A stretch of DNA of 39,747 nucleotides. It comes from Zetaproteobacteria bacterium. Its GTDB lineage: Bacteria; Pseudomonadota; Zetaproteobacteria; Mariprofundales; Mariprofundaceae. The notes beneath the pieces are model-generated. The model ran no database searches. It was given only the letters and a program-made list of their open reading frames with translations, and was not told the DNA's origin. Where the stretch lies: contig QILF01000127.1 in the NCBI GenBank assembly GCA_003233235.1, positions 1-39,747 of the forward strand, read 5' to 3'. Both the position numbers and the translations under genes were made by a program. Shown in pieces: positions 1 through 39,747 of this stretch; position 1 is the stretch's first letter, and the number at the start of each line of letters is the position of its first letter.

Positions 1-1141
1 AGGCAGCCGTAGCAATACGGCCAACCACCTTGAGCACTTCATTCGGTGGAGTATGTCCACAGTAGCCAAGCACTAGCACTGCGATAAAAAACAGAATCAC
101 CATTTGCCGGTACATGGGCCGGTAGCGGGCGGATCGCACCTTGCAACGATCCAGCCACGGAATTAAGAAGAGCAATCCGAGCGACAAACCCATGGCCATG
201 ACACCCATAAGTTTATCCGGGAAAGCACGCAAAATTGAATACCAGGGTGTGAGATACCAAACCGGTGCAATATGTGAAGGCGTCTGGAATCCATTGGCTG
301 GCGAGAAATTATCCGGCTCAATGAATAAACCCCAGCCTGTAGGATTAAAAAATATGAAATAGGAATAAATGGTTAGAAATATTCCCACGCCAAAGGCATC
401 CTTGACCGTAAAATAAGGATGGAAAGGTATGGTGTCCTTCTGGGTGAGGTCAATTCCTTCCGGATTATTGGAATGCACGACATGTAGTGAATGGATATGG
501 ATTCCAACAATGGCCGCAAGTATCAATGGAAACAGGAAATGCAGTGTAAAGAAGCGGTTAATAGTGGGATCGCCCACACCGAAACCACCACGCAATAATT
601 GTAATATAGAATCACCAATGATCGGTATGGCACCAAACAGGTTGGTAATCACAGTCGCGCCCCAATAGGACATTTGCCCCCATGGCAGCAAATAACCAAA
701 GAAAGCTGACCCCTGCATAACCAGTAGAAGAATGACACCGATCACCCACAGCAACTCACGTGGTTTTTTATATGACCCGTAGTATAAACCGCGTGCAAAA
801 TGCATATAAATCACAAAGAAAAAGGCCGATGCGCCCACCGCGTGTATATAGCGGATCAGCCAGCCAAAATTCACATCCCGCATAATGCGTTCGACGGAAT
901 CAAAAGCGACGGAATAGCCACCGACCGTAGCGACCGCGCTCGGTTTGTAGAACATGGATAAAAAGATACCCGAAAGAATTTGGAGAATAAGAACAGTTAA
1001 AGCCAGCGATCCGAAACTCCACATATAATTCAGGTTTTTCGGCGTCGGGTAGTCCGTAAGGTGTGCCCGCGTCATTTGTACAATCTTGCTGCGCTCATCA
1101 AGCCACTGCGCCAAACGGGAATTCAGCATTCGTTCAATCAC
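1..1141 (-). CDS. petB: Cytochrome b subunit of the ubiquinol-cytochrome c reductase (bc1) complex, 3' end cut by window
   Basis: Not in the ORF track because no stop lies inside the window; I translated it from the minus strand. It carries the quinol-oxidising and quinone-reducing sites and both b hemes of the inner-membrane bc1 complex. Visible family marks are a first histidine pair in IRYIHAVGASAFFFVIYMHFARG, the GYLLPWGQMSYWGATV stretch, a second pair in HFLFPLILAAIVGIHIHSLH, and the Qo-site loop read as PVWY rather than PEWY. The C-terminus, GYCGHTPPNEVLKVVGRIATA, is the normal ending of the family, so only a few residues should be missing. The GTG start at 1141 is chosen because GGGAG lies about 8 nt upstream; an in-frame ATG is at 1129. 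The gene follows the Rieske gene by 18 bp, so they form an operon, and cytochrome c1 is expected just outside the window. Confidence 0.95.
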   Translation of the reverse strand, partial: MIERMLNSRLAQWLDERSKIVQMTRAHLTDYPTPKNLNYMWSFGSLALTVLILQILSGIFLSMFYKPSAVATVGGYSVAFDSVERIMRDVNFGWLIRYIHAVGASAFFFVIYMHFARGLYYGSYKKPRELLWVIGVILLLVMQGSAFFGYLLPWGQMSYWGATVITNLFGAIPIIGDSILQLLRGGFGVGDPTINRFFTLHFLFPLILAAIVGIHIHSLHVVHSNNPEGIDLTQKDTIPFHPYFTVKDAFGVGIFLTIYSYFIFFNPTGWGLFIEPDNFSPANGFQTPSHIAPVWYLTPWYSILRAFPDKLMGVMAMGLSLGLLFLIPWLDRCKVRSARYRPMYRQMVILFFIAVLVLGYCGHTPPNEVLKVVGRIATAA

Positions 1142-1159
1142 AACATGTCTCCCTGTTTC

Positions 1160-1762
1160 TTAACCAATGAGGATCTTGGTATCTGAAAGGTATTTGTACG
1201 GAACCGTATAAAGATTAAATGGAGCCGGAGAGCCATCAAAGACACGTCCCGCTAGGTCATAAAGTGAACCATGGCATGGGCAATGCCATCCACCGGGCCA
1301 ATCGGAAGGGACTGTGTCGCCCCATTCCGCCTGCCCGGGCGAAGGCTTGAATAATGGAATACAACCAAGGTGAGTACAGGCGGCGTTTAGTACCAGATAT
1401 TCCGGTTTGATGGATCGTACCAGACGTTGCTCGCTTGTTTTCATCCAGTCCGCCTGTACACGGGGATCGGCATGGGATTCCGGATCCTTCAGCTTGTGTT
1501 CATGGTTCGTAAGACGTTTCAACATGGCTTCGGTTCGGTGCACGACAAATACAGGGTTTCCTTGCCATGCAATCACTACAAGCTGACCCGATACCAATGT
1601 AGACAAGTCAAATTCAGTTGTTGACGCCGCCAGGGTATCCGCTGCGGGCATCATGGAACTCACAAAGGGAACCGCCACACCGGCCGCGCCAGCAGCACCC
1701 AATCCGGAGGCCACACCCCACAAGAAATTCCTGCGTTTACAATTGACCGTATCGTCAGCCAT
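1160..1762 (-). CDS. petA: Rieske iron-sulfur subunit of the bc1 complex
   Basis: A 200-aa ubiquinol-cytochrome c reductase iron-sulfur protein, which passes electrons from quinol at the Qo site to cytochrome c1 on the periplasmic face. The two cluster-binding boxes CTHLGC (about residue 129) and CPCHGS (about residue 161) give two Cys and two His ligands for a 2Fe-2S centre and the usual disulfide. The N-terminus has a twin-arginine-type motif (KRRNFLWG) followed by a hydrophobic segment that remains as the membrane anchor. The start has AGGAG 6 nt upstream. It is the first gene of the operon with cytochrome b. An AGTAAT-T-ATTACT inverted repeat lies 23-35 nt upstream of the start. Confidence 0.97.
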   Translation of the reverse strand: MADDTVNCKRRNFLWGVASGLGAAGAAGVAVPFVSSMMPAADTLAASTTEFDLSTLVSGQLVVIAWQGNPVFVVHRTEAMLKRLTNHEHKLKDPESHADPRVQADWMKTSEQRLVRSIKPEYLVLNAACTHLGCIPLFKPSPGQAEWGDTVPSDWPGGWHCPCHGSLYDLAGRVFDGSPAPFNLYTVPYKYLSDTKILIG

Positions 1763-1784
1763 GCCTGTCTCCTGTTTCCTATGC

Positions 1785-1797
1785 AGTAATTATTACT
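1785..1797. promoter_or_regulatory. Inverted repeat upstream of the Rieske gene
   Basis: AGTAAT-T-ATTACT is a perfect 6-1-6 inverted repeat immediately 5' of the Rieske ribosome site, in the only gap (118 bp) between the diheme cytochrome gene and the bc1 operon. It could be an operator or part of the promoter (TAATAAT read on the minus strand resembles a -10). No known regulator box is recognised. Confidence 0.25.
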
Positions 1798-1880
1798 ACA
1801 ATTGCCACCTTACACCCTGTTATCAATTAAACGCCATGACACCTGATTTTTCAGTTGAAATACGCGACCCGGACAGCCTG

Positions 1881-2609
1881 TTATTTCCCTTCACTTGTAA
1901 TCTTGATAAAGGAAATGATTTCATCCTCGGAGCTGCCAGTCCGATGCTGAGGTGGCATCAATGTACGCGCCTTTGGATTCCCTGTGAATTCCTTGATGGC
2001 TTTTTCACTGTTATTGTCCCACTTACGCATTTTTTCCTCGGTCCATACCCACGGTTCACCCTTGATATATTTGGTGAATTTATATTTAAATCCCGGATAG
2101 GTTCCCGCCTTGCGACCAAGAATCCCTTTCAGGCTCGGGCCAATTTTGTTCTTCCCGGTGGTAAAATCATGGCACATCTTACATGAAACCCCTGCCCCTG
2201 CCTCCGCAGAAACAACGCCTCCCTGACTCGTCATCTTGATATAGGTGATGATATTATCTTCCACAACACCGGTAAACGACTGACGTGGCATTTTTGTTTT
2301 TGCTTCCGGATTGCCGGTAAACTCTCTGACTGCCCTTTCACTGTTGTTGTCCCACTTGCGCAACTTTTCCTCAGTCCACACCCACGGTTCACCCTTGATG
2401 TATTTGGTAAAAGTATACTCATACCCTGGGTAAGTTCCTGCCTTACGGCCAATAATCCCCTTCAGGCTTGGGCCAATTTTATTCTCTCCAGTAGTAAAAT
2501 CATGACACATCTGACAGCGCCTCTCGGCACCTGCAAAAGCGGTAAATGAACCTGAAACTATTGCAATCGAACCGATAAAAATAAAAAAGAGAGATCGGTA
2601 TCTATTCAT
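1881..2609 (-). CDS. Periplasmic diheme cytochrome c with two near-identical class I domains
   Basis: A 242-aa secreted electron carrier. A signal peptide (residues 1 to about 27, ending AFAGA) is followed by two c-type heme domains with CQMCH at residue 32 and CKMCH at residue 143. Each repeats the same pattern: DFTTGxNKIGPSLKGI, GRKAGTYPG, YIKGEPWVWTEEK, RKWDNNSE, then a distal Met in KMPRQ or LMPPQ. The halves are about 111 residues apart and very similar, so this is an in-gene tandem duplication. The start is fixed by AAGGAGGAG 7 nt upstream of ATG. It lies directly upstream of the bc1 operon on the same strand, which suggests it shuttles electrons to or from bc1; the actual partner is inference. 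Each half resembles small cytochrome c550/c552-type proteins. Confidence 0.9.
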   Translation of the reverse strand: MNRYRSLFFIFIGSIAIVSGSFTAFAGAERRCQMCHDFTTGENKIGPSLKGIIGRKAGTYPGYEYTFTKYIKGEPWVWTEEKLRKWDNNSERAVREFTGNPEAKTKMPRQSFTGVVEDNIITYIKMTSQGGVVSAEAGAGVSCKMCHDFTTGKNKIGPSLKGILGRKAGTYPGFKYKFTKYIKGEPWVWTEEKMRKWDNNSEKAIKEFTGNPKARTLMPPQHRTGSSEDEIISFIKITSEGK

Positions 2610-2782
2610 TTTTCAACTCCTCCTTCCGCATTCAGATGTAAATAATTGTTTTCCCGTATGCCTTTGCTGTCAAGAAGAAATATATATGACTGATCAAGCG
2701 CTTGCCGAAGCCGTAAAAAAGATTAATCATCGCTCCAGAAAGTGCCTCGGATATAGGACTCCTCACCAAGTCTTTAACTCAG
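2610..2782. other. Gene-free stretch upstream of the diheme cytochrome
   Basis: AT-rich spacer that should contain the promoter of the minus-strand cytochrome gene. No convincing -35/-10 pair, RNA gene or ORF with a ribosome site was seen. It ends at the truncated family-2 repeat (2783). Confidence 0.4.
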
Positions 2783-2903
2783 CTAAGGAAGCGCTGAACA
2801 AACCATGATTCGTGACCCTGCACGCAAAATAAACGATTTCTGCGTTAAAGATTTTAGCCATAGCGTTGCTATGGATTGCAATCGTTGCCTTGAACTCGCC
2901 CAT
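2783..2903 (+). repeat. MITE-like family-2 copy D1, right end missing
   Basis: Begins TA-AGGAAGCGCTGAACAAA and stays alignable to copy D3 (36038-36204) through GATTCGTGACCCTGCAC, GCGTTAAAGATTT, AGCCATAGCG and CCTTGAACTCGC, until about 2903. There the similarity stops, and no right terminal repeat TTCAGCACTTCCC-TA follows. It is therefore a decayed or truncated copy. It lies between the cytochrome gene and msrB. Confidence 0.75.
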
Positions 2904-2994
2904 ATTGTCCTTGTATATTGTATATTAAGGCTAGAACAAGGAAATGTCAGGGCTGCAATCATCTGATGCATTAAAGTTGAAAACAATGCAAATA

Positions 2995-3549
2995 TCAATG
3001 CTTGGATGTGGGCTTCTCCTGGGTATCAAATAAACGGGTGAATTTCCCATAACCTTCCTGCTTTAGCGCTGCCACAGGGATAAAACGCAGTGCGGCGGAA
3101 TTGATGCAGTAGCGCAAACCTGTCGGTGGCGGGCCATCGTTGAATATATGGCCGAGATGTGAATCGGCGTGTTTGCTGCGCAGCTCGGTACGCGAGAAAA
3201 ACAGGCTGCGATCAGTTTTTTCGACAATGTTTCCGGCAGCGAGCGGGCGGATGAAGCTCGGCCAGCCGGTTCCGGATTTAAATTTATCGCTTGAACTGAA
3301 CAGCGGTTCGCCAGAAACAATATCGACATAAATGCCTGCTTGTTTGTTATCCCAATAAGCATTTCGGAACGGGCGTTCCGTACCTTCTTCGCGTACCACG
3401 TTGTATTGCAGCGGTGTTAGCGTTTTTTGCAATTCGCTATCGGAAGGCCGCTGCCAGTTCGCTTCTTTCGCCAAGTTTCCGGCATAGGCTGATGCTGTAC
3501 CTAAGCACATTAGAACAAGGGCGGGCAAGATGAAAGCATGGTGGCGCAT
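2995..3549 (-). CDS. msrB: Secreted peptide-methionine (R)-S-oxide reductase
   Basis: A 184-aa MsrB that reduces the R-epimer of methionine sulfoxide in proteins. Family marks are the GTGWPSF stretch, the [26 protein letters not shown] active-site region with catalytic Cys in RYCINS, and the preceding [24 protein letters not shown]. The two CxxC zinc pairs of the zinc form are absent, so this is the metal-free subtype. An N-terminal hydrophobic signal ([15 protein letters not shown]) predicts periplasmic location, which suits repair of oxidised exported proteins beside a respiratory cluster. No clear ribosome site precedes the ATG. The gene is convergent in layout with nothing; a decayed repeat copy lies downstream of its stop. 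Confidence 0.93.
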
Positions 3550-3585
3550 GATTTAAAGATTAGCGCGAACAAGATTAAATTCCAA

Positions 3586-3632
3586 TGTATGCGGGATGAA
3601 CTGTATGCGGGATGAATAATGCGCGGAATGAA
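3586..3632 (+). repeat. Tandem repeat upstream of the epimerase gene, 16-bp period
   Basis: TGTATGCGGGATGAA occurs exactly at 3586-3600 and 3602-3616, with a third, weaker unit AATGCGCGGAATGAA up to 3632. It lies in the divergent gap between msrB and the epimerase gene. See the finding on gene-boundary duplications. Confidence 0.85.
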
Positions 3633-3726
3633 GCCGTGGTGACTTTCTGATGTCTGACCGATTGTAAGCGGCTTGTCACAGGCATAGGCTGTGATGAATG
3701 AATGGCAGCAATCTTTGGAGGATAAA

Positions 3727-4632
3727 ATGGCTAATCTTGATGCATTAAACGAACAATTCGGCATTGCCGGGCAGCTGAATTTTGTCGCCGGTGGCGGTGG
3801 CATGCCGGTAGCCGGGGTGGAGAATGAATTCGGCAAGGCATCAATTGCTTTGCAGGGTGCGCATGTGTTGGCTTATCAGGCGAAGGGTACGGAACCGCTG
3901 ATTTGGATGTCGCCGGAGGCAACGTATGCGCCGGGCAAGTCGTTACGCGGTGGTGTGCCGGTTTGCTGGCCGTGGTTCGGACCGCACGCCTCGGATTCAA
4001 GTCTGCCCGGGCACGGACCTGCGCGGACTGTCGATTGGCAGCCGGTGGCATCGGAAGCGCTGAGTGGCGGGAGTACGAAGCTTAGTTTCGAACTGATAAA
4101 AACCGGAAAAATAAGCGAACAGTGCGCGCACGATTTGAATGTGCGTTTGCACGTGACGGTAGGTGAAAGTCTGCGGCTCGAACTGGAGACAACGAATCAG
4201 GGCGCTACAGCGTTCACGCTGGGTCAGGCGCTGCACACTTATTTTCGTGTCGGCGACGTGCGTTTGGCACATGTCGAAGGTCTGGACGGGTGTGAATACA
4301 TCGACAAAATGGATGGCGGTCAGCGCAAGCAGCAGCATGGCGCGGTGAGTATTTCCGGCGAGACGGATCGTATTTATCTTGGCAGCGGCAAGCGGCAGGA
4401 AATCGTCGATCCGGCGATGGGTAGAAAGATTATTATTCAGAGTGAGGGCAGTGCATCGACAGTGGTATGGAACCCCTGGGCGGAAACAGCGGCGAAGATG
4501 GGTGATCTCGGGCCGGATGGTTATCTGAATATGCTGTGTGTGGAAACCGCCAACGCCGCTGATGATGTGGTGAAAATCGCTCCGGGCGCGACGTATTGTA
4601 TGCTGGCCGATTACAGTAGCGAGGCGCTTTGA
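3727..4632 (+). CDS. yeaD: D-hexose-6-phosphate mutarotase (aldose 1-epimerase family, YeaD-like)
   Basis: A cytosolic protein of 301 aa from the chosen start, expected to interconvert alpha and beta anomers of glucose-6-phosphate and related sugar phosphates. Recognisable family stretches are FGKASIALQGAHVLAYQ, PLIWMSPEA, LRGGVPVCWPWFGPH, LPGHGPARTVDW, ALHTYFRVGDV, TDRIYLG, VVWNPWAETAAKMGDLGPDGYLNMLCVETAN and a C-terminal APGATYCM. The ORF opens at 3691, but GGAGG six nt before ATG 3727 fixes the start there, and the extra 12 residues are not family-like. It stands alone on the plus strand, divergent from msrB. The stop codon lies in a 14-bp-period repeat that runs to the next start. Confidence 0.9.
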   Translation: MANLDALNEQFGIAGQLNFVAGGGGMPVAGVENEFGKASIALQGAHVLAYQAKGTEPLIWMSPEATYAPGKSLRGGVPVCWPWFGPHASDSSLPGHGPARTVDWQPVASEALSGGSTKLSFELIKTGKISEQCAHDLNVRLHVTVGESLRLELETTNQGATAFTLGQALHTYFRVGDVRLAHVEGLDGCEYIDKMDGGQRKQQHGAVSISGETDRIYLGSGKRQEIVDPAMGRKIIIQSEGSASTVVWNPWAETAAKMGDLGPDGYLNMLCVETANAADDVVKIAPGATYCMLADYSSEAL

Positions 4633-4675
4633 GTAGGGCTGTTTGAGCGAGCCTGTTTGAGAGGGTCTGATTGAC
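4625..4675 (+). repeat. 14-bp-period repeat joining the epimerase stop to the ychJ start
   Basis: Units CGCTTTGAG (4625), CTGTTTGAG (4639), CTGTTTGAG (4653) and CTGATTGAC (4667) are spaced exactly 14 bp apart. The first unit contains the epimerase TGA stop and the last contains the TTG start of the next gene. The whole intercistronic spacer therefore looks like iterated copies of the gene end. Confidence 0.8.
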
Positions 4676-5111
4676 TTCCTGTCCCTGCGGTTCAGGTCGC
4701 GCACTGGAAATATGTTGCGGTGCGTATCTGGCGGGCAAAGCCGCGCCGAATGCCGAAACCCTGATGCGTTCGCGTTATACAGCCTATGTGCTGGGTAAAC
4801 ATGACTACCTGCTAGTTTCGTGGCATCCGCTGACGCGTCCTGCAAGACTTGGTGGAACAGCTTTACGCTGGATTGGGCTGGAAATCCTCCGGACGGTAGC
4901 CGGAGGTGTGCAAGATGATGTCGGTGAAGTGGGATTTATCGCCTCCTATGTGGAAAAAGGGAAGGGTAAGCGTTTGCATGAACTTAGCCGGTTTGTCTGT
5001 GAAGAGGGACGATGGCTCTACATGGATGGTGATTGTCAGGTTGATGATATCGGGCGCAACAATGCATGTCCGTGCGGCAGTGGGAAAAAATTCAAGCGTT
5101 GTTGCGGGTAA
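4671..5111 (+). CDS. ychJ: YchJ/UPF0225-family protein with N- and C-terminal SEC-C motifs
   Basis: A 146-aa protein. It starts with CPCGSGRALEICCG and ends with NACPCGSGKKFKRCCG, two SEC-C zinc motifs of the CxC-x8-CC kind first described in SecA. Between them is the YchJ core (LMRSRYTAYVLGKHDYLLVSWHP, VGEVGFIASY, LHELSRFVCEEGRWLYMDGD), an NTF2-like fold in this family. The molecular role is not established; a zinc-dependent protein-interaction role is usually assumed. The start is TTG with GAGGG about 6 nt upstream. The gene lies six bases before a DUF1499 gene on the same strand, so the two are probably co-transcribed. Confidence 0.88.
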   Translation: MTSCPCGSGRALEICCGAYLAGKAAPNAETLMRSRYTAYVLGKHDYLLVSWHPLTRPARLGGTALRWIGLEILRTVAGGVQDDVGEVGFIASYVEKGKGKRLHELSRFVCEEGRWLYMDGDCQVDDIGRNNACPCGSGKKFKRCCG

Positions 5112-5116
5112 AAAAT

Positions 5117-5572
5117 ATGAAGGCGGTAAAGATGGTATTCATCGTAATTTGCATTGTCGTTGGGTTGCTGTTGACGGGCGCTTTTGTGCGTGGTTGGCAA
5201 TCGCAGCAAGCGCCGGAACTCTTGGGCTTGCTTGAAGGGCATTTGCAGGTTTGTCCGGACAAGCCGAACTGTGTAAGTAGCGAGGCTCAAGCTGATGACA
5301 CACAGCATGTGATTGCCGCGTTGAAATCAACAGACTGGCAAAAACTGCGGCAGGCGGTGCGGCAGACAGGTGGAATAATTGTCAGTGATGACGGGCATTA
5401 TCTGCATGCTGCATTCACATCCAGCGTGTTTCGTTTTGTGGATGATGTGGAGGCGCGACTGGACAAGGCTTCAGGGCTGATTCACATCCGTTCGGCTGCG
5501 CGCGTCGGCCACTCCGATTTCGGGGTAAACCGCAAACGCGTCGAAACCTTGCGGAAAATGTTAACGCCTTAG
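5117..5572 (+). CDS. DUF1499 family membrane-anchored protein
   Basis: 151 aa from ATG 5117. The ORF opens further upstream, but that part overlaps the preceding SEC-C end. An N-terminal hydrophobic helix (MVFIVICIVVGLLLTGAFV) acts as anchor or signal. The rest is DUF1499: CPDKPNCVSS, then FRFVDDVEARLDKASGLIHIRSAARVGHSDFGVNRKRVETLRKML. DUF1499 has no assigned biochemical activity. The gene follows the ychJ-like gene with a 5-bp gap and no strong ribosome site, so translation may be coupled. Its TAG stop (5570-5572) uses as its last base the first G of mobile-element copy A, so the original stop may have been altered by that insertion. Confidence 0.85.
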   Translation: MKAVKMVFIVICIVVGLLLTGAFVRGWQSQQAPELLGLLEGHLQVCPDKPNCVSSEAQADDTQHVIAALKSTDWQKLRQAVRQTGGIIVSDDGHYLHAAFTSSVFRFVDDVEARLDKASGLIHIRSAARVGHSDFGVNRKRVETLRKMLTP

Positions 5573-5756
5573 AGCCACTTGCAAAAGTCGTGAGCGGTGA
5601 TTTTCGTCCCCACTGCGGCGCGATTTCATTTGGAATTCAAGTTGGGATTTCGGCAAATGGAACCACCATTCACCTCATTCCAACTCAAAACCGCACTCGA
5701 AAATCGCACTCGAAGCGGGATTGCAACGCATCCACCCGGACTTTTGCAAGCGGCTC
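5572..5756. mobile_element. MITE-like family-1 copy A (185 bp)
   Basis: Starts GAGCCACTTGCAAAAGTC and ends GACTTTTGCAAGCGGCTC (one mismatch between ends). The body matches copies B and C (AATGGAACCACCATTCAC, ATTGCAAC.CATCCACCC). It lies between two convergent genes and touches the DUF1499 stop; the stop codon of the YbjQ-family gene begins 2 bp past the other end. No clean target duplication (CTTA versus ACTA), so it is probably an older copy. It codes for nothing. Confidence 0.85.
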
Positions 5757-5757
5757 A

Positions 5758-6078
5758 CTAGTCTAGTATTACGGCTGTGCCACTGGCACTGACCATCAGC
5801 ATGCTGCCGTCTTTGCCAACCACTTCATAATCAATATCAATGCCGATAACAGCATTGGCACCGAGTTCGCTGGCATGTTGTTCAAGTTCGTTGAAAGCGA
5901 TTTCGCGGGCTTTTGCCAGTTCTTTTTCGTAAGCGCCGGAACGTCCTCCGACAATATCACGAATGCCTGCAAACAGGTCGCGAAACACATTGGTACCGAG
6001 AATCGCTTCGCCGACGACAACGCCTTTGTAATCAGTGATATTGTGCCCTTCGATGTTGGGTGTGGTGCTGAAAATCAT
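5758..6078 (-). CDS. YbjQ/UPF0145-family protein
   Basis: 106 aa of the YbjQ family, small cytosolic proteins that form pentamers and are often labelled heavy-metal-binding, although the function is uncertain. The typical layout is visible: [54 protein letters not shown], then [31 protein letters not shown] and a final SGTAVIL strand. The ORF opens at 6129, but AGGAG six nt before the ATG at 6078 and the family N-terminus MIFSTT fix the start. It is convergent to the DUF1499 gene across mobile-element copy A; a family-2 element lies about 75 bp upstream of its start. Confidence 0.92.
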
Positions 6079-6154
6079 ATGCGGCTCCTTGCTGATGTTT
6101 GCGGCAAGCATAACCTGTTTTGGCCGCAAGGTCAGCGGCGTTCGGTGTTCAGGA

Positions 6155-6339
6155 TAGGGAGGTGCTGAATAAAGCTGACTCGAGAAGTCTGTAATGAAAA
6201 ATGGGCGAGTTCAAGGCAAAGATTGCAAGGCATAGCACCGCTATGCGGAGGAAATACCTGTGGTGCTTAAATCTTTAACGCGGGGATCGTTCATTTTACG
6301 TGCAGGGTCACGAATCATGGTTTGTTCAGCACCTCCCTA
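6155..6339 (-). mobile_element. MITE-like family-2 copy D2 (about 185 bp, intact ends)
   Basis: TA-GGGAGGTGCTGAATAAA at the left and TTTGTTCAGCACCTCCC-TA at the right form near-perfect terminal inverted repeats. Both ends are bordered by TA, as if a TA target had been duplicated. Relative to D1 and D3 the body is reversed (GAGTTCAAGGCAAAGATTGCA ... AAATCTTTAACGCG ... GCAGGGTCACGAATCATG). No coding capacity. The family name and any link to an IS630-like transposase are inference. Confidence 0.85.
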
Positions 6340-6484
6340 GGAGACTGTCGGACTGATGAGAAATCTACTGTGCGGCAGGGATAACGGCCCAAAACATCCG
6401 GATTTATCGTTGCATCGTTACCACTATGCGCCTCAAAATCATGCTGCTTTTGACGCGTTCCCCCACCTGCTCGCTACAATCACC
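6340..6484. other. Gene-free remainder of the YbjQ upstream gap
   Basis: No ORF with a ribosome site, no RNA gene and no clear promoter was recognised here. The plus-strand ORF 6356-6562 in the track has no family resemblance and overlaps the better-supported small gene on the other strand. Confidence 0.3.
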
Positions 6485-6667
6485 CTAAGTTCGACAGGCT
6501 TCCAAGCTGGCGTCAAATTCATCATCACCGATATTGTCATCGGAAATCAGATCGTCATTTAAATCGAACATGAACGCGAGTTCGGAAATAGGCATGTGCA
6601 GATTGCGCTCACTAACCCATTTGAGCATTTCTACTCGTTCCTGATTGGTCGATTGATTGAAAGACAT
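6485..6667 (-). CDS. Small acidic hypothetical protein (60 aa)
   Basis: Function not recognised. It is accepted as a gene because GGGAGG lies at normal spacing before the ATG and because the composition is protein-like: an N-terminal STNQERVEMLKWVSERNLHMPISELAFMF segment that could form two helices, followed by a strongly acidic tail (DLNDDLISDDNIGDDEFD). No signal peptide or membrane segment. It is transcribed away from the dcw cluster and stands alone between mobile-element copies D2 and B. It could be a regulator or a protein-binding peptide; nothing in the sequence decides this. Confidence 0.55.
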   Translation of the reverse strand: MSFNQSTNQERVEMLKWVSERNLHMPISELAFMFDLNDDLISDDNIGDDEFDASLEACRT

Positions 6668-6781
6668 AGATGTACCTCCCGTTTCTTTTGCCGCTGTTTA
6701 GTTCGGGCGTGATTTTGTCGGGAAGAATAAAAGTCGATTATGTCAGCGATATGACGAGACGATGGCAATCCTGTGACTACA

Positions 6782-6942
6782 GAGCCACTTGCAAAAGCCG
6801 TGAGCGGCGATTTACTTCCCCACTCCGGCGCGATTTTGAGTTGGACTTTCGGAAAATGGAACCACCATTCACCTTATCCCAACTCAAAATCGCACTCGAA
6901 GTGGGATTGCAACTCATCCACCCAGACTTTTGCAAGTGGCTC
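6782..6942. mobile_element. MITE-like family-1 copy B (161 bp, best-preserved foldback)
   Basis: The ends GAGCCACTTGCAAAAG and CTTTTGCAAGTGGCTC are exact inverted repeats, flanked by TACA on both sides (6778-6781 and 6943-6946), a 4-bp target duplication. An inner inverted repeat (GCGATTTTGAGTTGG with CCAACTCAAAATCGC) extends the fold, so almost the whole element can form one long hairpin. It lies in the gap upstream of the dcw promoter. The track ORFs 6670-7050 and 6773-7006 run through it and are not genes. Confidence 0.9.
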
Positions 6943-7070
6943 TACAGTAGCGGGTCTCTTTTTATCCCCACTTTCCGCCACTTATATAAATTTCGTGAAA
7001 ACATAAAGAAACTAACGTTTATACAGGCAGTTAGCGCTACCGTGAAATAGCGTATATCTGCTAAATGGGG

Positions 7071-7099
7071 TTGACATTTTTTTTTAATGGGTGAATATT
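7071..7099 (+). promoter_or_regulatory. Probable sigma-70 promoter of the dcw cluster
   Basis: TTGACA at 7071-7076 matches the -35 consensus exactly. Seventeen bases later AATATT (7094-7099) is a weak -10. The spacer contains a run of nine T. It lies about 80 bp before the mraZ start and overlaps the first TGGGN box, as expected for a MraZ-controlled promoter. Confidence 0.6.
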
Positions 7100-7123
7100 G
7101 GCGAGAAGTGGGTAAATGTGGGG
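7088..7123 (+). promoter_or_regulatory. MraZ binding boxes (TGGGN repeats)
   Basis: TGGGT (7088), degenerate TGGCG (7099), TGGGT (7109) and TGGGG (7119) recur every 10-11 bp on the same strand. Experimental work on MraZ in other bacteria describes TGGGN direct repeats with 5-nt spacers in front of mraZ. This suggests autoregulation of the cluster by its first gene product. Confidence 0.7.
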
Positions 7124-7181
7124 AATAGTCCCATGTAAATATCTACACAACTTTCCGTTTCGGGAGGGGGTTGGCAGGCAA

Positions 7182-7616
7182 ATGTTTCAAGGCGAACACA
7201 AAAACACCATGGACGCCAAAGGGCGCGTCAATGTTCCGGCCTCGTTCCGCGAGACGCTGCGTGCCCGTTATGGCGATGAGCAAGTGGTCGTGACACGCGA
7301 TTACGATGGTTGTCTACATGCCTATCCGCCGAAAGAATGGGATCGCAGGGTGCTTGCCAATATGCAAAAACTCGATTTCAACGATCCATGGCGTCGTTCC
7401 TACGAGCGTTTTGTTGTCAGTCCCGCCGTTACATGCGTGCCCGATAAACAGGGGCGTATTCTGTTGCCTTTGAGCCTGCGCAGCTTTGCCGACCTGGATA
7501 AGTCGGTGTTGTTTGCCGGTGGTGCCGGTCATTTCGAAATCTGGGACATTACGCGTCGAGAGGCGCAACTGGAGCAGGATCTGGTCATGCTGAGAAGCGG
7601 CCCGCCGCAGCCCTGA
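7182..7616 (+). CDS. mraZ: Transcriptional regulator MraZ
   Basis: A 144-aa SpoVT/AbrB-fold DNA-binding protein with the usual two related domains: FQGEHKNTMDAKGRVNVPASFRE near the N-terminus and CVPDKQGRILLPLSLRSFADL at about residue 85. It represses dcw operons by binding TGGGN repeats. The ORF track opens at 7116, but the family N-terminus MFQGEHKNT fixes ATG 7182, which leaves the TGGGN boxes upstream. It is the first gene of the cluster; its TGA (7614-7616) is followed at once by the GTG start of rsmH. Confidence 0.95.
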   Translation: MFQGEHKNTMDAKGRVNVPASFRETLRARYGDEQVVVTRDYDGCLHAYPPKEWDRRVLANMQKLDFNDPWRRSYERFVVSPAVTCVPDKQGRILLPLSLRSFADLDKSVLFAGGAGHFEIWDITRREAQLEQDLVMLRSGPPQP

Positions 7617-7617
7617 T

Positions 7618-8550
7618 GTGGGACGCCATGCGCCTGTCCTGCTTACGCCTTTCATTGATGCGCTCTGCACTTCGCCCGACGGGCGCTATGTCGATGCTAC
7701 TTTCGGACGTGGTGGTCACGCACGCGCGTTGCTTGAAAAACTATCACCGTCAGGACGCCTGCTTGCCCTTGACCGCGACCCGGACGCCGTGCGCGAAGGT
7801 CAGCGACTGGCTGCGCAGGATGAACGATTTTGCGTTCGGCATTGCGCGTTTGCCGAATTGGATGCAGCACTGGATGAAACTGGTTGGGACAAGGTGCATG
7901 GCATCGGTTTCGATCTTGGTGTTTCCTCACCGCAGTTGGACGATGCCGAACGTGGTTTTTCTTTCAGTCGCGACGGGCCGCTGGATATGCGTATGGATAC
8001 GGGTCACGGGCAGCCGCTTTGCGAACGGTTGGTGCGCATCAATGAGCGCGAACTGGCCGATATTATTCGCCGCTACGGCAATGAACGCTATGCCGGTCGC
8101 ATCGCGCGAGCCATTTTGCACGCACGCGATGGCGGCGACATGACACGCACGGCGCAACTTGAAAATGTGGTGTTTCACGCCATGCCGAAGAAAGCGCGTT
8201 TTGGCGGTGCGCATCCTGCTACGCGCACGTTTCAGGCGCTGCGTATGTGGGTGAACGATGAAATGGCGCAGCTTGAAGAAGGCATTAAAGCGGCCATGCA
8301 GCGTTTGCTTCCCGGTGGCCGGCTGGCGGTGATTTCATTTCATTCCGGCGAAGATCGCACGGTGCGCGACCTGATTGAAGCGGAGGTGCATGCGTGCACT
8401 TGCCCGCCGGATTTTCCGATTTGTGTTTGTGGACGGATGCCGAGCATGCGCTGGTTACAAAAGAAACCGTTGCGCGCCAATGCGGTGGAAATCGCGGAAA
8501 ATGCGCGTAGTCGCTCGGCGCTACTGCGTGTTGCCGAGAGGTTGGCGTGA
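7618..8550 (+). CDS. rsmH: 16S rRNA m4C1402 methyltransferase RsmH
   Basis: A 310-aa S-adenosylmethionine-dependent enzyme that N4-methylates C1402 in the P-site region of 16S rRNA. Seen: HAPVLLTPFIDAL at the start, the SAM loop VDATFGRGGHARALLEKL, GIGFDLGVSSPQLDDAERGFSFSRDGPLDMRMD, and LPGGRLAVISFHSGEDRTVRDLIEAEV near the C-terminus. Length is normal for the family. The start is GTG one base after the mraZ stop. The 3' end overlaps ftsL by GTGA. Confidence 0.96.
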   Translation: MGRHAPVLLTPFIDALCTSPDGRYVDATFGRGGHARALLEKLSPSGRLLALDRDPDAVREGQRLAAQDERFCVRHCAFAELDAALDETGWDKVHGIGFDLGVSSPQLDDAERGFSFSRDGPLDMRMDTGHGQPLCERLVRINERELADIIRRYGNERYAGRIARAILHARDGGDMTRTAQLENVVFHAMPKKARFGGAHPATRTFQALRMWVNDEMAQLEEGIKAAMQRLLPGGRLAVISFHSGEDRTVRDLIEAEVHACTCPPDFPICVCGRMPSMRWLQKKPLRANAVEIAENARSRSALLRVAERLA

Positions 8551-8819
8551 AAGTCGCGCCGCACCGCGTGCGTCCGTGGTTTGTGCTTGCACTGCTGGTG
8601 TCTGTTTTGGCTTGTATTCAAGTCGGTGTGGCGCATGAACGTTTGCAGGTGGTTGCAGAGCAGAGTCTTTTGCAGCGCGATGTGCGTCAGGTTGAAGATG
8701 AAATCAGCCGGATGAATATTGAGCTGGCGACGCTGATGCGCCCGGACCGCTTGCGCAAAGTGGCGGTGGAGAAATTAGGTATGCGACCACCATCCGCGAT
8801 GCAGGTGGTACACTGGTGA
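8547..8819 (+). CDS. ftsL: Cell division protein FtsL
   Basis: A 90-aa bitopic inner-membrane protein of the FtsQLB divisome subcomplex. A short basic cytoplasmic tail is followed by one membrane helix (FVLALLVSVLACIQVGVA) and a periplasmic coiled-coil (LLQRDVRQVEDEISRMNIELATL), then the RLRKVAVEKLGMRPP segment typical of FtsL. The start is GTG overlapping the rsmH stop (GTGA), and the 3' end overlaps ftsI in the same way. Identification rests on position, size and topology because FtsL sequences are poorly conserved. Confidence 0.88.
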   Translation: MKVAPHRVRPWFVLALLVSVLACIQVGVAHERLQVVAEQSLLQRDVRQVEDEISRMNIELATLMRPDRLRKVAVEKLGMRPPSAMQVVHW

Positions 8820-10693
8820 GCAAGCAGGATGTTTTCTTTCGCCGCCGCATTGAGGCGGTAACGGCATGCATTGTGCTGGCACTTGTGCTGTTGACCGTTC
8901 GCGCCGTTGATTTGCAGTGGGGGCAAGCGAATAAATTAAAACAATTGGCCGAAAATCAGCGTCAACGTCAATACACGGTGCAAGCACCGCGCGGACCGAT
9001 TGTCGATACCGACGGACGTATTCTCGCTGAAAGTATTCAAATTCCGTCGATTGCCGCAACGGGCCGCGATGTGCCGAAAGACAGAATTGGCGTCTTGGCC
9101 AACGCATTGGGCATGCCGGTTTCCGGTTTGAATAAACGCTTGGAGCATAAAGGTTTTGTTTGGCTGGCACGGCAGATTGATCCGGCCAAGGCGCGTGCCG
9201 TTGCCGAACTGGAGATTCCCGGCATTCGTCAGGAAACGGAATGGAAACGTTTTAATCCGCTTGGGCCTGCAACCGGACATTTGCTCGGTTTTGTCGGTAT
9301 CGACGGGCGCGGGCTTGAAGGTTTGGAATACAGCCAGAATAACGTACTCGTTGGTCAGTCGGGGCGTAAAAATTTACGTCGCGATGCGCGCGGGCATTCG
9401 TTACCCGGAGCGTATTGGCTGAAAAAGCCGAAAATGGGCGATAAAGTGGCGTTGTATCTGGATGCGACAATTCAGGGTATGGCTTATGCCGCGCTGGCTG
9501 AGGGAATTCGAACGCAGCACGCCAAGGGCGGGTCGGTGGTGGTGATGCGGCCACAGGATGGCGCGGTGCTGGCGATGGTTAGCTGGCCCGGGTTTAATCC
9601 GAATAATTATCGCCGTTTCAAGCCGGGGCAGTGGCGGAACAGGGCAGTGACCGATGTTTTTGAGCCGGGTTCGGTGCTAAAGCCGTTTGCCGTAGCCGCC
9701 GCATTGCAGACTGATCGTTGGAAGCGCAATTCGGTTATTTTCTGTGAAAATGGCAGTTATCGGGTTGCTGATTATGTGATTCATGATGTGCATCCTGAGG
9801 GTTGGCTGGATATGACGGGTTTGCTGGCCCGCTCCAGTAATATCTGTGCGGCCAAGGTGGCGCTGGATATTGGATCGTTGAAATTACGCAACATGCTTGA
9901 ATCTGTCGGTTTCGGGAGGCGCGCCGGTATCGGCTTAAGTGGAGAATCACCGGGTATATTACTACCGCTGGAGCGATGGGGGCCAGTTGAAACTGCCACC
10001 ATTGCTTTTGGTCAGGGAGTCGCCATCACGCCGTTGCAGCTTGCAGCGGCATTTTCAGTTTTGGCAAATGGTGGTACGCACGTTAGTCCGAAATTGATTC
10101 GCGGATTGGATGTGGAGCCGTCTTACAGGGTGATGAGTGAGCAAATCGCCCGCTCTGTGATGCGTATGCTGGTGCATGCGGCCAGTCCTGAAGGTACGGG
10201 TGCGAAGGCTGTTCCTGCCGGTTATCGGGTGGCAGGTAAAACCGGAACAGCGCAGAAACCGGGTCCGCGCGGAGGCTACGCAAAAGGTAAATTTATGGCG
10301 GTATTCGCGGGAGCTGTGCCAGCCGACGCTCCGAAACTGGTGATTGCTGTGGTGGTTGATGAGCCACAGAAAAGTATTTACGGCGGTACGGTGGCAGCGC
10401 CTATTTTCCGTAGAATTGCCGCAGCAGCACTGCCTTACCTTGGTGTTCCTCCGGAATTTTCACAGCAACAATGGCAAAATATTCCGGTGCTTGCGCATGA
10501 AAAGGCGCACATGGCAAGTGAAGGTGAGGTTCCGCAATATTATGGAAAGTCATTGCGGGAAGTGCGTCGTATGGCCTCGCAAGGCGGCTATCAGTTGCAT
10601 GTGCATGGCAGTGGCTGGGTTGTTCGTCAGAAACCGGTAGCGCTGAGCCGTATGGCTCGGGGCGATTCGCTGGAGGTGTGGCTCGATGAATGA
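8816..10693 (+). CDS. ftsI: Peptidoglycan D,D-transpeptidase FtsI (PBP3)
   Basis: A 625-aa septal transpeptidase (class B PBP) that crosslinks peptidoglycan at the division site with FtsW. An N-terminal membrane helix (TACIVLALVLLTVRAVDL) precedes the pedestal domain (RGPIVDTDGRILAES) and the penicillin-binding domain with SxxK in FEPGSVLKPF, SxN in SSNICAAK and KTG in AGKTGTAQK. The C-terminal VPQYYGKSLREVRRMASQGGYQLHVHGSGWVV segment is PASTA-like, so the protein is longer than E. coli PBP3 in that region. GTG start overlapping ftsL; the 3' end overlaps murE by 8 nt. Confidence 0.96.
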   Translation: MSKQDVFFRRRIEAVTACIVLALVLLTVRAVDLQWGQANKLKQLAENQRQRQYTVQAPRGPIVDTDGRILAESIQIPSIAATGRDVPKDRIGVLANALGMPVSGLNKRLEHKGFVWLARQIDPAKARAVAELEIPGIRQETEWKRFNPLGPATGHLLGFVGIDGRGLEGLEYSQNNVLVGQSGRKNLRRDARGHSLPGAYWLKKPKMGDKVALYLDATIQGMAYAALAEGIRTQHAKGGSVVVMRPQDGAVLAMVSWPGFNPNNYRRFKPGQWRNRAVTDVFEPGSVLKPFAVAAALQTDRWKRNSVIFCENGSYRVADYVIHDVHPEGWLDMTGLLARSSNICAAKVALDIGSLKLRNMLESVGFGRRAGIGLSGESPGILLPLERWGPVETATIAFGQGVAITPLQLAAAFSVLANGGTHVSPKLIRGLDVEPSYRVMSEQIARSVMRMLVHAASPEGTGAKAVPAGYRVAGKTGTAQKPGPRGGYAKGKFMAVFAGAVPADAPKLVIAVVVDEPQKSIYGGTVAAPIFRRIAAAALPYLGVPPEFSQQQWQNIPVLAHEKAHMASEGEVPQYYGKSLREVRRMASQGGYQLHVHGSGWVVRQKPVALSRMARGDSLEVWLDE

Positions 10694-12215
10694 TTTTTTA
10701 GCTGGCCAATTAAATCGCCCACCATGCAGATTAAGTGAATTAGCTGACGGTTTCGGTATTGCCAGTGGCGATGTCGAGGTGCGCGGCCTGAGCGACGATT
10801 CGCGCAGGATAAAAAAGGGTGATGCCTTTTTGTGTTTGCCGCGCGCCAAGGAAAAGGCGCAGATGTTTATTGAGCAGGCTGCCTCTCAGGGTGCAGGTTG
10901 CGTGATTTCAGTCGGCATGAGCGGGTTGGATGTTGCGTTGCCGTATTTGCTACTTCCGGATATGAAAGCGGCGGGTCTGTTGTTGCGGCGTTGGTTCGGA
11001 ACGGAAAACAGCAGCGTTCGTTTGTTTGGCATTACCGGAACCGATGGTAAAACAAGTGTGGCATGGATGTTGCGCGAAGCTATGCAGCGGAGTTTTGGCA
11101 AGGTGTGGAGCGTCGGCACGCTGGGCTGGATCAGGGATGACGATAAGGTGTTTGATATTGGCAATACGACACCGTCGCTGATGACCTTGCACGGGCTTTA
11201 TGCATTGGCAATGCAGGCTGGAATCGCGGCAGTGGTTTGCGAGGTTTCCTCGCACGGTATCGCCCAGCAGCGTATTGCCGGATTGCCATTTTCACACGCG
11301 GTGTGGACAACGTTAGGGCACGATCATTTGCAGGATCACGGTGGTTTTGAGATTTACGCGGCCATTAAAAAATCATTCGTGGATGGCGTGGCCGAAAGTG
11401 GCGGATGTGTGGTCGGAAATGGCGACGACGCGGGCGTTTTTGCGCGTTTGCCGGAGGCTGCTTTGAGATTCGGGCGCGGTTTGTTTCGTGACGGATTGAA
11501 TCTGGCCTGGGAGCAGGAATTACCGGGCATGCTGCGTTTGCGTCGGTCTGATGGGCCGGCGGTTACGGCGGCGGCGAATGACGAAGTGTGTATTCGCAAC
11601 ATCCCGGTCGGTGATTTTCATGCGGCGAATATGGCTTGCGTGGCCTTGTTACTTCTGCAAACAGGTGTCTCATTGCATGAATTGCCTGAACATTTAGAGG
11701 GGATAAGCGCTCCGCCGGGTCGCATGCAAGCGATGAATATCGGTCGTTGGCAGGTGTTTATCGACTATGCGCATACGCCGGAAGCACTGGTTTCCGCACT
11801 TCTGGCAGCGCAAAAATTCACCGAGCAGCGATTGATTGTAGTTTTCGGTTGCGGTGGCGAACGGGATCGTGAAAAAAGACCGCAAATGGGCGAGATTGCA
11901 ACGCGTTTAGCCGATGTGGTGTGGTTGACTTCCGATAATCCGCGCGGTGAATTGCCCGAGGTAATTGCTTCGGAAATCGAATCCGGTATTCCGCGTCCTT
12001 ACCCTGCGGAAGTGCATCTTGAACTGGACCGTGCAGCAGCCATCGCCGCTGCTATTGACGATTTGCAACTTGGTGATGTGCTGCTGATTGTCGGTAAAGG
12101 GCATGAATCGTATATGGATGTATGTGGTCAGCGGCTTCCGTGGAGCGATACTGAACAAGCAGCGCAGGCGCTGCATGAAAAATCCGATTTAACGGAATTC
12201 AGGGCATGCGCATGA
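10686..12215 (+). CDS. murE: UDP-MurNAc-L-Ala-D-Glu:meso-diaminopimelate ligase MurE
   Basis: A 509-aa cytosolic ATP-dependent Mur ligase adding the third residue of the stem peptide. Domains in order: UDP-binding N-terminal part (GLSDDSRRIKKGDAFLCLP), central ATPase with TGTDGKTSVAWML, and a C-terminal domain with FIDYAHTPEAL, FGCGGERDREKRPQMGEIA and the DNPRGE box. DNPR is the family's marker for meso-diaminopimelate as substrate, which indicates DAP-type peptidoglycan. It overlaps ftsI by 8 nt and murF by an ATGA junction. Confidence 0.96.
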   Translation: MNDFLAGQLNRPPCRLSELADGFGIASGDVEVRGLSDDSRRIKKGDAFLCLPRAKEKAQMFIEQAASQGAGCVISVGMSGLDVALPYLLLPDMKAAGLLLRRWFGTENSSVRLFGITGTDGKTSVAWMLREAMQRSFGKVWSVGTLGWIRDDDKVFDIGNTTPSLMTLHGLYALAMQAGIAAVVCEVSSHGIAQQRIAGLPFSHAVWTTLGHDHLQDHGGFEIYAAIKKSFVDGVAESGGCVVGNGDDAGVFARLPEAALRFGRGLFRDGLNLAWEQELPGMLRLRRSDGPAVTAAANDEVCIRNIPVGDFHAANMACVALLLLQTGVSLHELPEHLEGISAPPGRMQAMNIGRWQVFIDYAHTPEALVSALLAAQKFTEQRLIVVFGCGGERDREKRPQMGEIATRLADVVWLTSDNPRGELPEVIASEIESGIPRPYPAEVHLELDRAAAIAAAIDDLQLGDVLLIVGKGHESYMDVCGQRLPWSDTEQAAQALHEKSDLTEFRACA

Positions 12216-13698
12216 GCAGTGCTGACATGCAATCCTGCACCGCTGGTCGCTGGCACGGTGTGCCGCCGCAGATGATTGGCGGTGTGAGCACGGATACGCG
12301 CCACTTACATTGCGGTGATGCCTTTGTGGCATTGCGCGGGCCGAATTTCAACGGACATGCTTTTGCCGAAGACGCGATACAAGCTGGCGCAACAACGCTG
12401 ATCGGGGATTTAGAAGGTGTGCAAAGCTGGCAGGACATCGACGTGCCACAACTGGAAGTGGCGGATACGTTGCAGGCTTATGGTGATATAGCCGGAAAAT
12501 GGCGGGCGAAAATCCCGGCCAAAGTGGTGGCGATTACCGGTTCTTACGGAAAAACAACCTTACGTTCGATGCTGGAGCATGTGTTGAATAGGCATGGCGT
12601 GCGGGTTGCCGCGACGCACGCAAATAACAATAACCTGGTTGGTGTGCCGCAAACCTTGCTGGCAATCGACGAGCAGGCCGAGGTGGCGCTGGTGGAGTGC
12701 GGCATCAGCGAACGCGGCGAAATGTGTCGTTTGGCGGCGATGGTTCGACCTGATGTGGCGGTGATTACCGGCGTGGCGGAAGCACATGCGGAAGGGCTGG
12801 GTGGTATTGTTGAAGTGGCTAGCGAAAAGGCGATTCTGCTGGATTACATGACAAATGAAGCTTGTGCAGTGCTTGGTGATGGTGTTGCGGGCCTGTTGAG
12901 AGATACGGGTCTATTGAGCGACACGAACCGAAATACGGTAATTTTGGATATGGAATCGGATGCTGATTCCATCGTGAAATGGCAGATGAGCGGACGTATG
13001 GTGACGTTAATTCGAGGTACTGAAGAGCCACTTGCAAAAGTCGTGAGCGGCGATTTACTTCCCCACTCCGGCGCGATTTTGAGTTGTAATTTCGGCAAAT
13101 GGAACCACCATTCACTTGCAACTCATCCACCCAGACTTTTGCAAGTGGCTCTGAATACGCTGAATTTCAGATGCCTCTCCCCGCCAGTCACTGGGCACAG
13201 GATGCGGCGATTGCCGCAACAGTGCTGGGCCGGATTGGTGTCGGGTCGTTACAATCTATTGCTGAAGCGTTGGGCGTTTGGCAGCCGGTGAATGGTCGCA
13301 TGCATCAGTTGAACGGCACGAATGCTTGCACCATTCTGGATGATAGTTACAACGCCAACCCTGCTTCGATGGCGGCGGCATTGAACACCCTGCGCCAGAT
13401 GCCGGGTCGGCGTATCGCGGTATTGGGCGATATGGCGGAGCTGGGTGCGGAAACGGTACGTTTGCATGCGGAAGTAGATGTTTCGGAAATTGAACTGGTG
13501 ATTGCTGTCGGTGAGCAGATACGTGTGCTGGCGACGTTGCAGGCTGATATTTGTCCGGTGAACGATGCAGAACAGGCGTTGTCGATGTTGCGTGATTTGC
13601 AATTGGGAAGAAATGACGTGCTGCTCGTCAAAGGTAGTCGCTGCATGCATATGGAGCGGATTGTGAATGGACTGACGGGAGGTGGCGATGCTGTATAA
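12212..13698 (+). pseudogene. murF: murF (UDP-MurNAc-tripeptide:D-Ala-D-Ala ligase) interrupted by a 127-bp mobile element
   Basis: The only murF in this window is split into two frames. The first part (to 13024) has the N-terminal domain (VSTDTRHLHCGDAFVALRG), the P-loop ITGSYGKTTLRSML (Tyr where Asn is common), THANNNNLVGVPQTLL and VECGISERGEM. The second part (from 13153) has AEFQMPLPASHWAQDAAIAATV and the C-terminal domain (ILDDSYNANPASMAAAL, RIAVLGDMAELG). Between them is family-1 element copy C with a TGAA duplication. The first frame runs through the element and ends at 13291, out of phase. Deleting 131 bp rejoins GTE-YAEFQMP in frame and gives about 451 aa, the normal length. ATG 12212 (ATGA with murE, AGGG 7 nt upstream) is preferred to 12206. 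MurF is normally essential, so see the findings. Confidence 0.9.
13025..13151. mobile_element. MITE-like family-1 copy C (127 bp) inside murF
   Basis: GAGCCACTTGCAAAAGTC at 13025 and GACTTTTGCAAGTGGCTC ending at 13151 are exact 18-bp inverted repeats, flanked by TGAA at 13021-13024 and 13152-13155. Compared with copy B it lacks about 35 bp of the right inner arm, so the inner hairpin is lost. Perfect ends and an intact target duplication indicate a recent insertion. It is free of stop codons in the first-half murF frame. Confidence 0.93.
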
Positions 13699-14758
13699 CC
13701 TGCTATTTCCGTTGGCCGATCAATATCCCGTATTCAATCTGTTCCAGTATATCACTTTTCGAACGGTATATGCGCTGATTACGGCGTTGGTGTTGTGCTG
13801 GATTCTCGGGCCGGCATTTATTCGCCGCATGAAGCGTTATCAGGTCAAAGGTCAGCCGATTCGTCAGGACGGACCCGCCTCGCATCTGGCCAAAGCCGGA
13901 ACGCCGACCATGGGTGGCACGTTGATTTTGCTGGTATTGAGCATTTCAACCCTGTTATGGGCTGATGTCACCAATGCCTTTATCTGGTTGGCTTTGTTTG
14001 TAACGCTCGGTTACGGTTTTATCGGCTGGTATGATGATTACCTGAAAATCATTCGCGGAAATCCCAAAGGTCTGGCAGGTCGCTGGAAGTTGATTTTGCA
14101 AATATTGATTGGTACAGCCGCTGCAATCGGACTGATGCAGTTGACCGAGCCGATGGTTGATATTCCTTTTTTCAAAACGCAGTGGCACATGGGCATATGG
14201 TATGTGCCGTTTGTTGTGTTTGTTCTGGTCGGCAGTTCCAATGCCGTCAATCTGACCGATGGTTTGGACGGGCTGGCAGTGACACCGACCTTTATGGTGG
14301 CGATTGCGCTGGCGGTGATTGTGTACGTTGCCGGTAATGCACACTTTTCCGCATATCTGCTGATTCCGTATGTGCCGGGTGTCGGCGAACTGGCGATATT
14401 TTGCGGCGCGATGGTTGGCGCATGTCTCGGATTTTTGTGGTTCAACACCTATCCGGCTCAGGTGTTTATGGGCGATGTCGGTGCGTTATCGTTAGGCGGA
14501 GCGCTTGGTTTTGTGGCCAGTGCGGTTCATCAGCAGTTCCTGCTGGCGATTGCCGGTGGTTTGTTTGTGCTCGAAGCGGTGAGTGTCATGGTGCAGGTGG
14601 CATCATTCAAATTAACCGGCAAGCGGGTGTTTCGTATGGCTCCGATTCACCACCATTTTGAACTTAAAGGTTGGCCGGAGCCGAAGGTTATCGTTCGTTT
14701 CTGGATTATCTCACTGCTATTGGCGCTGGTGGCTTTGTCCACTCTGAAATTGCGATGA
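13688..14758 (+). CDS. mraY: Phospho-MurNAc-pentapeptide transferase MraY
   Basis: A 356-aa polytopic inner-membrane enzyme that makes lipid I from UDP-MurNAc-pentapeptide and undecaprenyl phosphate. Seen: [31 protein letters not shown] with the conserved aspartates, [13 protein letters not shown] with the Mg-binding Asp, [15 protein letters not shown], and the [24 protein letters not shown] ending. About ten hydrophobic helices. GGGAGG just upstream supports ATG 13688 rather than GTG 13682. The start lies inside the murF 3' end, so normal translation would be coupled to murF; with murF frameshifted the ribosome from upstream stops about 390 nt earlier. Confidence 0.96.
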
Positions 14759-16113
14759 TAACGATTAGAAAGAACGATCCCGAGGTGGGCATTATCGGCA
14801 TGGGTCAAACAGGTTGCTCGGTGGCACGTTTCTTCGATGCGCGCGGCGTGGCATATGTCGCTTTTGATGAATTTTTAAAGACCTTGCCGGAAGATATTCG
14901 CGGCGTATTGCGCAGTGGCCCGTTGAAAGCGAAGGTTTTAAGTAAATTCAAACGTATCATCGTCAGTCCGGGCATTGCCTGGCATCACCCGGCACTTGTG
15001 GCAATACGCGAAAACGATGTGCAGCTATTGGGCGATCTTGATATATTTCGCGAACATTTTTCCGGTGATTTGTTGGCTGTTACCGGAACCAACGGCAAAA
15101 GCACGGTGGTGCATTTGATGGGGCAGCTACTCGAAGTACTTTCCGGCGGCGTTGACATTGGTGGCAATATCGGTATTCCGATGCTCGACATGTTGGGTAA
15201 AAGTGACGTGTCACCGCGCACTGTTCTGGAGCTTTCGAGTTTTCAACTTGAGCGTTGCCAGTATATTCATCCGCGTTGGGCAGCACTGCTTAACGTACAG
15301 CCCGATCATGTCGATATGCATGCCGATATGCATGCCTATGAAGCGGCTAAACTGCGTCTTTTCGCCCGCCAGGGCGATGGCGATACAGCGATGCTGCCTT
15401 GCGAAGGCGGTCGGGATGCTTTAGCGGCGGATTTGCAGCAGCGCGGCGTGCGAGTACGGCGTTTCGGCAAAGTGACGGATGCGCAACAGGTGGATGCCGG
15501 TGTACTTGGCGGTTCCGGGCAGGAGATTTTCTGGACGGCTGATGACGGGTTGCATCAGGTGGCAATCAATCAGGTGATGGTGCGCGGCGAACATCAGCAT
15601 ATTAATCTGGCGATAGCGGCGCAAGCGGCTGCCGATTTCGGTGTGTCGTCAGTCGTAATCAGAGAGTTACTAACGGCATTTCGCGGTTTGGACCATCGCT
15701 TGCGTTATGTCGGAAATTGTGCGGGAAAACCATGGTACGACGATTCAAAGGCCACCAATCCTGATGCTGCGATAGCGGCATTGAATTCCTTTGAACACGT
15801 CATATGGGTTTGCGGTGGTCTGACCAAGGGTGTCGATCTGATGCCGATGTTGCCGACGGTGCGGAAACGCGTGGCACAGGCGTTTATTATCGGGACTAAC
15901 GTCCAGCCTTTCACTGCATTGCTTGAGAAATCGGGCATTCCTTATCGAGTGGTGACACACATGCAGGATGCCGTGGTACAGGCGGCAGAAGTGAATATGC
16001 AATTACCGGTACTGCTTAGTCCGGCAGCGGCAAGTATGGATCAGTTCACCAATTACGCGGAGCGCGGGCGCAGCTTTACGCAGGTTGTCGCGACGCTGGA
16101 GAAAGCGGCATGA
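14755..16113 (+). CDS. murD: UDP-MurNAc-L-alanine:D-glutamate ligase MurD
   Basis: A 452-aa Mur ligase adding D-Glu to UDP-MurNAc-L-Ala in the cytosol. An N-terminal Rossmann-like part ([16 protein letters not shown]) is followed by the ATPase loop [19 protein letters not shown], then [30 protein letters not shown], and the C-terminal [26 protein letters not shown] and [19 protein letters not shown]. The track ORF opens at 14671 inside mraY; ATG 14755 overlaps the mraY TGA (ATGA) and gives the family length. The 3' end overlaps ftsW by ATGA. Confidence 0.95.
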
Positions 16114-17243
16114 GCGGCGATGTTCGGCGATTGGCTCCTTTCGATCCGCTATTACTCGGTTGCGTGTTGATATTGCTGACGGTCAGCCTGCTGATGGTTG
16201 CAAGTGCGAGCATGAGTATTTCAGCTGTGCGGTATGGTGATGCCTACCGCATTATCGGTCATTGGGTGGTGTATGTGCCGCTTGGTTTGGGTTTGTTGTG
16301 GCTGGTGGCACGCATTGATGTTGACTGGTGGCGCTCAATGGTGATGCCGATTATGGGAATGGCACTGCTGCTTATGTTGCTGGTGTTGATTCCGGGCGTT
16401 GGTTCTGAAATCAACGGCGCGCGACGTTGGTATTCGCTGTTTGGTCTGACCTTGCAACCGGTGGAAATCATTAAACCGGTGGTGGTCATTTACATGGCTT
16501 ATTATATGGCCGCGTTTCCGGATCGGCTGCGCCGTTTTTCAACAGGGCTTGCGCCCATGATGGTGGTGCTTGGCATGGTGGTTTTGCTATTGCTGTTGCA
16601 GCCGGATTTCGGGAGTTCCGTATTGCTGGCGGCACTGTGTATTGCGATGTGGTTTGTCGGCGGGGTTCCGTTGCGACATTTGTTTTTAATGCTTGTCAGT
16701 GTTGCTCCGTTAGGCGCGGCGATTATGCTGGCCGAGCCGTATCGAGTGAAGCGCTTTCTCAGTTTTCTTGATCCGTGGGCGGATCCTTTGGGTAGCGGTT
16801 ATCAACTGGTGCAATCCATGCTTGCTTTCGGTTCTGGTGGTTTGCACGGCGCAGGGCTTGGACAGGGCGTGCAAAAGCTCTTTTATTTGCCGGAGCCGTT
16901 TACAGATTTTATTTCCGCAGTCATCGGCGAAGAGCTTGGTTTATTGGGTATGTTGGCATTGATTATGATTTATGGTCTGCTGTTCTGGCGGGGCCTGAAG
17001 TTGGCACGACAGACCAAAGACACATTTCAGCGTTTGGTTGTGGTCGGTTGTGTCGTGCTGCTGGCGACGACGTTTTTTATCAATCTGGCTGCAGCCATGG
17101 GTGTGATGCCGACCAAGGGCATGCCGATGCCGCTGATGTCGTACGGCGGCAGCGCGTTGTTTGGAAATTGTATCCTGCTGGGGCTGATTTTTTCGGTGCA
17201 ACGTCGCCAGCCGTATAATGCGCATCGCGAGGCGCGCGCATGA
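16110..17243 (+). CDS. ftsW: Septal peptidoglycan glycosyltransferase FtsW
   Basis: A 377-aa SEDS-family inner-membrane protein with about ten transmembrane helices; it polymerises lipid II at the septum together with FtsI. Typical stretches are LMVASASMSIS in the first helices, INGARRWYSLFGLTLQPVEIIKPVVVIYMAYYMA, LLQPDFGSSVLLAAL, RVKRFLSFLDPWADPLGSGYQLVQSMLAFGSGGLHGAGLGQGVQKLFYLPEPFTDFISAVIGEELGLLG and the MPTKGMPMPLMSYGGSAL ending. Overlaps both neighbours by ATGA. Confidence 0.96.
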   Translation: MSGDVRRLAPFDPLLLGCVLILLTVSLLMVASASMSISAVRYGDAYRIIGHWVVYVPLGLGLLWLVARIDVDWWRSMVMPIMGMALLLMLLVLIPGVGSEINGARRWYSLFGLTLQPVEIIKPVVVIYMAYYMAAFPDRLRRFSTGLAPMMVVLGMVVLLLLLQPDFGSSVLLAALCIAMWFVGGVPLRHLFLMLVSVAPLGAAIMLAEPYRVKRFLSFLDPWADPLGSGYQLVQSMLAFGSGGLHGAGLGQGVQKLFYLPEPFTDFISAVIGEELGLLGMLALIMIYGLLFWRGLKLARQTKDTFQRLVVVGCVVLLATTFFINLAAAMGVMPTKGMPMPLMSYGGSALFGNCILLGLIFSVQRRQPYNAHREARA

Positions 17244-18334
17244 GCGGCTTGCGGCGTTTGTGCATTGTCGGTGGCGGAACCGGCGGGCATGTATTTCCGG
17301 CATTGGCATTGGCGGATGCTGTGCGCGGGCGCTGGTCATCCTCCGAAGTGAGCTTTATCGGCGCGGAACGTGGTTTGGAATCGAAATTATTGCCGGAACG
17401 TGGTGAGCAGGCGTTGTTTTTGCGCATGCACAGCGTTCAGGGGGCGAAAGCGGTGCAGAAGTTGCGCGTTCTACTTTGGGAATTACCACGTGCAGTATTG
17501 AAAATTCGCCGCCATTGGGGTGCAAAGCAGCCGCATCTGGTGGTTGGTGTGGGCGGCTATGCCAGTGTTGCCGGTGTGCTTGCCGGTGTGTTGTGTCGCG
17601 TTCCTGTTGTGCTTTACGAACAGAATGCCGTGCCGGGCATGGTGAACCGCAAACTGGCGCGTTTTTGTCGTAAAATATTACTTGGTTTCTCCGATGCGGC
17701 CAAAGGGTTGCCCGAAAGCAAAACACTGTTTTCCGGAAATCTGGTTGCAGCGGCCATTCGTCGCGTACGCTGGCAGTCGCATCAGCCACCGGTGCTGATG
17801 GTGCTGGGAGGCTCGCAGGGTGCGCAGATTCTAAACGATACTTTACCTGCCGCTTGCAAATTATTGCGCAATAACGGTCACAAATTTCGGGTGACGCATG
17901 TTGCCGGTTCGCAGCAGCGGGTTCCGGCATTGCTTGATGCTTATGCCGAAGCTGGTGTGGATGCGCAGGTGATGGGTTTTTGTCGCGATATGCCGAAATT
18001 GTACGGCGAAGCGGATTTGTTGCTGGCGCGTGCCGGTGCGATGACGGTTTGCGAAGCGGCGGTAGTAGGTTTACCGGGAATTTTCGTGCCGTTGCCGCAT
18101 GCTGCGGACAACCATCAGTTTTATAATGCACAATCGCTTGTTACAGCCGGTGGTGGTGTGGTGATTGAGCAGGGTGATTTGTCCGCAGAGCTATTGGCAG
18201 AGCACATTGGCGAACTTCTGTTCGACAGCAAACGGCTTCTGCAAATGAGCGAGGCAGCACATCAGACGCAACCGCAAGACAGCGAAAAACGCATGCTTGA
18301 TGTGCTTGGCCGCTGGCTGGAGGTGAACGCATGA
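17240..18334 (+). CDS. murG: UDP-GlcNAc:lipid I N-acetylglucosaminyltransferase MurG
   Basis: A 364-aa GT-B-fold glycosyltransferase on the inner face of the membrane that converts lipid I to lipid II. Seen: the N-terminal glycine-rich loop IVGGGTGGHVFPALALAD, GVGGYASVAGVLAG, LYEQNAVPGMVNRKLARF, the second-domain VLGGSQGAQILNDTLP, and LLLARAGAMTVCEAAVVGLPGIFVPLPHAADNHQFYNAQSL for UDP-GlcNAc binding. ATGA overlaps at both ends. Confidence 0.97.
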   Translation: MSGLRRLCIVGGGTGGHVFPALALADAVRGRWSSSEVSFIGAERGLESKLLPERGEQALFLRMHSVQGAKAVQKLRVLLWELPRAVLKIRRHWGAKQPHLVVGVGGYASVAGVLAGVLCRVPVVLYEQNAVPGMVNRKLARFCRKILLGFSDAAKGLPESKTLFSGNLVAAAIRRVRWQSHQPPVLMVLGGSQGAQILNDTLPAACKLLRNNGHKFRVTHVAGSQQRVPALLDAYAEAGVDAQVMGFCRDMPKLYGEADLLLARAGAMTVCEAAVVGLPGIFVPLPHAADNHQFYNAQSLVTAGGGVVIEQGDLSAELLAEHIGELLFDSKRLLQMSEAAHQTQPQDSEKRMLDVLGRWLEVNA

Positions 18335-19710
18335 AGGGGCGTGTGCAGTGTATTCATTTCACCGGTATTGGCGGTATCGGCATGAGTGGTATTGCCGAAG
18401 TGCTGCATAATCAGGGTTTTGTCGTGCAGGGTTCGGATGCTGCTGAAAGTGCCAATGTTGAACGCTTGCGCAGGCTTGGGATTAAAGTGATGGTCGGTCA
18501 CGCTGCCGGTCAGTTGGGTGAAGCGCAGGTGGTGGTGGTGACATCGGCAATTACTGCGAATAATCCTGAATTACTCGAAGCCGTGTCGCGCGGGATTCCG
18601 GTCATACCACGCGCCGAAATGCTGGCTGAACTGATGCGCATGAAGCAGGGCATTGCGGTTGCCGGAAGTCATGGGAAAACCACGATTACTTCGCTGATTG
18701 CGCACGGTATGGAGGAGGCTGCACTTGATCCGACGTATGTGATTGGCGGGCGTCTGATTGCCAGCGGCGACAATGCGCGTTTGGGCGAAAGCCCGTATCT
18801 GGTGGCCGAGGCGGACGAGAGCGACGGTTCATTTTTGCGATTATCGCCGGTCATTGCTGTGGTCAGCAATATTGATCCGGAACATCTCGATCATTACGGT
18901 GATTTCGAACATTTGATGGGTGCTTTCCGGCAGTTTGTCGCCTCCGTTCCGTTTTACGGGCGTGCGATATTGCATCACGAACATCCCAATGTGGCATTGT
19001 TGCGTGATAATTTACACAAACCGGTGCGAACTTACGGGTGCAGCCTGCAGGCGGACATTCATTTGCTGGAAAGCGTGCCGGAAGCCGGTGGTCAGCAGCT
19101 AAAAGTCGGTTTTTCCGGTCATGATGAAACGATGTTTTTTCGACTGCCTATGCCGGGAATACACAATGCAGAGAACGCATTGGCGGCTGTGGCGGTGTTG
19201 CGCGAACTGGCGGTGAAACCAGCGGTGATCGCGCGGGCGATGGAATCATTTTCCGGCATTCAGCGGCGCTTCCAGATGGCAGTGCTGGGCAGCGGTGTGT
19301 TGATTGATGATTACGCGCATCATCCACGTGAAATCAAAGTGACGTTGACCACTGCGCGCCAGTCTTATCCCGAGCAGGCTCCGTTGGTGATTTTTCAGCC
19401 GCACCGTTATACGCGAAGCCGCGATTTGATGGATGAATTTCTCGGCGCGTTCGACGAGTCGGGCGAGGTGGTGTTGCTGCCGATTTATGCCGCCAGTGAG
19501 ATGCCGATTGAAGGCGTGAGCAGCGAAGTCATGGCTGCCGGTATGCAGCAGCGGGGGCATAAAAACGTGCGTTGCTGCGTAGACCTGAATGAAGCGCGCA
19601 ACATTTCGATTGCGGCGTTGGAAAATGGACGTGTGGTGCTGATGATGGGTGCTGGTTCCATTGGCGGGTTGGCAGAATCGCTGCGTCAATCAATGCGGGA
19701 GGCTGCGTAA
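18331..19710 (+). CDS. murC: UDP-N-acetylmuramate:L-alanine ligase MurC
   Basis: A 459-aa first Mur ligase of the stem-peptide pathway. N-terminal HFTGIGGIGMSGIAEVLHNQGFVVQGSD, ATP loop AVAGSHGKTTITSLIAHGM, AEADESDGSFLRLSPVIAVVSNIDPEHLDHYG, the IHNAENALAAVAV segment, GIQRRFQM, DDYAHHPREIKVTL and FQPHRYTRSRDLMDEF are all in family order. Length is normal. It overlaps murG (ATGA) and murB (TAATG). Confidence 0.97.
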   Translation: MKGRVQCIHFTGIGGIGMSGIAEVLHNQGFVVQGSDAAESANVERLRRLGIKVMVGHAAGQLGEAQVVVVTSAITANNPELLEAVSRGIPVIPRAEMLAELMRMKQGIAVAGSHGKTTITSLIAHGMEEAALDPTYVIGGRLIASGDNARLGESPYLVAEADESDGSFLRLSPVIAVVSNIDPEHLDHYGDFEHLMGAFRQFVASVPFYGRAILHHEHPNVALLRDNLHKPVRTYGCSLQADIHLLESVPEAGGQQLKVGFSGHDETMFFRLPMPGIHNAENALAAVAVLRELAVKPAVIARAMESFSGIQRRFQMAVLGSGVLIDDYAHHPREIKVTLTTARQSYPEQAPLVIFQPHRYTRSRDLMDEFLGAFDESGEVVLLPIYAASEMPIEGVSSEVMAAGMQQRGHKNVRCCVDLNEARNISIAALENGRVVLMMGAGSIGGLAESLRQSMREAA

Positions 19711-20603
19711 TGGCCGACTGGTGGAACAAACTGCAAAAACTCGGTGAATGCAGCCAGAACGAGCCGATGTCGCGGCATACAACGCTTGGTGTGGGTGGTG
19801 AAGCACGTTGGTTTTTCCGTCCGGCGAGTCGCGCGGCGATTGTCAGTGCCATGCAGTGTATTCCGGCGGATGTACCACTGTTGCCGTTGGGTCGTGGCAG
19901 CAATTTATTGATTTCAGACGATGGTTTTACAGGTGTGGTGCTGGATGTCGGTAAATTGAACGCGGTGAGCGTAAAGGAACAAATATTGACTGCCGAATGC
20001 GGTGTGCGGATGAGTAAGGTGGCTCGCCAGTGTGCTGAAAACGGACTCAGCGGGCTTGAATTTATGGCAACGGTTCCCGGTGATATTGGCGGTGGCGTGG
20101 CGATGAATGCAGGCGCTTTCGAACAGCAGGTTTCCGACAGTTTAACCGGCATCGAACTGGTTAGCAGAGAAGGCGAGGTGAAGACGCTATCTGCCGGTAC
20201 ATTGCAGATGGGTTACCGGCATACGCGGTTGCCTGCCGGTTCGCTGGTGTTGAGTGCGACTTTTTCCCTGCAGGCGGATGATGCGGATGCCATTCGTGAA
20301 ACCATGCGCCAAATGCGTGCTAAACGCGGTGGTTCGCAGCCGTTGGAATTGCCGAATTGTGGTTCGGTATTTAAAAACCCGCAGGGCGATCACGCCGCGC
20401 GTCTTATCGAAGCGGCGGGTCTCAAGGGTTTGCGCATTGGCGGTGCACGTATTTCGGAAAAACATGCCAATTTCATTGTCAACGAAGGCGATGCCAAGAG
20501 CAGTGATGTGCTGGCGCTGATTGAACATGCCAAAACGGTGGTCGAACAACGTTTCGGCGTGTGTCTGGAGCCGGAAGTGCGTGCTATCGGTGGTGCATTA
20601 TGA
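19710..20603 (+). CDS. murB: UDP-N-acetylenolpyruvoylglucosamine reductase MurB
   Basis: A 297-aa FAD-containing reductase giving UDP-MurNAc, the committed precursor of the stem-peptide ligases encoded around it. Seen: HTTLGVGGEARWFFRP, LLPLGRGSNLLISDDGF, GLEFMATVPGDIGGGVAMNAGAFEQQV, MGYRHTRLP, and NCGSVFKNPQGDHAARLIEAAGLKGLRIGGARISEKHANFIVN. The GSVFKNP box and short length mark a type II MurB. Placing murB between murC and ddl is the alternative dcw order (not the E. coli one). Confidence 0.96.
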   Translation: MADWWNKLQKLGECSQNEPMSRHTTLGVGGEARWFFRPASRAAIVSAMQCIPADVPLLPLGRGSNLLISDDGFTGVVLDVGKLNAVSVKEQILTAECGVRMSKVARQCAENGLSGLEFMATVPGDIGGGVAMNAGAFEQQVSDSLTGIELVSREGEVKTLSAGTLQMGYRHTRLPAGSLVLSATFSLQADDADAIRETMRQMRAKRGGSQPLELPNCGSVFKNPQGDHAARLIEAAGLKGLRIGGARISEKHANFIVNEGDAKSSDVLALIEHAKTVVEQRFGVCLEPEVRAIGGAL

Positions 20604-21556
20604 CGGTGGATATGCGAAACAAACGGGTCGGTGTGCTGATGGGCGGGGTATCCAACGAGCGGGATATTTCGTTGAAATCAGGTCGTGCGGTACTGGCGGC
20701 CTTGCTGCATAGCGGTGTCGATGCCGTGGAAATAGATTTACGCGAAGATTGGTTGGCGCAGGTACGGGAATCGTCAATCGAGGTCGCGTTTGTTGCCTTG
20801 CACGGGCTGTGGGGCGAAGACGGCTGCGTGCAGGGTATGCTGGAAATTATGCAGCTGCCGTATACCGGTTCCGGCGTGACCGCTTCGGGTTTGTGCATGA
20901 ATAAACGTTTGTGCAAGGCGGTTCTTGAACGGGCGGGTGTTAAAACGCCGGTGGATATTCCAATCAATGCGGATGGGCCGTTGCGCTTTCCGGTGTTTGT
21001 GAAACCGGAATCAGGGGGTTCGAGCATCGGTTTGCATCAGATTCACGATGCAGACGCATGGCAGGCGCTGAATATTGGTGATACGCACGGCTGGATGGCT
21101 GAAATGCCGGTACAGGGTGTAGAAATTGCTGTTTCTGTGCTCAATGGCGAGGCGTTAATACCGGTTGAGCTTGCACCGCGTTCCGGTGTTTACGATTACG
21201 CTTCCAAATATACCGTCGGGGCAACCGAATACTTCGTTCCCGCACGTTTGCCTGCGGAAACCCTCGGTCTTTGCATGCAGCGTGCCGAACAGGCGGTGGC
21301 GGTGACCGGTTGTGTCGGAGCGCCGCGTGTGGACATGATCGTTGGTGATGGTGGCGAGCCGTTGGTGCTGGAAATCAACACCATTCCGGGCATGACGGAA
21401 ACCAGTCTTTTACCGAAAGCAGCCGCAGCGGCAGGGATTGATTTCGATGCACTCTGCTTGCGCATGCTGGAGACGGCGGGGCTGCAATCCGCGCATGAGG
21501 TTGGCGGGGAAGATGCAATTGCCGGAAAAAACGCAACCGGGAGGTTGGCGGTATGA
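20600..21556 (+). CDS. ddl: D-alanine:D-alanine ligase
   Basis: A 318-aa ATP-grasp enzyme making D-Ala-D-Ala, the substrate that MurF adds. Seen: KRVGVLMGGVSNERDISLKSG, ALHGLWGEDGCVQGMLEIMQLPYTGSGVTASGLCMNK, the ATP-binding FPVFVKPESGGSSIGLHQI, YTVGATEYFVPARL, and EINTIPGMTETSLLPKAAAAAGI with metal ligands. The track ORF opens at 20561 inside murB; ATG 20600 overlaps the murB stop (ATGA) and begins the family sequence. The stop overlaps the first of three repeated ATG codons leading into ftsQ. Confidence 0.95.
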   Translation: MTVDMRNKRVGVLMGGVSNERDISLKSGRAVLAALLHSGVDAVEIDLREDWLAQVRESSIEVAFVALHGLWGEDGCVQGMLEIMQLPYTGSGVTASGLCMNKRLCKAVLERAGVKTPVDIPINADGPLRFPVFVKPESGGSSIGLHQIHDADAWQALNIGDTHGWMAEMPVQGVEIAVSVLNGEALIPVELAPRSGVYDYASKYTVGATEYFVPARLPAETLGLCMQRAEQAVAVTGCVGAPRVDMIVGDGGEPLVLEINTIPGMTETSLLPKAAAAAGIDFDALCLRMLETAGLQSAHEVGGEDAIAGKNATGRLAV

Positions 21557-21594
21557 GCCAGACGATATGAGTCAAACGATATGAGCCAGACAAA
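21553..21594 (+). repeat. Triplicated 14-bp start region of ftsQ
   Basis: ATGAGCCAGACGAT (21553), ATGAGTCAAACGAT (21567) and ATGAGCCAGACAAA (21581) follow each other with a 14-bp period. The first ATG overlaps the ddl stop. Copies one and two each encode MSQTI followed by TGA that overlaps the next ATG. Only the third ATG opens ftsQ. Confidence 0.93.
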
Positions 21595-22342
21595 CCGTCG
21601 CCGTAAGCCTGCACATGACAAACCCCTGCGTTTACAATCGCTGTCGCGGTTTTTATTGCGTATTGGCATGGGTGTGTTGGTGATTGCGGTGCTGGCTGGC
21701 GGCGGGCGCTGGCTGAATCAGGCGATGACGGTGAATACGTGGAAAATTCATGGTGTTTCCGAAGCGCTGGAATTGGCAGTGGAAAAACAACTGGAGGCGA
21801 TGCGGCCACTGGATCTTGTGGATGCATGGCCACCGCGTTTGCGCAAGCAGTTGTTGGCCAACGTACCGGATATTGCCGAGTTAAATATTACCCGCCAATT
21901 ACCGGATAAACTGGAAATTCAGGCAACGGCGCGTGTGCCGATGGCTTTGTGGCAGGACGCAGAAGGTGGTGTATTGCTGGTTGACGGTTATGGCACGGCA
22001 TATCGCGCACTGCGTACCGGAGAGGCGCTTGATTTGCCGTTGTTGCGGGTTTCAAAAGCGGAATTGGCGGAAAGCATGAGCCTGCTTGTGGCATTGAAGC
22101 AGGAAGATGCCGTGCGTTATGCGCATTTAAGTGAATGGATGGCTGAACCACAAGGCTGGCGCCTGAATTTTGAACGTGGTCGCTGCTGGCGGTTGCCGCG
22201 CGGTGCGCAGGCCATGCCGCGCATGCAGGGTGTGTTGGCGCTGATGCACGACAAACGCTGGAAAAATGGTGATTGGCGCATTGATGCGCGCGTCGGTTCA
22301 CGATGGTTTATACGTAAATCAAAATCGGGAGGAATGGTCTAA
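21581..22342 (+). CDS. ftsQ: Cell division protein FtsQ
   Basis: A 253-aa bitopic protein of the FtsQLB complex. A basic cytoplasmic tail (NRRRKPAHDK) is followed by one membrane helix (IGMGVLVIAVLAGGGRWL), then a POTRA domain (MTVNTWKIHGVSEALELAVEKQL to RVPMALWQ) and the beta domain. The POTRA beginning and position between ddl and ftsA identify it. Its start lies in a three-copy 14-bp repeat, so ribosomes may reach it by chained reinitiation from ddl. TAATG overlap with ftsA. Confidence 0.9.
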   Translation: MSQTNRRRKPAHDKPLRLQSLSRFLLRIGMGVLVIAVLAGGGRWLNQAMTVNTWKIHGVSEALELAVEKQLEAMRPLDLVDAWPPRLRKQLLANVPDIAELNITRQLPDKLEIQATARVPMALWQDAEGGVLLVDGYGTAYRALRTGEALDLPLLRVSKAELAESMSLLVALKQEDAVRYAHLSEWMAEPQGWRLNFERGRCWRLPRGAQAMPRMQGVLALMHDKRWKNGDWRIDARVGSRWFIRKSKSGGMV

Positions 22343-23577
22343 TGGCCAAACACGAGCAGATTCTTGTCGGGCTGGATATTGGTACCAGTAAAATCGCCTG
22401 CGTGGTGTCCGAAGCCGGACCGGACGGGAGATTGGATGTCATTGGTATCGGCACGCACCCGTCACGCGGTTTGCGCAAGGGTGTGGTGGTCAATATCGAA
22501 AGTACGGTGGAATCAATCCGGTTGGCGGTTGAAGAAGCTGAATTGATGGCCGGTATCGAAATTAAATCGGTATTTACCGGCATTGCCGGAAGCCACATTC
22601 GCGGTTGTAACAGCCACGGCGTGGTTGCCACCAAGGGTGGTGAAGTGACAGCGGAAGACGTGGACCGGGTGATTGACGCGGCACGGGCGATGAAAATACC
22701 GGCGGATCAGAAAATCCTGCACATCCTGCCGCAGGAATACATTATTGATAATCAGGATGGTATTCGCGAACCCATCGGCATGAGCGGGGTGCGGCTGGAG
22801 GTTAAAGTACACATTGTGACCGGCGCCGTTTCCAGTGCGCAGAATATTATTAAATGCTGTAACCGCTGCGGTTTGGATGTGGCGGATATGGTGCTTGAAC
22901 AGGTGGCATCCAGCGAAGCGGTTCTGGCTCAGGATGAAAAAGATATTGGTGTCGCGCTGGTCGATATTGGCGGTGGAACTTCTGATATTGCCGTATTTCT
23001 TGATGGTGCGATTCGGCATACGGAAGTCATTCCCATCGGTGGCGATCACTTAACCAATGATCTGGTTGTCGGTTTGCGCACCAGTGCGCGCGAGGCGGAT
23101 CAGTTGAAACGTAAATATGGCGCTTGCATGGTGTCGATGGTGTCGCCCGAGGAACAGATTGAAATTCCGAGTGTTGGCGGACGTCCGCCACGTCCGATGC
23201 CGAGGCAGGTGATGGCGCAAATTCTCGAACCGCGCGTTGAGGAATTGTATGAACTGGTCAAAGCGGAGCTGACGCGCTCCGGTTATCAGGAACTGGTGGC
23301 GGCTGGACTGGTGATTACCGGCGGCAGCAGCTTACTGGAAGGTATGGTTGAACTGGCAGAAGAGATTTTCGATATGCCGGTTCGCATGGGACGACCCGAC
23401 GGTGTGGGCGGATTGGCGGATGTGGTTTCCAGTCCGATGTACGCCACGGGTGTCGGGTTAATCAAATACGGGCATAGCTATCGGGAATCGGAGCCTGCGA
23501 CAGCCAGTCGCGGTGCACCGTCGGTATTTGCCCGTGCATGGGCGCGCATGCGCCAGTGGTTTGGTGATGAGGCATAA
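22342..23577 (+). CDS. ftsA: Cell division protein FtsA
   Basis: A 411-aa actin-like ATPase that anchors FtsZ to the membrane. Seen: the phosphate-1 loop VGLDIGTSKIACVV, the 1C domain region, phosphate-2 VALVDIGGGTSDIAVF, the adenosine motif GLVITGGSSLLEGM, and a C-terminal amphipathic helix (SVFARAWARMRQWFGDEA) that serves as membrane target. Family length. Overlaps ftsQ by TAATG. Confidence 0.97.
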   Translation: MAKHEQILVGLDIGTSKIACVVSEAGPDGRLDVIGIGTHPSRGLRKGVVVNIESTVESIRLAVEEAELMAGIEIKSVFTGIAGSHIRGCNSHGVVATKGGEVTAEDVDRVIDAARAMKIPADQKILHILPQEYIIDNQDGIREPIGMSGVRLEVKVHIVTGAVSSAQNIIKCCNRCGLDVADMVLEQVASSEAVLAQDEKDIGVALVDIGGGTSDIAVFLDGAIRHTEVIPIGGDHLTNDLVVGLRTSAREADQLKRKYGACMVSMVSPEEQIEIPSVGGRPPRPMPRQVMAQILEPRVEELYELVKAELTRSGYQELVAAGLVITGGSSLLEGMVELAEEIFDMPVRMGRPDGVGGLADVVSSPMYATGVGLIKYGHSYRESEPATASRGAPSVFARAWARMRQWFGDEA

Positions 23578-23717
23578 GGAAGCAGATGGTGAAGCGGAAG
23601 AAAATATCGGGTGCAGGCAGATTGATGGGATAGATAGACGGGACAAGCGGAAAAACGGCAGTGAGAGCAAAAGGGAAGTAACAAAAAATACCGGAATACT
23701 AAACAAGGAGAGGTGAT

Positions 23718-24899
23718 ATGAGTACTTTATTTACATTGGATGACACACTCGGGCAGTCGGCGAATTTAAAGGTTGTCGGCGTCGGTGGCGGTGGTGGTAA
23801 CGCATTGAATAATATGATAAATCAGAACTTGCGCGGCGTAGATTTTATTATTGCCAATACCGATGCGCAGGCCATCGAAATGAGTACAGCCGATATTAAG
23901 ATTCAACTCGGTACGGATATTACACGCGGGCTGGGCGCGGGTGCTGATCCGCAGACAGGCAGGGTGGCGGCAGAAGCAGAGCGCGAGCATTTGCGTGAGG
24001 TGTTGGCCGATACGGACATGCTGTTTGTGACCGCAGGCATGGGTGGCGGAACCGGAACAGGCGGTGCGCCGGTGATTGCCGAAGTAGCCAAGGAATTGGG
24101 TGTGTTGACGGTTGCTGTGGTGACCAAACCGTTCAATTTTGAAGGCAAACGGCGCATGCGTCAGGCGGAAGCGGGCATTAACGAGCTTGCCAAGTATGTT
24201 GATACGCTGATTATCATTCCTAATCAGAAACTGATTGGTGCGGTCGGTAAGAATACAACGATGCTGGAGGCTTTCCGTAAGGCGGACGATGTGTTGTTGC
24301 AGGCGGTTCGGGGTATTGCCGAGCTGATTACGCATACCGGCTACATGAACGTCGATTTCGCTGATGTTAAAGCGGTGATGAGCGATACTGCCGGTATGGC
24401 GATGATGGGTAGTGGTGTTGCCAGCGGTGAAAACCGTGCTTGCGAGGCCGCCGAGCGGGCGATTTCTTCACCGTTGCTGGAAGATGTCGATATTCACGGT
24501 GCGCGCGGGATTCTGGTTAATGTGACGGGTAGCAAAGATATGACACTGGCCGAATACGACGAAGCAGTAAGTATTATTCATAATATGGCTGACGAGGATG
24601 CCAATATCATCTGTGGTATGGTGTATGACGAAAGCAGCGAAGACGATATTCGTGTTACCGTGGTGGCAACGGGTCTGGCGGGTGCGGAAGTTGCGCGTTT
24701 AACTACCGTCAGCAGCACGCATGAGCCGGTTAAAGCCCCGGTGGTGATGCCGATTATGACGGCAGGTGCAGGAAGTGGCGAATCCATGCCGCTGGTTAGT
24801 GCGGAAACGGGGGCGGCGGTTGCTGTTGCAGGTCGTAATCCGGCCTACGACGAGGACGTGTTGCAAGTGCCGACATGGATTCGCAGGCAGGCGGATTGA
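23718..24899 (+). CDS. ftsZ: Cell division GTPase FtsZ
   Basis: A 393-aa tubulin-like GTPase forming the Z ring. Seen: KVVGVGGGGGNALNNM, NTDAQAIEMS, the signature GMGGGTGTGGAPVIAEVAKELG, the T7 loop NVDFADVKAVM, and a C-terminal peptide VLQVPTWIRRQAD that matches the FtsA/ZipA-binding tail in layout. AAGGAG lies close upstream. Unlike the rest of the cluster it does not overlap ftsA: a 140-bp purine-rich spacer precedes it and may hold an own promoter or an RNA leader. The stop lies in a 15-bp tandem repeat. Confidence 0.97.
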   Translation: MSTLFTLDDTLGQSANLKVVGVGGGGGNALNNMINQNLRGVDFIIANTDAQAIEMSTADIKIQLGTDITRGLGAGADPQTGRVAAEAEREHLREVLADTDMLFVTAGMGGGTGTGGAPVIAEVAKELGVLTVAVVTKPFNFEGKRRMRQAEAGINELAKYVDTLIIIPNQKLIGAVGKNTTMLEAFRKADDVLLQAVRGIAELITHTGYMNVDFADVKAVMSDTAGMAMMGSGVASGENRACEAAERAISSPLLEDVDIHGARGILVNVTGSKDMTLAEYDEAVSIIHNMADEDANIICGMVYDESSEDDIRVTVVATGLAGAEVARLTTVSSTHEPVKAPVVMPIMTAGAGSGESMPLVSAETGAAVAVAGRNPAYDEDVLQVPTWIRRQAD

Positions 24900-24940
24900 T
24901 CGTCGATTGATGAATCGTCGATTGATGAGTCATCGGCTGA
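24894..24940 (+). repeat. 15-bp tandem repeat over the ftsZ stop
   Basis: GATTGA occurs at 24894 (containing the ftsZ TGA), 24905 and 24920, and GGCTGA at 24935. The last three units are spaced 15 bp (GATTGATGAATCGTC, GATTGATGAGTCATC). The 3' end of ftsZ has been copied into the following spacer. Confidence 0.75.
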
Positions 24941-25093
24941 CCAGCGGAGCTTTTCCGTATGCGTTGTTTATGGCATGATGCGCCAACTGTTGTGCGATGT
25001 ATCACATTTTGCACCATGGTTGGCGGGTAAGTTACGCATGCTTGTGAAGTCTGAAAGAGCCGAATGGATGCGTAAATTAACTATGGAGGCGCC

Positions 25094-26005
25094 ATGATTC
25101 CGCAGAGAACCCTGAAACACCCGATACGTTGTAGTGGCATCGGTTTGCATTCCGGACACAAAGTTAATCTGTGCCTTAAACCGGCAGCAGTGGATAGCGG
25201 TATTGTTTTTCACCGTCTCAACGGGAATTCACATATCGAAATTCCGGCGATTGCCGAGTATGTCACCGATACCCGCATGTGCACCACATTGGGTAGGGAT
25301 GGTGTTCATATCGGAACGGTTGAACATTTGCTTTCCGCATTGGCCGGTTTGGGTATCGACAACGCGATTATCGAAGTGGATGGGGCGGAAGTGCCGATTA
25401 TGGATGGTTCCTCTGCGCCATTTGTATTCCTGATTCAGTGTGCCGGTATCAGCGAGCAGTCAAAGGCCAAAAAAGTGATGCGCATTGTCAATAAAGTCAG
25501 TGTGCAGGATGGCGACAGGAAATGCAGCTTGCATCCGGCGCAGGGTTTTAAGGTTAGCTATTTGCTTGATTATGATCATCCGCTGTTGCGTGAACGTGCC
25601 GCGACAATTGATTTCGCATCGCAGGCCTACACCCGTGAAGTGGCGCGGGCGCGGACGTTTGGTTTCTTGCACGAAATTGAAGCGTTGCAAAAAGCCGGGC
25701 TGGCGCTTGGCGGTTCCTTGGAAAATGCTATTGTGCTTGATGCTTTTCGCGTCGTGAACGAAGGTGGTTTGCGTTACGAAGATGAATGCGTTCGGCATAA
25801 AATTCTTGATACCGTAGGTGATTTGTCGTTGGCTCGTTATCCGCTGGTTGGTGCTTTTGAAGGCGAACGTACCGGGCATGATATGAATCATCGTTTGGTT
25901 AGTGCGTTACTTGCCGATGAGAGCGCATGGCGAATCGAAGAATTACAGACCGAAGATTCTGCCGTGCAAGCCATGCAGGGTCAGGCCGCGACACAACCCG
26001 CTTAG
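25094..26005 (+). CDS. lpxC: UDP-3-O-acyl-N-acetylglucosamine deacetylase LpxC
   Basis: A 303-aa zinc enzyme of the committed step in lipid A synthesis; it shows that the organism builds a lipopolysaccharide-type outer membrane. Seen: QRTLKHPIRCSGIGLHSGHKV, the zinc histidine in TVEHLLSALAGLGIDNAIIEVDGAEVPIMDGSS, DEFR-equivalent NEGGLRYEDECVRHKILDTVGDLSL with the second zinc His and Asp, and GHDMNHRL with the catalytic His. Length normal. GGAGG lies upstream of the ATG. It is the last gene of the cluster and is followed by a strong terminator. Confidence 0.97.
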   Translation: MIPQRTLKHPIRCSGIGLHSGHKVNLCLKPAAVDSGIVFHRLNGNSHIEIPAIAEYVTDTRMCTTLGRDGVHIGTVEHLLSALAGLGIDNAIIEVDGAEVPIMDGSSAPFVFLIQCAGISEQSKAKKVMRIVNKVSVQDGDRKCSLHPAQGFKVSYLLDYDHPLLRERAATIDFASQAYTREVARARTFGFLHEIEALQKAGLALGGSLENAIVLDAFRVVNEGGLRYEDECVRHKILDTVGDLSLARYPLVGAFEGERTGHDMNHRLVSALLADESAWRIEELQTEDSAVQAMQGQAATQPA

Positions 26006-26037
26006 CAAAACACCACTCCTGTTTTTATTCCCTTTCA

Positions 26038-26063
26038 ACGGGTCGGTTTTCCGGCCCGTTTTT
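26038..26063 (+). terminator. Intrinsic terminator of the dcw-lpxC cluster
   Basis: ACGGGTCGG-TTTT-CCGGCCCGT followed by TTTTT forms a 9-bp stem (with one G-U pair), a 4-base loop and a U tract, 32 nt after the lpxC stop. Confidence 0.9.
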
Positions 26064-26248
26064 GTTTATGTGCATCAGTGGACCGGGCCATCCTGAAATA
26101 GCTGCCCCTGAATAATCTCATTTTCATCCGATTTGATAAATTTGAGACGCATGCTGGAGGGGGGGGGTAATCCATTGGGTGGTGAACCGCGCTGGCTTTG
26201 ATGGGCGGCGGTAGCCTGTTGCTATTGCAAGTGATGGCCGGTTGAGGG

Positions 26249-27406
26249 CTAGTATTTTGTTAACGAATTATCCACATCGTCAATCCAGCGCAGGATACCG
26301 CCAGCGAGGTTTTTGACGTTGGTATAACCCTGTGATTGCAGGAATTCGACGGCTTGTGCCGAGCGACCACCAAGTTTGCAGTGCACGACGACCGGTTCGT
26401 CTTTTGGAACTTCGGCAAAGCGCGTCGGAATTTGGCCGAGTGGAATTTTATGTGTGCCATCGATGGCGCAGATGTCGATTTCGTGTGGCTCACGTACGTC
26501 GAGCACGTATAAATCGGGATTTTCAGCGCGCATTTTCTGTAAATCGTTCGGGGTGATGTCATTGTCAGCCAAGGCTTCCTCCTGATTTTTTGTTTCGGTT
26601 GGCGGCAGGCCGCAGAATTGTTCGTATTCAACAACTTCGTGAATCGTCGGGTGCTCGCCGCAGGCCGGGCAAGCGGGGTCACGGCGTAATTTCATTTCAC
26701 GAAATTTCATGTCCAATGCATCGTAAAGCAGCAAGCGTCCGGCCAGTGTCGAACCTTTGCCGAGGATAATTTTGACGGTTTCGGTGGCCTGAATCACGCC
26801 AATCACACCGGGCAGCACGCCGAGCACACCGCCTTCAGCACACGAAGGTGCAAAACCGGGTGGTGGCGGTTCCGGGTACAGGCAGCGGTAACACGGGCCG
26901 CCTTCGTGGTTAAAAACAGTCGCCTGTCCTTCGAATTGGAAAATGGAGGCGTAAATTAGTGGTTTCCCCTCTAAAACGCAGGCATCGTTGACCAGATAAC
27001 GGGTTGGAAAGTTATCGGTTCCATCCACCACGATGTCGTAAGCGCGAACAATCTCACGCACGTTGTCGCGGCGGATACCGTCGCCGTACAAGTTTACATT
27101 CAGGTACGGATTGATGCCGAGCAGTTTATCGCGCGCACTTTCCACCTTCGGGCGACCAACATCTGCGGTGGCGTGGGCGATTTGGCGTTGCAGATTGCTT
27201 TCGTCCACAATATCGAAATCGACGAGGCCAATCGTGCCGACACCTGCGGCGGATAAATATAGTGAAATCGGACTGCCCAAGCCGCCGGTTCCGATACATA
27301 ATACCTTCGCCTGCTTCAGTTTTTTCTGACCCTCTAATCCCACCTGCGGCAGGATGATATGGCGGTCGAAACGCGCCAGTTCTTCGCGGCTTAGAATATC
27401 GGACAT
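26249..27406 (-). CDS. moeB: MoeB/ThiF-type adenylyltransferase fused to a rhodanese domain
   Basis: A 385-aa two-domain sulfur-transfer enzyme (MoeBR/MoeZ type). Residues 1 to about 250 are the E1-like adenylating domain: LSREELARFDRHIILPQVGLEGQKKL, CIGTGGLGSPISLYLSAAGVGTIGLVDFD, DGTDNFPTRYLVNDAC, and two zinc cysteine pairs (CYRCLYP; CPACGEH). The C-terminal rhodanese (YVLDVREPHEIDICAIDG, with active-site Cys in VVHCKLGGRSAQAVEFL) supplies sulfur. Together they activate and sulfurate the C-terminal Gly of a ubiquitin-like sulfur carrier (MoaD or ThiS type). MSDILSREEL at 27406 is the family start; the ORF opens at 27448. Divergent from radC. Confidence 0.94.
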   Translation of the reverse strand: MSDILSREELARFDRHIILPQVGLEGQKKLKQAKVLCIGTGGLGSPISLYLSAAGVGTIGLVDFDIVDESNLQRQIAHATADVGRPKVESARDKLLGINPYLNVNLYGDGIRRDNVREIVRAYDIVVDGTDNFPTRYLVNDACVLEGKPLIYASIFQFEGQATVFNHEGGPCYRCLYPEPPPPGFAPSCAEGGVLGVLPGVIGVIQATETVKIILGKGSTLAGRLLLYDALDMKFREMKLRRDPACPACGEHPTIHEVVEYEQFCGLPPTETKNQEEALADNDITPNDLQKMRAENPDLYVLDVREPHEIDICAIDGTHKIPLGQIPTRFAEVPKDEPVVVHCKLGGRSAQAVEFLQSQGYTNVKNLAGGILRWIDDVDNSLTKY

Positions 27407-27469
27407 GTGCGCAGTATGGCGGTGAAAGGGGGCATGTTCAATGCACACAGTTCAGTGTATAAATACGCC

Positions 27470-28153
27470 ATGACGTTGATAGATGAATCGGTTCGCGGGC
27501 ATCGCCAGCGCTTGCGGCAGCGTTTCGCTGCGCACGGCTTTGATGGTTTTCACGATTACGAGGTGCTGGAGTTGCTGCTGACTTACGCGATTCCGCGTAG
27601 CGATGTGAAACCTGCTGCTAAACGTTTGCTTGATGTTTTTGGCACGTTGGCCGGGGTGTTTGATGCGCCGGTTGTCGAGCTGGCGCAGGTCAAAGGCGTT
27701 GGTGAAAAGGCGGCGGTATTTTTAAATATCGTTAAACAGGCCGAGCTGCGTTATCTGGCCTCCGATTTACCCGGAAGAAAGGTGTTCGACAGGCCGGAGA
27801 AGGTGAAAGCGCATTTGCGTTTTCTGGTGCAGGACCGTGGTATGGAGTGTTTCGGGGCGATTTTCACCGATCAGCAACATCGGCATCTGGCGACCCAGAT
27901 TATGTTTGAGGGAACCGTGGACAGAACCGTTGTTTACCCGCGTAATCTGATGAAACGGGCGCTGGAGCTGGATGCCAAGGGGCTGGTTTTGTTCCACAAC
28001 CATCCCGGCGGAATACCGCTCGCCAGCGATGAGGATATTGCCCTGACAAGGCGTATGGCCAAGGCTTGCGAGCCGCTTGATATTAAGGTGCTTGATCATT
28101 TTCTTGTCGCGGGAACGGGTGTGATTTCATTCAAAGAGGAGGGTTGGTTTTGA
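27470..28153 (+). CDS. radC: RadC/JAMM-domain protein
   Basis: 227 aa from ATG 27470; upstream in-frame ATGs at 27407 and 27434 exist and no ribosome site decides. The N-terminal RadC part has a helix-hairpin-helix (LAQVKGVGEKAAVFLNI); the C-terminal part is the JAMM metal site HNHPGGIPLASDEDI. The historical DNA-repair role is not supported in later work and the activity is unknown. The final codons EEGWF-stop lie in a 25-bp sequence repeated exactly at the start of rlmB 6.9 kb downstream. The 3' end overlaps the convergent LVIVD gene by 23 bp. Confidence 0.93.
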   Translation: MTLIDESVRGHRQRLRQRFAAHGFDGFHDYEVLELLLTYAIPRSDVKPAAKRLLDVFGTLAGVFDAPVVELAQVKGVGEKAAVFLNIVKQAELRYLASDLPGRKVFDRPEKVKAHLRFLVQDRGMECFGAIFTDQQHRHLATQIMFEGTVDRTVVYPRNLMKRALELDAKGLVLFHNHPGGIPLASDEDIALTRRMAKACEPLDIKVLDHFLVAGTGVISFKEEGWF

Positions 28154-30449
28154 TTCTTGTCTCCTGTTTTGATTGTAAAGGTTTTTCAGTGCTTCCCGGG
28201 ATGCTGTAAATCGCGATTCCGCCGAGCTTGGGTTGTAGCAAGTAGTCACCGACAAAACCACCGACGTTCCAGCTAAACAGTTCATAGCCGGGGGAATAGA
28301 TTAGTTTCCGGTCCCATAATTTACGCCCGATTATATGACGTTTTTCCCATGTGTTTGCATCAATATCCAGGCTCTTGTGCAATTCGCCACTCTTGATCGC
28401 TTTTTTGTAGCGTTGTCGGCTCCAGTCTTCGGGTGTTAACGCAAGATATGGTTGAAACTCCCATGTGCTCAATACTGGCCGGAACGGAATCTTGATATCG
28501 TAGATGCGTAAGCCGCCCCAATAGTCGCTGACATAAAGGTGGTCGTCGCGGGCAAACATATCGTTGAGCATGTCGCCTTGGTGCAGCAAGCGTTCGTCGA
28601 ACCAGTCATCTTGGAATGCCGGAGGGGTGGATGGTGTTATATATACCTTGCGTATGTGCTGAAGGTCGGAAACGTCGAAGACGGCAATGTGTGGTGCATC
28701 CAACGCTTCGCTACCCTGAATCACATAGAGATAATCATCAACCAATGCGGCGCGGCGTCCTGCACCCTGCCATGTGTATCTGGCCCTGCGACCGATTCCT
28801 GCTTCCTGATAAACGCCTAGCAAATTGATCTGCGTCGGGTCGTTGATGTCGATAGCGATAATGGCATTGTCGGCAACGGCGAACAGACGCTTGCCGTCGG
28901 TAGCCGATGCACCGAAGTTGAACGCAAGCTCTGTAGGTAACGTTAATGTTCCCTGCAAGGATGGATGCAGAGGATCTTGCATGTCATATGCAAGCAGTTG
29001 AACACCCTGTTTAGCGACATGCAGCCATTGGAACATATGATTTTTCCATTTGACCGGAGGCATCAATGGCCGACCCGGCAGTTTCCATGTGCCGACCTCG
29101 ACAGGGTGCGCCGGGTCATGCGCATCAATAATATGGCGTACATAAGCTTTGCCATAATAGAAGTAGGGACGAATAATTGCCACCGCATAATCATCAAAGT
29201 GACCGGGGCGGTAATATCCGTTGATTTGGATGTGCAACGGATCGGAAACATCTAACAAAGCAACTGTGCCGCCCCATTCAAGATTAGCCAGGGCCATGGG
29301 ACCATCAATCAGCAATTGCTGGGTTTCCCCCGCACTCATATATACTGTTCCAAGCACAGGTTTATCCGGTCGGGACACATCAAGACGCCATACGCCGTAA
29401 TATGTGTCAATTGCGTAGGCAAGCTTTCCGGCCAGTACGATTTGTTGAAGGTTCGTGCGTGGCCAGCGAATATGTCGCACATGTTGCAAACTCCCGTTTT
29501 GCCAGTGAAACACATGCAGGCCACGATCAGGGCCGCTCAAGCGGTCGCCGGTTCCCAGCACATAGGCCCATGCACCTTGCGCGACGATGGATGAAGTGCG
29601 TTGCATACTTCCCGCATCACTATGGCCCAGCAGTACAGGCTGATTGGGATTGCTGATATCCAGTATTTCGACGGTCTTTCCGCCAACATTCAGCCAAGCA
29701 TGCACACCGTCCACGCTAATGCCTAGAATCTTGTCCGTTGCCTGATAACTGCCGAGAAGTCGAGGATGTTCCGGTTCTTTCAAAGAGTAGATTTCAAGGA
29801 AAGAGGCGTAGGTTGCGAAGCCGATGCCTTTATAAATAGTGGAAAACAGTGGCACATGTGCAAGGTGATGATACTGGATGTTGTCGATGTCACTGACATC
29901 GACAACGTATACCCCGGCCTGCGGTGTGCCCGGGTGTTTCGGCCAGTCCTTCCAGTTACCCTCGGGTTTGATGCGCAGGTAGAGGTAATGCCGATTGCCT
30001 AATGCCAGCCCGACCATGTGTCTTCCATGATCAACCGGTGGTGGCATACGCCAGTGGCCGATGCGCTTTAGCGTGCCGTCATCAGCCATATTGAACATTG
30101 ATATGCCGTAATAATTGGCCAGTTGATAAACTCGATTACCCAGCTTAATGAGGCTGCCGTTGGTGTTGCCGGTATCAAAAGATTGCGCGAGTCGTGGTTT
30201 GTCGGCATTTCGCCAGTCAATGCGTTGCAGGCCGCGAAAGGTTTCGGCGTTGCTTAGCAGCACTTGATCGCCAACCGGAATTACCTGAACCGGCCAACCG
30301 TGCGGTAAATCGGTGAAAGCGACGCGTGTAATACCTGAAACGGGGGTGGTTGTGAGCACCTCGCCTTTTCCATCTTTCTGCGCCGTTATTGTTATCAGCG
30401 TTAAAAGAAGTAACGCGGACAGTCCGTAAGCCAGTCGCTTATTCAGCAT
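28131..30449 (-). CDS. Exported LVIVD-repeat beta-propeller protein
   Basis: A 772-aa protein with an N-terminal export segment (LAYGLSALLLLTLITITA) and many repeats of the LVIVD kind: GVYVVDVSDIDN, TVEILDISNPNQPVLLG, GVWRLDVSRPDKPVLG, GTVALLDVSDPLH, IIAIDINDPTQINLLG, HIAVFDVSDLQHI and GLRIYDIKIPFRPVL, consistent with one or two beta-propellers outside the cytoplasm. Function unknown; such proteins are found on cell surfaces. It has no PEP-CTERM tail. Its last nine residues (TRIKTNPPL) are encoded by the 25-bp direct repeat and its stop lies inside radC, so its original C-terminus was probably replaced when the cassette inserted. Confidence 0.85.
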   Translation of the reverse strand: MLNKRLAYGLSALLLLTLITITAQKDGKGEVLTTTPVSGITRVAFTDLPHGWPVQVIPVGDQVLLSNAETFRGLQRIDWRNADKPRLAQSFDTGNTNGSLIKLGNRVYQLANYYGISMFNMADDGTLKRIGHWRMPPPVDHGRHMVGLALGNRHYLYLRIKPEGNWKDWPKHPGTPQAGVYVVDVSDIDNIQYHHLAHVPLFSTIYKGIGFATYASFLEIYSLKEPEHPRLLGSYQATDKILGISVDGVHAWLNVGGKTVEILDISNPNQPVLLGHSDAGSMQRTSSIVAQGAWAYVLGTGDRLSGPDRGLHVFHWQNGSLQHVRHIRWPRTNLQQIVLAGKLAYAIDTYYGVWRLDVSRPDKPVLGTVYMSAGETQQLLIDGPMALANLEWGGTVALLDVSDPLHIQINGYYRPGHFDDYAVAIIRPYFYYGKAYVRHIIDAHDPAHPVEVGTWKLPGRPLMPPVKWKNHMFQWLHVAKQGVQLLAYDMQDPLHPSLQGTLTLPTELAFNFGASATDGKRLFAVADNAIIAIDINDPTQINLLGVYQEAGIGRRARYTWQGAGRRAALVDDYLYVIQGSEALDAPHIAVFDVSDLQHIRKVYITPSTPPAFQDDWFDERLLHQGDMLNDMFARDDHLYVSDYWGGLRIYDIKIPFRPVLSTWEFQPYLALTPEDWSRQRYKKAIKSGELHKSLDIDANTWEKRHIIGRKLWDRKLIYSPGYELFSWNVGGFVGDYLLQPKLGGIAIYSIPGSTEKPLQSKQETRIKTNPPL
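28135..28159 (+). repeat. Left 25-bp direct repeat of the exosortase cassette
   Basis: AGAGGAGGGTTGGTTTTGATTCTTG, identical to 35001-35025. It covers the radC stop (TGA) and is followed here by unrelated sequence. Confidence 0.95.
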
Positions 30450-30511
30450 GCTTGGACTTTAGGCCATTGATGCGATGCGCACCAGTCTTGCAAGTATTTG
30501 CCCAGCCAAGG

Positions 30512-30543
30512 AAAAAAGGAGCCGCGTTGCTGCGACTCCTTTT
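30512..30543 (-). terminator. Intrinsic terminator behind the PEP-CTERM gene
   Basis: AAAAGGAG and CTCCTTTT are complementary arms with further CGC-GCG pairing inside. Read on the minus strand the hairpin ends in a run of T. It is 25 nt after the PEP-CTERM stop and separates it from the LVIVD gene. Confidence 0.8.
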
Positions 30544-30567
30544 CCAAATCTTCTTTTGCCAATCAAA

Positions 30568-31224
30568 TCAAGCGGTGATAGTCATTTCCAGCGGTGCATC
30601 GTCATCCTGCCGACGGCGCATCCACCAAGTGGTGAATCCCATCATGGTCAGAAGCAGAACCCAGGTTTGCGGTTCCGGCACGCCGGGAGGTGGTATTCCC
30701 TTATTTGGTGCCATAATAGAACCCGAGGTCATTCCGATAGGAGATCCGCCTACTATAACGGAACTGATTCGAGCGACGGATAGCGTAGGGGCAACGGTAC
30801 TGGTCCACCAAGCGGTGACGGTGTCTGCAGACGTGGTTAGGCCAGGTCCAATGACACTAAGTTGAAAACCTTGATTTGAGGACGCTCCTGCGGGCGGGCT
30901 GATGGTGTTTGTTGTCGTTAGTCCCGCGCCTGTCGCAACAATTCCGCCATTTGTGATGTCGGCTGATGTGCCTGCCCATATCTCAAGCAGGGGATCCCCC
31001 GGATTTGTGGCCCAGCCGTTCAATGTGTACTGATAGGTATAAGCGCTACTGCTTCCGGAGAAGGAACCGGTATCAGTGGGTTTATACACTGACCAGTTTA
31101 CTATGGCTGCATCACCGGGGGTTGAGCTGAAGGCGAAATTCGCTGTGCCTGTCCATGACGGGGCAGCTTCTGCCTGCAACGGCACAAACAGCAGGAGCAT
31201 GCCCAGTAAGATAAGTTTTTTCAT
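30568..31224 (-). CDS. PEP-CTERM sorted exoprotein
   Basis: A 218-aa secreted protein. A signal peptide (MKKLILLGMLLLFVPLQAEAA) precedes a Ser/Thr/Gly-rich beta-type region of about 155 residues without a recognised domain, then the sorting tail VPEPQTWVLLLTMMGFTTWWMRRRQ: PEP motif, membrane helix, Arg cluster. The exosortase encoded next to it is the likely processing enzyme. Unusually, 14 residues (QDDDAPLEMTITA-type tail) follow the Arg cluster, where most PEP-CTERM proteins end within a few residues. GGGAGG before ATG 31224 fixes the start (the ORF opens at 31260). A terminator lies downstream. Confidence 0.9.
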   Translation of the reverse strand: MKKLILLGMLLLFVPLQAEAAPSWTGTANFAFSSTPGDAAIVNWSVYKPTDTGSFSGSSSAYTYQYTLNGWATNPGDPLLEIWAGTSADITNGGIVATGAGLTTTNTISPPAGASSNQGFQLSVIGPGLTTSADTVTAWWTSTVAPTLSVARISSVIVGGSPIGMTSGSIMAPNKGIPPPGVPEPQTWVLLLTMMGFTTWWMRRRQDDDAPLEMTITA

Positions 31225-31343
31225 TATAGCCTCCCATTGCACTGCGCCAAGTCGACACAAATCGTAGGGGTATTATATGAAAGAGGCAACACCTTTTTTG
31301 CTGACAAGCTATTTATTCAGGTTTCCCGTATCCAGGATCGGTG

Positions 31344-32948
31344 TCAGCGTAGAGGCATGGTTTGCCATAGGGCGGCGAGGCGCTGGCGGGCGCGACGGAC
31401 TTCGAATTGCCGATCGCCTGTTTGTCCGAAGGGCGTGGATATATGCACCACTGCGATGTTATCCAACTGGCGCATAGCGCGGGCTAGCATCTGGTATAGA
31501 CGAAATTCGACATAATTATTCACCCAGCGGTTGCCAACCCGGAATGCGAACCAGTCCAAGCGGGTGATGCCGAGGCGTGGTAGTTCCTCAATGATTTCAT
31601 TGATCTCCGGCGCATCGCCTTGCGCGTTGGCTGGCAAGATGCGTGATCGCTCATCCAGCATACGCCAACCTTTGCTACGGTAGCAATAGCGCGGGTCGTC
31701 CACATCGCGTCCCGGACCACCCAGACTGATGATGAGTTGTCCGTCCACTATCGCTTGCGCATCGGTTTTCGATTGAAAACGGACAACGCGGACAATGGCA
31801 CCGGCCTGCATACTTTGCTGAATTTCTTTGAGTGAGGCATCAATAGTGCTGCCCTGAACAAGCTGCCAGCCGTTTGGAGCTGGCCATTCGGGTAGTGAAA
31901 TTGAAGATTTTTCACCCGGAATGGCATAAGAAGCGATGCCTGCAAGCAGGAAAACGACACCCATAAAGCGCCAGCCTCCCGGTTGGCCGATTGCTAGGCA
32001 TAGATTGGGTTGGCGTAGGGCGTGCAGTATTGTTTGATATGTATTCGACAGTGTGAATCGTTGTCTTCTTATCCCGAAATCCTTTGGTTTGTCGAGCCAG
32101 GTGAGCAGTAACGCGGCTTCAAATATAATCAGTAAAAAGGGGGAAATATCTTCAACCCAGACCATTGCCCAATCGGGATTCAGGTAGTGCCCGATAGCCA
32201 GTGCTGTGGTTAATCTTATGCTGTTGCCGACGAGAATAATGGACAGCACAACCAGCGGGTGCAGCCAGCGTTGCCTGATACTGCCCCAACCCGCACCCAT
32301 AAAATAAATTGCGATACTCAGCACGGCAACAAAGGAACGCAGCCCGGAACATGTTTCTTCAACAACCAGTTTGAAGCGTCCAGAATCAAGGACAACGCCT
32401 TCCTGAAGAATTGGCAAGCCTAGAAAATCAAGTACAAGCCGCGCCAACGAGGAAGATATTTCCTGTAGCGGCAGGGCCATATATTGAACGATGCTCCACG
32501 GCCACGGGATGGCAAGCAGGGTAAAATAAAGTGGCATTCGAATGCTGCGGAAACGTGCTGTACCGATTCGCCAGTGAATCATGCCAAAGATAGATAATAG
32601 CCAGCCGATGGCCTTGAAACTGGCGATATCAAGTCCGAGTCCGACAAATAAAACAAGGCTGCCAACGGGCAACAGGAATCGTTCCATGCGTGCGAGCAGA
32701 CTCGCGGCATGTGTGTCAGTATTGTCGGAGGTCGATGCCTTGTATATTGTCGGCTGGATGGAGGAAAAACGCCAGATAGCAACGGCGATACCCCATAGCA
32801 TCACCAGTCCACCGTGACTGAAATAGGGGTCGGTAGCCCATGAAATGAAAAACCATGGAATAATTTGCAGGCCGGTAAGCAATAGCAAACAGGCGGCTAG
32901 CCACCAAGAGGCAGTGTTCATTCGCCATTTTGGTAAAATTTTGCCCAT
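31344..32948 (-). CDS. Exosortase with fused C-terminal EpsI domain
   Basis: A 534-aa protein. Residues 1 to about 290 form a polytopic membrane exosortase: catalytic Cys200 in EETCSGLRSF, Arg245 in GNSIRLT and His254 in AIGHY, the cysteine-arginine-histidine set of the family. Exosortases cleave PEP-CTERM tails during export, with presumed transfer of the protein to a surface acceptor. Residues of about 325-534 (after another hydrophobic helix, GVVFLLAGIASYAI) are an EpsI-like domain, found either fused or separate in exopolysaccharide-linked exosortase loci. The ATG at 32948 lacks a good ribosome site; ATG 32921 is an alternative. Divergent from the TPR gene. Confidence 0.9.
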   Translation of the reverse strand: MGKILPKWRMNTASWWLAACLLLLTGLQIIPWFFISWATDPYFSHGGLVMLWGIAVAIWRFSSIQPTIYKASTSDNTDTHAASLLARMERFLLPVGSLVLFVGLGLDIASFKAIGWLLSIFGMIHWRIGTARFRSIRMPLYFTLLAIPWPWSIVQYMALPLQEISSSLARLVLDFLGLPILQEGVVLDSGRFKLVVEETCSGLRSFVAVLSIAIYFMGAGWGSIRQRWLHPLVVLSIILVGNSIRLTTALAIGHYLNPDWAMVWVEDISPFLLIIFEAALLLTWLDKPKDFGIRRQRFTLSNTYQTILHALRQPNLCLAIGQPGGWRFMGVVFLLAGIASYAIPGEKSSISLPEWPAPNGWQLVQGSTIDASLKEIQQSMQAGAIVRVVRFQSKTDAQAIVDGQLIISLGGPGRDVDDPRYCYRSKGWRMLDERSRILPANAQGDAPEINEIIEELPRLGITRLDWFAFRVGNRWVNNYVEFRLYQMLARAMRQLDNIAVVHISTPFGQTGDRQFEVRRARQRLAALWQTMPLR

Positions 32949-32968
32949 ATCGTAGGAGTGTATCAGAA

Positions 32969-34972
32969 ATGGTGAAGAAGAAGTCGAGGAAAAAAATGCC
33001 GTTGGGCTTCAAGTTGATGTGGGCGGTTTTATTTGTCGGTATTGCTTCGGGGGTTGGCTGGGGTGCGTGGCAATTGACGCCGGGCAAGCGTATGCAACGG
33101 CTAGTTGACCATGCGCGCGAGATGATAGCCGAAAAATCGTGGGGTGAGAGTATCGTCGCCTTGCGCAAAGCGCTGAAAATCTACCCGGATAACAAAGGGC
33201 TTCATTATATGTTGATGCAAAGTCTGTTTGCCGATGGAAAAGCAAGGCAGGGCTTAGCCGAGATGGAAAATATGCTGTTAATGCCGCCATTTGATGGCGA
33301 TATTTATCGCAGTCATTTCGATGAATATTACGGCATGGTGCGCATTGCCGGTAATCCGGAGGAAATGCATGCCCAAGCAGAAAAAATGCGCGGGATATTA
33401 CCTGAAAATGATTATTGGATGACTGATTTGCTGGATGCCCAAGCGTATTTTATAAAAGGAGAGCGAGATAAGGCTGTTGTTTTGTTTAGGCAGATTGTCG
33501 AATCGGGTATCGACCATTATTTGTTGAAACTGGATATGGCACAAGCCCTTCTGGCTGTGGGAAAGTTCACTGAGGCGGAGGTGGTTTACACAGGACTTCT
33601 AAAAAGGGATCCGAATGCGCTTGACCCGCTTAATGGTCTGGCGATGTCACTGGCCTTTCAGGGTAGGAGGGATGAGGCACTGGATGCTTATATTCGGGCA
33701 TCACTATCCAGCGAGCCGCCGGTTCTAGGGGTGCTACTCAATGGCGCGATGTTCTCTATGAATCAGAATAGAATAAAGGAAGCAAAGAAATATTTTATCG
33801 ATCGATTGACAAAATATTATCCTGACAACACAAAGGGTCTACTGATTCGGATACGATACGCTGTGCTGGCGAAAGACGAGGCACATTTTTTTCGTATGCT
33901 GGGCGTTAAGCTTTTACAGATCAAAAAGAATCAATTTATCGAATTGACGAACTGGTGTTTAAATCATGGACAGCCGCGCTGGGCGTTGCAAATGTTGCAG
34001 GATTATACACCACCGGATATGGAAACGGATGTTGTCATTGAGTATCGCATTCTAGCCATGATTCACTTGCAGCAAATGGACGAGGCAAAAAAACTGGTGA
34101 GTGAAATTACCGATCAGCAGCGGCGGGATTTTTTGTTGGCTGAGATTGATTTTCAATCTGGAAAATTGCAAGCCGCCGAAAAAGCATTCGCAAAATTGGT
34201 CGCTACAGGTGAGGAATCTTCGACAGGTGTTTCGCGGGCGGCCCGGCAGCGGATGATGATTATCAATGCGTTGCAGAAGAAATTGGACAATGCAGAGTTG
34301 CTGCCCCGAGCGCGTATTTTGCTGGCGCAAGGTAAGGCGGAAACCGTGCTTGAACTGCTGTCAGGAGCCAAAAAATCGGATGCGGATATCGGTTTGCTTG
34401 GTGTGATGGCGTTGATGCAGTTGGATAGAAAAGAGAAAGCCGTGGCGGCACTGGAAGTGTTGCGCAAGCAGTATCCTGACCGTGAAGATGTTTGGTTGAT
34501 ATGGGGACGTAGCGTTAGTGAGACGAATCCAGAAAAGGCGCTGGACGGACTTCAGAAAGCGATTGCCAGCAAAGCCGATGGCCCTAGCTTGAGAAGCCTT
34601 CTCGGCGAGGTGCAGTACAAGCTTGGTCAACACGATGCGGCGATAAGAACCTGGCGAACGGTTTCGAAACGGTGGCCGAATACGCTGAGCGGCAATATTG
34701 CCAATGTGTTTCGTGCACAGGCATATATGGCTAAAAAGGACTGGTCATCGGCGACGACGATATGGGAGCTGGTATTGAAAATAGCGCCGGATGACCCGTT
34801 GACGTTGAACAACCTGGCTTACTGCTTGCTGAAAAGTGGCCGCGAACTGACCAGAGCCAAGGCTATGGCTGAACATGCCTTGCTTATTCAACCGGGCAAT
34901 GCAGCAATTTCGGATACGTTAAATGAAATCAGAAAGCTTATGCAGCATGGCAAAACGAAGGCTGCCGGATAA
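32969..34972 (+). CDS. Membrane-anchored TPR-repeat protein of the exosortase cassette
   Basis: A 667-aa protein. A basic N-terminus (VKKKSRKKMP) and one membrane helix (LMWAVLFVGIASGVGWGAW) are followed by helical tetratricopeptide repeats over nearly the whole length (for example WGESIVALRKALKIYPDNKGLHYMLM, GKFTEAEVVYTGLLKRDPNALDPLNGLAMSLAFQGRRDEAL, LTLNNLAYCLLKSGRELTRAKAMAEHALLIQPGNAAISDTL). TPR proteins of the PrsT kind accompany exosortase systems; this one has a helix anchor rather than a lipobox. AGGAG about 10 nt before ATG 32969 supports that start (the ORF opens at 32930). Role in assembly or export of surface material is inference. Confidence 0.85.
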   Translation: MVKKKSRKKMPLGFKLMWAVLFVGIASGVGWGAWQLTPGKRMQRLVDHAREMIAEKSWGESIVALRKALKIYPDNKGLHYMLMQSLFADGKARQGLAEMENMLLMPPFDGDIYRSHFDEYYGMVRIAGNPEEMHAQAEKMRGILPENDYWMTDLLDAQAYFIKGERDKAVVLFRQIVESGIDHYLLKLDMAQALLAVGKFTEAEVVYTGLLKRDPNALDPLNGLAMSLAFQGRRDEALDAYIRASLSSEPPVLGVLLNGAMFSMNQNRIKEAKKYFIDRLTKYYPDNTKGLLIRIRYAVLAKDEAHFFRMLGVKLLQIKKNQFIELTNWCLNHGQPRWALQMLQDYTPPDMETDVVIEYRILAMIHLQQMDEAKKLVSEITDQQRRDFLLAEIDFQSGKLQAAEKAFAKLVATGEESSTGVSRAARQRMMIINALQKKLDNAELLPRARILLAQGKAETVLELLSGAKKSDADIGLLGVMALMQLDRKEKAVAALEVLRKQYPDREDVWLIWGRSVSETNPEKALDGLQKAIASKADGPSLRSLLGEVQYKLGQHDAAIRTWRTVSKRWPNTLSGNIANVFRAQAYMAKKDWSSATTIWELVLKIAPDDPLTLNNLAYCLLKSGRELTRAKAMAEHALLIQPGNAAISDTLNEIRKLMQHGKTKAAG

Positions 34973-35000
34973 TAGTGGCTCATATGAAATAAGGAAAATT

Positions 35001-35025
35001 AGAGGAGGGTTGGTTTTGATTCTTG
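35001..35025 (+). repeat. Right 25-bp direct repeat, carrying the rlmB ribosome site and start
   Basis: Identical to 28135-28159; here it contains GAGGAGGG and the TTG start of rlmB. The neighbouring bases on both sides differ between the two copies, so the repeat is exactly 25 bp. Confidence 0.95.
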
Positions 35026-35768
35026 CAGGTATTCATGCGGTGAAACACGCTCTGGAATCGGGTGAACCGGTGGCCGAGGTGATTCTGGATCGCGGTAAAG
35101 GCGGTTCGGGAAAAGGCAACGCACGGCTTAATGAATTAATTCAGATAGCGAAAAAACGCAGTATTCGTATTTCATTCCGGCCACGGCAGGCGCTGGACAG
35201 GCTTGCCGAAGGGGTTCCGCATCAGAATGTAGTGGCGCGGATTTCTTCCGGAAAAAAAGTTGATTTTACCGATTGGCTGGAAGCCTTGGATATAGAGCAG
35301 CAACCGTTGCTGTTAATTCTCGACGGGGTGACTGATCCGCACAATCTCGGTGCATGTATTCGTACTGCCGAGGCGGCGGGTTGCGTGGCGGTGGTGATTC
35401 CCAAGGATCATTCGGCGGATGTGAATTCGCCGGTAGCGGCAAAATCAGCTTGCGGTGCGTTATCGCGTTTGCCGGTGTTGAGCGTGACCAATCTGGTGCG
35501 TGCGATGCGGCAGATGCAGGACAAAGGGTTATGGCTGGTCGGGCTGGCGGGGGAAGCTGAAAAATCTATTTATGCCATGCAACTCAATGGCCCGCTTGGT
35601 GTGGTGATGGGTGCGGAGGGTAAGGGTATTCGGCGCTTGGTCGGTGAGCAGTGCGATGAATTGCTTTCTATTCCCATGCCGGGATGTGTGGAATCGTTGA
35701 ATGTATCGGTAGCTACCGGCGTGAGCTTGTTTGAAGTGGTGCGTCAGCGTTCGGGAAGTGACGGCTGA
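35016..35768 (+). CDS. rlmB: 23S rRNA 2'-O-methyltransferase RlmB (SpoU family)
   Basis: A 250-aa SPOUT enzyme that methylates the 2'-O of G2251 in 23S rRNA. N-terminal substrate-binding part (AGIHAVKHALESGEPVAEVILDRGKG, VPHQNVVARI), then the knotted domain with LLLILDGVTDPHNLGACIRTAEAAGC, GVVMGAEGKGIRRLV and IPMPGCVESLNVSVATGVSLFEVVRQR. The ORF opens at 34923 inside the TPR gene, but TTG 35016 with GAGGAGGG 6 nt upstream gives the family length. That start lies in the direct repeat shared with the radC end. Confidence 0.94.
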   Translation: MILAGIHAVKHALESGEPVAEVILDRGKGGSGKGNARLNELIQIAKKRSIRISFRPRQALDRLAEGVPHQNVVARISSGKKVDFTDWLEALDIEQQPLLLILDGVTDPHNLGACIRTAEAAGCVAVVIPKDHSADVNSPVAAKSACGALSRLPVLSVTNLVRAMRQMQDKGLWLVGLAGEAEKSIYAMQLNGPLGVVMGAEGKGIRRLVGEQCDELLSIPMPGCVESLNVSVATGVSLFEVVRQRSGSDG

Positions 35769-35788
35769 CGCTGATCGTTAGCGGAAAA

Positions 35789-35956
35789 TCAGGCTGCCTG
35801 ACGGGGTTTTTCATCTTCCCGATTGACGCGTACAAAGAGCTTGCCGCAATACTGGCATCGGCCTTGGCCGCTTTTCAAGTTGATATATACCAGCGGGTGC
35901 TGACCGTTATCAGAGCAGGAAACGACACTTTCGGTCACTTTAATTTCGGTGGTCAC
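35789..35956 (-). CDS. zf-CHCC zinc-finger mini-protein
   Basis: 55 aa. The pattern VVSCSDNGQHPLVYINLKSGQGRCQYCGKLFVRV contains a C-x7-H-x13-C-x2-C zinc site, as in the zf-CHCC family that includes the complex I accessory subunit NDUFS6; free-standing short bacterial members are common and of unknown role. The track ORF starts at 36136 inside a mobile element, but GTG 35956 has GGGAGG at normal spacing (ATG just before it runs into TGA at once). Convergent with rlmB. Confidence 0.85.
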   Translation of the reverse strand: MTTEIKVTESVVSCSDNGQHPLVYINLKSGQGRCQYCGKLFVRVNREDEKPRQAA

Positions 35957-36037
35957 ATAAGCCTCCCAAATGCAAAATAGTGATCTTTGAAGGTGGCGAA
36001 TTGTGTCGGCAAGCTTGTTTATGTCAAGCTTGAGACC

Positions 36038-36204
36038 TAAGGAAGTGCTGAACAAAGCATGATTCGTGACCCTGCACATAAAATGAGCGAGTTCCGCGTT
36101 AAAGATTTGAGCCATAGCGGTGCTAATGGATTGCAATCTTTGCCTTGAACTCGCTCATTTTTCATTGCAGCTTCTTCGAAGCAGCTTTATTCAGCACTTC
36201 CCTA
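36038..36204 (+). mobile_element. MITE-like family-2 copy D3 (about 167 bp)
   Basis: TA-AGGAAGTGCTGAACAAAG on the left and CTTTATTCAGCACTTCCC-TA on the right are terminal inverted repeats bordered by TA. The body aligns with D1 and, reversed, with D2 and includes CATAGCGGTGCTAATG and CCTTGAACTCGCTCAT. It lies in the divergent gap between the zf-CHCC gene and folB and ends 28 bp before the folB start, so it must affect or contain folB's promoter region. Confidence 0.87.
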
Positions 36205-36231
36205 AAAAAACAACAACAAGGAGTTGAGTAT

Positions 36232-36588
36232 ATGGATCGGATCCTGATTGAAGGGCTGGAAGTGCGCACGGTTATCGGTATTTTCGACTGGGAGCGGGAG
36301 ATTCGCCAAATCGTGCGGCTGGATATGGAAATGGCTTGGGATGTGCGACGGGCGGCGGCGAGCGATGACATCGCCGACACACTTGATTACAAAGCGGTTT
36401 CCAAGCGATTAATTGCGTTCGTCGAGGGTTCCAGTTTCGGCCTTATTGAGGCACTGGCCGAGCATTGTGCGGCCATTGTGATGCAGGAATTTAATGTGGT
36501 ATGGATGCGTTTGAAATTATCCAAGCCGGGAGCAGTGCGCGGCAGCGAGAATGTGGCGGTGGTGATTGAGCGGGGTTGTTTGGATTGA
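36232..36588 (+). CDS. folB: Dihydroneopterin aldolase
   Basis: A 118-aa folate-pathway enzyme splitting dihydroneopterin to 6-hydroxymethyl-dihydropterin and glycolaldehyde. Seen: RILIEGLEVRTVIGIFDWEREIRQIVRLDMEM, DTLDYKAVSKRLIAFVEGSSFGLIEALAEHCA with the catalytic-site Glu, and VWMRLKLSKPGAVRGSENVAVVIER. AAGGAG upstream of ATG 36232 sets the start (ORF opens at 36145 inside a mobile element). Directly followed by folK, the next enzyme. Confidence 0.95.
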   Translation: MDRILIEGLEVRTVIGIFDWEREIRQIVRLDMEMAWDVRRAAASDDIADTLDYKAVSKRLIAFVEGSSFGLIEALAEHCAAIVMQEFNVVWMRLKLSKPGAVRGSENVAVVIERGCLD

Positions 36589-36608
36589 TGCAGGTTGGAT
36601 TGATGCAG
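36580..36608 (+). repeat. 15-bp duplication at the folB/folK junction
   Basis: TTGGATTGATGCAG occurs at 36580-36593 and 36595-36608. Each copy contains TGATG, so the folB stop and folK start have been duplicated in frame. Confidence 0.88.
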
Positions 36609-37049
36609 ACGCAGCTGCGGACAAACGAATTTCTTGTCGGGATGGGTTCGAATATCGAGCCGGAACGGCATCTCAAACTTGCTGCGATTGCATTGTGTGA
36701 GAGATTTCCCGATGTGCTGTTTTCCGGCGTTTATCGTTCACCGGCAGTCGGCATGCAGGGCGCGGCGGATTTTCTCAATGCCTGCTGCCTGCTGCATAGC
36801 AATATGCAACAAGATGAATTCGGGGTTTGGCTCAAGCAGATTGAGGATGCACACGGACGGGATCGCAGCTGCGGCTCATGGAAGCCGCGCACGTTGGATC
36901 TGGACGTATTGATGGCGGCAGGGGAAGTGATTGATGACGAATTATTCCGATATGCGCATGCTTTTGTGCCAGCGCGCGAATTGCTTCCGCTGCCGGATTC
37001 AGACATTGATATTTCGGCTCTCAAACGTGTTGATTTGCGACTGGGTTAA
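36588..37049 (+). CDS. folK: 6-hydroxymethyl-7,8-dihydropterin pyrophosphokinase
   Basis: 153 aa from ATG 36588. It transfers pyrophosphate from ATP to the FolB product. Seen: FLVGMGSNIEPERHLKLAAIAL, the RSPAVGMQGAADFLNACCLL strand region, HGRDRSCGSWKPRTLDLDVLMAAG with Mg/ATP residues, and HAFVPARELLPLPDSD. Two in-frame ATGs (36588, 36603) arise from a 15-bp tandem duplication that also contains the folB stop (TGATG); either could be used. Confidence 0.94.
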   Translation: MQVGLMQTQLRTNEFLVGMGSNIEPERHLKLAAIALCERFPDVLFSGVYRSPAVGMQGAADFLNACCLLHSNMQQDEFGVWLKQIEDAHGRDRSCGSWKPRTLDLDVLMAAGEVIDDELFRYAHAFVPARELLPLPDSDIDISALKRVDLRLG

Positions 37050-37050
37050 A

Positions 37051-37086
37051 TTGATTAGATAGTTGATTAGATAGCAGATTGGATAC
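37051..37086 (+). repeat. 12-bp tandem repeat after folK
   Basis: TTGATTAGATAG twice (37051, 37063) and a related CAGATTGGATAC (37075), immediately after the folK TAA. Another spacer made of iterated short units. Confidence 0.8.
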
Positions 37087-37157
37087 CGACTATGCGCTTG
37101 TAAATCAGCAGGCGCACTTTACACTCACGCATAATTCAGCCGATGAGGAGAGATGAC

Positions 37158-38288
37158 ATGCTGTTGGTGGTGCCTACCGAACTGCGCGACAACGAGAATC
37201 GCGTTGCGGCAACTCCTGAAACCGTTAAAAAATTCGTTGCCAAGGGTTTTGCCGTGTCTGTGCAGGCTGGTGCCGGCGAACGTTCGCTGATTGCGGATGC
37301 TGATTACGAAGCGGCGGGCGCAAGCGTGGTCGCGGATGTTAAAACCCTTTATAAACAAGCCGATGTGGTGCTGAAAGTGCGTGCGCCGGAAAAGGAAGAA
37401 ATCAAAAGAATACCGGCGAATGCTGTGGTAACGGCACTTTTCGCACCCTATAACAACCCGTTGCTTGGTGATTACAACAAGCACGGATTGACCTGTTTCG
37501 CGCTGGAAATGATTCCGCGCATTTCGCGCGCGCAGAGCATGGATGTGCTGTCTTCGCAGGCCAATATCGCCGGTTATAAATCGGTGTTGATGGCGGCCCG
37601 GCATTATCGGCGTTTTTTCCCGATGATGATGACTGCGGCAGGCACGGTGCAACCGGCGCGGGTGCTGGTCATGGGTGCTGGTGTGGCCGGATTGCAAGCG
37701 ATTGCAACGGCACGACGATTGGGCGCACAGGTTGAAGCGACCGATGTTCGCGCAGCAGCCAAGGAACAGGTGGAAAGTCTGGGTGCGAAGTTTGTTATGG
37801 TGGAAACCGAGGAAGATGCCGAGGATGCCGGTGGTTATGCGAAAGAAATGAGCGAGGATTACAAGCGGCGGCAGGCGGAATTGATTGCCGAACACGCGGC
37901 ACGTGCCGATATTATTATTACTACAGCATTGATTCCCGGCCGTCCTGCACCGGTGCTGATAGCAGAGGATGTGGTGAAATCAATGCGGGCAGGCTCGGTG
38001 ATTGTCGATATGGCAGTTGAGATGGGTGGCAATTGCCCGCTGAGCGAAATTGACAAAACCGTTGTAAAACATGGTGTTACACTGGTCGGAGAGAGCAATA
38101 TTCCATCCTTGATGGCGGCGGATGCGAGCCAGTTATATGCGCGGAATTTATATAATTTTATCGAATTGATGAGCGATGGTGAGGGCGGCTTGGATGCTGC
38201 ACTTGAAGATGAAGTCGTCAGCACGGCAACCTTGTGTCGGGGCGGCGAATTTCTCAAACCGGACTTATTGCAGGGGGTGAAAGCATGA
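37158..38288 (+). CDS. pntAA: NAD(P) transhydrogenase subunit alpha part 1 (PntAA)
   Basis: A 376-aa NAD(H)-binding domain I of the proton-pumping transhydrogenase. Seen: [44 protein letters not shown], the Rossmann loop [76 protein letters not shown] 7 nt before ATG 37158 sets the start (ORF opens at 37143). A separate alpha-1 polypeptide indicates the three-gene form of the enzyme. ATGA overlap with pntAB. Confidence 0.96.
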
Positions 38289-38629
38289 ATGCGGACATGG
38301 CGAATGTTGATTTATCTGCTGCCGGAGCGGCGGCGAATAGCGCAAGCGTTGACCCCTTCATTTTCGGTTTCACGGTGTTTGTATTGACGGTTTTTGTCGG
38401 CTACCACGTCGTCTGGAACGTCACGCCGGCATTGCACACACCGCTGATGAGCGTTACCAATGCGATTTCCGGCATTATCATTGTCGGTGCGATTATCGCT
38501 GCCGGGCCGACGGAGATGAACCTCGGAAGTGTGATGGGATTGATCGCTGTAACCTTGGTTTCAGTGAATATTTTTGGTGGATTCATGGTCACGCAACGCA
38601 TGCTGGCCATGTTCCGCAAGCGTAAATAA
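38285..38629 (+). CDS. pntAB: NAD(P) transhydrogenase subunit alpha part 2 (PntAB)
   Basis: 114 aa, the first part of the membrane domain II. Three to four hydrophobic helices: [28 protein letters not shown] and [37 protein letters not shown] is typical. The ORF opens at 38234 inside pntAA; ATG 38285 overlaps the pntAA TGA. Works with PntAA and PntB to drive hydride transfer from NADH to NADP using the proton gradient. Confidence 0.95.
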
Positions 38630-38646
38630 TTGAGCCGGAGTTACTG

Positions 38647-39747
38647 ATGTCTGCAAATATGGTGGCGCTGGCCTATCTGGCCGCTGCAATTCTGTTTATT
38701 TTAGCCCTGAAAGGGCTTTCCAACCCCGAATCGGCGCGCCGGGGTAATTTGTTTGGAATGATCGGCATGGCGCTGGCTGTAGCGGTTACCTTGAATCTTT
38801 CCGGTGTGCATAATTATCTGTGGATTTTCATTGCCGTGCTGATTGGCGGTGGTGCAGGCACGCTGATTGCGCGACGTATCCCGATGACCAATATGCCGCA
38901 ACTGGTTGCTGCCATGCATTCGCTGGTCGGCTTGGCCGCAGTGATGATTGCCGCTGCCGCATTGTACAATCCCGGCGCTTTCGGGATTGCCACTGCCGAT
39001 GGCACGTTGCATTTTTCCAGCAGAATCGAGATGTTTCTCGGTACATTTATCGGTGCGATTACCTTCACCGCTTCCGTGGTTGCTTTCACCAAACTGCAAG
39101 GGCTGGTTTCCGGGCGACCGCTGACGTTTACCGGGCAGCACTGGATAAATCTGCTGCTTGGCATCGTGATGATTACTGCGGGTATTTTGTTTTGTATCAG
39201 CGGCAACTGGATGCCGTTCCTGATTATGACCGGCATCGCGCTGCTGCTCGGTGTGCTGTTGATTGTGCCGATTGGCGGTGCGGACATGCCTGTGGTGGTG
39301 TCGATGCTGAACTCCTATTCCGGCTGGGCGGCAGCGGGCATCGGTTTCACGCTCGGAAATAACATGCTGATTGTTGCCGGTGCGCTGGTTGGTTCTTCCG
39401 GTGCGATTCTGTCGTACATCATGTGCAAAGCGATGAACCGTTCGCTGTTTAATGTATTGCTTGGTGGATTCGGCAATGCTCCGGCATCCGGCGCTGCTGC
39501 TGATGCACCTGCCGACAGGCCATTCAAGGCGGGCAGTGCCGAAGATGCATCTTTTCTGCTCAGAAATGCCGAAAGTATCATTGTTGTACCCGGTTACGGC
39601 CTTGCCGTAGCACGCGCACAACATGCGCTGAAAGAAGTGGTGGAGGCGTTAATTAAATCCGGTGTGAAGGTGCGATTCGCCATTCATCCGGTGGCCGGAC
39701 GCATGCCGGGGCATATGAACGTATTGCTCGCCGAAGCCGATGTGCCG
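38647..39747 (+). CDS. pntB: NAD(P) transhydrogenase subunit beta (PntB), 3' end cut by window
   Basis: Not in the ORF track because it has no stop in the window. 367 residues are visible from ATG 38647 (GGAG 6 nt upstream): membrane helices (VALAYLAAAILFILALKGL, WIFIAVLIGGGAGTLIARRIPMTNMPQLVAAMHSLVGLAA), PIGGADMPVVVSMLNSYSGWAAAGIGFTLGNNMLIVAGALVGSSGAILSYIMCKAMNRS, and the beginning of the NADP-binding domain III (SIIVVPGYGLAVARAQHAL, HPVAGRMPGHMNVLLAEADVP). About 90-100 residues should follow. Confidence 0.96.
   Translation, partial: MSANMVALAYLAAAILFILALKGLSNPESARRGNLFGMIGMALAVAVTLNLSGVHNYLWIFIAVLIGGGAGTLIARRIPMTNMPQLVAAMHSLVGLAAVMIAAAALYNPGAFGIATADGTLHFSSRIEMFLGTFIGAITFTASVVAFTKLQGLVSGRPLTFTGQHWINLLLGIVMITAGILFCISGNWMPFLIMTGIALLLGVLLIVPIGGADMPVVVSMLNSYSGWAAAGIGFTLGNNMLIVAGALVGSSGAILSYIMCKAMNRSLFNVLLGGFGNAPASGAAADAPADRPFKAGSAEDASFLLRNAESIIVVPGYGLAVARAQHALKEVVEALIKSGVKVRFAIHPVAGRMPGHMNVLLAEADVP

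Follow-up and report, generated by a model that had tools for sequence, protein, structure and literature searches.

The window analysed here, a stretch of 39,747 nucleotides taken to be zetaproteobacterial and from the iron-oxidiser lineage, contains a compact cassette of four genes (28131-34972) between the housekeeping genes radC (27407-28153) and rlmB (start at 35016). Open reading frames and profile searches bear out the genes where an earlier note on this DNA had placed them: an LVIVD-repeat protein, one PEP-CTERM protein, an exosortase-EpsI fusion and a TPR protein (Table 1). From radC to rlmB, the first three genes lie on the reverse strand and the TPR gene on the forward strand, divergent from the exosortase gene. 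We propose that the cassette is a dedicated exosortase system that was inserted as one block at the radC/rlmB junction and would work by the mechanism outlined below. We give this reading a probability of roughly 0.72. The base composition of the cassette differs slightly (50.5% vs 52.9% G+C). The left part of the window is a division and cell-wall cluster with MraZ, MraW, a penicillin-binding protein and, presumably, FtsZ and LpxC. Genes for cytochrome b, a Rieske protein and cytochrome c (bc1-type complex) are found at its left edge (2-2609).

Table 1. Features of the cassette and its borders (positions in the window)
Feature	Position	Strand	Remarks
Left copy of 25-bp direct repeat, AGAGGAGGGTTGGTTTTGATTCTTG	28135..28159	+	holds radC stop codon and ghost of rlmB start
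LVIVD-repeat protein	28131..30449	-	LVIVD profile; N-terminal hydrophobic signal/anchor
Hairpin, terminator-like, downstream of PEP-CTERM gene	30510..30546 (approximate limits)	-	stem GGAAAAGGAGUCGC...GCGGCUCCUUUUUUCC
PEP-CTERM substrate	30568..31224	-	signal peptide, beta-rich domain, tail PGVPEPQTWVLLLTMMGFTTWWMRRRQ
Exosortase-EpsI fusion	31344..32948	-	Cys200, Arg245, His254; subfamily not assigned
TPR-repeat protein	32930..34972	+	one N-terminal membrane segment; divergent from exosortase gene
Right copy of 25-bp direct repeat, AGAGGAGGGTTGGTTTTGATTCTTG	35001..35025	+	holds rlmB ribosome-binding site, TTG start (35016) and ghost of radC end

The fusion protein belongs to the exosortase superfamily according to PF09721 (109.1 bits, cut-off 25.7) and TIGR04178 (43.5 bits, cut-off 23); with the broader model TIGR02602 it scores 77 bits, under the cut-off of 105.55. 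Its EpsI-like C-terminal domain is recognized by DUF3485 (44.4 bits, cut-off 26.1) and stays under the cut-off of TIGR02914 (31.1 vs 42.8 bits). The catalytic residues Cys200, Arg245 and His254 had been correctly picked out in the earlier note and are invariant in an alignment of all four homologues found. Comparison with the XrtA model TIGR03109 gave 70.9 bits for a cut-off of 208, and with this model the four homologues reach an E-value of 5.4e-22 at best, in a similarly low range. The best-scoring named subfamilies are XrtD (88.3 bits, cut-off 400), XrtV (82.7, cut-off 313) and XrtW (66.3, cut-off 425), and the enzyme and its three relatives are far under the cut-off of every named subfamily in NCBIfam. 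From these scores, the enzyme is assigned to a putative unnamed subfamily. It is accompanied by one substrate and by a TPR partner that is conserved.

Of the 74 genomes of the family, a protein query identified three with the exosortase: the source genome, G068 from the same genus and G066 from the same family. Scanning with PF09721 added an enzyme of a different, known kind (XrtE) in G046, and G010 gave a weak match interrupted by stops. Across the phylum, a sample of 398 genomes contained one further carrier only, G074, from another family. In a collection of genome contigs, the single exosortase protein gave no match and the alignment retrieved two records only, which correspond to G068 and G066. 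Identity to the window is 62% in G068, 54% in G066 and 41% in G074 for the exosortase, and 48%, 46% and 29%, respectively, for the TPR protein.

The G068 cassette occupies the same radC/rlmB place and contains the TPR protein, the exosortase, two substrates and the LVIVD protein. The tail of the second substrate (L012:12554-13173) is split between two frames by a one-base difference right after PEPQTW, which reflects either a broken gene (pseudogene) or an assembly error. Between the LVIVD gene and radC of G068 (L012:15752-18105), we also observed genes for a small cytochrome c-like protein, similar to the cytochrome c at the left edge of the window, and for two Lcl_C-domain proteins, one of them with a Calx-beta domain. 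In G066, the TPR protein, exosortase and substrate are located between panD and a kinase gene that we take to be homoserine-kinase-like, and the LVIVD protein is absent. In G074, the divergent TPR/exosortase pair adjoins one substrate; this DUF4114 protein is unrelated, and its tail reads PGIPENDTW. A divergent TPR-exosortase pair with an adjoining substrate is therefore present in all four carriers, and this recurrence designates TPR protein, exosortase and exchangeable substrate as the core. The four-gene set described earlier stands for these three components and is otherwise not fixed, since the LVIVD gene is optional (2/4 carriers) and G068 has two substrates.

Exosortase protein-sorting systems often handle dozens of proteins. 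The situation is different in the source genome, a draft of 2.02 Mb in 157 contigs, 96% complete. Scans with TIGR02602 and PF09721 detected one exosortase gene, and the general PEP-CTERM model found one protein above its cut-off, the sole other match having 12.9 bits (E 0.76). The PEP-CTERM protein was classified from TIGR02595 (cut-off 16; 17.6 bits with the protein sequence and 21.7 bits when the genome was scanned), its signal peptide and the C-terminal position of its tail, which has the motif PEPQTW; its PF07589 score of 16.3 bits is just under the cut-off of 20.7. A profile built from the tails of the cassette family itself identified one tail each in the source genome, G066 and G074 and two in G068. 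Elsewhere in the carriers and in the non-carriers G067, G069, G045 and G018, it gave only matches weaker than E 0.19. G066 likewise has one exosortase and one PEP-CTERM tail. The sole exosortase gene and the sole PEP-CTERM gene of the 2.02-Mb genome are only 120 bp apart and three further genomes show this arrangement, which argues against a chance pairing. One enzyme and one target encoded by adjoining genes make this a dedicated system, as the earlier note had supposed, in a draft genome where a second substrate could be missing from the contigs and where tails very unlike PEP would escape the profiles. The opposite possibility, a general XrtA serving many substrates, had been set as the refuting case in the earlier note and was rejected: the XrtA score is far under its cut-off and the genome has one tail.

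The predicted structure of the substrate (mean pLDDT 64.7) shows a beta-rich domain followed by one helix. Its comparison with the PDB gave no significant match, and hits at TM 0.2-0.4 were treated as generic beta-sandwich noise. The terminator-like hairpin downstream of the substrate gene (fold of 30495-30567 on the reverse strand, MFE -24.1 kcal/mol, z -2.05) suggests transcription separate from that of the downstream LVIVD gene. No sigma-54-like site, as in a PrsR-type promoter, was found upstream of the substrate gene, and matches across the window did not exceed chance.

The cassette is bordered by two copies of a direct repeat that are identical at 25 of 25 positions; the longest word shared within any of 200 shuffled pairs of the 500-base flanks was 12. 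No further copy was found in the window at up to 7 mismatches. The repeat corresponds to the overlapping radC/rlmB junction, duplicated around the cassette, and its left copy retains rlmB-start bases that serve nothing there. In G067, a congener without exosortase, radC and rlmB overlap directly at the repeat sequence, with 4 mismatches. The last codons and stop of the LVIVD gene lie in the repeat and antisense to radC, and the G068 LVIVD protein ends differently. As in an integrative element, flanking direct repeats are thus accompanied by an empty site in a relative. The exact repeat, the empty site and the position of the LVIVD end, all read from sequence, indicate insertion of the cassette as a unit with duplication of the junction. 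The insertion is probably recent and in the lineage of the source genome, given the exact identity of the repeats, with gene conversion as an alternative.

Conversely, the cassette could be an old, vertically inherited locus of the genus, lost in G067 and G069, with a repeat whose identity reflects constraint or gene conversion and is thus uninformative on insertion. The source genome and G068 have their cassettes at the same locus, the exosortase identities follow taxonomy and would fit vertical descent within the genus together with loss, and coding and the ribosome-binding site of rlmB constrain part of the repeat. However, the 25/25 match includes bases under no evident constraint, six past the radC stop in the left copy and others upstream of the ribosome-binding site in the right copy, and G068 has no such repeat. 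Moreover, a different insert follows radC in G069, apparently the nearest congener as judged from its radC and MoeB identities, which are the highest. We therefore consider this explanation unlikely and retain insertion as a unit. The G069 insert (L044:8712-12118), directly after radC in the place of the cassette, comprises SGNH-like and MBOAT-like (surface acylation) genes, presumably so as read from their translations. Its presence suggests that the radC/rlmB junction may be an insertion hotspot in the genus.

To the earlier note, the cassette had also looked like a minimal mobile unit for surface display. The repeat, the empty site, the patchy distribution and the different loci are circumstantial arguments for mobility, and would fit movement by transfer rather than loss elsewhere; on the other side, no integrase or transposase is encoded among the four genes between the repeats, and no excision was seen. 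No flanking direct repeat of at least 9 bases surrounds the G066 and G074 cassettes in the stretches compared, and no Rfam or tRNA feature was found at the radC/rlmB junction. Carriage by plasmids was rejected, since the exosortases in the plasmid collection are all distant, with partial alignments at about 30% identity, as was viral carriage, with no close relative in the viral collections.

The TPR gene probably starts at an ATG near 32970. Its product has one N-terminal hydrophobic segment and is presumably membrane-anchored and periplasmic. PrsT is its best named relative, at 125.9 bits for a cut-off of 312.2, so that the protein is not assigned to PrsT. Comparison of its profile with solved structures gave generic TPR proteins as best matches and a weaker match to PA4667, which we take to be the adaptor of the periplasmic protease CtpA. 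Because of this weaker match, a role as adaptor is our preferred reading of the TPR protein. The LVIVD protein scores 34.6 bits with the Pfam LVIVD model (cut-off 20.2); its structure model was too poor for use (pLDDT 48). Its only homologue among the 74 family genomes is in G068, so that 2/74 genomes have the protein, both of them cassette carriers. We regard it as a likely accessory, restricted to the two carriers of this genus.

Proteins with TPR or LVIVD repeats are common, and their link to the exosortase is drawn from sequence. One may thus imagine that both are neighbours by accident, with unrelated roles, the system being reduced to exosortase and substrate. For the TPR protein, this idea fits poorly with a homologue in the same divergent position in 4/4 carriers at three different chromosomal loci. 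The LVIVD protein co-occurs exactly with the cassette, though in two genomes only, and for this protein the idea is plausible. Overall, we judge a neighbourhood accident somewhat less probable than vertical inheritance, and keep the TPR protein in the dedicated system.

As stated in the earlier note, no glycosyltransferase is encoded in the cassette. One PF02397 sugar transferase was found in the source genome, on another contig, and none anywhere in the genomes of carriers G066 and G074; the search for an exopolysaccharide (EPS) priming enzyme consisted of PF02397 only, which does not prove these genomes EPS-free. Least probable of the alternatives is that the surviving pair is decaying, having once belonged to a larger, general PEP-CTERM/exopolysaccharide system whose further substrates and EPS genes are gone. 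A PEP-CTERM protein that occurs singly may be such a remnant (Haft 2006, PMC1569441), and in G068 the reading frame of the second substrate changes within the tail. However, decay would not preserve the three-gene core, catalytic residues and intact tails in four genomes, two of them from other genera or families, two carriers have no PF02397 transferase and the XrtA model is far from matched.

In the dedicated system that we propose, the signal peptide of the PEP-CTERM protein would direct its export, and the C-terminal helix and the basic tail would keep it in the inner membrane. Using Cys200 with Arg245 and His254, the exosortase would then cut at the PEP motif and pass the protein on, which would either be attached to an acceptor or be set free to the outside. 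The TPR protein, anchored in the membrane, may act as adaptor or scaffold of the exosortase, and the LVIVD protein could be an envelope protein with an accessory role in the form of the system found in this genus. For the questions of what becomes of exosortase substrates after cutting and whether exopolysaccharide is needed, the cassette reduces the problem to three jointly movable, testable genes: it combines a sole enzyme with a sole substrate and a TPR partner, and it carries no EPS genes.

The cassette can be compared with several known systems. The XrtA/PEP-CTERM system comprises EpsI, PrsT, PrsK and PrsR (Haft 2006, PMC1569441). The cassette shares with it a multi-pass exosortase with Cys/Arg/His, an EpsI domain, a PEP-CTERM tail and a TPR protein distantly similar to PrsT. 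In contrast, it stays under the XrtA and PrsT cut-offs, has no EPS genes and has one substrate instead of many; no sigma-54-like site was found near the substrate gene. XrtD (VPLPA-CTERM), XrtV and XrtW are the best-scoring named models, and those of XrtD and XrtW, with about 490 positions, are similar in length to the fused protein; however, the scores are far under the cut-offs and the cassette tail is PEPQTW rather than VPLPA. In rhombosortase/GlyGly-CTERM pairs, defined as a dedicated system, the sorting enzyme is also encoded beside its only target (Haft and Varghese 2011, PMC3237569), but rhombosortase is an unrelated rhomboid protease and the tail is different. Dedicated sorting systems are thus already known in kind (PMC3237569), and the cassette is a variant of this kind, as yet without a name, that has a TPR partner. 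The literature searched, in which subscription papers were covered in part, yielded no paper joining exosortases and Zetaproteobacteria. Tentatively, and at somewhat less than even odds, the four carriers may define a new exosortase subfamily, made of an exosortase-EpsI fusion, a membrane-anchored TPR adaptor and a single interchangeable substrate, that spreads as a transferable display unit without exopolysaccharide locus and reuses a radC/rlmB hotspot in one genus. Conservation of the TPR gene suggests a partner that could easily escape notice in large genomes with many substrates; Haft and Varghese (PMC3237569) proposed searching dedicated systems for exactly such partners. Finally, another exosortase system exists in the same family: G046, from another genus and with no PEP-CTERM tail detected, encodes at L014:9117-10760 a protein of the XrtE/VPEID-CTERM exosortase-protease type (192 bits, cut-off 150), a different enzyme with a CAAX-protease-like domain.
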